Shown piece after piece: positions 1-64,000 of a stretch of 64,000 bases of DNA; within the stretch, counting starts at the first letter, position 1; each line of letters begins with the position of its first letter. The notes beneath the pieces are model-generated. The model did not search any database, was not told the DNA's origin, and saw only the letters and a program-made list of their open reading frames with translations. The stretch spans positions 62,001-126,000 of the forward strand of contig NZ_CP059851.1 of assembly GCF_014117445.1 (NCBI RefSeq). The letters run 5' to 3'. Source of the DNA: Sandaracinobacteroides saxicola. GTDB lineage: Bacteria; Pseudomonadota; Alphaproteobacteria; Sphingomonadales; Sphingomonadaceae. Both the position numbers and the translations under genes were made by a program.

Positions 1-75
1 ATCAAGGAGCGCAACCGCGACGAGGCGGATTTCGTGGCCGACCTGACGCGGCTGGCGAGATTGGTTCAGGCGTAG
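1..75 (+). CDS. C-terminal end of an unidentified protein (partial)
   Basis: Only the last 24 codons and a TAG stop lie in the window; the reading frame is open to the left edge. The visible tail is charged and helical (ends LARLVQA) and gives no family signal. It converges with the aminotransferase gene and the two stop codons overlap by ten bases. I cannot assign a function. Confidence 0.5.
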   Translation: MKERNRDEADFVADLTRLARLVQA

Positions 76-1130
76 GCGCGGTTCAAGGCAATGATGAAGC
101 GGGTGACGTCCGCGGGGAGCCCGGTGGAGACGCGGACCCATTGCGGGTGCGTATCCGTCCAGCGCTCGGCGATGATGACGCCATCGGTTTCGAGTTGCTT
201 GCGCAGCGCGCCCACCGGCCGGCCGCTGTTGAAGAAAACGAAGTTGGCGTGGGATTCCATGCGCGGCAGTTTCAGCGCGTCGAGCGCGGCTTCAATGCGG
301 GCGCGTTCCGTCGTGATGCTGATCCGAGCGGCGGCAAGGAAAGCGGTGTCGGCAAGCGCCGCCTGGGCAATGGCGACCTGGGGGGCGCCGAAGATCGAAA
401 AGCGGGCGTCGGCGAGTTGTTTGGCGAGGTCGGGGCGCGCAAGCGCATAGCCCATGCGCAGGCCGGCAAGGCCATGGCCCTTGCTGAAGGTGCGCGAGAC
501 GATGACCGGGTCGCCGGCTCGGACGCGGTCGGTCAGCGTGTCGGCGGCCGGGGTGGCGGTGAGTTCCATATAGGCTTCGTCGACGAACAGCGGCGTCTTC
601 AGCCCGGCGGCGAAGCGGCGAAGTGTGTCGCCCTTCAGCAGCTTTGCGGTGGGGTTGTTGGGGTTGCAGAGATAGACGAGGGCGGCCCCGTCGGCCTTCG
701 CGGCGAGGCCGGCGAGATCGATGTCGCCGTCGGTCAGGAGGGGGACGGGGTCGATGTTGCCGCCGAGGCGTTTGGCCACCGATTGCAGATGGTCGAAGGT
801 GGGGGCCGGGGCGACGACGCGCTGGCCGCGCATGCCGAAGGCGGTGGCGGCGGCGGCGAGGATGTCGGCGGAGCCGGCGCCGATGACGACATGATCCTCG
901 GGCAGGTTTTCGTGGCCGGCGATCCGCGCGCGGAGCTGGCGGAGCGAGGCACCGCCGTAGCGGCTGAAATCGGCGGTGCTGGCGGCGATGGCGGCGCGGG
1001 CGTTGGGGCCGGGGCCGAGGGGGTTTTCGTTGGCGGAGAGGCAGGCGGGCAGCGGCGCCGCCGTGCTGGCGCGTGCGGCTACAGGAGCGAGCGCGGCGAG
1101 CGCCAGCGCGGAACGGCGGTCAATCGGCAT
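66..1130 (-). CDS. Exported HisC-like pyridoxal-phosphate aminotransferase
   Basis: A 354-residue fold-type I aminotransferase of the histidinol-phosphate aminotransferase-like group. Seen: NENPLG at 34-39, NPNNP at 156-160, VDEAY at 183-187, and the Schiff-base lysine K217 in SRTFSKGHGLAGLR. The N-terminus, MPIDRRSALALAALAPVAARA, has a twin arginine followed by a hydrophobic stretch and an AxA-like end, which looks like a Tat signal; a cofactor-loaded periplasmic enzyme would fit Tat export. A true HisC is cytoplasmic, so this is probably not the histidine-pathway enzyme. It is the last gene of a minus-strand run after etfBA, separated by 166 bases with a hairpin, so it may have its own promoter. 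The substrate is unknown. Confidence 0.85.
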   Translation of the reverse strand: MPIDRRSALALAALAPVAARASTAAPLPACLSANENPLGPGPNARAAIAASTADFSRYGGASLRQLRARIAGHENLPEDHVVIGAGSADILAAAATAFGMRGQRVVAPAPTFDHLQSVAKRLGGNIDPVPLLTDGDIDLAGLAAKADGAALVYLCNPNNPTAKLLKGDTLRRFAAGLKTPLFVDEAYMELTATPAADTLTDRVRAGDPVIVSRTFSKGHGLAGLRMGYALARPDLAKQLADARFSIFGAPQVAIAQAALADTAFLAAARISITTERARIEAALDALKLPRMESHANFVFFNSGRPVGALRKQLETDGVIIAERWTDTHPQWVRVSTGLPADVTRFIIALNRAYA

Positions 1131-1148
1131 GGCACCCCCCGATAGCGA

Positions 1149-1179
1149 AACGCCGCCGAAGCTAAGCTCCGGCGGCGTT
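1149..1179. terminator. Hairpin between etfA and the aminotransferase gene
   Basis: A perfect 10-bp inverted repeat, AACGCCGCCG and CGGCGGCGTT, with an 11-base loop. It lies between the end of etfA and the start of the aminotransferase gene. No T-run follows on either strand, so termination or mRNA processing is only inferred. Confidence 0.35.
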
Positions 1180-1296
1180 CGAGTCGAGGGTGCGCCGGCT
1201 TGGCTTCGAGTCGTCGGACGGAGCCGCGTTAGACGGCAAAGCCGCCGAAGCGGCCCGCCGGCCGGCCTGCGTTCGAGTCTGCCGGCTTTTCAGCCG

Positions 1297-2229
1297 TCAG
1301 CCGAGCTTGGCAGTCAATTCCGGCACGATCGTGAACAGGTCGCCGACCAGGCCATAGTCGGCCACCTGGAAGATCGGGGCTTCCTCGTCCTTGTTGATGG
1401 CGACGATGACCTTCGAATCCTTCATGCCGGCGAGATGCTGGATGGCGCCGGAGATGCCGACCGCGACATAGAGTTCGGGGGCAACGATCTTGCCGGTCTG
1501 GCCGACCTGATAATCGTTCGGCATGTAGCCGGCGTCGACCGCGGCGCGGGACGCACCGACGGCGGCACCCAGCTTGTCGGCGAGCGGCTCGATCACGCTG
1601 TGGAAATTGTCGGCGCTGGCAAGCGCGCGGCCGCCGGAGACGATGATCTTGGCGGCGGTCAGGTCGGGGCGGGCGGACACGGTCTTTTCCGCGCCGACGA
1701 AGCTGCTGATGCCGGCGTCCGCGGCGCCGCCGATGGCCTCGACCGGCGCGCTGCCGCCGGTGACCGCCTTCGCGAAAGCCGTTGGCCGGATGGTGACGAT
1801 GACCTTGGCGTCGCCGCTGCTGACGGTGGCGATGGCCTGGCCGCCATAGATGGGGCGGGTGAAGCTGGTGGGGCTTTCGACCGAGAGGATGTCGCTGACC
1901 TGCGCGACATCGAGCAGGGCGGCGACGCGCGGCGTGACATTCTTGCCGAAGGTCGAGGAGGTGGCGACAAGCGCGCTATAGTTCGCCATCAGGCCGGCGA
2001 CCAGCGGTGCGACATTTTCGGCAAGGCCGTTGGCGAGCGTGACGTGATTCGCCAGCAGCACCTTGGCGACGCCGGCGACCTGGGCCGCGGCGGCCGCTGC
2101 GGCGTCGGCGCCGTCGCCGGCAACGAGGACGTGGACATCGCCGCCGATCTGCGTCGCGGCGGTGACGGCGGCGAGCGTCGAATCCTTCAGGCTGGCATTG
2201 TCATGGTCGGCGAGAACGAGGACGCTCAT
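1297..2229 (-). CDS. etfA: Electron transfer flavoprotein subunit alpha
   Basis: The 310-residue alpha subunit of ETF, the FAD-carrying heterodimer that takes electrons from acyl-CoA and other dehydrogenases and passes them to ETF:ubiquinone oxidoreductase. The C-terminal FAD domain is clear: a GRALAS segment, then [16 protein letters not shown] and [14 protein letters not shown], ending [13 protein letters not shown], all typical of the family. Length is normal. Its ATG overlaps the etfB stop as ATGA, so the two subunits are translationally coupled. Confidence 0.97.
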
Positions 2230-2975
2230 GCGAGGGCTCCCACTTTCTTCAGGTTTTCGATGAGTTCGTCGGTGGTCTTCACCTTGATGCCGGCGGAGCG
2301 CTTCGGCGGCTCGCTGACCTTGGTGATGCTGACGCGCGGGGTGAGGTCGACGCCGTAATCGGCGGCGGTCTTCTGCGCGATGGGCTTGGATTTCGCCTTC
2401 ATGATGTTGGGGAGCGAAGCGTAGCGCGGCTCGTTCAGGCGAAGGTCGGTGGTGACGATCGCGGGCAGTTTCAGGCTGACCGTCTCCAGCCCGCCATCGA
2501 CCTCGCGGGTGACGGCGACATGGTCGCCCTCGGGCGCGACCTTCGAGGCGAAGGTGCCCTGCGCCCAGCCGGTCAGCGCGGCGAGCATCTGGCCGGTCTG
2601 GTTGGCGTCGTCGTCAATCGCCTGCTTGCCCAGGATGACCAGCCCGGGGGCTTCCTCTTTCGCGATGGCCGCCAGCACCTTGGCGACGCCCAGCGATTCG
2701 GACGGGCCATCATGCGTGACCAGGATGCCGCGGTCGGCGCCCATGGCAAGCGCGGTGCGGATGGTTTCGGTGGCCTGCGCCGGCCCGATGCTGACCACCA
2801 CGATTTCGGTGGCAATGCCCTTTTCCTTCAGGCGCACGGCTTCCTCGACGGCGATTTCGTCGAACGGGTTCATGCTCATCTTGACGTTGGCGAGTTCGAC
2901 GCCGGACTGGTCGGACTTCACCCGGACCTTGACGTTGTAATCCACCACCCGCTTCACGGGCACCAGCAATTTCAT
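2226..2975 (-). CDS. etfB: Electron transfer flavoprotein subunit beta
   Basis: The 249-residue beta subunit of ETF, which binds AMP and docks onto EtfA. The start [14 protein letters not shown] is the standard family N-terminus and is preceded by AGGAG eight bases upstream; a longer in-frame extension to about 3194 has no such support and runs into the M20 gene. The family motif [19 protein letters not shown] is present. It is followed directly by etfA with a 4-base overlap. The gap of 70 bases to the upstream M20 peptidase leaves room for a promoter. Confidence 0.97.
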
Positions 2976-3045
2976 GCGTGCGGCTCCTGTCCCTTGCTCA
3001 GCGGCACGCCTTGCAACAGGCGTCCGTGAATCGCAAGGGTTGCGG

Positions 3046-4257
3046 CTATGCGGCGCGGGGGAAGCCCCGCGCGGCAAGGCGCATGAGCAGGAGGGCGGAG
3101 AGGCGCGCGCGTTCGGCGAGGCTGTCCACCAGCAGAAATTCGGCGTCGCTGTGGATGGCGCCGCCGCGCACGCCCAGCGTGTCCACCACGGCAAGGCCGG
3201 TGGCGGCGAGGTTGTTGCCGTCGCAGACGCCGCCGGCGGGCTGCCAGGCGATATTCAGGCCGAGGTCGGTGCCGGTATCGCGCACCAGGTGGAACAGGCG
3301 GAGCTGGTTCTCGTCCAGCGGTTTTGGCGGACGGGCGAAGCCGCCATGGCGATGGGCGCTGACATCGTGCGCGAGGGCGACGGCGGCGATCGCCGCGTCC
3401 ATGGCAGCGCTGGCCTCGGCCTGCGCTTGTGGCGTGGAGGGACGAAGGTTGACGCGGAGCACGGCGTTGTCCGGCACGACATTGTTCGGCGCGCCGCCGT
3501 CGATCTTCGCGACATTCACTTTCAGCTCGGGCGAGCGGAGCGCGGCAAGGCGGAGCGCCAGGTCGGCGGCGGCAACGATGGCGTTGCGGCCATCCTGCGG
3601 GTTGCGCCCGGCGTGTGCAGAGCGGCCGGCGAGGTGGACGGAGAAGTTGCCGCTGCCGGGGCGGGCGCCGGCGAGGGTGCCATCGGGCAGCGCCGAGGGT
3701 TCATAGGTCAGTGCCAGGTGGACGCGGGCCGCGGCGGCGGCGAGCAGCGGGGCGGAGCCGAGGGAGGAGACTTCCTCGTCTGCGTTGAGGATGATTTCAT
3801 AGCCGAGGCGTGAGGCGTCGGGGCTGGATTCGAAAGCCGCCAGCGCGGCGAGCATGACGGCAATCCCACCCTTCATGTCGGCGACGCCGGGGCCGTTCAG
3901 GGTGTTGCCGTCGAGCCAGCGCAAGGACTGGAAGGGGTGATCGACGGCAAACACCGTATCCATGTGACCGGTGAGCAGTACGCGGGTGGCGGCGTTCGGG
4001 CGGACGGACAGGTGGAGGTTGCGGCCGTGGGGCAGCGGGCGTTCCTGACCGTCGGCGGTCATCTGGGTGGCGGGAGCGGGGTCGACGAAGGCCATGGTGC
4101 CGAGCGCCGCGAAGGCGGCGGCGAGGGTGGCGGCGGTGGTTTCGAGGCCGGCGAGGTTGCGGCTGCCGCTGTTGATGGCGCACCAGGCCTCGACCTGGGC
4201 CAGCATGGTGGCGGGATCGATGGACGCCAGCGCGGCCGCTTCCGCCGGGCTGATCAT
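3046..4257 (-). CDS. M20 family metallopeptidase / deacylase
   Basis: A 403-residue M20 (carboxypeptidase G2 / acetylornithine deacetylase-like) zinc hydrolase. Zinc ligands are visible in TGHMDTVF (about residue 96) and [10 protein letters not shown], with the catalytic acid pair in NADEEVSS and the dimerisation domain around [16 protein letters not shown]. No signal peptide, so probably cytoplasmic. Its ATG overlaps the stop of the thiamine-diphosphate enzyme (ATGA), so the two are co-translated and may act in one pathway, perhaps releasing an amino acid or acyl product. The substrate cannot be read from the sequence. Confidence 0.88.
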
Positions 4258-5909
4258 GCGCCGTCCGCCAGCCGCCGGCCGGGTCCGATTTCCTGCGGGT
4301 CGGTCAGGATGTGGATCAGCGCGGCGCTGCCCGCGGCGCGGGCGCGGGCAAGCGCATCGGGGAAGGCCCCGGTGGTGGTGACGGTTTCGCCGTGCAGGCC
4401 GAAGCTGCGGGCGAAGGCGGCGAAATCGGGGTTGGTCAGGCGCGTGCCGCTCTGCCGGCCGCTGAAGTCGCGGGCCTGGTGCATGCGGATGGTGCCGTAC
4501 TGGCCATTGTCCAGCACGACAAAGATCGGCCGCGCGTCCTCATGCGCGCAGGTGGCGAGTTCGTTGCCCGACATCAGGAAATCGCCATCGCCGGCGACGA
4601 CCACCACGGTGCGGTCCGGATGCAGGATGGCGGCGGCGATGCCGGCGGGGACGCCATAGCCCATCGCGCCGGAGGTGGGGGCGAGCTGCGTGCCGGCTGC
4701 GCGGTGGTGGTGGAAGCGGTGCAGCCAGGCGGCGAAATTGCCGGCGCCGTTGGCGAAGATGGTATCGGCGGGGAGCGTTTCGGAGAGGTGGGCGATGATG
4801 GCGGCGGGGTTGGGGCCGGACTGCACGCTGGTGGGGGTGGTCCAGGCGAGATAATCGGCGCGGGCCCCCTCCGTCACTCGCTGCGCTCGTGCCACCTCCC
4901 CCGCTTCGCAGGGGAGGAGCTTGGCCAGTGCGCTCAGCGTGGCGCCGATGTCGGCGTGGAGGGCGAGGGCTGGTTGCCAGACGCGGCCCAAGGCCAGCGG
5001 GTCCGGGTGGATGTGGACCAGGGTGCGGGCGGCGCTTTCGGGGGTGAAGAGGGTGTAGGCCTGGCTGGGGTTTTCGCCGAGGCGGGCGCCGACGCACAAC
5101 AGCAGGTCGGCGGCTTTCACGCGGGTGACGAGCGCGGGGTTAGCGCCCAGGCCGAGTTCGCCGGCGTAGAGCGGGTGGCGGTTGTCGAAGCGGTCCTTGC
5201 GGCGCCAACTGGTGACGACGGGCATTTGCCAGGCTTCGGCGAAGCGGCAGGCATCGGCAACCTGTTGCGCGCTGACGCCGGGGCCGCCGAGCAGCAGCAG
5301 CGGGCGCTGAGCGGCGGCGAGGCGGGCGTGGATTTCGGCGAGCGCGGCTGCGTCTGGCGCGGGCGGGGCGATGCGGGCGGGGGCGACGGCGGGGTGGACG
5401 GCGGGTTCGGACAGCTGGTCCTCCGGCAACACCACCACCACCGGGCCGGGGCGGCCGCTGGCGGCGGCGGACAGCGCCGCCGCCATCAGTTCGGCGGTGC
5501 GGTCGGGGCGGTCGATGGTAATGACGCGCTTGGCGATGGTGCCGAAGACGGCGGTGTAATCCACTTCCTGAAAGGCTTCGCGGCCGAGCATGTCGGTGCC
5601 GACCTGGCCGACCAGCAGCAGCATCGGCGTGCTGTCCTGCTGCGCGGTATGAAGCCCGATGGCGGCGTGGGTGGCGCCGGGGCCGCGCGTCACCATGGCG
5701 ACGCCGGGGGTGCCCCGCAACTTGCCATAGGCTTCGGCCATGTTGGCGGCCGCAGCCTCGTGCCGGCAGGTGACCAGGCGCAGCCGGTCGCGGACATCGT
5801 GCAGCGCATCGAGGACGGCAAGGTAGGATTCGCCCGGCACGGCGAAGGCGTGGGTGACGTTCGCTGCGATCAGGGCATCGACGATGGTCTGGGCGACGGT
5901 GCGTGACAT
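4254..5909 (-). CDS. Thiamine-diphosphate-dependent enzyme (acetolactate synthase-like)
   Basis: A 551-residue three-domain ThDP enzyme of the acetolactate synthase / benzoylformate decarboxylase group. Seen: the cofactor-activating glutamate E51 in TCRHEAAAANMAEAYG, the central domain, and the C-terminal ThDP motif starting GDGDF at 440 and ending with the conserved Asn near 468. The start MSRTVAQTI is chosen because homologues begin here and AAGG lies upstream; an extension to about 6002 would overlap the cytochrome b561 gene. Residues about 331-349 (LLPCEAGEVARAQRVTEGA) are encoded by a palindromic repeat also found between genes in this window. No small regulatory subunit is adjacent, so it is probably a catabolic or side-pathway enzyme, not IlvB. 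Confidence 0.85.
   Translation of the reverse strand: MSRTVAQTIVDALIAANVTHAFAVPGESYLAVLDALHDVRDRLRLVTCRHEAAAANMAEAYGKLRGTPGVAMVTRGPGATHAAIGLHTAQQDSTPMLLLVGQVGTDMLGREAFQEVDYTAVFGTIAKRVITIDRPDRTAELMAAALSAAASGRPGPVVVVLPEDQLSEPAVHPAVAPARIAPPAPDAAALAEIHARLAAAQRPLLLLGGPGVSAQQVADACRFAEAWQMPVVTSWRRKDRFDNRHPLYAGELGLGANPALVTRVKAADLLLCVGARLGENPSQAYTLFTPESAARTLVHIHPDPLALGRVWQPALALHADIGATLSALAKLLPCEAGEVARAQRVTEGARADYLAWTTPTSVQSGPNPAAIIAHLSETLPADTIFANGAGNFAAWLHRFHHHRAAGTQLAPTSGAMGYGVPAGIAAAILHPDRTVVVVAGDGDFLMSGNELATCAHEDARPIFVVLDNGQYGTIRMHQARDFSGRQSGTRLTNPDFAAFARSFGLHGETVTTTGAFPDALARARAAGSAALIHILTDPQEIGPGRRLADGA
4865..4919. repeat. G-rich palindromic repeat inside a coding region
   Basis: On the plus strand the element contains CACTCGCTGCGCTCGTG and a hairpin CCTCCCC / GGGGAGG (4895-4901 with 4911-4917). 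Read on the minus strand it holds GGGGGAGGTGGC, CGCAGCG and GAGGGGG, matching the intergenic copy at 48270-48304. Here it is in frame inside the ThDP enzyme, in the likely linker between the central and C-terminal domains. Confidence 0.7.
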
Positions 5910-5946
5910 GGGTGGCCTTGTGCCCGCCGGCGGTGCGCTTGGCAAT

Positions 5947-6591
5947 TCAGCCGATACCGGGCGCGCCCCTGCCAATCCACCAGGCGAGGCCGGCGGCGAC
6001 AACCGCGACCGGCACGCCCGCCCAGGCCGGGGCCATGCGCGGCGCGGGTGTGTTCGGCGGGATGTCGCGCCGGCCGGTCAGCATTGCCGTCACCAGGTTG
6101 CGCCGGCGCACCACGGCGTAGAAGAGGATGGCGGCGAGGTGCAGCCCGATCAGCCACAGCAGCAGGTCGAACCCGCGATGGTGCCATTCGCGCGCCGCCT
6201 CTGAGGTGTCATAGCTGACCAGGTGGCTGAGCGGGCCGGAAAACAGCCCGTCGACATCCTGCGCCACCAGCCCCAGCGCCATCTGAACGACGAGCAGCGT
6301 CAGCAGCGCAATGATGCTGAGAGCACCAAGGGGCGAATGGCCGACCGGGTTGATCCGCCCGCGCAGGTAGCCGAGAATGGCGCCCGGCCCGCGTACGAAG
6401 CTGCGGAAGCGCGCCGGCTCGCTGCCGACGAAACCCCAGACGATACGGAAGACGACGAGGCCGAGCGCAACCAGGCCGAGCTGGACATGCCGCTCCATCT
6501 TGCCTTCCTCCGCCGTCCACCACATCGCCGGGATCAGCAGAACGAGGCTCCAGTGGACGATGCGGACCGGCGCGTCCCACAGGCGGGCCAT
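5947..6591 (-). CDS. Cytochrome b561 family membrane protein
   Basis: A 214-residue di-haem cytochrome b561 (Ni/Fe-hydrogenase b-type subunit-like) with about five membrane segments. The family start is seen in MARLWDAPVRIVHWSLVLL with the first haem-ligand histidine, followed by RHVQLGLVALGLVVFRIVWG and a late WHHRGFDLLLWLIGLHLAAI segment carrying further histidines. It lies five bases after a c'-type cytochrome gene, so the two probably form a small electron-transfer pair between the quinone pool and the periplasm. A longer in-frame start near 6711 would overlap the cytochrome c gene and is rejected. Confidence 0.88.
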   Translation of the reverse strand: MARLWDAPVRIVHWSLVLLIPAMWWTAEEGKMERHVQLGLVALGLVVFRIVWGFVGSEPARFRSFVRGPGAILGYLRGRINPVGHSPLGALSIIALLTLLVVQMALGLVAQDVDGLFSGPLSHLVSYDTSEAAREWHHRGFDLLLWLIGLHLAAILFYAVVRRRNLVTAMLTGRRDIPPNTPAPRMAPAWAGVPVAVVAAGLAWWIGRGAPGIG

Positions 6592-6595
6592 GCGG

Positions 6596-7039
6596 CTATT
6601 TCTTTTCCTCGCGGAACTGGTCGTGGCACGCCTTGCAGGTGCCGCCGGTGGCGCGCAGCGCGGCGCCGACCGCGGCGATGTCGGTGCCCGCGGCCGCCGT
6701 GTTAAGCGCATTGGCGGCGGCGGCGAAATTGGCGGCGGCCTTGGCGAAGTCGCCCGGCTTGCTCCAGATGTCGGCCTTAGCCTCTGTCTTGGCGCCCGTG
6801 CCGCTGCCGGCGGGGAACCATTTGGGCAGATCGGGGGCGAGCCGGTTCAGCGTGGCGGCGTTGGTGCGGAACACGGCGATGTCGGGCGAGCCGCCGCGAA
6901 ACTCGTCGCCCATCGCCTTCATGGCGCGGCCCATGGCCTTGAAATTGGCTTGGCGCGCCTCGATCACCTTGGCGGGCTGGGCGAGCGCGGGGGCGCCCAT
7001 GGTCAGCAGAATGGCAAGCAGGGGAAGGGGTTTCAGCAT
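6596..7039 (-). CDS. Cytochrome c' family protein
   Basis: A 147-residue periplasmic c-type cytochrome of the c'/c556 four-helix type. Seen: a signal peptide (MLKPLPLLAILLTMGAPALAQ), an ARQANFKAMGRAMKAMGDEF helix near the mature N-terminus, and a single CKACH haem site close to the C-terminus, the hallmark position of this family. The ATG at 7039 gives a clean signal peptide; a start 12 codons earlier does not. It is placed directly before the cytochrome b561 gene, its likely electron partner. Roles known for the family include gas binding and electron transfer; which applies here is unknown. Confidence 0.9.
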   Translation of the reverse strand: MLKPLPLLAILLTMGAPALAQPAKVIEARQANFKAMGRAMKAMGDEFRGGSPDIAVFRTNAATLNRLAPDLPKWFPAGSGTGAKTEAKADIWSKPGDFAKAAANFAAAANALNTAAAGTDIAAVGAALRATGGTCKACHDQFREEKK

Positions 7040-7099
7040 GGCTGCACTTTCATCCGCGATGCGCCCCTGCCGCATCTGTCGCGCGTCGGCCGGCTGCCG

Positions 7100-7672
7100 T
7101 CAAGCGAGCTTTCCCGACATGAAGTGGCGGCGGCAGAGCGCGACATAGCGGTCGTTGCCGCCGATTTCGGTCTGCTCGCCATCACGCACCATGCGGCCCT
7201 GAGCGTCGACGCGGGCGTTCATCGTTGCCTTCCGCCCGCAGTGGCAGATGCCCTTCAGCTCGATCAGGTTGTCGGCGAGCGCGAGCAGGGCGGCGCTGCC
7301 TTCGAACAGCCGGCCCTGGAAATCGGTGCGCAGGCCATAGGCGACGACGGGGAGGTCGCGCTCGTCCACCAGCCGGGCGAGGTCGAGCACCTGGGCGTGC
7401 GTCAGGAACTGGGCCTCGTCCACCAGCACGCAATCGACCGGTGGGGCGCGGTTGATGATGGCCTCGAACAGGTCGGTCGTCGCGTCGAACGGCGTGGCGG
7501 GGGAGTCGAGGCCGATGCGGCTGGCGATGCGGCCGACACCCGCCCGCGTGTCGATGGCGGCGGTGAAGAGGGCGGTTCGCAGGCCCCGTTCGGCATAGTT
7601 GAAGGCGGCCTGGAGCAGGGTGGTGGATTTGCCGGCGTTCATGCTGGCATAGTAGAAATAGAGTTTGGCCAT
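7100..7672 (-). CDS. tdk: Thymidine kinase
   Basis: A 190-residue type II thymidine kinase that phosphorylates thymidine to dTMP with ATP in nucleotide salvage. Seen: the P-loop in [11 protein letters not shown] (residues 10-16), the DEAQF motif with the catalytic acid, the lasso region around [15 protein letters not shown], and a zinc-site region with [12 protein letters not shown] and a later Cys-Arg-Arg-His. Length is normal. The start [16 protein letters not shown] is the family start; an upstream in-frame start at 7804 would run through a palindromic repeat and is not supported. Confidence 0.96.
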
Positions 7673-7687
7673 GGCCCGGCGGGGCGT

Positions 7688-7729
7688 AGCCGTTGGAGGA
7701 AAATTGCGCAGCAATTTTCTGAAACGGCT
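7688..7729. repeat. Two-arm palindromic element upstream of tdk
   Basis: Inner arms GAAAATTGC (7699-7707) and GCAATTTTC (7711-7719) with a three-base loop GCA are a perfect inverted repeat. Outer arms AGCCGTT (7688-7694) and AACGGCT (7723-7729) also pair. The AT-rich inner stem in a very GC-rich genome suggests a mobile or conserved palindromic repeat rather than chance. Confidence 0.6.
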
Positions 7730-7788
7730 CGACTCCCGCCGGTGCCTGGCCGGCGGGGCGGAGGGCTTGCCCGACGAGCCCGGCCGAC

Positions 7789-7811
7789 AGCGTGGCTTTG
7801 CCACGCTTTTT
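7789..7811 (+). terminator. Rho-independent terminator-like hairpin
   Basis: AGCGTGGC and GCCACGCT with a TTT loop, followed by TTTT on the plus strand. No plus-strand gene ends just before it, so it may block stray antisense transcription coming out of the tdk region towards vapB, or be part of a repeat. Confidence 0.5.
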
Positions 7812-7863
7812 GTTCTTTACTTCCCTTCTTGTCGCTCTCTCCACACGCGGCGCTGTTCGTTTC

Positions 7864-7880
7864 GCGCGGCTTGGCCGCGC
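7864..7880. repeat. Short hairpin
   Basis: GCGCGGC and GCCGCGC with a TTG loop, a perfect 7-bp stem. It has no T-run and no obvious role. Confidence 0.35.
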
Positions 7881-8103
7881 AGGGGCTGTAGGTTTATGGA
7901 AGGTTTGTCGAAAAAAGTGACAGCCTGAATCAACGGCTTAGCAGAGATGGGGGTTTTCAACAGAGTCGCGCGGTGTGGATGGCGGATGGAACGAAACGGC
8001 GTGATACCGATATGGTTATCACAGGACAACGGATTTGACAAGCTGTTTGTGCCGGCTTGTTGGCGGCCATTGAGAGGTCTGTGGACAGGCTGCCCGATTG
8101 TTC

Positions 8104-8128
8104 GTATATACATGGTTGGAGGATATAC
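8104..8128 (+). promoter_or_regulatory. Likely autoregulatory operator and promoter of vapBC
   Basis: GTATAT at 8104-8109 and ATATAC at 8123-8128 form an inverted repeat just before the vapB start; the first half is itself the palindrome GTATATAC. TATATA at 8105-8110 can serve as a -10 box, with a weak -35 (GTGGAC) 18 bases upstream. VapBC complexes are known to repress their own promoter at such repeats. The vapB ribosome-binding site GGAGG lies inside the repeat. Confidence 0.55.
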
Positions 8129-8129
8129 C

Positions 8130-8384
8130 ATGGCCGCACTCAACACGCGCACCTTCAAGTCCGGCAACAGCGAGGCGCTGCGGTTACCAAAAGGCTATGG
8201 TTTTGGTGTCGGCCGGGCCGTGCGGCTGGAGCGCCGGGGCGCGGAGTTGGTCGTCACTCCGGTGGCCGAGAAGGAAGAGCTGACGCCGTTTCAGCAGATG
8301 CTGCGTAAATTGGCGACCTTGCCGGCGCCCGATTATGTCGAGGAGCGTATCGGGCCGGAGCCGCCGGAACGGCCGGGTCTTTGA
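8130..8384 (+). CDS. vapB: AbrB/VapB-type antitoxin
   Basis: An 84-residue antitoxin. The N-terminal half (NTRTFKSGNSEALRLPKGYG, then a hydrophobic strand and RRGAELVVTPV) is the swapped-hairpin AbrB/MazE/VapB DNA-binding fold. The C-terminal half is acidic and proline-rich and should wrap the toxin. The start is set by GGAGG just upstream and by an operator-like repeat. It is coupled to the PIN toxin by a 4-base overlap, so antitoxin and toxin are made in linked amounts. Confidence 0.88.
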   Translation: MAALNTRTFKSGNSEALRLPKGYGFGVGRAVRLERRGAELVVTPVAEKEELTPFQQMLRKLATLPAPDYVEERIGPEPPERPGL

Positions 8385-8770
8385 TCCTGCTCGACACCAG
8401 CGCGGCCATTCCGATCCGCGACGCCCATCCGGCCATTCTGCTGCGTGCCGCCGAATGGACGGTGGCGTCCATCTCCGTCGTGACCGAAATCGAGTTGGAG
8501 GGTGGGGTCGTCAGCGACCCCGCCCAGTCGTCCCGCCGGCGTGCGCGGCTGGACCTGTTGCTGACGCAGGTGCGCGTGTTGCCTTTTCAACGCGACGCCG
8601 TGCGGGTCTATCGCGCGATCGTTGAAGCGTCGGGCTTTTCGCGGCGCAAGGTGATCGACTGCATGATCGCGGCGACAGCCATCGTCCACGACCTGCCGCT
8701 GGCGACCCTGAATCCGGGCGATTTCAAGGATATCCCGGGCTTGAGCGTGGAGAATTGGGGCGTTTCGTGA
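8381..8770 (+). CDS. vapC: VapC-type PIN-domain toxin (ribonuclease)
   Basis: A 129-residue PIN-domain protein. The acidic Mg2+ site is intact: D5 (LLDTSA), E36/E38 (VTEIELEGG), D93 (VIDCMIAATA) and D114 (NPGDF). VapC toxins cut tRNA or rRNA when released from VapB; the target here is unknown. The start is TTG, overlapping the antitoxin stop as TTGA; this rare start should keep toxin output below antitoxin output. All catalytic residues are present, so the module looks functional. Confidence 0.9.
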   Translation: MILLDTSAAIPIRDAHPAILLRAAEWTVASISVVTEIELEGGVVSDPAQSSRRRARLDLLLTQVRVLPFQRDAVRVYRAIVEASGFSRRKVIDCMIAATAIVHDLPLATLNPGDFKDIPGLSVENWGVS

Positions 8771-8893
8771 AATGAGTTGGCGGCATTCCGAGACTATATC
8801 CAAGCTAAAGTCTGTTCACTTAGCAAACCGTTGCCGCAATTTGAACTGATCAGTGCAACAGAAATTTTGGGTAAAACAGGAACATCAAATGTG

Positions 8894-9247
8894 ATGAGCA
8901 GATCTCGTGCGCAGGCATATTTATTGGTTGGCGTGGTGCAAATCCTGCTTTTGATTCTTTTTGAGATGTTTAGCAAATATCTGCCGACTTCAATATATTA
9001 TTCAGTATTTGTAATTATTCCGTTCGTTGGCTTCCTGTTGGTCAAAATAATCTATCACCACAAAAATGAATATTATAGTATTGTTGATACCAAAATTGCG
9101 CTATTTGCGGCGGCAATATCATTCACATGTGCCTATCTGATCACCAACCCTGGCACAGCGGGTAGGTGGACAATTATAGTGATCATGTGTTTGGCGCTAG
9201 TTGGTGGTTTGGCAATGACGCTCATATGGTCTAAAAGGAAGAAGTAG
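8894..9247 (+). CDS. Small four-helix membrane protein of unknown function, AT-rich
   Basis: A 117-residue protein, almost all membrane: four hydrophobic segments at about 8-26, 33-53, 67-86 and 92-111, short loops and a basic tail SKRKK that should stay inside. I do not recognise a family. The start ATG at 8894 (or GTG at 8891) has AGGA upstream; an in-frame TTG at 8777 is a weaker choice. Base and codon use are clearly more AT-rich than in neighbouring genes (many ATA, TTA and AAT codons), a sign of recent transfer. It follows vapC on the same strand, so it may have arrived with the toxin-antitoxin pair. Confidence 0.65.
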   Translation: MSRSRAQAYLLVGVVQILLLILFEMFSKYLPTSIYYSVFVIIPFVGFLLVKIIYHHKNEYYSIVDTKIALFAAAISFTCAYLITNPGTAGRWTIIVIMCLALVGGLAMTLIWSKRKK

Positions 9248-9387
9248 TTTTATAATGTTCAAACGCCTGATGTACGGAGGTATTGAAACGGGTTGCAAGA
9301 TGCGCGCGCCCGCTCGTTGCCATCATAACCCCATGCCCGCTGTACACGTGGGAGTCTTCGTGGCGCGAGGAGCTTGGGCGGGTCGGA

Positions 9388-10146
9388 TTATTGCGCACTA
9401 ATCCCCCCATCGATCCAGAGTTCGGCGCCGGTGACGAATTTGGCTTCGTCGCTGACCAGGTAGACGGCGGCGTGGGCGACGTCGTCTGGCTCTCCCACCG
9501 TGCCGAGCGGGATCTGGCGGCCGAGTTTGGCCAGCGTCGCTTCCTTGTCGGTGCCGAAATTGTCCAGGATGGGCGTGTCCACGAAGGCGGGGTGGACGCT
9601 GTTGCAGGTGATGCGGTAGTTTTTCTTCGCGCAGTGCAGCGCGACGGATTTGGTCAGGTGGCGGACGCCGGCCTTGGCGCTGTTGTAGGCGGCCATCTGC
9701 CCGCTGGCGATGACGCCGGCGATGCTGCTGATGTTGAGGATGCTGCCGCGCGTGCCGTCCCGCGCGTTGGTGGCGGCGATGGCGGGAACGCCGTGCTTGC
9801 AGCCGAGGAAGACGCCGTCCAGGTCGATGGCGTGGACGCGGCGCCAGCTTTCGAGGCTGGTGTCCTCGACCGTGCCCGGCGTGCCGATGCCGGCGTTGTT
9901 GACCAGGATGTGCAGGGCGCCGAAGGTCTCGACAGCGAAGGCGACCGCCGCCTGCCATTGTGCCTCGTCCGTCACGTCATGCGCGAAGCTGGCCTGGCCG
10001 AGCGCGGCGGCTTCGCGGGCGGCGCCGTCGGCGTTGATGTCGGTCAGCAGCACGCGCGCGCCTTCGGCGACGAAGCGCCGGGTCATGGCGAGGCCGAGGC
10101 CCGACGCCGCGCCCGTTACCAGGGCCACTTTTCCTGCCAGCCGCAT
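9388..10146 (-). CDS. Short-chain dehydrogenase/reductase (SDR family)
   Basis: A 252-residue classical SDR that oxidises or reduces an alcohol/ketone with NAD(P). Seen: the cofactor motif TGAASGLG (about 11-18), the acidic residue in LLTDIN that favours NAD, NNAGIG, the catalytic Ser in ILNISSIAG, and YNSAK with the Tyr and Lys. The C-terminus VTGAELWIDGGISAQ is typical. GGAGG precedes the ATG at 10146, which rules out the longer frame to 10263. It is divergent from an MFS transporter, which may import its substrate. Confidence 0.93.
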   Translation of the reverse strand: MRLAGKVALVTGAASGLGLAMTRRFVAEGARVLLTDINADGAAREAAALGQASFAHDVTDEAQWQAAVAFAVETFGALHILVNNAGIGTPGTVEDTSLESWRRVHAIDLDGVFLGCKHGVPAIAATNARDGTRGSILNISSIAGVIASGQMAAYNSAKAGVRHLTKSVALHCAKKNYRITCNSVHPAFVDTPILDNFGTDKEATLAKLGRQIPLGTVGEPDDVAHAAVYLVSDEAKFVTGAELWIDGGISAQ

Positions 10147-10239
10147 CGCGCTTCCTCCCCATGTTGCGGCGCTGACATTGATTGATGGCGCGCCGCGGTT
10201 ATCCCTGCGGGCTAACGGGCGTGAGGGGAGAGCGCAAGC

Positions 10240-11502
10240 ATGTCGGTAACCGGAGGGGCGCACAGCCAGTTGACGGACAGCAGCCCGCTGAGTTCGACCC
10301 GCTGGGCGATCCTGGCGCTGGTGGTGGTGGCGACGATCATCAACAATTTCGACCGGCAGATGATCGCGCTCTTAAAGCCCTTCATCGAGGCGGAGTTCGG
10401 CTGGGGCGACACGCTGTATGCGCGCCTGGCCTTCTGGTTCCAGATCGGGGCGGCGGTCAGTTACCTGTTCGCCGGCTGGTTCGTGGACCGCGCCGGCGTG
10501 CGCATCGGCTATGCCGTCGGGGTCGGCGTCTGGTCCTTCTTCACGCTGCTGCATGCCTTTGTGCAGAGTTTTGCCGGCATGGTGGGGTTGCGGATCGCGC
10601 TGGGCGGGTCGGAGAGCGTGAACACGCCGGCGGCGATCAAGGCGGTCGCCACCTATTTCCCGCCGCGCGAGAGCAGCCTGGCCATGGGGATCGCCAACAG
10701 CGCGTCCAACATCGGCGCGATCATCACGCCGCTGGCGATTCCGGCGATGGCGATCGCGTTCGGCTGGCGCAACGCCTTCATCGTGACCGCGGTGGCGGGG
10801 TTCGTGTGGCTGGTGGTGTGGCTGCTGGTGCGGCCGGCGGCGCCTTCCCTGGCGGGTGTGGTGCCGACGCCCGAAGCCTCTTTGGTGCACGAGCCGGCGG
10901 ACCGCTGGTTCGACCTGCTCCGCGACCGGCGGGTGGCGGGGTTCGCGCTGGCAAAGGCGCTGACCGACAGCGTCTGGTGGCTGATGATGTTCTGGGCGCC
11001 GGATTTCTTCATGCGCACCTTCAGCCTGACGGTCAGCGAAGTCGCGCTGCCGGTCGCGGGGGTCTATGTGCTGGCGGCGCTGGGGTCGGTCAGCGGCGGC
11101 ATGCTGGCGCAGCGGCTGATCCTGCGCGGGATGCCGGTGAAGGACGCGCGGCTGCGGGTGCTGTTCACCTATGGCACGCTGGCGCTGGTGGCGCCGATCG
11201 CGCTGTTCACCGCGCAGCTGTGGGTGTCGGTGCTGATGGTGGGGCTGGTGCTGTTCGCGCACCAGGGTTTTTCCACCAACCTGTTCGCGACCGTGATCGA
11301 TGCCTTTCCGGCGCGGCGCGTCGCCTCGGTGGTGGCGCTGGGGGCGCTGGCGGGCAATGTCGCCGGTGCGGTGGTGCAGCTGCTGGTCGGCTGGCTGCTG
11401 GAAACGGGGATCGGTTACCTGCCGCTGTTCGTGGCGGCCGGGCTTGCCTATCTTCTGGGGGCGCTGGCGATCCGGGCACTGACGCTGCGGGCCGGGGACT
11501 GA
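10240..11502 (+). CDS. MFS transporter (anion:cation symporter-like)
   Basis: A 420-residue, 12-helix major facilitator protein. The N-terminal NNFDRQMIALLKPFIEAEFG and the loop DRAGVRIGYAVGVGVWS resemble the hexuronate/organic anion (ACS, ExuT-like) group. Signature GSESVNTPAAIKAVATYFPPRE is seen between helices 3 and 5. GGGGAGAG lies before the ATG. It is divergent from the SDR gene and 136 bases before a TonB-dependent receptor, so the three could form an uptake-and-oxidation locus; the substrate is not known. Confidence 0.88.
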   Translation: MSVTGGAHSQLTDSSPLSSTRWAILALVVVATIINNFDRQMIALLKPFIEAEFGWGDTLYARLAFWFQIGAAVSYLFAGWFVDRAGVRIGYAVGVGVWSFFTLLHAFVQSFAGMVGLRIALGGSESVNTPAAIKAVATYFPPRESSLAMGIANSASNIGAIITPLAIPAMAIAFGWRNAFIVTAVAGFVWLVVWLLVRPAAPSLAGVVPTPEASLVHEPADRWFDLLRDRRVAGFALAKALTDSVWWLMMFWAPDFFMRTFSLTVSEVALPVAGVYVLAALGSVSGGMLAQRLILRGMPVKDARLRVLFTYGTLALVAPIALFTAQLWVSVLMVGLVLFAHQGFSTNLFATVIDAFPARRVASVVALGALAGNVAGAVVQLLVGWLLETGIGYLPLFVAAGLAYLLGALAIRALTLRAGD

Positions 11503-11638
11503 TGCAAGGATGCAACAGGTAGGGCACGGCATGCAGTGTTGCAATGCAGCAATGCTTGCGCGCGCATCGGGCAGGCAATAGGCGGCGCTCAACTAATGAA
11601 CAGTCGGCTATCATGCCGCGATCCTTGGGAGAGATAAT

Positions 11639-14317
<2,679 letters not shown>

Positions 14318-14339
14318 TCGACCTCATGGGGAGGGAAAG

Positions 14340-14369
14340 GCCCGTCGGCAACGATGCCGGCGGGCTTTT
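14340..14369 (+). terminator. Terminator after the TonB receptor
   Basis: GCCCGTCGGC and GCCGGCGGGC pair over a six-base loop with one G-T pair, followed by TTTT. It lies 22 bases after the receptor stop and just before the convergent trmFO end. Confidence 0.85.
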
Positions 14370-14374
14370 CCGTG

Positions 14375-15682
14375 TCAGGCGTTCAGCCAGTCCGCCAGCG
14401 CGGCGCGGGCGCGGGCGGCGTGGGCGGCCTTGCGGCTTTTCTTGTGGATGTCGTGCAGCGGCGGGAACAGGCCGAAGTTGACGTTCATCGGCTGGAAGCT
14501 GTCGGCCTCCGCACCGCCGGTGATGTGGTGCAGCAGCGCCCCGATGGCGGTGGTCGGCGGCGGGGGCGGCAGCGTCGCACCCCGCAGATCGGCGGCCGTG
14601 AAACGGCCCGCCAGCAGGCCAATCGCCGCGCTTTCGACATAGCCCTCGCACCCCGTGATCTGGCCGGCGAAGCGAAGCCTCGGCTCGGCGCGCAGGCGCA
14701 GCCGGTCATCCAGCAGCAGTGGCGAGCGGATGAAGCTGTTGCGGTGCAGGCCGCCCAGGCGGGCGAACTCGGCCTGTTCCAGGCCGGGGATGGTGCGGAA
14801 GATGCGGACCTGTTCGGCATGCTTCAGCTTGGTCTGGAAGCCGACGATGTTGAACAGCGTCGCCATGGCATTGTCCTGCCGCAGCTGCACCACCGCCCAG
14901 GGGCGCTTGCCGAACCTCGGGTCGCGCAGGCCGACGGGTTTCATCGGCCCCCAGCGCAGCGTTTCCGGGCCGCGTTCGGCCATCACCTCGATCGGCATGC
15001 AGGCCTGGAAATAGGGGGTGTTCGCCTCCCATTCCTTGAAACTGGTCTTCTCGCCGGCCAGCAGGGCCTCGATGAAGGCGTAATATTGCTCCTTGTCCAT
15101 CGGACAGTTGAGATAATCGGCCTCGCCCTTGTCATAGCGGCTTTGCGCCCACACGATGCCGCGGTCGATGCTGTCGGCGTGGACGATGGGGGCGATGGCG
15201 TCGAAGAAGGCGAGATGGTCTTCGCCGGTAAGGCTGGCGATATACGCCGCCAGCGGCGCGGCGGTCAGCGGCCCGGTGGCGATGATGGTGGGGCCCCAGC
15301 CGGCGGGCGGCGAATCGATGCGCTCGCGCACGATGGTGACGTTGGGATGGGCGGCCAGCGCGGCGGTGACGCCGGCTGCGAACTGCTCGCGGTCGACGGC
15401 CAGCGCGCTGCCGGCGGGCACCCGCGCCCTGTCGGCCTCGCGCAGGATGAGGCTTTCCATGGCGCGCATCTCGGCATGCAGCAGGCCGACGGCATTGTGT
15501 TCGGGATCGTCGCTGCGGAAGCTGTTGGAGCAGACCAGTTCGGCAAGGTCCGTGGTGTGGTGGGCCGGCGTCGCCTCGATGCCGCGCATTTCGTGGATGA
15601 CGACCGCAATGCCGGCCTCGGCCAGCTGCCAGGCGGCCTCGCTGCCGGCAAGGCCGCCGCCGATGATGTGAACGGGTGTCAT
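14375..15682 (-). CDS. trmFO: Methylenetetrahydrofolate-tRNA (uracil-5-)-methyltransferase
   Basis: A 435-residue FAD enzyme that makes ribothymidine at tRNA position 54 using methylenetetrahydrofolate. Seen: the N-terminal FAD motif [20 protein letters not shown] (5-24), the family segments [27 protein letters not shown] and [27 protein letters not shown], and the C-terminal [12 protein letters not shown]. Length is normal. The start [10 protein letters not shown] is the family start; the 21-codon extension lacks similarity. It is divergent from the M28 peptidase gene. Confidence 0.97.
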
Positions 15683-15759
15683 GCCGCTGCAATACCCCCT
15701 TGCGCATGCGGTGCAAGCGGCCGACAAGGGCCATGGGCAGGGCATGGCCGAAAGTGACG

Positions 15760-17133
15760 ATGATGCGCCTGCTGCTGTTGACCGCCCTGTTGCTGTCGTC
15801 CGTCGTCCAGGCCGCCGAGCCGGCGGACAGCGCGGCGAAGCTGCGCGACGCCGCGCTGGGCAATGGCGAGGCGTACAGGTTTCTGGAGGCGATGACCACC
15901 GAGGTGCCGCTGCGGCTGGCGGCGACCGAGAGCGAGGCGAAGGCGGCGGCCTGGCTGACGGCGCGGCTGAAGGCCATGGGGTTCAGCAATGTGCGCAGCG
16001 AGCGCTTTCCGATGCCGCGCTTCGATCGCGGCGTGGAGACGGCGAGCATCACCGCGCCCTTCCCGCAGCCGTTGCACATCACCGCGCTCGGGCGTTCGGG
16101 CGCCACGCCACCCGAAGGGCTGGAGGCGGAGGTGGTGCGCTTTGCCAGCCTGGACGATCTGCGCGCCGTGCCCGACGGCAGCCTGACGGGCAGGATCGCC
16201 TATGTCACGCACGCGATGGTGCGCACGCAGGACGGCAGCAGCTATGGCGCGGCGGGCGCGGTGCGACGGTCGGGGCCGTCGATTGCCGCAAAAAAGGGGG
16301 CGGCGGCGATCCTGATCCGGTCGCTGGGCACTGATCACCAGCGCAATCCCCATGCCGGCAGCAACAGCTGGGACGCCGGGCAGGCGCCGATTCCCGCCGC
16401 GGCGATGAGCCTGCCCGATGCCGAGCAGCTGGACCGGGTGTTCGCGCGCGGCAGGCCGGTGACGATCCGGCTGGTGCTGACGCCCCGGATCACCACCGGC
16501 ACCAGCCAGAATGTACTGGCGGAGATCCCGGGCAGCGATCCGGTGCTGGGCAAGGAGGTGGTGCTGATCGGCGGGCATTATGACGCCTGGGACCTGGCGA
16601 CCGGCGCGCAGGACGATGCATCGGGCTGTGCCATTGTCGTGGCCGCGGCAAAGACGATCCTGGACGCAAAGCTGAAACCGAAACGGACGATCCGCGTGGT
16701 GCTGTTCGGTGCCGAGGAGCCGGGGATCTTTGGCGGCCGCGCCTATGCCGAGGCCCACAAGGCCGAGGTCCACGCACTGGCGGCGGAAAGCGATTTCGGT
16801 GCCGGACGGGTGTACCAGATCTCGTCGCGCGTGAACGAGGCGGCGCTGCCGGTGGTGCGCGACATGGTGCGGCTGGTGGCGCCGCTGGGGGTGTCGGGCA
16901 CGCGCGACAATGACAATCGCGGCGGGCCGGACCTGGTGGCGCTGGCGGAGGCCGGCGTGCCGACGCTGGAGGCGCAGCAGGACGGACTGCATTATTTCGA
17001 CGTGCACCACACGCCGGACGACACGCTGGACAAGGTGGAACCGGCGGCGCTGGCGCAGAACAGCGCGGTCTATGCGGTCATCGCCTGGGTGGCGGCCAAC
17101 AGCGGGGTGGCGTTCGCACCCGTCAAACCTTGA
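15760..17133 (+). CDS. Secreted M28 family zinc aminopeptidase
   Basis: A 457-residue peptidase with a signal peptide ([18 protein letters not shown]), a PA-type insert domain (about 130-240) and an M28 catalytic domain. Zinc ligands and catalytic acids are visible: GGHYDAWD (H273, D275), QDDASG, GAEEPG with the catalytic Glu, SDFGAG, and HHTPDD. The family trims amino acids from peptide N-termini in the periplasm or outside. Start ATG at 15760 or 15763 gives a clean signal; the ribosome-binding site is weak and the longer frame to 15676 overlaps trmFO. Confidence 0.9.
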
Positions 17134-17294
17134 TGTCTGTTTCGGCGCGGCCGGCACCGACCCTGACGCCGTCGGCAAAACTTAAATGTGAAAGAAGGTA
17201 AATCGCTGATATTCGTGCTTAACGTCACATTCGTTAACTTGCACGTAAAGGGCGCAACAGTCATATCCGCCGGGCAACCGAAAGGACATGACCC

Positions 17295-17912
17295 ATGAAA
17301 ACGCTCGCTCTCGCCATCGCCCTGCTGGGCACCGCCACCGCCGCTTCGGCGCTCACCGTCACCAGCCAGGCCTATGACGCCCCGCTGTCGGCCGGCCAGT
17401 CGATGGTCGTCACCTTCGACGCTCCGAACGCCGCGGGCTACAGCTTTGCGAGCAGCCCGAACCTCTTCGTCGGCAGCCATTCGGGCATCGCCGCCGCTCC
17501 GGCCGGTGACGCCACGCGCTATGCCGCGGTGCTGGGGGGCCAGACGCTGACGCTGAACACGCCGAACCTGAAGTCGCTGTCGCTCTATGCCGGCTCGATC
17601 GACACCTACAACTGGATCACCTTCAAGGGCGCGAACGGTTACAGCCAGACGGTCAGCGGCAGCGCGTTCGCGGTGGTGCCGAACGGCAGCTGGACCGAGG
17701 CGCTGGCCAACCGCCGGGTGGATTTCGATTTCGGCGGCAACCGGGTGAACCAGGTGATCTTCGGCTCGAACGGCAACAGCTTCGAGTTCGACAACATCGC
17801 CGCCGCCGGCGCGGTGCCGGAACCGGCGACCTGGGCGATGCTGATCGCGGGCTTCGGCCTGGTTGGCATGGCGGCGCGCCGCCGCAACAGCCCGAAGGCC
17901 GTGCTTGCATAA
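17295..17912 (+). CDS. PEPxxWA-CTERM sorting-domain protein
   Basis: A 205-residue exported protein. Seen: signal peptide (MKTLALAIALLGTATAASA), a beta-rich middle, and the C-terminal sorting signal VPEPATWAMLIAGFGLVG followed by the basic cluster AARRR. Such proteins are cut and handed over by an exosortase, which is not in this window, and are usually linked to exopolysaccharide or biofilm matrix. AAAGGA precedes the ATG. The upstream 161 bases are AT-rich for this genome, consistent with a separate, regulated promoter. Confidence 0.92.
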   Translation: MKTLALAIALLGTATAASALTVTSQAYDAPLSAGQSMVVTFDAPNAAGYSFASSPNLFVGSHSGIAAAPAGDATRYAAVLGGQTLTLNTPNLKSLSLYAGSIDTYNWITFKGANGYSQTVSGSAFAVVPNGSWTEALANRRVDFDFGGNRVNQVIFGSNGNSFEFDNIAAAGAVPEPATWAMLIAGFGLVGMAARRRNSPKAVLA

Positions 17913-17970
17913 GGTTCAGGGTCGAACAGCCTCAGGGTCGGAAAACCTCTTGAGGTCGCAATCGAGAGGC

Positions 17971-18009
17971 GGGCCGGCGGTGCGAAAGCACCGTCGGCCC
18001 AACCCTTTT
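17971..18009 (+). terminator. Terminator after the PEP-CTERM gene
   Basis: A 13-bp stem, GGGCCGGCGGTGC and GCACCGTCGGCCC with one G-T pair, closes a GAAA loop and is followed by AACCCTTTT. This is a strong intrinsic terminator. Confidence 0.85.
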
Positions 18010-18152
18010 GACCGGCGGCGCCGGAGAAGACGGCGCATTGGCGCCGGCGCGCGGTCGCGCTTGCGGCCTGCGGGATTTTTTGGCCGGCTTCGCCGGAAGA
18101 AGGCGGCGCATTGGCGCCGGCGCGCGGTCGCGCTTGCGGCCTGCGGCCGATG
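18007..18152. repeat. Tandem direct repeat, period 73 bases
   Basis: A 43-base segment beginning CGGCGCATTGGCGCCGGCGC is identical at 18031-18073 and 18104-18146. The sequence before each copy is also similar (CCGGCGGCGCCGGAGAAGA against CCGGCTTCGCCGGAAGAAGG), giving two units of about 73 bases. The element fills the space between the terminator and the end of the enoyl-CoA hydratase-like gene and codes for nothing recognisable. Confidence 0.8.
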
Positions 18153-18160
18153 ACTCCGGA

Positions 18161-18958
18161 TCAGCTGTCGCGCCAGGCGGGCGGGCGTTTATCCAGGAAG
18201 GCGCCGATCGCCTCGCGGTGATCGGCGGTGGCGGTCAGCAGCACCTGCTGCCGGTCCTCCAGTGCCATGGCGGCCTCCAGGCTCGGCGCGTCGATGTTCA
18301 TGGCCAGGCCCTGTTTGGTGAGGCGCAGGCCCATGGGATTTTTCGCCAGCATCTCGTCGGCGAGCGCGAGGCCGGTATCGAGCAATTTGTCCGCCGCGAC
18401 CGTTTCACTGGTGAAACCCAGTTTTTCGGCGCGTTCGGCGGTCAGAAACCGCGCCGTCAGCATCAGCTCGGCGGCGACGCTGGCGCCGATCAGGCGCGGC
18501 AGCAGATAGGAACAGCCGATGTCGCAGGATGACAGCCCGATGTTGATGTAGGCGGCGTTCATCCGCGCGTCGGGCGCGGCGATGCGCACGTCCGACGCCA
18601 GCGCCAGGCTGAAGCCGCCGCCGCAGGCCGCGCCCTGCACCAGGGCGATGACCGGCTGCGGGCAGCGGCGCATGCGCTGGACGATGCGGGCGATGCGCTG
18701 CTGCACGTCGAGCGCGGCGCGCACGCCCGTGTGCAGGCTGTTCGACGGCGATTTCAGGTCCAGCCCGGCGCAGAAGGCGCGGCCCTCCCCGCGCAGGATG
18801 ACGACGCGGACAGGGTCCCGCTCGACCAACCCCTCGAAATAGGTGTTCAGCGCGTCGATCAGCGGCCGGTCGAGCGCGTTCAGCACCTCGGGGCGGTTGA
18901 GGGTGACGATTTCCAGCGCGCCGTCGCGGTGCGATTCGATCAGCAGCGGTTCGGTCAC
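18161..18958 (-). CDS. Crotonase-fold enzyme (enoyl-CoA hydratase/isomerase family)
   Basis: A 265-residue crotonase-superfamily protein acting on an acyl-CoA. The CoA/oxyanion-hole regions RAFCAGLDLKS and GAACGGGFSLALASD are clear. The two glutamates of enoyl-CoA hydratase are absent: the first position is Phe (GGGFSLA) and the second is Tyr (AAYINIG). An Asp in INIGLSSCDIGCSYLLPRL lines up with the catalytic Asp of dienoyl-CoA isomerases. It is therefore more likely an isomerase or an enzyme of unknown chemistry than a hydratase. The start is GTG with AAGGAGG seven bases upstream. Confidence 0.85.
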   Translation of the reverse strand: MTEPLLIESHRDGALEIVTLNRPEVLNALDRPLIDALNTYFEGLVERDPVRVVILRGEGRAFCAGLDLKSPSNSLHTGVRAALDVQQRIARIVQRMRRCPQPVIALVQGAACGGGFSLALASDVRIAAPDARMNAAYINIGLSSCDIGCSYLLPRLIGASVAAELMLTARFLTAERAEKLGFTSETVAADKLLDTGLALADEMLAKNPMGLRLTKQGLAMNIDAPSLEAAMALEDRQQVLLTATADHREAIGAFLDKRPPAWRDS

Positions 18959-19030
18959 GGGCAGCCCTCCTTGAAAATTTCATGATGTGCCGGTTTGCCC
19001 CGCTGCCGCATCTGCTTCTAAAGACAGTGC

Positions 19031-19948
19031 ATGGACCTGTATCTGCCGATTGCGGAAATGTCCGTGAACGCGTTGCTGATCATCCTGCTGGGTGGCGGGG
19101 TGGGGTTCCTGTCGGGCATGTTCGGGGTGGGTGGCGGCTTTCTGACGACGCCGCTGCTGATCTTCTATGGCATTCCGCCGGCGATCGCGGTCGCTTCCTC
19201 GGCGACGCAGATCACCGGGTCCAGCGTGTCCGGCGCGCTGGCCTATTGGCGGCGGGGGGGCGTGGACCCGAAGATGGGCGCGGTGATGGTGGGCGGCGGG
19301 CTGCTGGGGTCGGTCATCGGCAGCATCGTCTTTGCCTGGCTGAAGGCGCTGGGGCAGATCGATGTGGCGATCGGCATCATCTATGTGCTGTTTCTGGGCG
19401 GCATCGGCGGGCTGATGCTGAGGGAGGTGCTGGGCACGATGCGCCGGCAAAACGCCGGTTTGCCGGTGCAACGGCGCGCGCGGCGGCATCATCCGCTGGT
19501 GGCGGCGCTGCCGTGGCGGATGCGATTCCCGCGCTCGGGCCTCTACATCTCGCCGCTGGCGCCCTTCCTGCTGGGGGCGGCGGTCGGCGTGCTGACGGTG
19601 ATCCTGGGGGTGGGCGGCGGCTTCATCATGGTGCCGGCGATGCTCTATCTGCTGGGGATGAGCGCCGCGGTGGTGGTGGGCACCAGCCTGTTTCAGATCG
19701 TGTTCGTGACGGCGTTCAGCACGATGCTGCATGCCGCGCAGTCCCAGTCCGTCGATATCGTGCTTGCCGTGCTGCTGCTGCTGGGCGGCGTGGTGGGGGC
19801 GCGGCTGGGGGCGCGGGCGGCGGAGACGCTGCCCGCCGAACGGCTGCGGCTGTTCCTGGCGCTGCTGGTGCTGGCGGTGGCGGTGCGGCTGGCGGTGCAG
19901 CTGACCTGGCGGCCGCCGGAGCTGTTCTCGATCCAGTTGCTGGCATGA
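19031..19948 (+). CDS. TauE/SafE family sulfite/anion exporter-like permease
   Basis: A 305-residue inner membrane protein with about eight helices and the two family repeats: GGGVGFLSGMFGVGGGFLTTPLL near the N-terminus and VGVLTVILGVGGGFIMVPAML in the second half. The family exports sulfite, sulfoacetate or related organosulfur anions. Its stop overlaps the start of a TIGR02186-type gene (ATGA), so the two are produced together. The ribosome-binding site is weak; a later Met (19070) is an alternative start but would lose part of the N-terminus. Confidence 0.9.
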   Translation: MDLYLPIAEMSVNALLIILLGGGVGFLSGMFGVGGGFLTTPLLIFYGIPPAIAVASSATQITGSSVSGALAYWRRGGVDPKMGAVMVGGGLLGSVIGSIVFAWLKALGQIDVAIGIIYVLFLGGIGGLMLREVLGTMRRQNAGLPVQRRARRHHPLVAALPWRMRFPRSGLYISPLAPFLLGAAVGVLTVILGVGGGFIMVPAMLYLLGMSAAVVVGTSLFQIVFVTAFSTMLHAAQSQSVDIVLAVLLLLGGVVGARLGARAAETLPAERLRLFLALLVLAVAVRLAVQLTWRPPELFSIQLLA

Positions 19949-20703
19949 TCCGGGCGTTGCTGCTGTGGCTGCTGTGGGCCGGCGCCGCGCTGGCGGCCGA
20001 GCCGCGGCTGGTGACCGACCTGTCGCAGAGCCGGATCGACATCAGTTACCGCTTCGCCGGCGCGGAGCTGCTGATCTATGGCGCGATCCAGTATCCCGGC
20101 GGGCGCACGCCGGGGGACGAGCCGGGGATCGCCATCGTGGTGCGCGGCCCGACGGCGCCGCTGACGCTGCGGCAGAAGGAGCGCATCGCCGGCATCTGGA
20201 TGAACACGCGCGCCGTGCGGTTCGAGAGCGCGCCCGGCTTCTATGCGGTGGCGACGACGGCGCCGGTGCGCGAGCTGTTGGATGAGCGCAACGCGGCGAT
20301 CTATGAGATCGGCCTGCAGCACCTGCAACTGTCGCCGGCGACCGCGGTCGATCCGGCGACGACGCGCGCCTTTCAGGACGGATTGCTGGCGCTCCGGGCG
20401 CGCGCGGGCCTTTATGTCGAGCAGCCCGGCGGCGTGCGCGTGACGGAGAATGTGCTGTATCGCGCGCGCATTCCCATTCCCAGCGCGGTGCCGGTGGGGG
20501 AATATCGCGCGGAAATCTACCTGATCCGCAAGGGCCGGGTGCTGGCGCGCTCCACCACGCCGATCGTCATCGACAAGACCGGGTTCGAGCGCGGGGTGTG
20601 GCGCTTCGCGCAGGAGCACAGCATCGCCTATGGCCTGCTGGCGGTGGGAATCGCGCTGTTCGCCGGCTGGGCGGCGGGGCTGGTCACTCGACGCAAGGGC
20701 TGA
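19945..20703 (+). CDS. TIGR02186 family membrane-anchored periplasmic protein
   Basis: A 252-residue protein with a signal peptide (MIRALLLWLLWAGAALA), a beta-rich periplasmic domain and one C-terminal membrane helix (AYGLLAVGIALFAGWAAGLV) followed by RRKG. It matches the uncharacterised alphaproteobacterial TIGR02186 type, which regularly sits next to TauE/SafE permeases. It is coupled to the permease by ATGA overlap, so it is probably an accessory subunit. Its biochemical role is not known. Confidence 0.8.
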   Translation: MIRALLLWLLWAGAALAAEPRLVTDLSQSRIDISYRFAGAELLIYGAIQYPGGRTPGDEPGIAIVVRGPTAPLTLRQKERIAGIWMNTRAVRFESAPGFYAVATTAPVRELLDERNAAIYEIGLQHLQLSPATAVDPATTRAFQDGLLALRARAGLYVEQPGGVRVTENVLYRARIPIPSAVPVGEYRAEIYLIRKGRVLARSTTPIVIDKTGFERGVWRFAQEHSIAYGLLAVGIALFAGWAAGLVTRRKG

Positions 20704-20723
20704 AAGCCGATAGCGCTGCGCCT

Positions 20724-23300
20724 ATGCACAATGCCGAAGCTCCGCACGCGCCCACCCGACTGATCGATTACCGCCCGCCGGACTGGCTGGTTCCACAGGT
20801 AAAACTGCGTTTCGAACTTGAAGCGCAGCGGACGCTGGTGCACGCGACGCTGCATGTCGTGCGCAACGGCGCGCATGACCGGCCGTTGCGGCTGGACGGG
20901 CAGGCGCTGGAGCTGCTGCATCTGGCGGTCGATGGCGCGGCGCACGACCATCGCCTTGCCGATGAAAAGCTGACCATCGCGCTGGGCGCCGATGCGGCGG
21001 TGGTGGAGACGAGCGTCGCCATCGCCCCGGCGGCGAACACGCGGCTGATGGGGCTTTATGCCAGCGGCGGCCTGCTGTGCACGCAATGCGAAGCCGAAGG
21101 GTTCCGGCGGATCACCTTCTTCCCGGATCGGCCGGACGTGCTGAGCCTCTATTCGGTGAGGCTGGAGGCCGATGCGGCGGCCTATCCGGTGCTGCTGGCG
21201 AACGGCAATCCCGGCGCGACGGGCGCGTTGCCCGATGGCCGGCATTTCGCCGAGTGGGACGATCCGATCCCCAAGCCCTGTTACCTGTTCGCCGCGGTGG
21301 CGGGCGACCTTTCGGCGCTGTCCGACCGGTTCACCACCATGTCCGGGCGGGAGGTGGCGCTGAACATCTGGACGGCGGCGGCGGACGTGGCGCGCTGCGG
21401 CCATGCCATGGCGGCGCTGAAGGCGAGCATGGCGTGGGACGAGCGCGTCTATGGCCGGGAATATGACCTGGATGTCTTCAACATCGTGGCGGTCGCCGAT
21501 TTCAATTTCGGCGCGATGGAGAACAAGGGGCTGAACATCTTCAACAGCAAATATGTGCTGGCCGATGCCGAGACCGCGACCGACTGGGATTTCGACAGCA
21601 TCGCCGGCATCGTGGCGCATGAATATTTCCACAACTGGAGCGGCAACCGGGTGACCTGCCGCGACTGGTTCCAGCTGAGCCTGAAGGAAGGCTTCACCGT
21701 GTTCCGCGACCAGCAGTTCAGCGCCGACCAGGGGTCCGCGGCGGTGAAGCGCATCGAGGATGTGCGCGGCCTGCGCGGCATGCAGTTCGCCGAGGACGCC
21801 GGCCCGCTGGCGCATCCGGTGCGGCCCGACAGCTATGTGGAGATCAGCAATTTCTATACCGCGACCATCTATAACAAGGGCGCGGAGATCATCCGGATGA
21901 TGCACCGGCTGCTGGGCGAGGCGCGGTTCCGGGCGGCGAGCGATTCCTATTTCGCCGCGAACGATGGCCGGGCGGCGACGGTGGAGGATTTCCTGGCGGC
22001 GATGGCGGGACAGGGGCTGGACGCAGACACCTTCGCGCGCTGGTACCGGACGCGCGGCACGCCGGTGGTGGCGGCGGCGCTGTCGCACGATGCCGAGGCA
22101 GCGACCGCGACGCTGACGCTGCGGCAGTCGAACCCGCGGGCGCCGGACGCCGCGCCGCTGCCGATCCCGCTGGCGACCGCGCTGTTCGGCCGGCAGACGG
22201 GCGCGCGGCTGGGCGAGGAGCGGCTGATCCTGCTGGACCAGGCCGAAACGCGGGTGACGTTCGAGGCGGTGCGCGAACCGCCGGTGCTCTCGATCAACCG
22301 GGGCTTCTCCGCACCGGTGCTGGTGCAGGCGGCGCAGTCGGCGGACGACCTGGCATTCCTGGCGGCGCATGATGACGACGGGTTCGGCCGCTATGAGGCG
22401 ATGCAGCAGCTTTTGCTGAACGCGCTCATTCAATCCGCGGGCGGTGGCGGCACGGCGGGGCAGGAGGCGGTGATCGCGGCGGTGCGGGCGACGCTGCGCC
22501 AGGCCGACGCCGACCCGGCCTTCGTGGCGGAGACCGTCCTGCTGCCGGCCGAGGCGCTGATCGGCGACCGGATGGGCGAGGTGGATCCGGAGGCGATCCA
22601 CGCGGCGCGGGAAGCGTTGCGGCGGACGCTGTCGGGGGCGCTGCGCGAGGAGTGGTGGGCGCTGTTCCACGGGCTGGCGGACACGGATTTCGCGCTGACG
22701 CCGCTGGCCAAGGGCCGGCGGCGGTTGCGCGGCGTGGCGCTGGGCATGCTGATGGCCGGGGATGACCATGAGGCGACCGCGGCGGCGTTCCTGATGTTCG
22801 CGGATGCCGCCACCATGACCGACCGGATGGCGGCGCTGGGGGCGCTGGCGAACAGCCGGGCGGTGGAGCGCGAGGAGGCGCTGCGCCTGTTCGAGGCGCG
22901 GCACGGCGCGGACGCCAACGCCATGGACAAATGGTATGCGGTGCAGGCGGCCTCCTCCCGACCCGACACGCTGGCGGCGGTGCGCCGGCTGCAACAGCGC
23001 GCGGACTATTCGCCGGCGAACCCGAACCGGTTGCGGTCCCTGGTGCTGACCTTTGCCAACAACCAGCTGCGCTTCCATGCGGCGGATGGCGGCGGCTATG
23101 ATTTCCTCACCGAGACGCTGCTGGCGGTGGATGCCATCAACCCGCAGTCGGCGGCGCGGCTGGCGGCGCCGCTGGGGCGGTGGAAGCGGTTCGACGCGGG
23201 GCGCGCGGGCCTGATGCGCCGCGCGCTGGAGCGGATCCGCGCCACGCCCGGCCTGTCGAAGGATGTTCAGGAAATGGTCAGCAACAGCCTCGAAGGTTAG
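20724..23300 (+). CDS. pepN: Aminopeptidase N (M1 family)
   Basis: An 858-residue M1 zinc aminopeptidase of the proteobacterial PepN type. Seen: GAMEN (263-267) that binds the substrate amino end, the zinc motif HEYFH (299-303) with third ligand E322 in LKEGF, and family segments NRVTCRDWFQLSLKEGF and YNKGAEIIRMMHRLLG. No signal peptide. It removes N-terminal residues from peptides in the cytoplasm after proteolysis. The start at 20724 fits the family; the longer frame overlaps the previous gene. The M16 peptidase gene begins five bases after its stop. Confidence 0.97.
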   Translation: MHNAEAPHAPTRLIDYRPPDWLVPQVKLRFELEAQRTLVHATLHVVRNGAHDRPLRLDGQALELLHLAVDGAAHDHRLADEKLTIALGADAAVVETSVAIAPAANTRLMGLYASGGLLCTQCEAEGFRRITFFPDRPDVLSLYSVRLEADAAAYPVLLANGNPGATGALPDGRHFAEWDDPIPKPCYLFAAVAGDLSALSDRFTTMSGREVALNIWTAAADVARCGHAMAALKASMAWDERVYGREYDLDVFNIVAVADFNFGAMENKGLNIFNSKYVLADAETATDWDFDSIAGIVAHEYFHNWSGNRVTCRDWFQLSLKEGFTVFRDQQFSADQGSAAVKRIEDVRGLRGMQFAEDAGPLAHPVRPDSYVEISNFYTATIYNKGAEIIRMMHRLLGEARFRAASDSYFAANDGRAATVEDFLAAMAGQGLDADTFARWYRTRGTPVVAAALSHDAEAATATLTLRQSNPRAPDAAPLPIPLATALFGRQTGARLGEERLILLDQAETRVTFEAVREPPVLSINRGFSAPVLVQAAQSADDLAFLAAHDDDGFGRYEAMQQLLLNALIQSAGGGGTAGQEAVIAAVRATLRQADADPAFVAETVLLPAEALIGDRMGEVDPEAIHAAREALRRTLSGALREEWWALFHGLADTDFALTPLAKGRRRLRGVALGMLMAGDDHEATAAAFLMFADAATMTDRMAALGALANSRAVEREEALRLFEARHGADANAMDKWYAVQAASSRPDTLAAVRRLQQRADYSPANPNRLRSLVLTFANNQLRFHAADGGGYDFLTETLLAVDAINPQSAARLAAPLGRWKRFDAGRAGLMRRALERIRATPGLSKDVQEMVSNSLEG

Positions 23301-23305
23301 TGGAC

Positions 23306-26212
23306 ATGCGCTTTTTCGTGATGATGCTGGCGGCCGCGGCTGCCCTGGTGCAACCGCTGCATGCCCGGGGCGGGCCCACCCCGATGCCGACGGCGAAACT
23401 GGCGAAGGTGCAGGCTTTGGCGCCGGCGCCGCTGTCCGAGCTGGTGCGCAAGGTCGACATTCCGTTCGAGCGGTTCGTGCTGCCCAATGGCCTGACGGTG
23501 ATCGTGCATACCGACCGCAAGGCGCCGCTGGTGCATGTCGGCGTCTGGTACAAGGTGGGCAGCCGTGACGAGCCGCTGGGCAAGGGCGGCTTCGCGCACC
23601 TTTTCGAGCATCTGATGTTCTATGGCAGCCAGCATCATGACGACGAGCATTTCCGGCCGCTGGAGGAAGTGGGCGCCACCGACAGCAACGGCACCACCAG
23701 TTTCGACCGCACCAATTATTTCCAGACGGTGCCGACGCCGGCGCTGGACCTGGCGCTGTTCCTGGAGAGCGACCGCATGGGCTGGTTGTTGCCGGCGGTG
23801 ACGCAGGCGAAGCTGGACCGGCAGCGCGACGTGGTGAAGAATGAGAAGCGCGAGGGTGACAACCAGCCGTTCGGCCAGGTCGGCTATGCGCTGTTCGGCA
23901 ACCTGTTCCCGGCGGACCACCCATACAGCGTGACTTCGATCGGCAACCCGGCGGACCTGGACGCGGCGACGCTGGACACGGTGCGCGGCTGGTTCCGCAC
24001 CCATTATGGCCCGAATAATGCCGTGCTGGTGCTGGCCGGCGACATCGATCTGGCGACCGCGCGCCCGCTGGTGGAGCGTTATTTCGGCAATATCCCGGCG
24101 GGGCCGACGCCGGCGGATTTCGCGGCGCCGCTGCCGGTGCGCACGGAAACGACGCGGGTGACGCTGAGCGATGCGGTGTCCGCGCCAAGGCTGTTCCGCG
24201 CCTGGGTGGTGCCGGGGCGGAAGGATGCCGCCGTGCCGCTGGTGGATGTGGCGCTGACGGTGCTGGCGGACGGCGCGACCTCGCGCCTCTATGATGCGCT
24301 GGTGCGGCGGGAGCGGCTGGCGGTGGGGGTGAGCGGCGGCATCAGCCCGCTGGACAAGGCGAGCGTGGCGACCTTGATCGTCGACCTGCGGCCCGGTGTC
24401 GATCCGGCGGTGGTGGAGCGCCGCGTCGATGCGCTGTTGGCAGAGTTCCTGAAAAGCGGCGCGAGTGCCGACGAGGTTTCCCGCGTGGCGACGCGCGCGG
24501 TGGCGCAGACGGTGCGCGGGTTGGAGCGCATCGGCGGCTTCGGCGGCAAGGGCGCGGTGCTGGCGGAAGGCGAGCTTTATGCCGGCGACCCCGGCGATTT
24601 CCGGCGCGAGCTGGGGGTCTATGCCGGCGCGACGCCGGCGCGGGTGCTGGCGGCGGCGCGGCAATGGCTGTCGAAGGGCGACCTGCGGCTGAACGTGGTG
24701 CCGGGCGAGCGCAAGGAGGCGGAAATCCGCGTGGCGCAGGCGCCGCGGGTGATCGAGACGCCGGAAAGGCCGGCGGCGGCCGCGCCGCTGTCGGCGGGGA
24801 TCGACCGCAGCCGGGGCCTGCCGCCGGCGGGACCGGCGACGCAGCTGCGGCTGCCGGCACTGGAGCGGGCGACCCTGTCGAACGGGATCGATGTGCTGCT
24901 GGCGCGGGTGCCGGCGGTGCCGGTGGTGCGCATCGCCTTCAGCCGGCCCGGCGGCAGCAGCAGCGACGACCGGGCGAAACCGGGCGCCCATGCGATCATG
25001 CTGGCGATGCTGGACGAGGGCAGCAACGGCCGGCTGGGCGCCCTGACCGGGCCGGACATCGCGCGGCTGCAGGAGCGGCTGGGGGCGTCGATCTCGGCGA
25101 GTTCGACGCTCGACCGGACGCGGGTGACGCTGAGCGCGCTGACGCCCAACCTGGCGGCCAGCGTGGCGCTGTTCGCCGACGTGATCCGCGCCCCGGCCTT
25201 TCCAGCGGACCAGCTGGAGCGGGTGCGCGGGCAGGCGCTGGCGGGGCTGGCGGCGGCGGAGAAGGATCCGGATGCGCTGGCGATCAACGCGCTGCCGCCG
25301 TTGATGTACGGCGCGGCGCACCCCTATGGCCTGAGCTTCAATGGCCAGGGGACGGTGGCGGGCGTGGGCGCGCTGACACGGGCGGATGTGCTGGTTCGGC
25401 ACGACGCGGCGCTGCGGCCGGAGGGCGCGACGCTGATCGTGGTGGGGGACACGACGATGGCGGGCGTGAAGCCGCTGCTCGAATCGGCCTTTGGCGACTG
25501 GCGCGGGCGGGGGGGCGACCTGCCGCCGCCGGCCGGCGCGGTAACGGCGGCGGGGGTGTCGCCGCGCATCCTGCTGATCGACCGGCCGGGGGCGCCGCAG
25601 TCCGTGGTCATGGCCGGGCGGGCGATGGCGGCGACCGGCGCGGAGGACCGCATCGCGCTGGCGGCGGCGAACGACATTTTCGGCGGGCAGACGACGGCGC
25701 GGCTGAACCAGAGTTTGCGCGAGGCCAAGGGCTGGGCCTATGGCGCGTCGGCCAGCGTGGCGCCGACGCGGTTGCAGATGCCGTTCCTGCTGAGTTCGTC
25801 GGTGCAGACCGACCGGACGGGGGCGGCGATCGCGGAAATCCGCCGGCTGCTGGGGGCGTTTGCCGGCACGGCGCCACCGACCCGGGCGGAGCTGGACCGG
25901 GTGGTGGCGAACAGCATCCGCAGCCTGCCGGGCGATTTCGAGACCGGCGCGGCGCTGCTCGGCTCGCTGGAGCGGAAGCTGAACCTGGGGCGGCCGGACG
26001 ATTATTTCGCGACGCTGCCGAAGCGGCTGGAGGCGCTGACACCGGCGGATGTCGTGGCGGCGGGCTATCCGGGGCCGGACGCGCTGGTCTGGGTGGTGGT
26101 GGGCGACGCGACGCTGGTGGAGCCGCAGCTCAAGGGGCTGGGGTTGCCGGTGGAGCGGCGAAGCGATCCTGATAGCCGTTCGGGAAGCGGTGCTTCGCGC
26201 CCCCATCCTTGA
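23306..26212 (+). CDS. Secreted M16 family metallopeptidase, two-domain
   Basis: A 968-residue insulinase-like peptidase with a signal peptide (MRFFVMMLAAAAALVQPLHARG) and two M16 halves in one chain. The first half carries the inverted zinc motif HLFEH (98-102) after NGLTVIVHTDRKAPLVHVG; the second half (from about 525, LERATLSNGIDVLLARVP) lacks it and should form the closing half of the chamber. Acts in the periplasm on peptides. It follows pepN closely, so both are probably in one transcript for peptide turnover. The C-terminal 20 residues (RSDPDSRSGSGASRPHP) are low in complexity. Confidence 0.92.
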   Translation: MRFFVMMLAAAAALVQPLHARGGPTPMPTAKLAKVQALAPAPLSELVRKVDIPFERFVLPNGLTVIVHTDRKAPLVHVGVWYKVGSRDEPLGKGGFAHLFEHLMFYGSQHHDDEHFRPLEEVGATDSNGTTSFDRTNYFQTVPTPALDLALFLESDRMGWLLPAVTQAKLDRQRDVVKNEKREGDNQPFGQVGYALFGNLFPADHPYSVTSIGNPADLDAATLDTVRGWFRTHYGPNNAVLVLAGDIDLATARPLVERYFGNIPAGPTPADFAAPLPVRTETTRVTLSDAVSAPRLFRAWVVPGRKDAAVPLVDVALTVLADGATSRLYDALVRRERLAVGVSGGISPLDKASVATLIVDLRPGVDPAVVERRVDALLAEFLKSGASADEVSRVATRAVAQTVRGLERIGGFGGKGAVLAEGELYAGDPGDFRRELGVYAGATPARVLAAARQWLSKGDLRLNVVPGERKEAEIRVAQAPRVIETPERPAAAAPLSAGIDRSRGLPPAGPATQLRLPALERATLSNGIDVLLARVPAVPVVRIAFSRPGGSSSDDRAKPGAHAIMLAMLDEGSNGRLGALTGPDIARLQERLGASISASSTLDRTRVTLSALTPNLAASVALFADVIRAPAFPADQLERVRGQALAGLAAAEKDPDALAINALPPLMYGAAHPYGLSFNGQGTVAGVGALTRADVLVRHDAALRPEGATLIVVGDTTMAGVKPLLESAFGDWRGRGGDLPPPAGAVTAAGVSPRILLIDRPGAPQSVVMAGRAMAATGAEDRIALAAANDIFGGQTTARLNQSLREAKGWAYGASASVAPTRLQMPFLLSSSVQTDRTGAAIAEIRRLLGAFAGTAPPTRAELDRVVANSIRSLPGDFETGAALLGSLERKLNLGRPDDYFATLPKRLEALTPADVVAAGYPGPDALVWVVVGDATLVEPQLKGLGLPVERRSDPDSRSGSGASRPHP

Positions 26213-26392
26213 GCGCCGGGCGCCGTTCATCGTGGCGACGGCGACGATCATGCCGGTGTGATTTTTTCAGGCGGGCGCGGGAACCGCGGGCGGTGGTGGG
26301 GGTTATGGAATCGCAATCCGGCATCGCTTCCCCCGCCGCGATTGCAATTGCCGCGGACCACCCCCGTCCTGCGGCACACGCGCCGGCCCGAT

Positions 26393-27739
26393 TCAGTTCG
26401 GGTCGGCGCGGTTCGTTCGGGCATCCAGCCGCGCGCGGATCGCGGCGTGGGCGGCGGCGGTGATCGGCCATTTGCGGATCAGGATGGCGGCGGTGAGCGC
26501 CAGGATGGCGGTGGGGATGGAGAAGATGAGCTCCAGCCCGAGGATGGCGTTGGCGCTGTTGGCGGCGCCCGGGCGGGGATCGAAGCCGATGAGCGCGAGC
26601 GCGGGGTAGGTGAGGCCGACGGGGATGCCATAGCCGATCTTTTGCGTGGCGGTGAGGATGGCGAAGCTGAGGCCGGTGGTTTCGACGTCGCCGCGCTCGG
26701 CCCGCTGCGCATCGGTGAGGTCCGACAGCATGGCGCGCAGCAGGAAGGGGCCGGCGGCATAGGGGATGCCGGCGACGATCATGGCGATGGCGGCGACGGG
26801 GACATTGTCGTTGGGCAGCAGCACGATGCCGGCGTTGGTGAGCATGAACCAGAGGGCGGCGATGGCGAGCGCCTGGTGCTTGCCGAGGCGCTGGGCGAGG
26901 CGGATCCACAGCGGCGCGGCGGCGAGGCCGGCGACGAAATAGCCGAGCAGCAGCAGCGAGGCGGTGGCGGCGGGCATGCCCTTGGCCGCGGTGAAGAAGA
27001 ACAGGAACAGCGCGCCGGTGATGCCGGGCGCGATGCCGAGCAGCAGGTCCACCCAGAGCAGGCGCTGCATGCGGCCGTCGCCGAGGACGGCGCGGACGTC
27101 GGCGAGGCGGACGCGGTGCTGTTCGGGTGGGGCGGGGCCGTCGCCGACCAGCAGGACCGCGGCGAGCGCGGTGGTGGGCAAGAGCGCCATGATGAACCAG
27201 CCCATGGCGTGGATGCCGGGCGCCACGCCTTCGCCGGGCAGCAGGCGGGCGACCAGCGGCGGGATGATGAGGACGAGCAGCAGGCCGATGACGTTGGTGG
27301 CGCTCCACCAGCCGAAGACGCGGGCGCGTTCGGCATAGTCCGGCGAGAGCGTGCTGCCCCAGCTGGTCTGGGAGAGATAGACCATCGACCAGCCGAGGTA
27401 GAGCAGCAGCAGCCAGGCGGTGAGGCCCAGCGCGGTGACGCCGGGTTTCGCCATGAACACGCCCCAGACGCCGAGCGCCAGCACGAAGGACCCGCTGAGC
27501 AGCCAGGGGCGGAAGCGGCCGAAGCGGCTGCGCGTGTTGTCCATCAGCGCGCCGATGAAGGGATCGATGGGAATGTCGATGACGCGGACGAGGAAGAAGA
27601 TGAAGCCGACGGTGGCGAGCGGCAGGCCGAGCGTGCCGGCATAATAGGGGGGCAGGTAGACGATGAGGGGGAGGCCGAGCGCCGCCACCGGCAGGCAGGG
27701 GCCGCACCAGGCGACGAGGGATCGCAGCGGAACGCGCAA
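26393..27739 (-). CDS. GPH-type sugar:cation symporter (MFS)
   Basis: A 448-residue, 12-helix transporter of the glycoside-pentoside-hexuronide group. The family motif is seen as RVIDIPIDPFIGALMDNTRSRFGRFRPWLL near helix 2-3, and AGIPYAAGPFLLRAMLSDLTD in the second half. The start is TTG at 27739, chosen because AAGGAGA lies five bases upstream and the protein then begins at the first helix; no ATG fits. It is divergent from the flippase gene and faces the M16 peptidase gene across 180 bases with no clear terminator. Confidence 0.85.
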   Translation of the reverse strand: MRVPLRSLVAWCGPCLPVAALGLPLIVYLPPYYAGTLGLPLATVGFIFFLVRVIDIPIDPFIGALMDNTRSRFGRFRPWLLSGSFVLALGVWGVFMAKPGVTALGLTAWLLLLYLGWSMVYLSQTSWGSTLSPDYAERARVFGWWSATNVIGLLLVLIIPPLVARLLPGEGVAPGIHAMGWFIMALLPTTALAAVLLVGDGPAPPEQHRVRLADVRAVLGDGRMQRLLWVDLLLGIAPGITGALFLFFFTAAKGMPAATASLLLLGYFVAGLAAAPLWIRLAQRLGKHQALAIAALWFMLTNAGIVLLPNDNVPVAAIAMIVAGIPYAAGPFLLRAMLSDLTDAQRAERGDVETTGLSFAILTATQKIGYGIPVGLTYPALALIGFDPRPGAANSANAILGLELIFSIPTAILALTAAILIRKWPITAAAHAAIRARLDARTNRADPN

Positions 27740-27801
27740 GACAGTCTCCTTGGCTTGCCATGTCTTGCCGCAAGGGTGGTGGCGGCGATAGGGGGAAAGC
27801 G

Positions 27802-29268
27802 ATGGCCCGGCCCGCCCCTTCCGATGCACCGCTGGCCGATGGCGCGGCCCTGGCGAAGGGCGGGCGCACCAGCTTCCTGGGGTTCCTGCTGCGGCTGCTG
27901 GCGCGGCTGCCGTTCATCTTCATCGCCAGCCGGCTTTATGGTGCGGCGCCGCTGGGGCAGTTCGCCTATGCGACGATGGTGGTGGAGTTCGTGGCGGCGC
28001 TGGCGCTCATTGGGCTGAAGCGCGGGCTGGCGGCCGACATGGCGCGGGGTGAGCGGCCGGAGACGCATATCATCGCCGATGGCATCGCGTTGACGATGCT
28101 GCTGTCGGCGCTGGGGGTGGCGGTGCTGGTGCTGTTTCCGGTGCTGATGTTTCCGGCGGGGGAGATCGGCCTCAACGACCGGCTGCTGGCGCTGATCGTG
28201 CCGGCGATCGTGCTGTCGGACCTGACGCTGGCGGCGCTGGCCTATCGGCTGCGGATCGACGCGCAGGTGCGGGCGCGCTCGGTGGTGGAGCCGTGGGTGC
28301 TGACGCTGGTGGCGGCGGCGCTGGCGTTCACCGCCTGGAAGGAGGACGGGCTGCTGATCGCCTATGCCGCGTCGATGGTGGCGGCGATGCTGGCGTCGGT
28401 GGTACCGTGCTGGCGGCTGTTCGGTGCGGTGGAGGGGTGGACCCCGTCGCCGCGGCGGCTGTGGCGGATGGCGCGGCGCAACGGGCCGCTGGCGGGCGCC
28501 GACCTGGTGGAGTGGGGCACGCGGCGGCTGGACATCTTCATCCTGGGCCGGTTCGCCAGCGCGGAGATGGTGGGCATCTATTTCGCCGCGCAGCAGCTGG
28601 CATCGCTGCCGCAGAAGATCCGCAGCAGTTTCGACGCGGTGCTGGCGCCGCTCTTGTCGCAGGCGCTGGCGCGCGGCGACCGGGTGGCGACGGCGGCGAA
28701 CCTGCGGCAGGTGGGGTTCTGGGTGCTGGCGTTCCAGGTGGCGGCGGTGCTGGGGCTGGCCTTTCCCGGCGATGGCTGGATGGGGCTGTTCGGGCCGGCC
28801 TTTCCCGCCGGCACGATGGTGATGGTGACGCTGCTGCTGGTGGAGGTGGTGGCGTCGCAGGCGAGCCTGGCCGAGGCGGCGATGGTCTATGCGCTGCCGC
28901 GGCTGAACTTCCTGTTGAGCGCGGCGGCGATGCTGGTGCAGGCGGCGCTGTCGCTGTGGCTGACGCCGATCTATGGCGGGGAGGGGGCGGCGCTGTCGCT
29001 GCTGGTCGCGGTGCTGCTGCTGGCATGCGCGAAGGCGGTGGTGCTGTCGCGGCATCTCGGCGCCTCGGTGCTGGCGTGGCGCTGGTCTTTGTTGCTGTGC
29101 ATGGCGCCGGCGGCGCTGCTGGGCTGGCTGGCGCGGGGCTGGCCGGAATGGCTGATGCTGGCGGCCGGCGTGCCGCTGATCCTGCTGGCCTTCGGCGCGA
29201 CGCTGTGGCGCTTCGGCTTCCTGCCGGCGGACCGGCTGCTGTTCCGGCGCCATCCGGACCCGCGCTGA
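27802..29268 (+). CDS. Polysaccharide flippase-like membrane protein (MOP superfamily)
   Basis: A 488-residue protein with about 12-14 membrane segments, similar to Wzx-type oligosaccharide-lipid flippases: starts TSFLGFLLRLLARLPFIFIASRLYGAAPLGQFAYA, and has the mid-protein segment RRLDIFILGRFASAEMVGIYFAAQQLASLPQKIR typical of the family. It should flip lipid-linked sugars across the inner membrane. GGGGGAAAG lies before the ATG. No glycosyltransferase genes are adjacent, so the glycan is unknown. The patatin gene follows after 56 bases. Confidence 0.85.
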   Translation: MARPAPSDAPLADGAALAKGGRTSFLGFLLRLLARLPFIFIASRLYGAAPLGQFAYATMVVEFVAALALIGLKRGLAADMARGERPETHIIADGIALTMLLSALGVAVLVLFPVLMFPAGEIGLNDRLLALIVPAIVLSDLTLAALAYRLRIDAQVRARSVVEPWVLTLVAAALAFTAWKEDGLLIAYAASMVAAMLASVVPCWRLFGAVEGWTPSPRRLWRMARRNGPLAGADLVEWGTRRLDIFILGRFASAEMVGIYFAAQQLASLPQKIRSSFDAVLAPLLSQALARGDRVATAANLRQVGFWVLAFQVAAVLGLAFPGDGWMGLFGPAFPAGTMVMVTLLLVEVVASQASLAEAAMVYALPRLNFLLSAAAMLVQAALSLWLTPIYGGEGAALSLLVAVLLLACAKAVVLSRHLGASVLAWRWSLLLCMAPAALLGWLARGWPEWLMLAAGVPLILLAFGATLWRFGFLPADRLLFRRHPDPR

Positions 29269-29324
29269 CTTTACAGCCGGGGGCGAATCGTGAAGTCTCC
29301 CCTGACAGAGGAGCGGGGGACGGC

Positions 29325-31793
29325 ATGGCGAAGGCGGGGGAGGATCTGCTGGCGGCGGAACGCGACCAGGTCGCGCGCCGGCGGCGGCACCAGGGCACCC
29401 CGGCCGACGCGCCGGTGCTGGGGCTGGCGATTTCCGGCGGCGGCATCCGCAGCGCGACGCTGGGGCTGGGCATCTTGCAGTCGCTGTCGACGCATGGCGT
29501 GCTGGGGCGTGTCGATTATCTGAGCACGGTGAGCGGCGGCAGCTATATCGGCAGCTTCCTGGGCAGCCTGTTCGTGCCGCCGACGGCGCGTGGCGACGCG
29601 GACGCGGTGGATGCGGCGGTGGTGCGCGAGCATGTGAAGACGCTGGGGCATGACCCGCTGGGCAGCCCGATGGGGCTGCTGGCGGTGCGGCAGTTGCGGC
29701 AGTTCGGGCGTTACATCGCGCCGCGCGGCGCCGGGGACCTGATCTATGGCCTGGGGATCGTGATCCGCAACTGGATCGCGCTGCAACTGGTGATCGGGGT
29801 GTCGCTGCTGGCCATCTGGCTGTCGGCGATCAAGGCGGCGGTGGCGATGCGGGCGGAATTCTCCCCGACCGAACTGGCGCTGCTGCTGCCGCCGCTGCCG
29901 TTCAGCCCGCTGTGGGGGCTGACGGCGATCGCGCTGGTGTGGCCGGCGGGGGCGGCGCTTGCCTATTTCATGTCCCGCCGGGATTATTTTCCGCCGCCGC
30001 CGCTGCAATATGTGAAGCGGGTGTGGTGGTGGGTGCTGATGCTGGTGCTGGCGCTGTGCGTCTGGCGGCTGGTCGATCCGCCGCCGGAAATGGGCGGCAC
30101 GGTGCGGCTGCTGCTGGCGGGCGCCGCGGCGGCGATCGCGGTGGCGCTGCTGGTGGACGCGAAGGTGCGGCAGGCGCAGCCGCCGGCGCGCAGCGACTGG
30201 CAATCCTCGGCCGTGGCGCGGGAGGACCGCATCCGCGCGAACATCAGCCGCATCCAGGCGAGCGGCATCACGCTGGTGTCGGCGCTGGCGATGGCGGCGG
30301 CGGCGGACACGGCGGCGCTGTTCCTGGCGACCTGGGTGACCAAGGCGGCGCTGCTGTCGGGCGGGGTGCTGGCGGTGGCGGCGATGCTGGCGCGGCGTTT
30401 CCTGTCGAAGGTGGATGTGAAAAAGGGCCTGGCGATCGCCAAGAAGCGGCTGGGGCTGGTGGTGAACCTGGCGGGCATCCTGCTGGGGGTGCTGGTCATC
30501 CTGTTCTGGGCGGCGTTCGCGCACCTGATCGCCTGGGACGATGACAGTTTGCGCACCGCGGTGCGGCTGGAGGAGCTGGTGACGTCGCCGGCGATCCTGG
30601 ACCGCGCGGTGCTGATCACCGTGGGGGCGGCGCTGGCGGTGGCGTTCAGCCCGTCCTTCCTGAACCTGTCGTCGCTGTCGATCTTCTATGCCGGGCGGCT
30701 GCGGCGGGCCTATCTGGGCAGCAGCAACATCGACCGCAGCGACGACCGCTATGCCGTGGGCAAGGACCAGAAGTCCGACGATATCCGGCTGCACTGCTAT
30801 TACCACGAGAGCCTGGCGCCGGTGCACCTGATCAACGTGACGCTGAACGAGACCAGCGGGCAGGGAAGCAATGTGGTGCAGCGCGACCGGCGCGGGCGCA
30901 ACATCGCGCTGTCGCCGGCGGGGATGCTGGTGTCGGGCGACGATCCGCGCAACCTGAGCGCGCGGCCGCTGGACCGGGCGGAGGTGGCGCGCTTCGACTG
31001 CCCGGTGGGGGAGCCGCTGCCGCTGTCCGCCTGGGTGGGCATTTCGGGGGCGGCGGTGTCCACGGGCCTGGGGTCGCGCAGCACGGTGGGGCTGGCGCTG
31101 CTGGCGGGGCTGTCCAACGCGCGGCTGGGATATTGGTGGCGGGTGGAGCGGCAGGGCGGCTTCTTCGCGGTGTTCCGCAACCGGCCGGTGCAGGCCTATC
31201 TGCTGGACGAGCTGAACGCGCGCTTCGTGGGCGACGCCGGGGTGCGCTGGAACCTGTCCGACGGCGGGCATTTCGAGAACAGCGGGCTGTATGAGCTGAT
31301 CCGGCGCCGGCTGCCGCTGATCATCGCGGCGGACAATGGCGAGGATGCCGAATATCAGTTCGCGGATGTCGCCAACCTGGTGCGCAAGGCGCGGATCGAT
31401 TTCGCCACCGGCATCCGCTTTCTGGACGCGGCCGAGCTTGACGGGGTGCTGGGCGCGGGCACGCGCATCCGGCAGGCGTTCGACGGCACCGCGGGGTTCA
31501 GGGCGGATGCCTGCTGCGCGACCGCGCTGCTGGCGCGCATCACCTATCCGGACGGCGGCGCCGGCACGCTGATCCTGCTGAAGCCGCGCGTGGTGGCGGA
31601 CGCGCCGCTCGACCTGATCCGTTATCAGGCGGAAAATGCCATGTTCCCGCACCAGTCGACCGGCGACCAGTTTTTCGACGAGAGCCAGTGGGAAAGCTAT
31701 CGCCGGCTGGGGCAGCTGATCGCCGACCGGCTGTTCGCGGGCACACCGGAAGTGCCCGACCTGTGGCATCCGGCGATGCTGCGGCCGCTGTAG
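29325..31793 (+). CDS. Membrane-anchored patatin-like phospholipase
   Basis: An 822-residue patatin. Oxyanion hole: SGGGIRSATLG (GGG 38-40). Nucleophile: S70 in STVSGGSYIG, where the usual G-x-S-x-G begins with Thr. Catalytic Asp: D646 in DGGHFENSGLYEL. Between Ser and Asp lie about 400 extra residues with several membrane helices in two clusters (roughly 155-285 and 325-450), so the lipase core is split by a membrane module. The family cuts acyl chains from phospholipids. GAGG precedes the ATG. Tail-to-tail with the DUF2157 gene, stops two bases apart. Confidence 0.88.
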   Translation: MAKAGEDLLAAERDQVARRRRHQGTPADAPVLGLAISGGGIRSATLGLGILQSLSTHGVLGRVDYLSTVSGGSYIGSFLGSLFVPPTARGDADAVDAAVVREHVKTLGHDPLGSPMGLLAVRQLRQFGRYIAPRGAGDLIYGLGIVIRNWIALQLVIGVSLLAIWLSAIKAAVAMRAEFSPTELALLLPPLPFSPLWGLTAIALVWPAGAALAYFMSRRDYFPPPPLQYVKRVWWWVLMLVLALCVWRLVDPPPEMGGTVRLLLAGAAAAIAVALLVDAKVRQAQPPARSDWQSSAVAREDRIRANISRIQASGITLVSALAMAAAADTAALFLATWVTKAALLSGGVLAVAAMLARRFLSKVDVKKGLAIAKKRLGLVVNLAGILLGVLVILFWAAFAHLIAWDDDSLRTAVRLEELVTSPAILDRAVLITVGAALAVAFSPSFLNLSSLSIFYAGRLRRAYLGSSNIDRSDDRYAVGKDQKSDDIRLHCYYHESLAPVHLINVTLNETSGQGSNVVQRDRRGRNIALSPAGMLVSGDDPRNLSARPLDRAEVARFDCPVGEPLPLSAWVGISGAAVSTGLGSRSTVGLALLAGLSNARLGYWWRVERQGGFFAVFRNRPVQAYLLDELNARFVGDAGVRWNLSDGGHFENSGLYELIRRRLPLIIAADNGEDAEYQFADVANLVRKARIDFATGIRFLDAAELDGVLGAGTRIRQAFDGTAGFRADACCATALLARITYPDGGAGTLILLKPRVVADAPLDLIRYQAENAMFPHQSTGDQFFDESQWESYRRLGQLIADRLFAGTPEVPDLWHPAMLRPL

Positions 31794-31795
31794 GA

Positions 31796-32950
31796 TCAGC
31801 TTCGGGCGGTGCGCATGATGCGCTGCCAGCCCCAGGCGAGCGCGATCAGCAGCAGTCCGCCGCTGACCAGGCCGGCGCCGGTGGTGGCCATCGAGCCGAA
31901 CAGCTCGAGGTAGATGATGAACAGGCGCAGGGCGAGGGCGGCGATGGCGATGCCGAACAGTGCGCCCCAGCCCGTGCGCGCGGCGGCGGCGGCGATGCTG
32001 CCCCAGAGCGCGGCGTAGAGCAGGACGCCGAGGAGGCGGCTGCCCCAGGCGTCCGGGTGCGGCAGGGCGGTGGCGAGCGCGACGGCGACGAGGGGCCCGA
32101 AGAGCAGCGGCAGGCGGAGCGCCGGCGGCAGGCTGTCCGTGTGCCGGACGGCCCAGAGGGCGAGCGCGGTGGCGAGCGCGGCGGGGATGAGGCGGATCGC
32201 CATGTCCCGCGCCTGGGCGGCGGTGATGGCGTCCGCCCAGGCGAAGTGCGCGACGCCGGCGCCGGCGAGCAGGGCGACGAGACCGACCGCCCGGAGCGCA
32301 TCGCCGACCGGGCCGCCGCGCGTGGCGGCGATGGCGATGAGCAGCGCGGGCGTCGCCATGGCGACGCCCTGGGCGAGCAGGCGCGCCGTGCCGGTGCCGG
32401 GGGGCTCGGCGGCAAGCGCGATGGCGGCGAGGCCGGCGACCAGCGCCCAGCCGAGCGCGGTCCAGGCGGTGCGGCCGAGCAGCAGCAGCGGCGCGGTCAT
32501 CAGCGCGAGCCAGAGCGCGAGCGCGCGCCACAAGGGCCCGGTGAGGACGAAGACCTGCGCCCACAGGAAGATGCCGGCCATGACGATGGCGCCCAGGATG
32601 ACCAGCAGCGCCTCCTGTCGCGCGGTCTCGCCGGCGCGGTGCGCGCGGATGAGCAGCAGCGCGGTGGCGGCGGTGAGGACGCCATGGCCGCCGAGCTTGA
32701 CGGCGTCCGGAATGCGCGCCCAGTTGGCGGCGACCAGCAGCAGGAGGCCGAGGCCGACGGCGAACAGGCCGAGGCCGGCGAGCGCCCAGCGCACCAGCGG
32801 GCGTTCGCGGCTGCCCTCGTGGGCGGCGATGCGGCGGGCGGCCTCCGCATCGATCAGGCCGGCGGCGACCCAGTCGCGGAGCTTGTCGTCGAGCGCCATG
32901 GCCGCCCCCTGCCCGGCCGGGGCGCGGCTGTCCAGCGCCGGGTCTTCCAT
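31796..32950 (-). CDS. DUF2157 domain membrane protein
   Basis: A 384-residue protein with a short cytoplasmic N-terminal domain (KLRDWVAAGLIDAEAARRIAAHE) and then about ten membrane helices. The N-terminal piece and the following membrane block match DUF2157; function is unknown. Two starts are possible: ATG at 32950 with AGGAAG about 11 bases upstream, or ATG at 32899 (MALDDKLRDW) with AGGGGG. The second begins where the conserved domain begins. Divergent from hslV. Confidence 0.8.
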   Translation of the reverse strand: MEDPALDSRAPAGQGAAMALDDKLRDWVAAGLIDAEAARRIAAHEGSRERPLVRWALAGLGLFAVGLGLLLLVAANWARIPDAVKLGGHGVLTAATALLLIRAHRAGETARQEALLVILGAIVMAGIFLWAQVFVLTGPLWRALALWLALMTAPLLLLGRTAWTALGWALVAGLAAIALAAEPPGTGTARLLAQGVAMATPALLIAIAATRGGPVGDALRAVGLVALLAGAGVAHFAWADAITAAQARDMAIRLIPAALATALALWAVRHTDSLPPALRLPLLFGPLVAVALATALPHPDAWGSRLLGVLLYAALWGSIAAAAARTGWGALFGIAIAALALRLFIIYLELFGSMATTGAGLVSGGLLLIALAWGWQRIMRTARS

Positions 32951-33025
32951 CGGCGGGCGCGCTTCCTACATGGGTTCGGCCCGCCCACGCGAGGTGGCGC
33001 GGCGGAAAGGACATGATTTTCCCAC

Positions 33026-33571
33026 ATGGCAGAGACGGTGAGCTGGCACGGCACGACGATTTTGTCCGTGCGCAAGGATGGCAAGGTCGTGGTGATCGGC
33101 GACGGCCAGGTGTCGATGGGGCAGACGGTGATGAAGCCGAACGCCAAGAAGGTGCGGCGGCTGGGTGGCGACGGCAGCGTGATCGGCGGGTTCGCGGGCT
33201 CGACCGCGGATGCCTTCACCCTGTTCGAGCGGCTGGAGGCGAAGCTGGAGCGCTATCCAGGCCAGCTGACGCGCGCGGCGGTGGAGCTGGCGAAGGACTG
33301 GCGGCAGGACCGTTACCTGCGGCGGCTGGAAGCGATGATGATCGTTGCCGACAGGGATGTGACGCTGATCCTGACCGGCACCGGCGATGTGCTGGAGCCG
33401 AATGACGGCATCGCGGCCATCGGGTCGGGCGGCAACTATGCCCTGTCGGCGGCGCGGGCGCTGGCGGACAGCGGCCATGATGCCGAGGAGATCGGCCGGC
33501 GGGCGATGAAGATCGCTGCCGACATCTGTGTCTATACCAATGAGAATGTGACCGTCGAGGTGATCCAATGA
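33026..33571 (+). CDS. hslV: ATP-dependent protease subunit HslV
   Basis: The 181-residue peptidase of the HslUV proteasome-like complex. The catalytic N-terminal Thr is T10 in [13 protein letters not shown], so the first nine residues are a propeptide, as in other alphaproteobacteria; [23 protein letters not shown] and [19 protein letters not shown] are the family segments. It forms two hexameric rings capped by HslU and degrades folded regulators under stress. The stop overlaps the hslU start as ATGA. Confidence 0.98.
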
Positions 33572-34905
33572 ACGAGATGCCCAACCCCGAACAGTTCGTC
33601 AGCGGCATCGCGGCATTGACGCCCAGCCGGATCGTGGCCGCGCTCGACCGGCATATCGTGGGGCAGCGCGACGCCAAGCGCGCGGTCGCCGTGGCGCTGA
33701 GGAACCGCTGGCGGCGGCAGCAGCTGGACGCTGACCTGCGCGACGAGGTGACGCCGAAGAACATCCTGATGATCGGGCCGACGGGGTGCGGCAAGACCGA
33801 GATCAGCCGGCGGCTGGCGAAGCTGGCGGAGGCGCCGTTCCTGAAGATCGAGGCGACGAAGTTCACCGAGGTCGGCTATGTCGGCCGCGACGTTGACAGC
33901 ATCATCCGCGACCTGGTGGAGGAATCGATCCGGCTGGTGCGCGAAAGCCGGCGCGCCGGGGTGAAGGAAGCGGCGGAAGCGGCGGCGCTCGACCGGCTGG
34001 TGGATGCGCTGGTGGGCAAGGACGCGAGCGAGGCGACGCGGCTGGCGTTCCGGGCGCGCGTGCTGGACGGCGCGATGAAGGGCCGGGAGGTGGAGGTCGA
34101 GGTGGAGGATGCGGGCGGCATGCCGTTCGACATTCCGGGGATGCCGCCGGGCAGCGTCGGCATGATCAACCTTGGGGACATGCTGGGCAAGGCGATGGGC
34201 AAGCGGACGAAACGCCGCAAGATGCCGGTGGAGGCCGCGTGGGAGCTGCTGGTCAACGAGGAGAGCGACAAGCGGCTGGACAGCGACGACCTGACGCGGG
34301 AGGCGGTGCGCAACGCCGAGCAGAACGGCATCGTGTTCCTGGACGAGGTGGACAAGATCGCCGTCAGTGACGTTCGCGGCGGCAGCGTCAGCCGGGAGGG
34401 CGTGCAGCGCGACCTGCTGCCGCTGATCGAGGGCACCACCGTTGCCACCAAGCATGGCCCGGTGAAGACCGACCATATCCTGTTCATCGCCAGCGGCGCC
34501 TTCCATGTGGCGAAGCCCAGCGACCTGCTGCCCGAACTGCAGGGGCGGCTGCCCATCCGGGTGGAGTTGAAAGGCCTGACCCAGGCGGATTTCCGCCGCA
34601 TCCTGACCGAGACCGAGGCCAGCCTGACGCGGCAATATGCGGCGCTGCTGGGCACCGAGGGCGTGACGCTGCGCTTTACCGATGACGGCCTGGACGCGAT
34701 CGCGCGGATTGCCTTCGAGGTGAACGACCGGGTGGAGAATATCGGCGCGCGGCGGTTGCAGACGGTGATGGAGAAATTGCTGGAGGACATCAGCTTCGAC
34801 GCGGCGGATGCGGAAGCGCAGACGCTGGAGATCGACGGCGCCTATGTGGGGCGGCAGCTGGAGGCGATCGCCAAGGACAATGACCTGAGCAAGTTCATCC
34901 TCTGA
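33568..34905 (+). CDS. hslU: ATP-dependent protease ATPase subunit HslU
   Basis: The 445-residue AAA+ unfoldase of HslUV. Seen: the N-domain start [31 protein letters not shown], Walker A GPTGCGKT (70-77), the pore motif GYVGRD, the I domain, Walker [12 protein letters not shown], the sensor segment [29 protein letters not shown], and the C-terminal tail DNDLSKFIL that inserts into HslV. Length is normal. It is coupled to hslV and followed by a strong hairpin. Confidence 0.98.
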
Positions 34906-34927
34906 GGGCGATGGGGGTCGCGGTCAC

Positions 34928-34967
34928 GACCCGCATTTTGATGGCATCAAAATGCGGGTCTGTCTTT
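34928..34967 (+). terminator. Terminator after hslVU
   Basis: A perfect 15-bp inverted repeat, GACCCGCATTTTGAT and ATCAAAATGCGGGTC with a GGC loop, followed by TGTCTTTC. It begins 22 bases after the hslU stop. The T-rich tail is on the plus strand only. Confidence 0.75.
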
Positions 34968-34975
34968 CTGTTGTC

Positions 34976-35021
34976 GCGCATCTTTCTGCGGAAAACCGGT
35001 ATCCACTTTTCCGCGATGCGC
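34976..35021. repeat. Palindromic repeat of a type common in alphaproteobacteria
   Basis: Outer arms GCGCATC and GATGCGC and inner arms GCGGAAAA and TTTTCCGC surround CCGGTATCCAC. This layout, with an A-rich stem around CCGGT(T/A)TCCAC, closely resembles palindromes dispersed in Rhizobiales and related genomes. It lies between the convergent ends of hslU and the VOC operon. Confidence 0.65.
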
Positions 35022-35022
35022 T

Positions 35023-35814
35023 CTAGAGGCGCGGCCCCACCAGCCCGAAATGCGCGCCCTGCGGATCGGCGGCGTTGAGGCTGTATTCGCCGCCGGGAAT
35101 CTCGATCGGCGGCTGCATCAGGGTGCCGCCATGGTCCTGGATGTGCACCACCGCGGCGTCGATGTCGGCGACGCGGAAGTAGAAGCTCCACACCGCGTGC
35201 GGCACGCCGGGCATCAGCGGCATCATCGCGCCCAGCATGGCATGCGGTGCACCTTCAGCGCCGCGCCCGGTGTGGCGCAGGAAGTCGTATCGCCCGATGC
35301 CGGGCATGTCCATGCCGCCATCGGCGACCCAGCCGAAGCGCTGGCCATAGAAATGCAGCGCGGCCGGTGCGTCGGGCGTCATCAGCTCGTTCCACGCGCA
35401 ATGCCCCAGGCGCGGACGGTCATAGGAGAAGGCGCTGGCCTCCCCCTCGCCGGTCGGTGTCATGACATAAAAGGGGGCGCCGTGCGGATCGGCGACCATC
35501 GCGAAACGCCCGACGCCCGGCATGTCGCGCGCCGGCATCAGCAGCCGCCCACCGCCGGCGGTGATCGATCCGACCATCGAATCGACATTGTCGACCGCGA
35601 CATAGCCCACCCAGCCGGGCCGCGCGCCACCTTCGGTCATCGCCGGCGTCAGCTGGAGCATGCCGCCGACCATGCCGTCGCTGGCGGTGATTTCGGCATA
35701 GTCCGGGTCGTCGCGCACCGTCCAGCCGAGCATCGGCGCATAGAAAGCCGTCGCGGCGCGCGCGTCGGGCGTCATCAGCTCATACCAGATCCAGTCACCG
35801 TGATGATTTGCCAT
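35023..35814 (-). CDS. Two-domain VOC (glyoxalase-fold) protein
   Basis: A 263-residue protein with two VOC domains in tandem, each starting alike: WYELMTPDARAATAFYAPMLG and WNELMTPDAPAALHFYGQRFG. Such tandem proteins resemble mycobacterial CFP30B and act as metal-dependent lyases, isomerases or binding proteins for small electrophiles. Start: ATG at 35814, or 35817 one codon earlier; both overlap the stop of the DUF1428 gene, with GGGAG just upstream. It is the last gene of the TetR-led operon. Confidence 0.85.
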   Translation of the reverse strand: MANHHGDWIWYELMTPDARAATAFYAPMLGWTVRDDPDYAEITASDGMVGGMLQLTPAMTEGGARPGWVGYVAVDNVDSMVGSITAGGGRLLMPARDMPGVGRFAMVADPHGAPFYVMTPTGEGEASAFSYDRPRLGHCAWNELMTPDAPAALHFYGQRFGWVADGGMDMPGIGRYDFLRHTGRGAEGAPHAMLGAMMPLMPGVPHAVWSFYFRVADIDAAVVHIQDHGGTLMQPPIEIPGGEYSLNAADPQGAHFGLVGPRL

Positions 35815-36194
35815 CATTTTTCTCCCGCACCCATGTCCACCACCGGCACGAAGCCACCGAAGATCATGCGCTTCCCGTCGAAGGGAAGCGGATTCTTCGC
35901 CTGATCGAGGCGCGGATCGTCGTTCGCCGGGTCCTGCATCCAGGCCATCGCCGCGTCGCGTGTCGCCTTGTCGGGCCATTCGATCCAGCTGAAGGCGACC
36001 GCTTCATCGGCGGTTGCGGCAACCGCGCGGCGGAAATCGGTGAGCGTGCCGTCCGGCACATCATCCTCCCACGCCTCGACGATGCGGGTCGCGCCGCGTT
36101 CGAGGAAGATCGCATCCGCGTGGCGCGCATGGTCGATGAAGGCCTGGCGCCGATCCCTCGGCACCGCGATCACGAAACCGTCGAGGTAGCTCAT
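35814..36194 (-). CDS. DUF1428 family protein
   Basis: A 126-residue dimeric alpha/beta-barrel-type protein of DUF1428 (YbaA-like). Family features: MSYLDGFVIAVP at the start, EAWEDDVPDG, FSWIEWPDKATRD and FDGKRMIFGGF near the end. Biochemical function is unknown; these genes often sit among VOC and SRPBCC genes, as here. It is overlapped at both ends by its neighbours, which indicates tight co-translation. Confidence 0.9.
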   Translation of the reverse strand: MSYLDGFVIAVPRDRRQAFIDHARHADAIFLERGATRIVEAWEDDVPDGTLTDFRRAVAATADEAVAFSWIEWPDKATRDAAMAWMQDPANDDPRLDQAKNPLPFDGKRMIFGGFVPVVDMGAGEK

Positions 36195-36625
36195 CGCGCC
36201 TCTCCCTGCATCGGGCCGCCGATCGACCAGCGATAGCCGAACGGGTCGACCACCTGGGCATAGCGGTCGCCCCAGAACATGTCGGCGGGCGGCATGGCGG
36301 CGCGCGCGCCGGCGGCGACGGCGCGGCCGAACCAGACGTCGGTATCGTCGACCTGCAGGTGCAGCGTCAGGCCGCTGCCGCCGGCCGGGCCGACATCGGC
36401 GGGGCCGACATATTCGGGAAACTCGTCGTGCAGCATCAGCGATGCGCCATTGATGACGACGTGGGCGTGCATCAGCCGCCTGCCATCCTCGGCCAGCTGG
36501 CGGTGGCGCTCGGTCGCGCCGAAGGCCGCGCGATAGAAGTCAATCGCCTCGGCGGCGCGGTTGTCGCCGATCTGGATATGCGGCGTCAGGCCGCCCGTCG
36601 GCGTCGTTTCGGCTGTGTCTGCCAT
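36191..36625 (-). CDS. VOC family protein (PhnB-like)
   Basis: A 144-residue single-domain glyoxalase-fold protein of the PhnB-like type: GLTPHIQIGDNRAAEAIDFY at the start, HAHVVINGASLMLHDEFPE in the middle and MFWGDRYAQVVDPFGYRWSI at the end, the last being the family signature. PhnB-like proteins lack a settled reaction. Overlaps DUF1428 by four bases and follows the GST gene by 15 bases. Confidence 0.9.
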   Translation of the reverse strand: MADTAETTPTGGLTPHIQIGDNRAAEAIDFYRAAFGATERHRQLAEDGRRLMHAHVVINGASLMLHDEFPEYVGPADVGPAGGSGLTLHLQVDDTDVWFGRAVAAGARAAMPPADMFWGDRYAQVVDPFGYRWSIGGPMQGEAR

Positions 36626-36640
36626 GTCTGCTCTCCTCCC

Positions 36641-37315
36641 TTACGCAACATCCCGGAAATCGGCGAGCTGCGCCGCATGCGCCGCACGAAATGCCGGTCT
36701 CGCGGTGCCGCGCGCGACATAGTCGGCAAGGTTCGGATGCGCCGCCACCAGCGCCGGCGGCGCCTGCGCCCGCAACACATCGACCATCAGCAGGTCGCCG
36801 ATGGTGAAACGGCCGTCGAGCCACTCGCGGCCGCCGAGCGCCACCGACAGCTGCGCCAGCCGCGTTTCGAGGAAGGGCCGGACCAGATCGCCTGCCTCAT
36901 CCTGCCACGGCTTGCCATCGGCGAGCCAACCCATCACGAAGAGCATCTGCGCAAAGGGCTCGATGCTGTTGAGCGCGGCGAACGCCCAGCCGATGGCACG
37001 CGCCCGGGCGCCGTCCTCGCGCGGCAGCAACCGCGCATCCTTCGCGCCGATGTGAAGCAGGATCGCGCCCGATTCGAACAGCGTCAGCCCGCCTTCCTTA
37101 TAGACCGGCACCTGGCCGAACGGCTGGTCGGCGAGATGTTCGGGCGACTTCACGCCGCCACCCCCGCCGGCGCCGCCGACGAGCCGGACCCGGTAGGGCA
37201 GGCCGATCTCCTCGAGCGCCCAGCGTATGCGGCAATCCTTCACCCGCCCGCGCGCCATGTCGGGCACCCATCCATAGGCGGTCACTTCGATGTCGGCTGC
37301 CGGATCAACGGGCAT
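36641..37315 (-). CDS. Glutathione S-transferase family protein
   Basis: A 224-residue GST. The N-terminal thioredoxin-like domain has CRIRWALEEIGLPYRVRLV and FGQVPVYKEGGLTLFESGAIL, the glutathione-binding region; the helical domain has WLDGRFTIGDLLMVDVLR. A glycine run (GGAGGGGG) sits in the loop after the second strand. It probably conjugates glutathione to electrophiles, in line with the glyoxalase-fold genes that follow in the same operon. Confidence 0.9.
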   Translation of the reverse strand: MPVDPAADIEVTAYGWVPDMARGRVKDCRIRWALEEIGLPYRVRLVGGAGGGGGVKSPEHLADQPFGQVPVYKEGGLTLFESGAILLHIGAKDARLLPREDGARARAIGWAFAALNSIEPFAQMLFVMGWLADGKPWQDEAGDLVRPFLETRLAQLSVALGGREWLDGRFTIGDLLMVDVLRAQAPPALVAAHPNLADYVARGTARPAFRAAHAAQLADFRDVA

Positions 37316-37336
37316 TGTACGGCTCCTGCAGCGCGG

Positions 37337-37780
37337 TCACTGAGTGATGTCGGGCGTGACCAGGCGGGCAAGCTTGTCGAGCGAATCCTGCCAGCCGAGA
37401 TAGCACATCGCGACCGGGATCGCATCGGGGATGCCGGCCTGCTCGATCGTCAGGTCGGTGCCGCCATCGACGGCCTTCATGTCGACGGTCACCATCATCT
37501 CGCCCGGCATGGCCGGATCGTCGAAGCGGTCGGTGTAGCGAAGCCGCCGGCCGGGCACGAACTCGTGATAGTCACCGCCGAAGCCGTGGGCGTGGCCGGT
37601 GGTGAAGTTGGTGAAGGACATGCGGAAGCTGCCGCCGTCGCGCGCATCCATGTGATGCACATGCGCGGTGAAGCCATAGGGCGGAAGCCACTGCGCCATC
37701 GCGTCGGCGTCTGTGAAGGCGCGGAAGACCTTGTCGGGTGTGGCGGGCAGCACGCGGTGCAGGTTGACGGTTCCAGGCAT
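37337..37780 (-). CDS. SRPBCC family (AHSA1-like) protein
   Basis: A 147-residue START-like fold protein of the AHSA1/polyketide-cyclase type. It starts NLHRVLPATPDKVFRAFTDADAMAQWLPPYGF and ends LGWQDSLDKLARLV, as in the family. It should bind a hydrophobic ligand in its cavity; the ligand is unknown. It begins one base after the TetR regulator's stop with AAGGAG before its ATG, so it is the first structural gene of the operon. Confidence 0.9.
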   Translation of the reverse strand: MPGTVNLHRVLPATPDKVFRAFTDADAMAQWLPPYGFTAHVHHMDARDGGSFRMSFTNFTTGHAHGFGGDYHEFVPGRRLRYTDRFDDPAMPGEMMVTVDMKAVDGGTDLTIEQAGIPDAIPVAMCYLGWQDSLDKLARLVTPDITQ

Positions 37781-37781
37781 G

Positions 37782-38402
37782 TCACGCTCCTTCGGATGAT
37801 GCGGCGACGCCGCACAGCATGGCGATGTAACGCTTCAGATGGGCGATGCTGCCGAGCGCCTGCGACGGATCGCCCGTGGCCTTCGCCAGGATGAAGCCGC
37901 CCTGCAGCACCGCCTGCGTGTGCAGCGCGAGATCATGCGGATCGACCCCGGTCACGCCGTGGGCGGCGAGCGCGGCGGTGATGTCTGGCACCAGCGTGTC
38001 GGCATGGCCGGTGATGCTCGCGCCACAGGCGGCGCGGATCGCCGGGCTGCTTTCATGCACTTCCTGCACCATCGTGCCGGCGACGCAGCTGAATTCGGCG
38101 GCGGTGCCGGCGATCAGGCCGGCGCGAAAGTCGAGATAGGCGAAAAGGCGCGCCAGGGGATCCGCGGCATCATGATAGGGCGCCGCCGCGAACAGCGCGC
38201 CGGTGGTTTGCGACCAATGGTCGGCGGCGGCCACGCCGAGCGCTTCCTTCGACGCGAAATGATGGAAGAAGGCGCCCTTGGTGACGCCGGCCGCGGCACA
38301 GAGCGCATCGACGCTGGTGGCGGCGAAGCCCTGCTTGCGGATCAGCCGGACGGCCGCGTCGAGCAGCGCGGTGCGGGCAGAGGGGGCGGTGCGACTCGAC
38401 AT
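37782..38402 (-). CDS. TetR/AcrR family transcriptional regulator
   Basis: A 206-residue TetR-type repressor. The N-terminal helix-turn-helix is typical: TALLDAAVRLIRKQGFAATSVDALCAAAGVTKGAFFHHFASKEAL; the C-terminal ligand domain resembles the group with AEFSCVAGTMVQEVHESSPAIR and a cysteine, often thiol- or electrophile-sensing. The start MSSRTAPSAR has no ribosome-binding site, which fits a leaderless mRNA from the promoter immediately upstream. It heads the operon SRPBCC-GST-VOC-DUF1428-VOC and its operator overlaps that promoter, so autoregulation is expected. Confidence 0.93.
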   Translation of the reverse strand: MSSRTAPSARTALLDAAVRLIRKQGFAATSVDALCAAAGVTKGAFFHHFASKEALGVAAADHWSQTTGALFAAAPYHDAADPLARLFAYLDFRAGLIAGTAAEFSCVAGTMVQEVHESSPAIRAACGASITGHADTLVPDITAALAAHGVTGVDPHDLALHTQAVLQGGFILAKATGDPSQALGSIAHLKRYIAMLCGVAASSEGA

Positions 38403-38440
38403 GAGGCATACATACCAACCAGTCTGTATGTATGCAAGAC
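38403..38440 (-). promoter_or_regulatory. Promoter and palindromic operator of the TetR operon
   Basis: A perfect 10-bp inverted repeat, GCATACATAC (38406-38415) and GTATGTATGC (38426-38435), with a 10-base spacer. On the minus strand it covers a good sigma-70 promoter: TTGCAT (38437-38432), 17 bases, TATGTA (38414-38409). The -10 box ends six bases before the regulator's ATG, so transcription should start at or next to the A of the ATG. A bound TetR dimer would block the polymerase. Confidence 0.8.
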
Positions 38441-39091
38441 CTATTCGCGCGCCACCAATCCGTTTTGCCGCAGGCGCCAGAGCAGCACATCGATGCGGTC
38501 CTGGCCGAAGAAGGGTTCGCCGTCGAACAGCATCAGCGGCACGCCCCAGTGGCCGCTGGCATCCTGCGCGGCTTCGTTGGCGGCGATCGCCGCGTCCAGC
38601 CGCGCTGTCTCCTCGCGCTCGGCGATGTCCAGTGCCGCCCAATCCAGCCCGGCCACCGCCGCCGCCTCGGCCAGATGCGTGCCCTGATGCCAGTCCGGCG
38701 TGCCGCCCCAGATGCGGGAGGCGACCGCATGCGCGAACGCCAGCCCGTCGCCCTGTTCGGCCGCCGCCTGCCCCAATCGTGTCAGGCGGCCGATATGGGG
38801 CTGCTCCGCCGCGATCTCGCGGGTCGCCATGTTCTGCACGATGGGGTCGGGGCGCGGCGGGGCGAAGGGCAGGCCGGCCATCTGCGCCAGGCGGAAGACA
38901 TCGCGCACCACATACAGGGGCCAGCGCGGGTCGATGCGTTCGAAGAAGCCGGCGTCGCGCACCGCCAGCGGGCGGACGGGGCGGAAACGGATGGCGAGGT
39001 CCCATTCGGCGCGGAGCGCGAGGAGGCGCGGGGTCGCCAGATAGGAATAGGGCGAGCGGAAGGACCAGAACAGGTCGATGGTCAGCGTCAT
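38441..39091 (-). CDS. DsbA-fold 2-hydroxychromene-2-carboxylate isomerase-like protein
   Basis: A 216-residue kappa-class GST-like protein. The segment DLFWSFRSPYSYLATPRLL is the glutathione-binding start of hydroxychromene-carboxylate isomerases (naphthalene and biphenyl pathways); the end HWGVPLMLFDGEPFFGQDRIDVLLWRL is the matching C-terminal motif. No CxxC, so not a disulfide oxidase. A second Met three codons earlier (39100) could also start it. It is upstream of the TetR operon but before its promoter, so it is probably transcribed separately. Confidence 0.85.
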   Translation of the reverse strand: MTLTIDLFWSFRSPYSYLATPRLLALRAEWDLAIRFRPVRPLAVRDAGFFERIDPRWPLYVVRDVFRLAQMAGLPFAPPRPDPIVQNMATREIAAEQPHIGRLTRLGQAAAEQGDGLAFAHAVASRIWGGTPDWHQGTHLAEAAAVAGLDWAALDIAEREETARLDAAIAANEAAQDASGHWGVPLMLFDGEPFFGQDRIDVLLWRLRQNGLVARE

Positions 39092-39179
39092 GCGGAGCAT
39101 TTGACACGGCCGGCGCCGGCGTGACAAGCTGCGCGAAATAACGGCATTAAATGCGCCAATAGTTTGGGAGGTACGCGGC

Positions 39180-41435
39180 ATGCGGCGTGTTCTCGGCTGG
39201 AGCCTGGGGGGACTGGTCGGGCTGGCAGCCATGCTGGGCGCGCTGTGGTGGCTGTTCGGCGCCGGCTGGCTGGGGAATGAGCGGGACGCCGGGACGATCC
39301 GCAGCCCGCGCGTGCCGGACGCGGTGGTGGCGGCGCGCGATGAGGGCGTGGCGGCGGCGCGGCCGGCGGGTTCGGTGAAGCAGATCCTGTTCGGCGACCT
39401 GCATGTCCACACCAGCTATTCGACCGACGCTTTCCAATGGGCGCTGCCGATCAATGGTGGCCCGGGCGTGTTTCCGGTGGCGGATGCCTGCGATTTCGCG
39501 CGGACCTGCGCGGCGCTGGATTTCTGGGCGATCACCGACCATGCCGAGGCCTCGACGCCGACGCGCTGGGCGCGCACGAAGGCGGCGGTGCGGCAATGCC
39601 AGGCGGTGAGTGGCGACGGGCCGAATCCCGACCTGATCAGCTTCCTGGGGTTCGAATGGACGCAGGTGGGGCGGCTGCCGGACGAACATTATGGCCACAA
39701 GAATGTGATCTTCCGCGACCTGGATGATGCGAGCGTGGCGGCGCGGCCGATCTCGGCGGGCGGGGTGGCGACGACGGTGTTGCGCAACACGCGCATCGGC
39801 ATCCGGCCCGGCGTGCTGATGCTCGATATGGAGCACGGCGATGTTTATCGCGATTTCAACACCTTCCTGCGCAAGATCCGCGAGGTGCCGGATTGCGATG
39901 CCGACACCCCGTCCGACCGGCTGCCGGCGGGCTGTTATGAATCGGCGGCGACGCCGGGCGAGCTGGTGCGGCGGCTGGATGCGCAGAAGCTGAAGCCGAT
40001 CATCATCCCGCACGGCGGCACCTGGGGATTCTACACCCCGCCGGGGACGACGCTGGACAAGGCGCTGGCGGCCAACGACGTGCCGGAGCGTTTCCCGCTG
40101 GTGGAAATCTATTCCGGCCATGGCAACAGCGAGGAGTATCGCAGTTGGCGGGAGGTGCTGCCCGGGCCGCTGAGCGCCGCGGGGCCGACCGCCATCTGCC
40201 CGCCGCCGTCCAAGAACTACACGCCGAGCTGCTGGCGGGCGGGGGAGATCATCGCGGCGCGCTGCCAGGCGGAGGGGGGTACGGACTGCCCCGCGCGCGC
40301 GGCCTATGCGCGGGCGGCCTATGCCAACATGGGGGTCGCCGGGCATCTGGCGGTGAAGGGAGAGACGCCGGAAGAGTGGCTGGACGCCGGGCAGTGCACC
40401 GATTGCTACCTGCCGGCGTTCAACTATCGCCCGCGCATGTCGGTGCAATATGGGCTGGCGATCAAGCGCTTCGCCGCGGACGGCACGCAGGCCGCGCGCT
40501 GGCGCTGGGGGTTCATCGGCAGTTCGGACAACCATCGGGCGCGGCCGGGGACGGGGTACAAGCAGGTGGACCGGCGGCGGAACACCGAGGCGTCGGGCGC
40601 GGTCAGCGAGGCGGCGCGGCGCGCGCAGCTGGGCGACATGCTGAAGGAAAAGCCGAGCGCGAATGCGACGCTGATCCCCGCCGAGAAGCTGGTGGCGATG
40701 GGCGGCTTTCAGTTGACCGAGTTCGAGCGGCAGACGAGCTTCTTCCTGACCGGCGGCATCGCGGCGGTGCATGCCGAGGGCCGCAGCCGGGCGGCGATCT
40801 GGGATGCGATGCAGCGGCGGGAGGTCTATGCCACATCGGGCCCGCGCATCATGCTGTGGTTCGACCGGGTGCTTCCCGACGGCCGGCGGCTGCCGATGGG
40901 CAGCATCAGCGAGGGGACGGCGAACCCGACCTTCAAGGTGAAGGCGGTGGGGGCGTTCAAGCAGAAGCCGGGGTGCCCGGATTTCGCCCGGGCGGGGAAT
41001 GACGCGGCGCGGTTGCAGGCGCTATGTTCGGGCGAATGTTTCAACCCGACGGACGAGCGCGAGCGGATCACCCGGATCGAGGTGGTGCGCATCCGGCCGC
41101 AGGTGCGTGCCGGGGAGGATGTCGGCGGGCTGATCGAGGACCGGTTCCTGGTGCATGCGTGCCCGCCGTCGGCCGATGGCTGCACGTTCCGCTTCAGCGA
41201 CCCTGGCTATGCGGCGGGGCGGCGGGACGCGATCTATTATGTGCGGGCGATCCAGGAGGCGACGCCGACGATCAACGCCGATCCGCTGAACTGCACGCGC
41301 GATGCCGCCGGCAAATGCGTGAAGGTGCGGCTGTGCTATGGCGACTATCGCAGCGGCGCGTCGGAATGCCGGGCGCCGTCCGAGCCTCGGGCCTGGTCGT
41401 CACCGATCTACCTCGACTGGCCGCGTGCGTCCTGA
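39180..41435 (+). CDS. DUF3604 domain protein, membrane-anchored
   Basis: A 751-residue protein. An N-terminal membrane helix (VLGWSLGGLVGLAAMLGALWWLF) anchors a large periplasmic domain of DUF3604, a PHP-like predicted metallohydrolase. Putative metal ligands are visible in FGDLHVHTSYSTDAF, FWAITDHAEA, IIPHGGTWG, EIYSGHGNSEEY and FIGSSDNHRARPG. Many cysteines, often paired (ADACDFARTCAALD, QCTDC), suggest disulfides outside the cytoplasm. GGGAGG precedes the ATG. It heads an operon with a parvulin-like protein and a HupE-type permease. The substrate is unknown. Confidence 0.88.
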   Translation: MRRVLGWSLGGLVGLAAMLGALWWLFGAGWLGNERDAGTIRSPRVPDAVVAARDEGVAAARPAGSVKQILFGDLHVHTSYSTDAFQWALPINGGPGVFPVADACDFARTCAALDFWAITDHAEASTPTRWARTKAAVRQCQAVSGDGPNPDLISFLGFEWTQVGRLPDEHYGHKNVIFRDLDDASVAARPISAGGVATTVLRNTRIGIRPGVLMLDMEHGDVYRDFNTFLRKIREVPDCDADTPSDRLPAGCYESAATPGELVRRLDAQKLKPIIIPHGGTWGFYTPPGTTLDKALAANDVPERFPLVEIYSGHGNSEEYRSWREVLPGPLSAAGPTAICPPPSKNYTPSCWRAGEIIAARCQAEGGTDCPARAAYARAAYANMGVAGHLAVKGETPEEWLDAGQCTDCYLPAFNYRPRMSVQYGLAIKRFAADGTQAARWRWGFIGSSDNHRARPGTGYKQVDRRRNTEASGAVSEAARRAQLGDMLKEKPSANATLIPAEKLVAMGGFQLTEFERQTSFFLTGGIAAVHAEGRSRAAIWDAMQRREVYATSGPRIMLWFDRVLPDGRRLPMGSISEGTANPTFKVKAVGAFKQKPGCPDFARAGNDAARLQALCSGECFNPTDERERITRIEVVRIRPQVRAGEDVGGLIEDRFLVHACPPSADGCTFRFSDPGYAAGRRDAIYYVRAIQEATPTINADPLNCTRDAAGKCVKVRLCYGDYRSGASECRAPSEPRAWSSPIYLDWPRAS

Positions 41436-42162
41436 GCGGCTGTTCGGGCTGGCGGCGGCGGCGGGCCTGCTGCTGGCGCTGGCGGTGGCGCTGGGGCCGT
41501 GGCGGGAGGATGCGACGCCCGACGACCTGGTGGCGCGGGTGGGCGATGGCGGCGTGACGCGCGCGGCGCTCGACCGGGCGATGGCGGCGCTGGCGGCGGA
41601 CAATCGCAATGCGCCGGGGCCGGCGGACCGGGCGCGGGTGCTCGACCGGCTGATCGACGAGGAGTTGCTGGTGCAGCGCGGCATCGCGCTGGGGCTGCCG
41701 GAACGCGAGTTGAGCGTGCGCAAGGCGATCGTGGATGCGATGCTGCAATTCGCGAGCGTGGAGGGGGAGCGGGCACCGGGCGAGGCGGAGCTGCGGGCCT
41801 TTTATGACGCACGGCCGCTGCTGTTCGCGGGTTCGCCGGCGGTGACGCTGGCGGTGAGCGTCGATGGCCGGGCGCTGGAGCTGCCCGCGGCGTTGCCGCT
41901 TGATCGGGTGGCGGGGCTGGCGGGGGCGACGGTGGCGGCGCTGGCGGCGCGGCTGGCGGTGGGGGAAAGCGCATCGGCGAGGGGCGAGGACGGGCGGGCC
42001 TATGCCGTGCGGATGCTGGCGCGGTCGGCGGGGGAGCGGGTGCGGTTCGAGGATGCCCGACCGGCGGTGGAGGCGGCGTGGCGGCGGCAGGCGCAGGAGG
42101 CCGCGGTCGAGGCCTATCTGAAGACACTGCGGCGCGAGATGCGGGTGAGCAAGGCGGAATGA
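41425..42162 (+). CDS. SurA/PpiC-like membrane-anchored chaperone (peptidylprolyl isomerase family)
   Basis: A 245-residue protein with one N-terminal helix (RLFGLAAAAGLLLALAVALG) and a SurA-N-like helical domain (VLDRLIDEELLVQRGIALGLPERE). The part where a parvulin domain would be is short and lacks the usual motif, so it may be a chaperone rather than an active isomerase. The start is GTG at 41425, overlapping the DUF3604 stop by 11 bases; the stop overlaps the HupE gene (ATGA). Placement suggests it helps fold its two partners or their client in the periplasm. Confidence 0.75.
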   Translation: MRPERLFGLAAAAGLLLALAVALGPWREDATPDDLVARVGDGGVTRAALDRAMAALAADNRNAPGPADRARVLDRLIDEELLVQRGIALGLPERELSVRKAIVDAMLQFASVEGERAPGEAELRAFYDARPLLFAGSPAVTLAVSVDGRALELPAALPLDRVAGLAGATVAALAARLAVGESASARGEDGRAYAVRMLARSAGERVRFEDARPAVEAAWRRQAQEAAVEAYLKTLRREMRVSKAE

Positions 42163-43328
42163 GGTGGCTGTGGCTGCTGCTGATCCTGCTGGCCGCGCCG
42201 GCGGGGGCGCATACGCGCAGCGAGAGTTTTTCGGTGTGGCAGGGGGAGGGGCGGACGCTGCACGGCGTGTTCCGGGTGGATGCGCGCCGGGCGACGCAGC
42301 TGATCGAGCCGGGTGGCGGGCTGGAGCCGGCGCTGCTCGCGCATCTGGCGGCGACGGTGGTGCTGACGCAGCACGGGGCGCCCTGCCCGGCGGCGCCGCC
42401 GCGGCTGTTGGCGGGCGCGCCGGGCGAAGTGCGGGTGGAACTGCGTTTCACCTGTGCATCGCCGCTGGACGGCGGGACGGTGCTGCGGGTTGCCGCGTTC
42501 CGCGACGTCTCCCCCAGCCATGTGCATTATGCGGTGTTCAGCGATGCCGCCGGTGGGCGGCAGGAGGTGGTGCTGAGCGCGGCGCGCATGACGACGCCGG
42601 TGGTGGCGGAGCGGCGGGGGACGGATTTCCCCGCCTATCTGTGGCTGGGGCTGACGCATGTGCTGTCCGGCGCGGACCATCTGGCCTTCCTGCTGGCGCT
42701 GGCGCTGCTGGCGGGAACCCCGGCGCGGGCGGCGCTGGCGGCGACGGGGTTCACGCTGGGGCACTCGCTGACGCTGGGGCTGACCGCGACCCGGCATCTG
42801 TCCCCGGACGTGCCGGCGATCGAGGCGATGATCGGGTTCACGGTGGCTTGGGCGGCGTGGGCGGCGATGCGGCATGGCCGCACACGGGGCATTGGGAGGG
42901 ATAGTGCGCTGTTGCTGGCTGGGGCCGTGCTGGTGCCGGCGGTGCTGGCATGGGTGCTGGGGCGGTCGCCGGCGTGGGGGGTTCATGCCGGGCTGGCGCT
43001 GTTCGCCGGTGCAATGGCGTTTCGCCAGCAAAACGAGGGGTCATGGATGGCGGTGGTGCTGGCGGCTGCCTTCGGCCTGGTGCATGGCGCGGGCTTTGCC
43101 GGCGCGCTGATCGAATTGCAGGTGTCGCGGGACCGCATCCTGCCGGCGCTGCTGGGGTTCAACCTGGGCGTGGAGGCGGCGCAGCTGCTGGTGCTCGCGG
43201 TCGTCGGCCTGGTGGCGCTGCTGGCGCGGCGGGTCGGCCCGGACCTGCGGCAGCGGGCGCGGACGGTGACGCTGGCGGCGCTGGCCATGCTGGGCAGCTT
43301 CTGGTTCGTGACGCGGTCGCTGGGGTAA
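42159..43328 (+). CDS. HupE/UreJ family membrane protein
   Basis: A 389-residue protein with a signal peptide (WLWLLLILLAAPAGAHT), a periplasmic N-terminal domain of about 150 residues and then seven or so helices. The membrane part carries the HupE signature HVLSGADHLAFLLALALL and GFTLGHSLTLGLTA. HupE proteins are linked to nickel/cobalt uptake, but the large N-terminal domain marks the second, less understood subgroup. Coupled to the parvulin-like gene and followed after 44 bases by an outer-membrane protein gene. Confidence 0.88.
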   Translation: MRWLWLLLILLAAPAGAHTRSESFSVWQGEGRTLHGVFRVDARRATQLIEPGGGLEPALLAHLAATVVLTQHGAPCPAAPPRLLAGAPGEVRVELRFTCASPLDGGTVLRVAAFRDVSPSHVHYAVFSDAAGGRQEVVLSAARMTTPVVAERRGTDFPAYLWLGLTHVLSGADHLAFLLALALLAGTPARAALAATGFTLGHSLTLGLTATRHLSPDVPAIEAMIGFTVAWAAWAAMRHGRTRGIGRDSALLLAGAVLVPAVLAWVLGRSPAWGVHAGLALFAGAMAFRQQNEGSWMAVVLAAAFGLVHGAGFAGALIELQVSRDRILPALLGFNLGVEAAQLLVLAVVGLVALLARRVGPDLRQRARTVTLAALAMLGSFWFVTRSLG

Positions 43329-43372
43329 GACGCGCGATGGACGCATCGCGGGGAATCTGTTAGTCGATATTC

Positions 43373-44200
43373 ATGCAACTAACGCCCCGTCTTTCGCCGC
43401 TCGCGGCCCTCTGTCTGATGGTCATCGCGACGCCTGGCCTGGCGCAAACAGCGGCGCCAGCCGCGCCGACTCCCGTTGCGGCCCCCGCGCCCGATCCGGC
43501 GCCGGCGAAGAAGGCGAATGACGGCACGGACCCGACGCAGCTGCTGACGACGGCGGGTATCTCCATCGAGCATTTCGATTTCGGCGGCGGTTTCTGGCGC
43601 GACCAGCTGAACGCCGACCTGACCATTCCCTTCGGCAGCGGCGACCGCCAGTCGCTGCGGGTGCGGACGCCGTTCGTCGCCACCAATGTGGGGCGCGAGC
43701 GCGGCTATGGTTTCGGCGACGTGCAGGTGCGCTATACCAGCGTGCTGAACGTGACGCGCAAGGCCGGCTGGGTTTTCCAGGGGGAGATGGCGTTCGATAC
43801 CGCCGCTTGGCCGGAACTGGGCACCGGAAAGAATGTCGCCAAGCTGACGCTGATCTATGCGCGCTTCCTGCCAGGCGGCGTGATTTTCGCGCCCGCGGTG
43901 GTGCACAGCGAATCACTGTGGGGTCGGACCGGGCGGCGGGGGGTGAGCGTGACCACGGTCGACTTCTATGTCGTGCCGAAGCTCGCCAACCCGCGATTCT
44001 ACATGACCATCGACCCGAGCCTGACGCAGGACTGGGTGAACGACAAATTCTATCCGGCGGCGGCGGTGACGCTGGGCTACAAGCTGGGGCCGGCGATGGG
44101 CGGACAGTTGCAGGCGTTCGTGAAGCCGTCGGTGGCGGCGTTCGGCGACCGGCCGTTCAACTGGGCGATGCAGGCGGGCGTTCAGCTGCTGGGTTTCTGA
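43373..44200 (+). CDS. Predicted outer membrane beta-barrel protein
   Basis: A 275-residue protein with a signal peptide (SPLAALCLMVIATPGLAQ), an Ala/Pro-rich linker (TAAPAAPTPVAAPAPDPAPA) and then amphipathic strands that end in VQLLGF with a terminal Phe, as expected for a barrel inserted by BamA. I recognise no named family. It follows the HupE gene on the same strand and faces a second barrel gene across a long hairpin. Confidence 0.7.
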   Translation: MQLTPRLSPLAALCLMVIATPGLAQTAAPAAPTPVAAPAPDPAPAKKANDGTDPTQLLTTAGISIEHFDFGGGFWRDQLNADLTIPFGSGDRQSLRVRTPFVATNVGRERGYGFGDVQVRYTSVLNVTRKAGWVFQGEMAFDTAAWPELGTGKNVAKLTLIYARFLPGGVIFAPAVVHSESLWGRTGRRGVSVTTVDFYVVPKLANPRFYMTIDPSLTQDWVNDKFYPAAAVTLGYKLGPAMGGQLQAFVKPSVAAFGDRPFNWAMQAGVQLLGF

Positions 44201-44215
44201 CGACGGCCGCGCTTC

Positions 44216-44360
44216 AGAGACCGTTTGAGAAATCGTTCAGGCCGTGGCGAGAAGGGTGATTTGAGAGCACCAAAGCGCAGCGACCTTCAGGGTCGTGAGC
44301 ATCGGAGCGCAGCAAATCGCCCTTCGCAGCCCGGCATGAGCGATTTATCAAACGGTCTCT
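44216..44360. repeat. 145-bp long imperfect hairpin element
   Basis: Outer arms AGAGACCGTTTGA-AAATCG (44216-44235) and CGATTT-TCAAACGGTCTCT (44341-44360) pair with one mismatch. Pairing continues inward (TTCAGGCCGTGGCGAGAAGGGTGATTTG against CAAATCGCCCTTCGCAGCCCGGCATGAG) to a central CGACCTTCAGGGTCG loop. The whole element folds into one long stem between two convergent genes and its right end touches the stop codon of the SphA-type gene. Confidence 0.75.
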
Positions 44361-45316
44361 CAGAATTTGGTGCCGATTGAGAGCATGTAGATGTCGCCTT
44401 TCAGGCGTTGTTTGTTGTGCACGTCGAAGATCATCTTGCCGATGACGAAGATGTTCTGCTTGCCGATGTCGAAGCTGCCGAAGGCCGAGGGGCCGACGCC
44501 GATGCCGCTGCCCTTGAAGCCGTTGCGGGCGTAGAAGGGGAGCTTGCCGCTGTCCGAGCTGATCTGTTCATACCAGTAGCCGGTGACGCCGACGCCGACA
44601 TGTTCGGAGAAATATTGCCCCAGGTTGAAATCCAGGTGGAACTCCTCGCCGGTCTTGTATTGCGTGTCGGGGTTCTTGAAGTTGAACAGGATGCCGGCGG
44701 TGAAGGACAGGTCGCGGCCCTTTTCCTCGTCGAGATAGGTGTAGCTGACGGTGGGATCGATGGACCAATAGTTGCGGCTGAGATTGAGGATCGCGTCCGG
44801 GCGGTATCGGCCGGTGGGGATGACGACGCCGGCGGCGGCGGTGATGTGGTGGTTGCCTTCCTTCCAGTTGAGCTGGATGGGGATCAGGAAGATGTCGCCC
44901 ACGCCGGCGACGTTGCCGCGGCGCAGGACGGGGATGCCGCTGAGGCTGCCGCGCAGGTTGACATCATAGATGACGGGGATGACCGCGGTGGCGGAATAGC
45001 GGCCGCCGAAGATCGTGGCGTCGGTTTGCCAGGCGAGCTTGACGTTGGAGGCATAAAGCTGCTGGTCGAGCCGGGCGGTGATGGCCTGGCCGAGCAGCGG
45101 CACCTTGGCGCGCGCGGTATAGTAGAAATTGTCGACGAGGATATAGACGCCCTTCGGCTGCGCGACGGCGGCGCCAAAATCGCCATAGGTGCCCTGAAGA
45201 TAGGCGCTGCCGCCGCCCTCGCCGGCGTGGACCGCGCCGGAAAGCCCGGTGGCGGCAAGGCCGGCCGCTGCCCAGGCAAGGAGGCGGGCGCCTTTGCTGC
45301 TGCGGTTGCTCATCAT
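44360..45316 (-). CDS. SphA-type outer membrane protein (phenol MetA-degradation family)
   Basis: A 318-residue outer membrane barrel with a signal peptide (ARLLAWAAAGLAATGLSGAVHA). The strands and segments GVVIPTGRYRPDAILNLSRNY, PTVSYTYLDEEKGRDLS, EFHLDFNLGQYFSEHVGVGV and a terminal SIGTKF match the PF13557/SphA group, proposed to take up aromatic or hydrophobic compounds. AGGAGA precedes the ATG. It is a lone gene divergent from polA. Confidence 0.88.
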   Translation of the reverse strand: MMSNRSSKGARLLAWAAAGLAATGLSGAVHAGEGGGSAYLQGTYGDFGAAVAQPKGVYILVDNFYYTARAKVPLLGQAITARLDQQLYASNVKLAWQTDATIFGGRYSATAVIPVIYDVNLRGSLSGIPVLRRGNVAGVGDIFLIPIQLNWKEGNHHITAAAGVVIPTGRYRPDAILNLSRNYWSIDPTVSYTYLDEEKGRDLSFTAGILFNFKNPDTQYKTGEEFHLDFNLGQYFSEHVGVGVTGYWYEQISSDSGKLPFYARNGFKGSGIGVGPSAFGSFDIGKQNIFVIGKMIFDVHNKQRLKGDIYMLSIGTKF

Positions 45317-45452
45317 GGCGCTGTCTCCTGTCTAATCGACATATATCGGAAATCAGCGCCCGGGTCAAAGCCCCCGACCATGGCGTGCGCCGGGATGGGA
45401 GGTGCGGGAAGATTCGGTTTGGGCGCCGGCGATCTTGGCGGTAAAGCGGGGC

Positions 45453-48254
45453 ATGACCGCACCGCATCTGACGCTGGTGGACGGCAGCGGGTTCATTTTC
45501 CGCGCCTACCACCGTTTGCCGCCGCTGACCGATCCGCAAGGCGTGCCGGTGGGGGCGGTGTTCGGATTCACGGCGATGATGTGGAACCTGATTGAGGCGG
45601 CGCGCAAATCGCCGGAGGATGATTATCTGGCGGTGATCCTGGACGCGGGGAAGCGCAGTTTCCGGCACGACATCTACGCCGAGTACAAGGCGAACCGGCC
45701 CGATCCGCCGGAAGACCTGCTGCCGCAGTTTCCGCTGATCCGCGATGCCGTGAGGGCGCTCTCCGTCCCCTGCATCGAGCGCGACATGATCGAGGCCGAT
45801 GACCTGATCGCCAGCTATGCCGAGGCGGGGATCGCCGCGGGGATGAGCGTGACGATCGTGTCCAGCGACAAGGATCTGATGCAGCTGGTGCGGCCGGGGC
45901 TGAGCCTGCTCGATACGATGCAGAACAAGCGCTTCGGCGAGGCCGAGGTGCTGGAGAAATGGGGGGTTCCCGCCGCGCAGCTGGGCGACCTGCTGGCGCT
46001 GATGGGGGACAGTGTGGACAATGTGCCCGGCGTGCCGGGCGTGGGGCCGAAGACGGCGGCGGATTTGATTAAAGAGTTCGGCAGCCTGGAGGGGGTGCTG
46101 GGCAATCTGGAGGCGGTAAAGCGGCCGAAGCTGCGCGAGGCGCTGGCGGCCAATGTGGAGGCGGTGCGGTTGTCGCGCGTGCTGGTCGATCTGAAACGGG
46201 ATTGCGCGCTCGATCCGCCGCTCGAGGCGCTGAAACTGCCGGAGAGCCAAGCGCAGGAGGTGCTGGCGGATTTCCTGGCGAAACATGGGTTCCGGTCGCT
46301 GCTGGCGAAGCTGGGGACGGTGGGCACGGCCGCCGCGGACAGCGCGAAGGCGACGCGGGCGGCGAGCGCGCCGCCATCCGAGGCACCGCCGGCGGTGCCG
46401 TTCGACCATGCCGCCTATGAGACGGTGACCACGGTGGAGCGGTTGGAGGACTGGATTGCGGACGCGCGCAAGGCGGGGGTGGTGGCCTTCGATACCGAGA
46501 CCAGCGCGCTCGACGCGATGCGGGCGGACATCGTGGGGTTCAGCCTGGCAACCGCGCCGGGGCGGGCCTGCTATGTGCCGCTGGCGCATGTTTCGGGCGA
46601 GGGGCTTTATGCCGAGCCGGTGGCGCAGCTGGACAAGGCGGTGGCGCTGGCGGCGGTGAAGCCGCTGCTGGAGGACCCATCCGTGCTGAAGGTCGGGCAG
46701 AATTTGAAATATGACCTGATCGTGATGCGGCGCCTGGGGGTGGATATCGCGCCCTTCGACGACACGATGCTGCTGAGCTATGCGCTGGATGCCGGCAACC
46801 ACAACAGCCATGGCATGGATGAGCTGAGCGTGCGGCATCTGTCTCACACGCCGATTTCGTTCAAGGAGGTGGCGGGGACGGGCAAGGGGCAGGTGAGTTT
46901 CGGCCAGGTGCCGCTGGACCGGGCGACCGCCTATGCCGCCGAGGATGCCGATGTGACGCTGCGGCTGCACGGGGCTTTGAAGCCGCGGCTGGCCGACGCC
47001 CAGGTGACGCGCGCCTATGAATGGTGCGACCGGCCGCTGGTGCCGGTGCTCGCCGACATGGAGATGGCCGGGATCAAGGTGGACCGGGCCGAGCTGGCGC
47101 GGCTGTCGGCGCTCTATGCCGCCGAGATCGAGCGGCTGGAGGGCGAGGTGCACGCGCTGGCAGGCGGGGCCTTCACCATCGGCAGCCCCAAGCAGCTGGG
47201 CGAGGTGCTGTTCGACCGGCTGAAGCTGCCGGGGGGGAAGAAGAGCGGCAAGTCGGGGCAATATGGCACCGACGTGACCGAGCTGGAGCGGCTGGCGGCG
47301 CTGCCGGAGGGCGGCATCGCGCGCCTGGTGCTAGACTGGCGGCAGAACAGCAAGCTGCGATCGACCTATACCGAGGCGTTGCAGAACCAGATCAACCCCG
47401 ACACCGGCCGCGTGCACACCAGCTTCTCGATGGCGGTGGCCTCCACCGGCCGGCTGGCCTCGACCGATCCGAACCTGCAGAACATCCCCATTCGCACCGA
47501 GCTGGGCCGGCGCATCCGCTATGCCTTTGTGGCGGAAGCCGGCCACCGCATCATGGCGGCGGATTACAACCAGATCGAGCTGCGGCTGATGGCGCACATC
47601 GCCGACGTGCCGGAGCTGAAGGCGGCCTATGCCGCGGGGCAGGACATCCATGCCATCACCGCGCGGCAGCTGTTCGGGCTGGGCGCGGATGCGGCGGTGG
47701 ACCGGGACCAGCGCGGGCGGGCGAAGACGATCAACTTCTCGATCATCTATGGCATCAGCGCCTTCGGCCTTGCCCAGCGGCTGGGGATCGACCGCGGCGA
47801 GGCGGCGCGCTTCATCGAGCGTTATTTCGAGCAGTTTCCGGGCATCCAGCGTTACATGGCGGAGACGACGGCGTTCGTGCGCGAGCATGGTTTCGTGCGC
47901 ACGCTCTATGGCCGGCGGGTGAACCTGCCGCTCATCAGGTCCAAGGTGATGGGGGAGCGGCAGTTCGCGGAGCGGGCGGCGATCAATGCGATCGTGCAGG
48001 GGACGAGCGCCGATATCATCAAGCGGGCGATGATCCGCATGGGGCCGGCCTTGAAGGACGCGGGGTGCCGGGGCACGCGAATGTTGTTGCAGGTGCATGA
48101 CGAGCTGGTGTTCGAGGTGCCCGATGATGAGGTGGAGTGGGTGCAGCCGGTGATCCGCGCGGTGATGGCGGGCGCGGTGGGGCCGGCGCTGGAACTGAGC
48201 GTGCCGCTGGGGGTGGAGATCGGGGTGGGGGCGAGTTGGGGAGACGCGCATTGA
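45453..48254 (+). CDS. polA: DNA polymerase I
   Basis: A 933-residue PolA with all three parts. 5'-3' exonuclease: LTLVDGSGFIFRAYHRLPPL to VPGVPGVGPKTAADLIKEFG. 3'-5' exonuclease, apparently active: VAFDTETSALDAM and the LKYDLIVMRRLG and AAEDADVTLRLH segments. Polymerase: DPNLQNIPIRTELG, motif A ADYNQIELRLMAHI, motif B RGRAKTINFSIIYGISAFG, motif C LLQVHDELVFEVP. It fills gaps and removes RNA primers. The start MTAPHLTLVDGSGF is the family start; the ribosome-binding site is weak. Confidence 0.98.
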   Translation: MTAPHLTLVDGSGFIFRAYHRLPPLTDPQGVPVGAVFGFTAMMWNLIEAARKSPEDDYLAVILDAGKRSFRHDIYAEYKANRPDPPEDLLPQFPLIRDAVRALSVPCIERDMIEADDLIASYAEAGIAAGMSVTIVSSDKDLMQLVRPGLSLLDTMQNKRFGEAEVLEKWGVPAAQLGDLLALMGDSVDNVPGVPGVGPKTAADLIKEFGSLEGVLGNLEAVKRPKLREALAANVEAVRLSRVLVDLKRDCALDPPLEALKLPESQAQEVLADFLAKHGFRSLLAKLGTVGTAAADSAKATRAASAPPSEAPPAVPFDHAAYETVTTVERLEDWIADARKAGVVAFDTETSALDAMRADIVGFSLATAPGRACYVPLAHVSGEGLYAEPVAQLDKAVALAAVKPLLEDPSVLKVGQNLKYDLIVMRRLGVDIAPFDDTMLLSYALDAGNHNSHGMDELSVRHLSHTPISFKEVAGTGKGQVSFGQVPLDRATAYAAEDADVTLRLHGALKPRLADAQVTRAYEWCDRPLVPVLADMEMAGIKVDRAELARLSALYAAEIERLEGEVHALAGGAFTIGSPKQLGEVLFDRLKLPGGKKSGKSGQYGTDVTELERLAALPEGGIARLVLDWRQNSKLRSTYTEALQNQINPDTGRVHTSFSMAVASTGRLASTDPNLQNIPIRTELGRRIRYAFVAEAGHRIMAADYNQIELRLMAHIADVPELKAAYAAGQDIHAITARQLFGLGADAAVDRDQRGRAKTINFSIIYGISAFGLAQRLGIDRGEAARFIERYFEQFPGIQRYMAETTAFVREHGFVRTLYGRRVNLPLIRSKVMGERQFAERAAINAIVQGTSADIIKRAMIRMGPALKDAGCRGTRMLLQVHDELVFEVPDDEVEWVQPVIRAVMAGAVGPALELSVPLGVEIGVGASWGDAH

Positions 48255-48269
48255 CCCAGCGTTCATCCC

Positions 48270-48304
48270 ACCAAGGGGGAGGTGGCGCGCAGCGCCTGAG
48301 GGGC
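48270..48304. repeat. G-rich palindromic repeat, intergenic copy
   Basis: AGGGGGAGGTGGC, a GCGC-AGCGC core and GAGGGGC match the element found inside the thiamine-diphosphate enzyme gene at 4865-4919. It lies just after polA. The rest of 48305-48532 holds one hairpin (48349-48369), a smaller one near 48390, and no gene. Confidence 0.6.
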
Positions 48305-48348
48305 ATCCTACTCACAGCACAAGCATGGCACCATCCACCACACCCGTC

Positions 48349-48377
48349 GCCCCGGGCTCGACCCGGGGCTTGGATTT
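48349..48377 (+). terminator. Terminator-like hairpin downstream of polA
   Basis: GCCCCGGG and CCCGGGGC form a perfect 8-bp stem with loop CTCGA, followed by TTGGATTTTT. It lies about 95 bases after the polA stop and may end the polA transcript. Elements of this sequence type are dispersed in sphingomonad genomes. Confidence 0.6.
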
Positions 48378-48532
48378 TTCGTTGCGACCGCCGGCAAGCC
48401 GGCCCGACCGCCACCAAGTTAGGGATACTGTCCCCAGATTTCCCCGTCCTCGGTTTTACCCGACCAAAAGGCATACTGTCCCGTGAATTCACGCTGTCAC
48501 GTGTATTCACGGAATGTTGGTTCCGGAATGCT

Positions 48533-49156
48533 CTATATCGGATGCCAATCTCCGCACTCTGAGTCGACCACTAACTCTGCTGATAGCAAGTCGGCTACCG
48601 CCTCCGCACCTTTCGCACGCAAGCAAATCTTAACTGCCGCAATAAAAGTCGGTACCAAAGTCGCACCGGCAGTCACAATGCTTGCCAGAATCGCAACGAC
48701 TGCACTCGTTTTCAAGCAATCTTCTATCTCATCTTCAATGCTGGAAGGAAATTCCAAATCCAGGAAGATGCCTTTCGTGCACGATCTGTGATAAATAACA
48801 GGGACATCAGTGCATACACGACCAAGGGGCAAGTCAACACAGCGAGTGGTCATCTCAGTTTTTGTTTCCGGCCAGCCAGATATCGTAGTAATACCGATTC
48901 TTTTCTTGGATTTTGCTAAGATGAACGTTCCAGTCGCATTGATGACATCTGACGGAGGAGCGGGAGCGGGAGCAGGCGTAGGAGCAGGATATATTGTGGG
49001 CTCTTGATCCGGCTTCTCCCGAACGGGGGGCCAGTCTTCATTCCGCAGAAATACATTCTTGACTGAGTCGAGCACACTCTCGGCATTCTCCGCACCGACA
49101 TTGCCAATCGGCGGATTGACGCGATCGGAGGGCTCAAATCTACAAATAAAATCCAT
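48533..49156 (-). CDS. Orphan cysteine-containing protein, low GC, unknown function
   Basis: A 207-residue protein I do not recognise. Layout: charged N-terminal part (1-50), a Pro-Ala linker (57-68), a beta-like region with paired cysteines (C106, C115, C126), then one hydrophobic helix (152-177, AVVAILASIVTAGATLVPTF) and a short tail with C201. Seven cysteines in all. No signal peptide. GGGAGGA seven bases before the ATG supports the start. Base and codon use are far less GC-rich than in polA or the ybaY-like gene, so it was probably acquired. It is divergent from the ybaY-like gene. Confidence 0.6.
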   Translation of the reverse strand: MDFICRFEPSDRVNPPIGNVGAENAESVLDSVKNVFLRNEDWPPVREKPDQEPTIYPAPTPAPAPAPPSDVINATGTFILAKSKKRIGITTISGWPETKTEMTTRCVDLPLGRVCTDVPVIYHRSCTKGIFLDLEFPSSIEDEIEDCLKTSAVVAILASIVTAGATLVPTFIAAVKICLRAKGAEAVADLLSAELVVDSECGDWHPI

Positions 49157-49394
49157 GCTTCTTCCTCCCAAAGCCAACGCGTCCGATTTTGAAGATGCCA
49201 GTTTGCCGTGTCAAGGACAACTGCCGGTCGCATCTATAGGATTCGTAGGATTCCCGGGACAGTATACTCAATTGAGCTGGCGGCTGCCGGCTGGAACGCC
49301 CGCCTTTAGCGAGACGGTTGTCGAACGGGCGGTCGGCGCGATAGGATCTGCTGTTTGGAACGGCGAACTAATGTCGGCGAGTGGGGAAGGTGAG

Positions 49395-50090
49395 ATGGGA
49401 CGAGGCGCATTGAGACAGATTTTCGCAGGTGTCGCATTGCTGGTGCCGCTGGCGGCAGCGGCGCAGGGCCATATTGTGGTATCGAGCGACGACCGGTGGC
49501 AGCAATTTGTCTGTCCGGACGGGCGGATGGTGTCGATGCAGCTGGACGCGGTGGTCGGGACGGCCAGGGTGATCGACAGCGGCACGATGAAGCGGACGCT
49601 GTTTCGCGCGGTCGATCCGGTGGCGGCGAAGGGTTTGGCCGGAACGCGCTATGTGGCGGGGCAGCTGACGCTGACGCTGCTGCCGGGGGAGATCGCGTGG
49701 CACCAGCGGCCGCTGGCGGCGATGCGCTGCCCGGCGGTGGCGGCGGGGCCGGGGGTGTTGACGGGGACGGCGACCTATTTGCAGCGGATGGCGCTGCCGC
49801 CGGGCAGCCGGTTGACGGTGACGCTGGCGGATGTTTCCCTGGCGGACGCGCCGATGAAGGTGGTGGCGACGACCGAGGTGCGGCCGGGGCTGAACCAGGT
49901 GCCGCTGCATTGGCTGATCCGCTATGATCCGGCGAAGGTGCCGCCGCGGGGGATGACCTGGGCCGTCAGTGCGCGGCTGGTGGATGCGCAGGGAAAATTG
50001 CGGTTCATCACCGATACGCGGGTGCATGTGATCGAGGATGCGGCGGCGCCGAAGCCGGTGGAGCTGGTGATGGTGGCAGTGGGGCGCTGA
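49395..50090 (+). CDS. YbaY-like periplasmic protein
   Basis: A 231-residue exported protein. After a signal peptide (RQIFAGVALLVPLAAAAQG) there is an N-terminal domain with QQFVCPDGRMVSMQ, like the start of MliC-type lysozyme inhibitors, then a C-terminal YbaY domain (LTGTATYLQRMALPPGSRLTVTLADVS to LRFITDTRVHV). No lipobox cysteine is seen, so it is soluble rather than a lipoprotein. The start at 49395 gives the signal peptide and has GGAAGG upstream; longer frames lack support. YbaY function is not established. Confidence 0.78.
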   Translation: MGRGALRQIFAGVALLVPLAAAAQGHIVVSSDDRWQQFVCPDGRMVSMQLDAVVGTARVIDSGTMKRTLFRAVDPVAAKGLAGTRYVAGQLTLTLLPGEIAWHQRPLAAMRCPAVAAGPGVLTGTATYLQRMALPPGSRLTVTLADVSLADAPMKVVATTEVRPGLNQVPLHWLIRYDPAKVPPRGMTWAVSARLVDAQGKLRFITDTRVHVIEDAAAPKPVELVMVAVGR

Positions 50091-50125
50091 TTGCGTGGTG
50101 ACGCGGATGGCGGTATGGATGGCGC

Positions 50126-50416
50126 ATGCGCCCTTCTGCCGCCCTTGCCCTGCGACGGACGGAGGTTCTGGACCTTTTGGGACGGTTCAGGGCCGGAAAT
50201 CCGCGCGTTTTCGGGTCTGTGGCGCGCGGTGAAGACCGCGACGGCAGTGACCTTGACCGGCTGATCGATGCGGCACCGGGCACGACGCTGTTCGATCTGG
50301 CGCGGCTTCATAACGCGCTGAGCGATCTGCTGGGCGTGCCTGTGGACATCGCGACGATGGGAGGGATGACGCCGCGGTTGATGGCGCGGGTACAGTCGGA
50401 TCTGAAGCCATTGTGA
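50126..50416 (+). CDS. MNT-type nucleotidyltransferase (antitoxin of an MNT-HEPN pair)
   Basis: A 96-residue minimal nucleotidyltransferase. The core is FGSVARGEDRDGSDLDRLID with the GS and DxD residues and a third acid in LGVPVDIAT, so the metal site is intact; the usual DLL after GSDLD reads DRL here. In MNT-HEPN modules the MNT protein AMPylates and silences the HEPN RNase. Its stop overlaps the GTG of a HEPN remnant by two bases (GTGA), the normal gene order, but that partner is broken, so this antitoxin may be left without a target. Confidence 0.85.
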   Translation: MRPSAALALRRTEVLDLLGRFRAGNPRVFGSVARGEDRDGSDLDRLIDAAPGTTLFDLARLHNALSDLLGVPVDIATMGGMTPRLMARVQSDLKPL

Positions 50417-50601
50417 CCTACCAGCGCGCTCTCGATCTTGTGGATCAGATGCTGGAAGCTGCGCGGCAGGCGGTGCGGACGATGCGCAACGTGCTGGGAC
50501 ATGCTTATGTGAGGGTCGATTTCGATACGATCTGGCAAACGGTGTGACACGACCTTCCTGTTCTCGAGACCGAATTGACGAAAGTGCGCGCGACCCTGTG
50601 A
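50413..50601 (+). pseudogene. Decayed HEPN toxin (DUF86-like), internal deletion and nonsense codon
   Basis: From GTG at 50413 the frame reads TYQRALDLVDQMLEAARQAV, then jumps to the C-terminal HEPN core RTMRNVLGHAYVRVDFDTIW and QTV, then TGA (50545-50547). Past that stop the same frame continues HDLPVLETELTKVRATL to TGA at 50599-50601, the usual HEPN C-terminus. So the gene has lost most of its middle (about 115 residues are normal) and has gained one stop. The RNase motif R-x4-H survives in the fragment. The final stop overlaps the truB start (TGATG). Confidence 0.8.
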
Positions 50602-51509
50602 TGCCGCACGGCTGGCTGGTGATTGACAAGCCGTTGGGGCTGACCTCCGCGCAGGTGGTGGGGCGGTTGAAGCATGCCATGCGTGGCAGTTATGGCAAGG
50701 TGAAGATCGGGCATGGCGGGACGCTGGATCCGCTGGCGACGGGGGTGTTGCCGGTGGCGCTGGGGGAGGCGACCAAGCTGGCGGGCCATCTGCTGAACGG
50801 CAGAAAGGGCTATGCGTTCACCGTGGCGTTCGGGGTGGCGACGGCGACCGACGATGCCAAAGGGGCGGTGACGGCGACGAGCGCGGTGCGGCCCGACGAG
50901 GCGACGCTGCGGGCGGTGCTGCCGCAATTCACCGGCCCGATCCGCCAGCGGCCGCCGGCCTATTCCGCGCTGAAGGTGGATGGCGAGCGGGCCTATGCGC
51001 GGGCGCGGGCGGGGGAGGATGTGGTGCTGGCCGAGCGGGCGGTGACGATAGATGCACTGACGCTGGAGGCGGTGACGGCGGACAGCGCGACGTTTGTGGT
51101 GACGTGCAGCAAGGGCACCTATGTGCGCAGCCTGGCGCGGGACATCGCGCTGGCCGCTGGCACGGTCGGCCATGTCTCCATGCTGCGGCGCACGGAGGCC
51201 GGGCGGTTCGGGCTGGCACAGGCGATTGTGCTGGACAGGGCGGTCGCTCTCTGTCATGGGGCCGCGCTTGGACAGGCCCTTTTGCCGCTGAGTGCCGGAC
51301 TGGACGACATCCCGGTCCTGGTGCTCGAACCCCACGAGGCGACGCTGCTGAAAAGCGGCCGGCGCTTGCCGGGGCCCCGCGCGAAACCCGGCACCTATCT
51401 CGCCACCCTCGGGTCTGTTCCGGTGGCGCTGGTGGCGGTTTCCGCACTCGACGTGCGCGTTGAGCGGGGATTCAATCTGGAAGGAGACCCCGATGTCGGT
51501 CACTGCTGA
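50601..51509 (+). CDS. truB: tRNA pseudouridine(55) synthase
   Basis: A 302-residue TruB that makes pseudouridine 55 in the tRNA T-loop. Seen: [17 protein letters not shown], the catalytic Asp in [38 protein letters not shown] and the [13 protein letters not shown] segment. The start at [11 protein letters not shown] fits the family and overlaps the last stop of the HEPN remnant. The C-terminus overlaps the rpsO start by 17 bases, so truB, rpsO and pnp lie in the classic order. Confidence 0.97.
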
Positions 51510-51762
51510 ACGCAAGGCGGCGATCATCGCCGACAATGCCCGCGCTGCCACGGATACCGGCAGCCCCGAAGTGCAGGTTGCGATCCTGTCAGAACGCATC
51601 GCCAATCTGACCGAGCATTTCAAGACCCACGCGAAGGACAACCATTCGCGGCGCGGCCTGCTGATGCTGGTCAACAAGCGGCGGAGCCTGCTCGACTATC
51701 TGAAATCCCGTGATGCGGCGCGCTATCAGGCGCTCATCGCGAAGCTGGGCCTGCGGAAGTAA
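51493..51762 (+). CDS. rpsO: 30S ribosomal protein S15
   Basis: The 89-residue S15, an early 16S rRNA binder of the 30S platform. Clear family segments: [44 protein letters not shown] and [18 protein letters not shown] lies before the ATG, inside the end of truB. A strong terminator follows before pnp, so part of the transcripts should end here. Confidence 0.99.
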
Positions 51763-51783
51763 GCGCCCGGTAACCCCCATGCG

Positions 51784-51814
51784 ACGGCCTCCGGCAACAG
51801 CCGGGGGCCGTTTT
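51784..51814 (+). terminator. Terminator/attenuator between rpsO and pnp
   Basis: ACGGCCTCCGGC and GCCGGGGGCCGT form a 12-bp stem with one G-T pair and an AACA loop, followed by TTTT. It separates rpsO from pnp and could set their ratio. Confidence 0.85.
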
Positions 51815-51904
51815 CGCATATCCCGGCGTGGAGCGAGGTTGCACCGCCGGTTGTTGGAACCGCCTTCGGCCTGATGGCGTCGGGGGCATGAGAAAGTAAT
51901 CCCG

Positions 51905-54283
51905 ATGTTCAATATGGTGAAAAAATCGATCGAATGGGGCGGCCGCACGCTGACGCTCGAAACCGGCCGCGTGGCGCGGCAGGCGGATGGCGCGGTGCTG
52001 GCGACCTATGGCGAGACCGTGGTGCTGTGTGCCGTGACCGCGGCCAAGAGCGTGAAGGAAGGCCAGGACTTCTTCCCGCTGACCGTGCATTATCAGGAGA
52101 AGTTCAGCGCGGCTGGCCGGATCCCCGGCGGCTTCTTCAAGCGCGAGCGCGGCGCGACCGAGCATGAGACGCTGACCAGCCGTCTGATCGACCGCCCGGT
52201 GCGGCCGCTGTTTCCGGAAGGCTTCTATAACGAGATCAACGTCATCGCCCAGGTGCTGAGCTATGACGGGGAGAATGAGGCGGATATCGTGGCGATGATC
52301 GCCGCGTCCGCCGCGCTGACGCTGTCCGGCGTGCCCTTCATGGGGCCGATCGCGGCGGCGCGCGTGGGCTTCGCCGATGGCGAGTATCAGTTGAACCCCA
52401 GCAAGGAAGCGCTGAAGGAAGGCCGGCTGGACCTGGTGGTGGCCGGCACGCATGACGCGGTGATGATGGTCGAATCCGAGGCGAAGGAGCTGTCGGAGGA
52501 CGAAATGCTGGGCGCGGTGATGTTCGCGCACCGCAGCATCCAGCCGGTGGTGGGGCTGATCATCGCGGTGGCCGAACAGGCGGCGAAGGAGCCGTGGGAG
52601 CTGAAGGGCAGCGACGATGCCGGCGCGATGCTGGCGACCATCCGCGAGGCGGTCGGCGCGGACATCACCGCAGCCTACAAGCTGACGCAGAAGTCCGAGC
52701 GGCAGGCGGCGCTGGCCGAGGCCAAGGCGAAGATGAAGCCGCATTTCGCCGACGCCGACGCGACGACGCAGCAGAAGGCCAGCAAGCTGTTCAAGAAGCT
52801 GGAGGGCGATATCGTCCGTGGTGCCATCCTGAAGGAAGGCCGGCGGATCGACGGGCGTGACACGAAGACGGTGCGCCAGATCGAGGCGATGGTGGGTTTC
52901 CTGCCGCGCACGCATGGCTCCGCGCTGTTCACGCGCGGCGAGACGCAGGCCATCGTGACGACCACGCTGGGGACGGCGGATGCCGAGCAGATGATCGACG
53001 GGCTCGACGGCCTGAAATATGAGCGCTTCATGCTGCACTATAATTTCCCGCCCTATTCGGTGGGGGAAGTGGGGCGGTTCGGGGCGCCGAGCCGGCGCGA
53101 CATCGGCCATGGCAAGCTGGCCTGGCGCGCGATCCATCCGCTGCTGCCGGGCAAGGAGGAGTTTCCCTATACCATCCGCGTGCTTTCCGACATCACCGAG
53201 TCGAACGGCTCGTCCTCGATGGCGACGGTGTGCGGCGGCAGCCTGGCGCTGATGGATGCCGGCGTGCCGCTGAAGCGGCCGGTGGCGGGCATTGCCATGG
53301 GCCTGATCCTGGAGGGCAAGGACTTCGCCGTGCTGAGCGACATCCTGGGCGACGAGGACCATCTGGGCGACATGGATTTCAAGGTGGCCGGAACGAGCGA
53401 GGGCATCACGTCCCTGCAGATGGACATCAAGATCGCCGGCATCACCGAGGAGATCATGAAGGTGGCGCTGGCCCAAGCCAAGGACGGCCGTGCCCACATC
53501 CTGGGCGAGATGGCGAAGGCGCTGGACAGCGTGCGCACGGAAATGTCCGCGCACGCGCCGCGCATCGAGACGATGCAGGTGCCCAAGGACAAGATCCGCG
53601 ACATCATCGGCACCGGCGGCAAGGTGATCCGCGAGATCGTGGCGACGACCGGCGCCAAGGTGGACATCGAGGATGACGGCACGGTGAAGATCGCCAGCGC
53701 CGACGCCGAGAAGATCGAGGCGGCGCGCGCGTGGATCATCGGCATCATTGCCGAGCCGGAAGTGGGCAAGATCTACACCGGCAAGGTGGTGGGCATGCCC
53801 GAGTTCGGCGCGTTCGTGAACTTCCTGGGGGCGAAGGACGGCCTTGTCCACATCTCCGAGATCATGAATGAGCGGGTCAACAAGGTGAGCGACGTGCTGA
53901 CCGAGGGCCAGATGGTGAAGGTGAAGGTCATCGGCGTGGACGACCGCGGCAAGGTGAAGCTGTCGATGCGGCTGGTGAACCAGGAGACGGGCGAGGAGCT
54001 GCCGGACAGCCGGCCGCCGCGTGAGCCGCGCGAAGGCGATGATCGCCCGCGTGGTGATCGCGGCCCGCGCCGGGATGGCGATCGCGGGGATCGGGGCGGT
54101 GATCGCGGCCCGCGCCGGGATGACCGGGGTGGTGATCGCGGCCCGCGCGGTGATCGCGGTGGTGATCGGGGCCCGCGCCGCGATGGCGGTGGCGAGCGTC
54201 GGGAGCGGCGCGAGCGCGACGATGCGCCGCGCGCCGATGACGGCGGCGACGTTGGCCTGCCGGCCTTTCTGACCGAGAAGTAA
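51905..54283 (+). CDS. pnp: Polyribonucleotide nucleotidyltransferase (PNPase)
   Basis: A 792-residue PNPase, the phosphorolytic 3'-5' exonuclease of RNA decay. Two RNase PH cores ([20 protein letters not shown] onward; second core with [20 protein letters not shown] and [19 protein letters not shown]), then KH ([21 protein letters not shown]) and S1 ([20 protein letters not shown]). The tail after about residue 700 is a repetitive Arg/Gly/Asp stretch built on GDRGPRRD, ending LPAFLTEK, which is the usual alphaproteobacterial terminal motif. The tail is likely disordered and may bind RNA or RNase E. A terminator follows. Confidence 0.98.
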
Positions 54284-54301
54284 TCGTTCAGAGGACAGAC
54301 A

Positions 54302-54335
54302 GGGCCCGTCGGTATCACCGGCGGGCCCTTTCTTG
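54302..54335 (+). terminator. Terminator after pnp
   Basis: GGGCCCGTCGGT and ACCGGCGGGCCC pair over an ATC loop with one G-T pair, followed by TTTCTTG. It lies 18 bases after the pnp stop. Confidence 0.85.
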
Positions 54336-54383
54336 TGTCGCGTGGCCGTTGCGGTAGAAGGGCGGCGATTGTGGAGATGTCCG

Positions 54384-55076
54384 ATGCGTGCCCTGTTCCT
54401 GTTGCTGGCGCTGGCCGCCGTTCCCGCGGTGGCGCAGCCCGCCGTTCCGCCCGCGCCGGCCGCGGTATCGCCGGCCACCGACGCCGCCGTCGATCGCCTG
54501 CTGGCGGCGATGGGCGGGCGGGAGCGCTGGGCGGCGGCGACGGGTTATCTGACCACCGGGCTGCTGGTGGTGGAGGGCGAGAAGGCGCCGCGCGAGACGA
54601 CATTGTGGGTGCGGTTCGACACGCCGCAGACGCGCAGCGAAGCCCGCGCGCCGGGCAGCCTGCGGGTGACACTGCTGGACGGTGACCGCGTGGTGCGGCG
54701 GCTGGACGGGGTGACCGGCAATGCCGACCGGGCGACGGTGGCGGGCGAGGTGCTGTGGTGGCAGGGCAACCTCTATCGCAACCTGGCGCGGCTGGCCAAG
54801 CGCGACCCGGCGCTGGTGGTGACGCTCGCCGGCAACCGCCTGACGCTGAGCGAGGCGGGTGACACGCTGCTGTGGATCCGGCTGTCCGCCGAGGGCCGGC
54901 CGGCGGCGTTCGGCAATGCGTTGAACGAGGAAGGCAGCGAGCTGGGGCCGCTGGTGGCGCAGGGTGATGTGCGCGTGCCGGAATTTGTCAGGCGCAATGG
55001 CGGGTTGTGGCGCCAGCAGATGCGCAGCTTTGCGTTGAACCCGGATTTTTCGGGCGTATCCTTCACGACACCATAG
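54384..55076 (+). CDS. Exported protein of unknown function
   Basis: A 230-residue protein with a signal peptide (MRALFLLLALAAVPAVAQ), a Pro-Ala stretch and a beta-rich domain that begins VDRLLAAMGGRERWAAATGY, as seen at the start of several LolA/LolB-like periplasmic proteins. The rest (WVRFDTPQTRSEAR, LLDGDRVVRRLDG) is consistent with such a curved beta sheet, but I cannot assign a family firmly. GGAG precedes the ATG. The GST gene follows after nine bases. Confidence 0.7.
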   Translation: MRALFLLLALAAVPAVAQPAVPPAPAAVSPATDAAVDRLLAAMGGRERWAAATGYLTTGLLVVEGEKAPRETTLWVRFDTPQTRSEARAPGSLRVTLLDGDRVVRRLDGVTGNADRATVAGEVLWWQGNLYRNLARLAKRDPALVVTLAGNRLTLSEAGDTLLWIRLSAEGRPAAFGNALNEEGSELGPLVAQGDVRVPEFVRRNGGLWRQQMRSFALNPDFSGVSFTTP

Positions 55077-55085
55077 GGGCACTTC

Positions 55086-55736
55086 ATGAAACTGATCATC
55101 GGCAACAAGGCCTATTCGAGCTGGTCGCTGCGCGGCTGGTTGGCGGCGAAACAGTCGGGGCTGCCGTTCGAGGAAGAGGTGGTGTCGATGTATGACGCCG
55201 CCTGGGCGACCCGGCGGGAGACGGCGGATTTCGCGCCCTCGGGCGGGAAGGTGCCGATCCTGTGGGATGGGGATGTGGCGGCGTGGAACGCGCTGGGCAT
55301 CATCCACCATCTGGACGCGAAGACCGGCGGCACGCGCTTCTGGCCGGTGGATGCGGCGGCGCGGGCGTTCGCGGCAAGCATCGCCGCCGAGATGCAGGCA
55401 AGCTTTGCCGCGTTGCGGACGCATTGCAGCATGAATGTGCGGCGGCATTATTCGGGCTGGGCGCTGCATGCCGATGCGGTGGCGGACGTGGCGCGGGTGG
55501 ATGCGCTGTGGCGTGAGGGGCTGGCGCGCTTCGGCGGCCCCTGGCTGGCGGGTGCGGACTATGGCGCGGCGGATATCCTGTTCGCGCCGGTGGCGAGCCG
55601 GTTCACCACCTATGACGTCAGGCTGTCGCCAGCGGCGGAGGCCTATCGGGCGCGGGCGATGGCGCATCCCTGGGTGGCGGAATGGGTTGCCGAGGCGCAC
55701 AAGGAAGCCTGGGTGCTGGACCAGTATGAATATTGA
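55086..55736 (+). CDS. Glutathione S-transferase family protein
   Basis: A 216-residue GST. The N-terminal domain is [20 protein letters not shown] with [21 protein letters not shown], where the Ser run replaces the CPxC of glutaredoxins; the helical domain has [26 protein letters not shown] precedes the ATG. It overlaps or abuts msrB, so redox repair and glutathione chemistry may be co-expressed. The substrate is unknown. Confidence 0.9.
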
Positions 55737-55744
55737 GGTGTGTG

Positions 55745-56143
55745 GTGGCTGAGGATTTTCCGGTGCGGTTCAGCGATGCCGAGTGGCGGGCGCGGCTGAC
55801 ACCCGAGCAATATGCGGTGATGCGCGGGCATGGCACGGAGCGGCCGGGGAGTTGCGCGCTGCTGCATGAGAAGCGCGCGGGGGTGTTCCATTGCGTGGGG
55901 TGCGAGCGCGCGCTGTTCGTGAACGGGGAGAAGTTCGAGAGCGGCACGGGCTGGCCGAGCTTTGGCGCGCCACTGGCGGGCGCGACGGCGACGACGGTGG
56001 ATCGCAGTTACGGCATGGTGCGCACCGAGGTGCATTGCGCCAGCTGCGGCAGCCATCTGGGGCATGTGTTCCCTGATGGCCCGCCGCCGACGGGGCTGCG
56101 ATATTGCATCAACGGGGTGGCGTTGCGGTTCGAGGTGGGGTGA
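55745..56143 (+). CDS. msrB: Peptide-methionine (R)-S-oxide reductase
   Basis: A 132-residue MsrB that reduces methionine-R-sulfoxide in proteins. Seen: zinc-site pairs HCVGC and [42 protein letters not shown] with the catalytic Cys in RYCIN. No signal peptide. The start is GTG at 55745 (or 55742), with GAGG just upstream at the GST stop; a TTG at 55733 is less likely. It ends just before a palindromic repeat that separates it from typA. Confidence 0.93.
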
Positions 56144-56155
56144 GGCGGCGAATGC

Positions 56156-56210
56156 GCGTCCCCACCCCCGCTCAGCTTCGCTGAGTCGCCCCTCCCCTGA
56201 AGGGGAGGGG
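56156..56210. repeat. G-rich palindromic repeat between msrB and typA
   Basis: Two stems: CTCAGC / GCTGAG (56171-56176, 56180-56185) and CCCCTCCCC / GGGGAGGGG (56189-56197, 56202-56210) with a TGAA loop. It resembles the element at 63121-63179 and may act as a two-way terminator for these convergent genes. Confidence 0.65.
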
Positions 56211-56211
56211 G

Positions 56212-58041
<1,830 letters not shown>

Positions 58042-58224
58042 GAAACGGGGCCATTCTTTGCGAAAGGGGGAGGTCTTGGCGCGCGGCCATAGCCGAGATG
58101 CTGTATTGCAGCAAGGGCGGGCTGTGGCGTTGCCTTTGGCGCACGCGGGCGATAGGACGGTGGGGGGCGTGGCAAGGCTGTCTCCGCTGGGTCGCATCGG
58201 ACGGAGAGACAGCCCGGGAGACGG

Positions 58225-59103
58225 GTGTTGGTGGACGCTGAACAAGAGGCAGTGACGATCGGCGCGGCGCTGCGCGGCGCACGCGAGGCCGCCGGGCTGA
58301 GTCTGGCGGACGTGGCCGACCGGACCAAGGTGCGGCCGGGGATCCTGAGCCTGATCGAGGCGGACGAGCATGACCGGCTGCCGGCGCTGACCTATAGCCT
58401 GGGGTTCGTGAAGGCCTTTGCCCGCACAGTGGGCATGGATGCCGATGCGGCGGCGGAACGTTACCGGCGGGAGAGCGACAAGACCGCGCCGGTGCCGCAG
58501 CTGAATGACCTGCAACCGCTGGACCAGCGCCGGCTGCCCACGGCGCGGGTGGTAGTGCCGGCGACGGTGCTGGTGGTGATCGTGGTGGGGCTGGCCTGGG
58601 CCTGGGGCATGGGCTGGTTCGACGCGGCGACGCCGCCGCCGCCGGTGGTGGAAGCGCCGGCCGCACCCTCGACACCCGCGGTTGCACCCGCCACGCCGGC
58701 GGGCGTGGTATCGGCGGCGGGGGCACCGGCGGCTGCGGGAGCGGTGCCGGCCGCGCCGCAGGGCGACACCGTGATCCTGACGGCAAACGAGGATGTGTGG
58801 ATGCGGGTCTATGACCGGATGAGCGGGCGCTCGGTGTTCAACGGCACGCTGGGCAAGGGACAGAGTTTCACCGTGCCGCCGGCGGAGGCGGGATGGTTGC
58901 TGCGCGCGGGGCGCGCCGGGGAGTTGACCGTCACCGTGGGTGGCGTGGCGATCCCGCCGCTGGGCGGCCGGGCGCAGGCGGTGAAGCATGTGCCGCTGGA
59001 CGCGGCGGCGCTGCGCGCGCGGGGCGGCGGGGTGGCGGCCGGCGCGCGGGCGGTGGCGCCGGCGGACGCCCAGGCCTCCAACATGCCGACGCCCGTTCAA
59101 TGA
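58225..59103 (+). CDS. rodZ: RodZ-like helix-turn-helix membrane protein
   Basis: A 292-residue RodZ-type cell-shape protein. N-terminal Cro-like domain (GAALRGAREAAGLSLADVAD to SLIEADEHDRLPALTYSLGFV), one membrane helix (VVVPATVLVVIVVGLAWAWG, about 108-127), a Pro-Ala linker, and a periplasmic DUF4115 domain (TVILTANEDVWMRVYDRMSG to FTVPPAEAGWLLRAG). RodZ ties MreB filaments to the elongation machinery. The start is GTG at 58225 with GGGAG upstream; GTG 58231 is an alternative. Its stop overlaps the cpoB start (ATGA). Confidence 0.9.
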   Translation: MLVDAEQEAVTIGAALRGAREAAGLSLADVADRTKVRPGILSLIEADEHDRLPALTYSLGFVKAFARTVGMDADAAAERYRRESDKTAPVPQLNDLQPLDQRRLPTARVVVPATVLVVIVVGLAWAWGMGWFDAATPPPPVVEAPAAPSTPAVAPATPAGVVSAAGAPAAAGAVPAAPQGDTVILTANEDVWMRVYDRMSGRSVFNGTLGKGQSFTVPPAEAGWLLRAGRAGELTVTVGGVAIPPLGGRAQAVKHVPLDAAALRARGGGVAAGARAVAPADAQASNMPTPVQ

Positions 59104-60107
59104 GGGCGGCGTTTCTGGGGCTGATGCTGCTGGCGGCGCCGCTGCCGGCGCAGGAACCGCCGGCCTCGCAAAGGAGCGTGGCGGCAGTGGAGCGGCGGGT
59201 GGGCACGCTGGAAAGCCAGATGCGCGCGGTGCAGCGGCAAGTGTTTCCGGGCGGCGACAAGCGCTTTTTCGAGCCGGAGAATGCGCCGGTGTCGGCCGCG
59301 CCCGCGGCGCCGACGGTGGCGCCGGGAACGCCGGCGACCAGCCCGCTGGTGGACCTGACGGTGCGGGTGGACGCGCTGGAGCGGCAGCAGAAGGCGCTGA
59401 CGGGTCAGGTGGAGCAGTTGCAGTTCCGCACCCGGCAGCTCGATGAGGCGCTGGCGAAGTTCCGGGCGGATGCCGAGTTCCGCATGACCACGCTGGAGGG
59501 CGGAACGCCACCGGGCGGGGCGACGGTGACCCCGCCGGGCGGGGCAGTGGCGCCGCCGCCGGGCGGCATGCCGGCCACCGTGCCCGGGGTGGTGCCGGGG
59601 GCAGTGCCGCCGGCAGGCGCGAAACCGGGCGTGAAACCGGGGGCGCCGGTGGCGAAGCCGGGCACGCCGCCCGCCACCGCGGCGGCGCCGGCGAAACCGG
59701 TGGCGGCGGGCACCCCGGCGGCGGAGGAAGCGGCCTATCGCGCGGCGCTCGCCAAATGGACGGCGAAGGATTATCCGGCGGCGGCGGTGGCGTTGCAGGA
59801 TTTCGTGACCGCCAACCCGAAGGCGGCGCGTGCCGGCCACGCCCAGTTCTGGGCCGGGCGGGCGATGATGGAACAGGGCCAGCATGCGCAGGCGGCGAAG
59901 GCGTTCCTGAGCGGCTATCAGAATTATCCGCGCGGGGAGCGGGCGCCGAACAGCCTGTTGTGGCTGGGCAAGGCGCTGACCGCGATGAAACAGCCGAAGG
60001 CGGCCTGCCAGGCGCTGGACCAGCTGGCGAGCGCCTATCCCGACAAGCTGACGGGGCAGTTGAAGACCGACGCCGACGCGGCGCGGACGGAAGCGAAGTG
60101 CCGATAG
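59100..60107 (+). CDS. cpoB: Cell division coordinator CpoB / YbgF-like TPR protein
   Basis: A 335-residue periplasmic protein: signal peptide (AAFLGLMLLAAPLPAQ), a short coiled coil (VAAVERRVGTLESQMRAVQ and a second at VRVDALERQQKALTGQVEQL), a long Pro-Gly-Ala linker (about 135-215, with GVKPGAPVAKPG), and C-terminal TPRs (EEAAYRAALAKWTAKDYPAA, GHAQFWAGRAMMEQGQHAQA). CpoB/YbgF links the Tol-Pal system and peptidoglycan synthesis during division. Here it is coupled to rodZ rather than tol-pal; the unusually long linker could reach through the periplasm. Confidence 0.9.
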   Translation: MRAAFLGLMLLAAPLPAQEPPASQRSVAAVERRVGTLESQMRAVQRQVFPGGDKRFFEPENAPVSAAPAAPTVAPGTPATSPLVDLTVRVDALERQQKALTGQVEQLQFRTRQLDEALAKFRADAEFRMTTLEGGTPPGGATVTPPGGAVAPPPGGMPATVPGVVPGAVPPAGAKPGVKPGAPVAKPGTPPATAAAPAKPVAAGTPAAEEAAYRAALAKWTAKDYPAAAVALQDFVTANPKAARAGHAQFWAGRAMMEQGQHAQAAKAFLSGYQNYPRGERAPNSLLWLGKALTAMKQPKAACQALDQLASAYPDKLTGQLKTDADAARTEAKCR

Positions 60108-60119
60108 GGAGACAGGCGG

Positions 60120-60455
60120 ATGGCGACGTTCAATCCCGATGTGCCGGTGGTGCAGGCCGATCCGACGGTGGAGGTGACGGTCGGTGCCGCCAATCCGCTG
60201 CCCCTTGGCGCCAACCGCTTCCGGCTGGTGGCGGTGGATGATTCCGGCAATGAATCCGATCCCGCCTTTCTGGACGTGATCGTGCAGGATGTCGGCCGGC
60301 CGACGGCGGTGCTGGACATGGTGGACGGCAATGGCCGGCGCATCGATCCCCGGGTGGCGGCGGGCGCGAGTTTTCGCCTGTCCGGCGCGCGCTCGTCGGA
60401 CGAGGCGCCGGGGCGGATCGTGGAATATCGCTTCACGCTGCTCAGCCGCGACTGA
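60120..60455 (+). CDS. Ig/PKD-like protein, first half of a probable split gene
   Basis: A 111-residue protein without signal peptide. It has one complete beta-sandwich-like repeat (PLGANRFRLVAVDDSGNESDPAFLDVIV, about 28-55) and then the first strands of a second (RPTAVLDMVDGN, GASFRLSGARSSDEAPGRIVEYRF, like the start of a PKD domain) before it stops. The missing last strands are encoded by the next ORF in another frame; the two meet at TGATG. It sits 12 bases after cpoB and before tilS. Function unknown. Confidence 0.6.
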   Translation: MATFNPDVPVVQADPTVEVTVGAANPLPLGANRFRLVAVDDSGNESDPAFLDVIVQDVGRPTAVLDMVDGNGRRIDPRVAAGASFRLSGARSSDEAPGRIVEYRFTLLSRD

Positions 60456-60670
60456 TGCCGCCGGCGCTGCAGCCCGGCGACATCCGGCGGACCGCTTTGC
60501 CCGACATCCGGCTGCGGGCGCCTGACCGGCCCGGGCGGTACCGGGTGCAGCTGATCGTGGTGGACCACCTGGGCCGGGAAAGCGCGCCGGCGGTGCTGCG
60601 GCTGACGGTGGTGCCGGGGCCGGGATGGTGGCCGCGCTTTTGGGACCGGCTGGGGCGATGGAAGCGCTGA
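60455..60670 (+). CDS. PKD-like C-terminal fragment, second half of a probable split gene
   Basis: A 71-residue ORF that starts with the ATG inside TGATG. It has LRAPDRPGRYRVQLIVVDHLGRESAPAVLRLTVV, which reads as the final strands of a PKD-type domain, and ends with an aromatic basic tail GWWPRFWDRLGRWKR. It has no ribosome-binding site of its own, so it would be made by stop-restart coupling, by -1 frameshifting, or not at all if the break is a mutation or sequencing error. Its end overlaps the tilS start by 13 bases. Confidence 0.5.
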   Translation: MPPALQPGDIRRTALPDIRLRAPDRPGRYRVQLIVVDHLGRESAPAVLRLTVVPGPGWWPRFWDRLGRWKR

Positions 60671-61590
60671 CCGGCGCGCTGGCGGCCGGCGTGGGCGAGG
60701 CGGCGGCGCCGTTCGCGCTGGCGGTCTCCGGCGGCCCGGACAGCCTGGCGATGCTGGCGCTGGCGCGGGCGGCATGGGAGCCGGAGGCGCTGCTGGCGTT
60801 GACGGTGGATCATGCGCTGCGCGCGGAGGGGGCGGCGGAAGCGGCGGCGGTTGGCATGCTGTGCCGGCGGTTGGGCATCGGGCACCGGACGCTGCGCTGG
60901 GAGGGGCCGAAGCCCGCGGCGGGCGTGCAGGCGGCGGCGCGGGCGGCGCGCTATGCGCTGATGCGCGATGCGTGCGTGGCGGCGGGGGTGCGCTGGCTGC
61001 TGACGGCGCATACGGCGGATGATGCGGCGGAGACGCTGTTGATGCGGTTGAACCGGGGCGCGGGCGTGCGCGGGCTGGGGGGCATCCGGGCGCGGCGGGA
61101 TTTGGGGGACGGCGTGACGCTGCTGCGGCCCCTGCTGGGGGTGCGTCGGGCGGACCTGCATGCGGCGCTGCCGCCGGACTGGCCGGTGGTGAGCGATCCG
61201 TCCAACGAGGATGCGCGCTTCACGCGGACGGCGGTGCGGCGGCTGCTGGCGGGGGCGGGGTGGCTGGACGCGGCGCGGCTGGCGGACAGCGCGGCGCACC
61301 TGCGGGCGGCGGAGGAGGCGCTGGGCTGGATGGCGGAGCAGGCCTGGCGCGGGCGGGTCGAGCGGCGGGAGGGTACGGCGCTGCTGGATGTGGCGGGGCT
61401 GCCCGAGGAGCTGGCGCGGCGGTTGCTGCTGCGCGCGCTGGGGGAGCCGGAACCAAGGGGGCCGGACCTGGCGCGGTTGATGGCGCGGCTGGCGGCTGGG
61501 GGGCAGGGCACGCTGGGCGCGCGGCAGGTGCGCGTGGCGCGCGACGGGCGCTGGCGGGTGCGACGGGTGGAAATGCCGTCGAACGGCTGA
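60658..61590 (+). CDS. tilS: tRNA(Ile)-lysidine synthase
   Basis: A 310-residue TilS that converts C34 of the AUA-decoding tRNA-Ile to lysidine, an essential step. Seen: the PP-loop ALAVSGGPDSLAML (about 21-34), the VDHALR segment, and TAHTADDAAETLLMRLNRG with GVRGLGGI. The C-terminal domain is short, as in other alphaproteobacteria. The start MEALTGALAAG at 60658 overlaps the preceding ORF and fits the family. FtsH, often next, is not here; a urcA gene follows instead. Confidence 0.95.
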   Translation: MEALTGALAAGVGEAAAPFALAVSGGPDSLAMLALARAAWEPEALLALTVDHALRAEGAAEAAAVGMLCRRLGIGHRTLRWEGPKPAAGVQAAARAARYALMRDACVAAGVRWLLTAHTADDAAETLLMRLNRGAGVRGLGGIRARRDLGDGVTLLRPLLGVRRADLHAALPPDWPVVSDPSNEDARFTRTAVRRLLAGAGWLDAARLADSAAHLRAAEEALGWMAEQAWRGRVERREGTALLDVAGLPEELARRLLLRALGEPEPRGPDLARLMARLAAGGQGTLGARQVRVARDGRWRVRRVEMPSNG

Positions 61591-61729
61591 AATCGGGATT
61601 TCGTCGGGCATCGGTCGGGCAGCCATCGGGCCCGGCCCCTGTCTCGTCGGGCAGGATCGGCGGACAAGGGAGCCACGCCGGAGACGCCGCCAATCCTGGG
61701 GACCCCGGTCGGACGATGGGAGACGAGAG

Positions 61730-62038
61730 ATGACCAGCTTCAAGATGATGATCGCCGCCGTTGCCGCTTTCGGTGCCTTTGCCGCGGTGCAGGCCGAAGG
61801 GGTGAGGTCGGTGAATGTCGAAACCGCCGACCTGAACCTGGCGTCGGCGCGGGGTGTGGCCGAGCTGCACGGCCGGATCGGCGTGGCGGTGAAGGCGGTG
61901 TGCGGCAAGGCCGATGGCCGCGATCTGAACGCAACGGCCGATGTCGCCCGGTGCCGCGCCGAAAGCCTGCGGGCGGCGATGCAATGGGCGGATGCGGTGG
62001 TGGCGCGCCAGGGCGCGACGGTGATCGCCAGCCGCTGA
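61730..62038 (+). CDS. UrcA family protein
   Basis: A 102-residue small exported protein of the UrcA family, known almost only from sphingomonads and caulobacters. Signal peptide (KMMIAAVAAFGAFAAVQA), then SVNVETADLNLASARGVAELHGRI and two cysteines (VCGKAD and ARCRAE) that can form a disulfide. Function unknown. GGGAGACGAG lies before the ATG. The 139 bases upstream hold repeated TCGTCGGGCA segments; a strong terminator follows, so it is probably a single-gene transcript. Confidence 0.92.
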   Translation: MTSFKMMIAAVAAFGAFAAVQAEGVRSVNVETADLNLASARGVAELHGRIGVAVKAVCGKADGRDLNATADVARCRAESLRAAMQWADAVVARQGATVIASR

Positions 62039-62058
62039 GCGCGTGACGGTTGGCGAAG

Positions 62059-62088
62059 CCCCCGGAGCCACCGGCTCCGGGGGTTTTT
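62059..62088 (+). terminator. Terminator after the UrcA gene
   Basis: CCCCCGGAGCC and GGCTCCGGGGG form a perfect 11-bp stem with an ACC loop, followed by TTTTT. It ends five bases before the stop of the convergent cyclophilin gene. Confidence 0.92.
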
Positions 62089-62092
62089 GCCG

Positions 62093-63097
62093 TCAGGGTT
62101 TGGTTCGGATGGGGACGGGGATGTTGCAGATGTCGGCGCCGCCGGCGGGGTGGATGAAGAAGCGGTCGCGGCGGTTGGCGCGGGCGGCGGCGTAAGCGTC
62201 GAAGCTGGCGCTTTCGGTGGAGAGATATTGCAGGCGGGGTTGTTCGGTGGCGGGCAGGTCGCTGGCGAGGCGGATGCGGGTGATGGGCGTGCGTTCGGCC
62301 GGCGTTTCGTAGAAGCCGAGCGGGCCGGTGCCGCGGGGCAGGCTGCTGAGATGTTCGATGCCTTGCACGACCCGGCCGACGAGGGCGATGTTGCGGTCGA
62401 GATGGCGCGGGGCGTGGCCGATGACGGTGTAGAGTTCGGCGCCGCTGCCGGCATCGGGCGGCATGCCGCGGCCGACGCCGACCATGCCGTAGCAGTGGAC
62501 GGGCCAGATGCGCTTGCCGTCTGAGGCGAGGGGCCAGCCGATTACGTTATGCGCGGAGGGGGCATAAGGGTCTTTCGTGGGCTTGGCGCTCTTCAAAAGC
62601 CCTTTCAGCCGAGTTGCGTAAAAAACCTGCAATCCAATGTCGCGGAACTCTTGACCGTCCGTAGGATCGAATGATGTCGTGAAAATCATGCCGATTTTTG
62701 GCGATGCGGTGTATCGGGCATTGGACGTCGACAGGAGGGGCGGCAGTCGTTTTGCTTTTATGGGGTCTTCACCATCAGGGTCGCCCCATTGCGTAACATA
62801 ATTGTCCTGGACCCGGACAATGGCGGTGCCGTCGTACCACGCTGCCCTTGCTAGTCTGCGGACATTGGCGACCCATGGCATGCTGAACGGCAGCGGGATG
62901 AGCTGGATGACGACGCGGCGCGGTTTGTTGGCGAGGGGCGGGAGGTCCATGACGAGGAGGTCGGTGGCGGGGATGGTGATCCAGTCGGCGGCCGGTGCTT
63001 GGGCGACGACCTCATTGGGAGACGGCGCGGGCGGCGCGGCCGCGAGGAGGAGGGGGGCGAGGAGGAGAGCGCCGACGGCCGGGAAGCATGTTTTCAT
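62093..63097 (-). CDS. Exported cyclophilin-type peptidylprolyl isomerase
   Basis: A 334-residue protein with a signal peptide ([20 protein letters not shown]) and a cyclophilin-like domain: [45 protein letters not shown] is the divergent form of the family core, and [31 protein letters not shown] is the C-terminal cyclophilin segment. A long insert lies between them. The middle (about residues 80-182, bases 62550-62860) is clearly less GC-rich than both ends. Its ATG overlaps the stop of the GNAT gene, so it is third in a dgt-GNAT-cyclophilin operon. Confidence 0.85.
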
Positions 63098-63645
63098 GTT
63101 GGTTCTGCGACCGCGCCGACCCTCACCCCGCACGCGCTGTCGCGCGAGTCGCCCTCTCCCGCAAGGCGGGACAGGGGAGTCCAGCGCATGGCGACGTCGC
63201 AGCGGGCGTATCGTGTGCCGTAGCGGGCCATGATGTCGGCGTCGTGGGTGAAGCCCAGTTTTTCGTAGAGGTGGATGGCCGGCGCGCAGATCCTGTTGGT
63301 GAGCAGGTAAAGGGTGGTGATGCCCATGGTTCGCGCGCGGTCCAGCGCGGCGGCGAGGAGGGCTTCGCCGGCCTTCATGCCCTGGGCGCGGGCGAGCACG
63401 CCCATCTTGGTGAGTTCATAGACGCCGTCGCCGGCCTTCATCAGCGCGACGGTGCCGATGATGCCCAGGTCGGGGTCTTCGGCGAACAGGATGACGCCGC
63501 CGCGGTCGATGATGAGCGTGCGGGGGTTTTCGAGAAGGAGGCGGTCGTTTTCCTCCAGCGTGAACATGCCCTCGATCCATTCGGCGTTGATGGCGTGGAA
63601 TGCGGGGGCGAGGTCGTCGGTGAAATCGCGGATCGTCAGCGTCAT
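63094..63645 (-). CDS. GNAT family N-acetyltransferase
   Basis: A 183-residue acetyl-CoA-dependent N-acetyltransferase. The acetyl-CoA-binding region MGVLARAQGMKAGEALLAAALDRARTMG and the C-terminal LYEKLGFTHD are typical. Homologues would normally end near residue 157 (DVAMRWTP). The remaining 26 or so residues (LSRLAGEGDSRDSACGVRVG and a short end) are the translation of a palindromic repeat. Both ends overlap neighbours by four bases (dgt before, cyclophilin after). Substrate unknown. Confidence 0.88.
   Translation of the reverse strand: MTLTIRDFTDDLAPAFHAINAEWIEGMFTLEENDRLLLENPRTLIIDRGGVILFAEDPDLGIIGTVALMKAGDGVYELTKMGVLARAQGMKAGEALLAAALDRARTMGITTLYLLTNRICAPAIHLYEKLGFTHDADIMARYGTRYARCDVAMRWTPLSRLAGEGDSRDSACGVRVGAVAEPT
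63121..63179. repeat. G-rich palindromic repeat within the 3' end of the GNAT gene
   Basis: CCTCACCCCGCACGCGCTGT, CGCGAGTCGCCCTCTCCCGC and AAGGCGGGACAGGGGAG follow the same layout as the element at 56156-56210 (C-rich block, small stem, GAGTCGCCC, C-rich/G-rich stem). Here it is translated as the C-terminal tail of the acetyltransferase. Confidence 0.65.
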
Positions 63646-64000
63646 GGCGTCATGTCTGGCCGAAAGGGCTGGCTGCCGTAAAGGCGCTTGTGTTCATTCA
63701 GCGCGAAACGGTCGGTCATGCCGGCGATATAATCCGCGATGTGGCGGGCGCGGGCGGGGTCGCCCTCGGGCAGCGTCTCGAACCAGCGGTCGGGCAGGGT
63801 GGCGGGGTCGGCGCGGAAGCCGGCGAACAGCGCGGTGACGACGGCGGCCGCGGGCTCGCGCACGGCGTTGACGCTGGGGTGGGTGTAAAGCGCGCGGCGG
63901 AGGAAGGCTTTCAGCGCGCGGTCGTGCGGGGCGAAGGCGGCGGAGAAGCGCGCGATGGTTTGCCCGGCGCCGCGGATGTCGTCGGGGTGGCGGGGGTCGA
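63642..64000 (-). CDS. dgt: Deoxyguanosinetriphosphate triphosphohydrolase, C-terminal part (partial)
   Basis: About 119 C-terminal codons; the frame is open through the right window edge. The sequence FLRRALYTHPSVNAVREPAA, then VVTALFAGFRADPATLP and HIADYIAGMTDRFALNEHKRLYG is the typical end of Dgt-type HD phosphohydrolases, which remove triphosphate from dGTP. The HD motif lies outside the window. Its stop overlaps the GNAT start by four bases (ATGA). Confidence 0.85.
   Translation of the reverse strand, partial: DPRHPDDIRGAGQTIARFSAAFAPHDRALKAFLRRALYTHPSVNAVREPAAAVVTALFAGFRADPATLPDRWFETLPEGDPARARHIADYIAGMTDRFALNEHKRLYGSQPFRPDMTP

Follow-up and report, generated by a model that had tools for sequence, protein, structure and literature searches.

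Rickettsia palindromic elements (RPEs) are palindromes inserted in frame in conserved proteins. According to the part of Di Nocera et al. (2013; PMC3733652) on which we draw, RPEs of R. conorii terminate in CGTC, and the CGTC REPs are short palindromes, found mainly in alphaproteobacteria, mostly intergenic with some in ORFs, that have no dedicated transposase. The same part describes them as single hairpins: the stem has 8-9 bp and nearly always starts with AT, the loop has 4-5 positions, a CCA tail is usual, and head-to-head dimers are the prevailing arrangement. Among the REPs that it lists inside genes are some in tRNA synthetases and in TruB, from 'S. alaskensis' and 'E. lithoralis'. Two further systems invite comparison: the REPIN/GTAG REPs with RAYT, which are dispersed hairpin repeats with copies sometimes in inverted pairs, and the intrastrand triplex motifs, whose loops are short (Holder et al., 2015; PMC4666352, consulted in part), of which TM_ECO combines one C-rich and two G-rich arms in a single strand and is present in many dispersed copies.

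The locus studied here lies in a window of 64,000 nucleotides (chromosome positions 62001-126000 of a single-contig 3.36 Mb genome), where an initial annotation had pointed to a palindromic repeat in frame inside the gene of a thiamine-diphosphate (ThDP) enzyme. We find a real repeat and a real in-frame copy; since in-frame REPs are already known from the RPEs and from 'S. alaskensis', which we take to be a Sphingopyxis, and 'E. lithoralis', presumably an Erythrobacter, the kind of event is not new. This weakens the suggestion that finding such a case in a sphingomonad is noteworthy, REPs within genes of both having been listed before (PMC3733652, in the part used). What the present case adds is a sphingomonad-type genome, with inserts in PriA, Tgt and other conserved proteins, to the genomes in which palindromic DNA became protein.

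The repeat family and described elements

The family is dispersed, with at least 76 copies at E<=0.004 in the 3.36 Mb genome, found with a model (R1) built from an alignment of 25 copies. Its members measure approximately 46-61 nt and consist of two hairpins and three conserved C/G-rich arms, being longer where a second palindrome is nested. R1 gave 112 rows at E<=0.1, and most of the 36 that were dropped matched, over 22 nt, the reverse of hairpin 2; the 76 copies are a lower bound, because 150 of 4754 first-look candidates were scored. An initial blastn of the genome had returned 55 rows, some of which were reverse matches to the same copies. Hairpin 1 could be parsed in 71 of the 76 copies and is represented by 46 distinct sequences, nearly all of which fold (mean -6.4 kcal/mol versus -2.5 for shuffled letters), while RNAalifold on the aligned copies recovered hairpin 2 only, without compensatory changes. 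Subfamilies are visible by hairpin 1 and arm length: one has several copies with four C/G, not five, in all three arms. Near-identical versions of hairpin 1 occur at 66864, 682865, 1540589, 1904720 and 2841874, in differing surroundings. At chromosome positions 519020 (stretch L185) and 1286551 (stretch L218) the loop of hairpin 2 itself contains a further palindrome (CCACCCCATGAACAAGTTCATGGGGACCCC or a variant), which also has matches in five other stretches examined.

Like the CGTC REPs, the family consists of short palindromes that are mostly intergenic, with some copies in ORFs. As regards the tag, most copies have CGTC at the base of hairpin 1, in the form of a preceding CCGTC, but GTC pairs with GAC in many, and one subfamily has CCCGC. 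The present family differs in having two hairpins and three C/G-rich arms instead of a single hairpin. Its stem lengths vary, its loops are mostly of 3 nt, a GTC-AT start is seen in 9 of the 46 distinct sequences, and inverted pairs within 400 bp (four of them) account for 8 of the 76 copies. Hairpins of the CGTC-REP type seem to coexist in the genome, with 12 regular-expression matches in 374 kb, a raw count that carries no chance expectation. With the RPEs, compared here by description and not by sequence, the family shares palindromes tolerated in frame inside conserved genes (Tgt, PriA, cytochrome c, the ThDP enzyme and others); it differs in host lineage, and the ThDP case is more a replacement than an insertion. 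Unlike the REPIN/GTAG REPs with RAYT, the aligned copies have no GTAG tag, and the genome gave no match to the Y1 transposase domain PF01797 at E<=0.001, a search that was positive in 5 of 14 control genomes. In TM_ECO, as described in the part of the source used, the pattern is CCCTCNCCC-N3-6-GGGNGAGGG-N3-GGGNGAGGG; judged by eye, the present copies depart from it in arms and second loop, the arms being of 8 and not 9, and the second loop being itself a hairpin instead of 3 nt.

Among 39 genomes of the same taxonomic family, the own genome included, seven match at E<=1e-9, with 36 matches in the own genome and 1-18 in each of the other six. Plasmids gave no element match, nor did viral contigs in a search with an exact 37-nt word, and in Rfam five loci yielded one sub-threshold match, located outside the element. 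The family did not turn up in the literature searched, for the most part at the level of titles; the main text of RepRanger 2025 (PMC12306157), in the portion consulted, contains no word beginning with 'sphingo'. The family looks little described, and is apparently undescribed.

The copy within the ThDP enzyme gene

The host enzyme carries all three TPP domains, N, M and C (Pfam), and its subfamily was assigned with NCBIfam (Table 1). It has a single match in its own genome at E<=1e-100, and by similarity its nearest named matches come from a Sandarakinorhabdus MAG (68%) and from Sphingosinicella (65%), in a search that may omit records of the own or near-identical genomes. In the plus-strand order the focal copy shows arm 1, hairpin 1, arm 2, a short loop and arm 3, and arm 2 pairs with arm 3. 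Read on the minus strand, the element corresponds to residues K330-A349 of the enzyme, and residues 331-349 are encoded by the repeat exactly as the initial annotation wrote; its placement in the linker that precedes the C-terminal ThDP domain is likewise supported.

Table 1. Coordinates of the repeat, its parts, its host gene and weaker family matches in the 64,000-nucleotide window
Feature	Position in window	Strand	Evidence
Host ThDP enzyme gene, 551 aa, PRK08199 subfamily	4254..5909	-	Pfam, NCBIfam
Full palindromic element	4864..4922	+	Family model R1, 66.3 bits, E 4.3e-14 in window
Arm 1, CCCCCTCC, mirror image of arm 2	4865..4872	+	Little or no variation among 25 aligned copies
Hairpin 1, variable stem, internal mismatches in the focal copy's subfamily	4875..4891	+	Sequence, hairpin-1 comparison
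Arm 2, CCTCCCCC, 5' arm of hairpin 2	4895..4902	+	Sequence, 25-copy alignment, RNAalifold
Arm 3, GGGGAGG, 3' arm of hairpin 2	4911..4917	+	Sequence, RNAalifold, model R1
Weak relative cited by the initial annotation, without arm 3	48259..48304	-	13.2 bits, E 0.13
Further weak family match	56164..56213	+	14.9 bits, E 0.053

That a repeat copy lies in frame within this gene is borne out by the full-length match to R1 (Table 1), a model that counts the focal copy among its 25 training rows, and, independently of the model, by a blastn match to chromosome 682861-682921 with 97% identity over 61 nt (E 4.3e-23). The repeat had originally been recognised by comparison with an intergenic element at 48270-48304; the conclusion that the focal stretch is a repeat copy holds, but that comparator is weak and lacks the last arm (Table 1). 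A CGTC-REP-like hairpin, seen by eye at 48342-48375 of the window, adjoins this weak relative. The weakness of the comparator and the GC-richness of the genome (68% in the stretches examined) could be taken to mean that a GC-rich coding stretch resembles the repeat by chance or convergence. We consider the probability of this negligible: the full-length matches already refute it, a third copy matches the focal element by blastn at E 9.4e-15, and the pattern CCCCCTCCGTC-N5-25-GCCACCTCCCC occurs 10 times in the genome versus 0 for the reversed-pattern control. As for the stem that the 55 bases were said to form, stems are conserved and vary across copies, but the focal 60-nt fold overall is no stabler than shuffles (z 0.38 and -0.46 for the plus and minus strands). 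The evidence for the stems is thus conservation plus variation among copies, and not the fold energy of the focal copy.

An insertion of about 18 residues had been predicted for this enzyme, and here the comparison with 109 homologues told otherwise. Measured against residues 312-372 of the enzyme, the aligned stretch ranges in all of them (109/109) from 10 residues shorter to 3 longer, with a median of 3 shorter, and in the eight most similar homologues it is 0 to 6 residues shorter. As a control, six other 61-residue stretches of the enzyme were compared: length was unchanged in at least 100 of the 109 homologues for five of them, and in 59 for the sixth. These comparisons indicate a variable linker in which the repeat mainly replaced other residues. 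A tryptophan common at the linker in many homologues is missing here. We infer the event in this gene from homologues of at most 69% identity. An AlphaFold model built with 29 homologues, an alignment input that can bias the prediction, has a mean pLDDT of 88.7 and places a single helix at protein residues 336-356 (335-355 in the model, from which the first Met is absent; block pLDDT 87-93). The repeat encodes residues 336-349 of this predicted helix, and would hence form most of the interdomain linker helix before the C-terminal domain.

Very probably, a REP-like two-hairpin copy landed in the linker codons of the ThDP gene and mostly replaced them, with clean insertions in Tgt, PriA and the cytochrome. 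A copy of the dispersed palindromic family would have entered the linker codons, where it can be read through because it is GC-rich and mostly stop-free (a mean of 80% of the six frames per copy are free of stops). Insertion plus loss of native linker codons would leave a protein of near normal length, and the repeat-encoded residues might then have been taken over as the predicted linker helix. Copies would have moved, perhaps by a replication-coupled route, and selection could have retained the small number that lay in a linker or loop, kept the frame and had no stop; the host proteins are presumably made and working. Alternatively, the linker codons could have been overwritten from another copy, by gene conversion or by template switching; this would account for the almost constant length of the region (median difference 3). 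The 97% identical copy at 682865 fits such an exchange, as does the copy in BchB, which also lies in a linker. Nonetheless, at the protein level the linkers of homologues have no evident resemblance to the repeat-encoded residues that could have served as a starting point, and the copies in Tgt, PriA and the cytochrome add rather than replace; we regard this route as possible but rather unlikely. The ThDP gene suggests that palindromic DNA can substitute for a native linker, and not just add to it.

Copies in other genes

The initial annotation had asked for other copies in the genome, inside coding regions included, and both were found: nine of the 76 copies lie within eight proteins and two more at one C-terminus. 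The list of in-gene copies was compiled in part manually, from a home-made codon model and inspected translations, followed by homologue and domain checks. Compared with their homologues, the copies in Tgt, PriA and a diheme cytochrome c read as clean in-frame insertions. Tgt has two tandem copies and approximately 41 extra residues relative to Tgt structures; in 6ygl, which we take to be the Zymomonas enzyme, chain residues 191 and 193 align to residues 178 and 221 of the query. In PriA, TGSGKT and PEIALT lie 58 residues apart, 37 more than the 21 seen in 28 of 29 homologues; the remaining homologue has 26. Approximately 18-20 of the extra residues come from the element, and the rest, judged by eye, from an adjoining stretch with its own hairpin; this additional stretch of about 50 nt in the priA insert (stretch L208, 2474-2586) has no other copy in the DNA examined. 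The SO2930-type diheme cytochrome c has 38 residues where 26 of 29 homologues have 17-22 (+16 to +21), three being unmatched by the anchors.

The copies in MtaB and BchB lie in variable linkers: MtaB has 78 residues versus 41-92 in 23 of 29 homologues (six unmatched), and the PDB homologue of BchB has an unrelated Ala/Pro-rich stretch at that place. PriA and MtaB each have one match in their own genome at the cut-offs used. In a LysM-M23 protein, domains flank the copy on both sides according to a domain search made without a homologue alignment, and the tail of RuvC is made of the two further copies. A spermidine-synthase-like membrane protein, which gave no Pfam match, probably hosts a copy as well; it is the least certain case, its left side resting on coding potential. 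Relative to its host gene, an in-gene copy can run in either direction. In the relatives, 0 of 24 copies (24 loci from 48 rows) were in frame within a gene by the home-made codon model. The bchB gene, at 2211-3878 of stretch L206, encodes a dark-operative protochlorophyllide reductase and suggests a phototrophic organism.

Several candidates were dropped from the list. At 1912751 opposite strands were called on the two sides, though one coding check passed, and at 528160 a stop stands just before the element despite the same frame. The copies at 499989, 1041719, 1904720 and 2374973 are probably upstream of the start (by eye); at 1990252 the start of GspG is ambiguous, as are the gene starts at 2223577/2223659.

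Spread and orientation of the family

Target-site duplications were sought in 62 of the 76 copies, leaving aside 7 copies in composite repeats and 7 below 33 bits; 19 of the 62 share a word of at least 5 letters across their ends, compared with 17.8 expected from shuffled pairings. Three individual candidates were rejected, there being no family-wide excess: the 8-bp direct repeat GGAAAAGG bounding the PriA insert, 105 nt apart (35 codons), GGAC occurring three times in Tgt, 48 and 63 nt apart, and GGCC 60 nt apart at the focal copy, all distances taken by eye. The composite repeats are eight units of approximately 440 bp (stretch L221, 2126-2566, and seven loci 87-91% identical to it), with one copy of the element each.

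The direction of the copies is striking in the own genome: 70 of the 76 point with the sign of local GC skew (Fisher 4e-15; for instance in stretches L182, L225 and L208), and the element's own skew runs opposite to the local skew that it follows. Agreement with the coding majority is found in 36 of 71 copies. Where the two flanks have their coding majority on opposite strands, 28 of 28 copies follow the skew rule, as do 30 of 31 copies whose overall coding majority is at odds with the skew. In six relatives, where skews are small and flanks shorter, 11 of 24 copies are concordant (Fisher p 1.0). The rule could be explained by entry into one strand at the fork, by counter-selection of one orientation, or by a target sequence commoner on the G-rich strand. 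Such a tight orientation gives a testable lead on how REPs with no known transposase spread.

The tracking of GC skew, together with hairpin stems that vary while pairing persists, would also suit an element kept in coding DNA for a role in RNA or DNA, such as transcript processing or chromosome structure, with the peptide as a by-product. Both directions relative to the gene occur, though, so that there is no single RNA form, and we judge this explanation improbable. It is doubtful, too, whether the wider picture applies in full, namely that an undescribed family, built of three C/G-rich mirror arms and two hairpins, spreads in a manner that depends on the replication strand and not on a Y1 transposase, and by in-frame entry supplies linker and loop sequence to conserved enzymes, here most of an interdomain helix. 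Of the six exceptions to the skew rule, four are in inverted pairs and two are clustered with one such pair, and five lie within 0.06 of zero skew. An orientation count by replichore alone, with the boundary placed by eye, gave 31 of 39 and 29 of 37 and was superseded by local GC skew.
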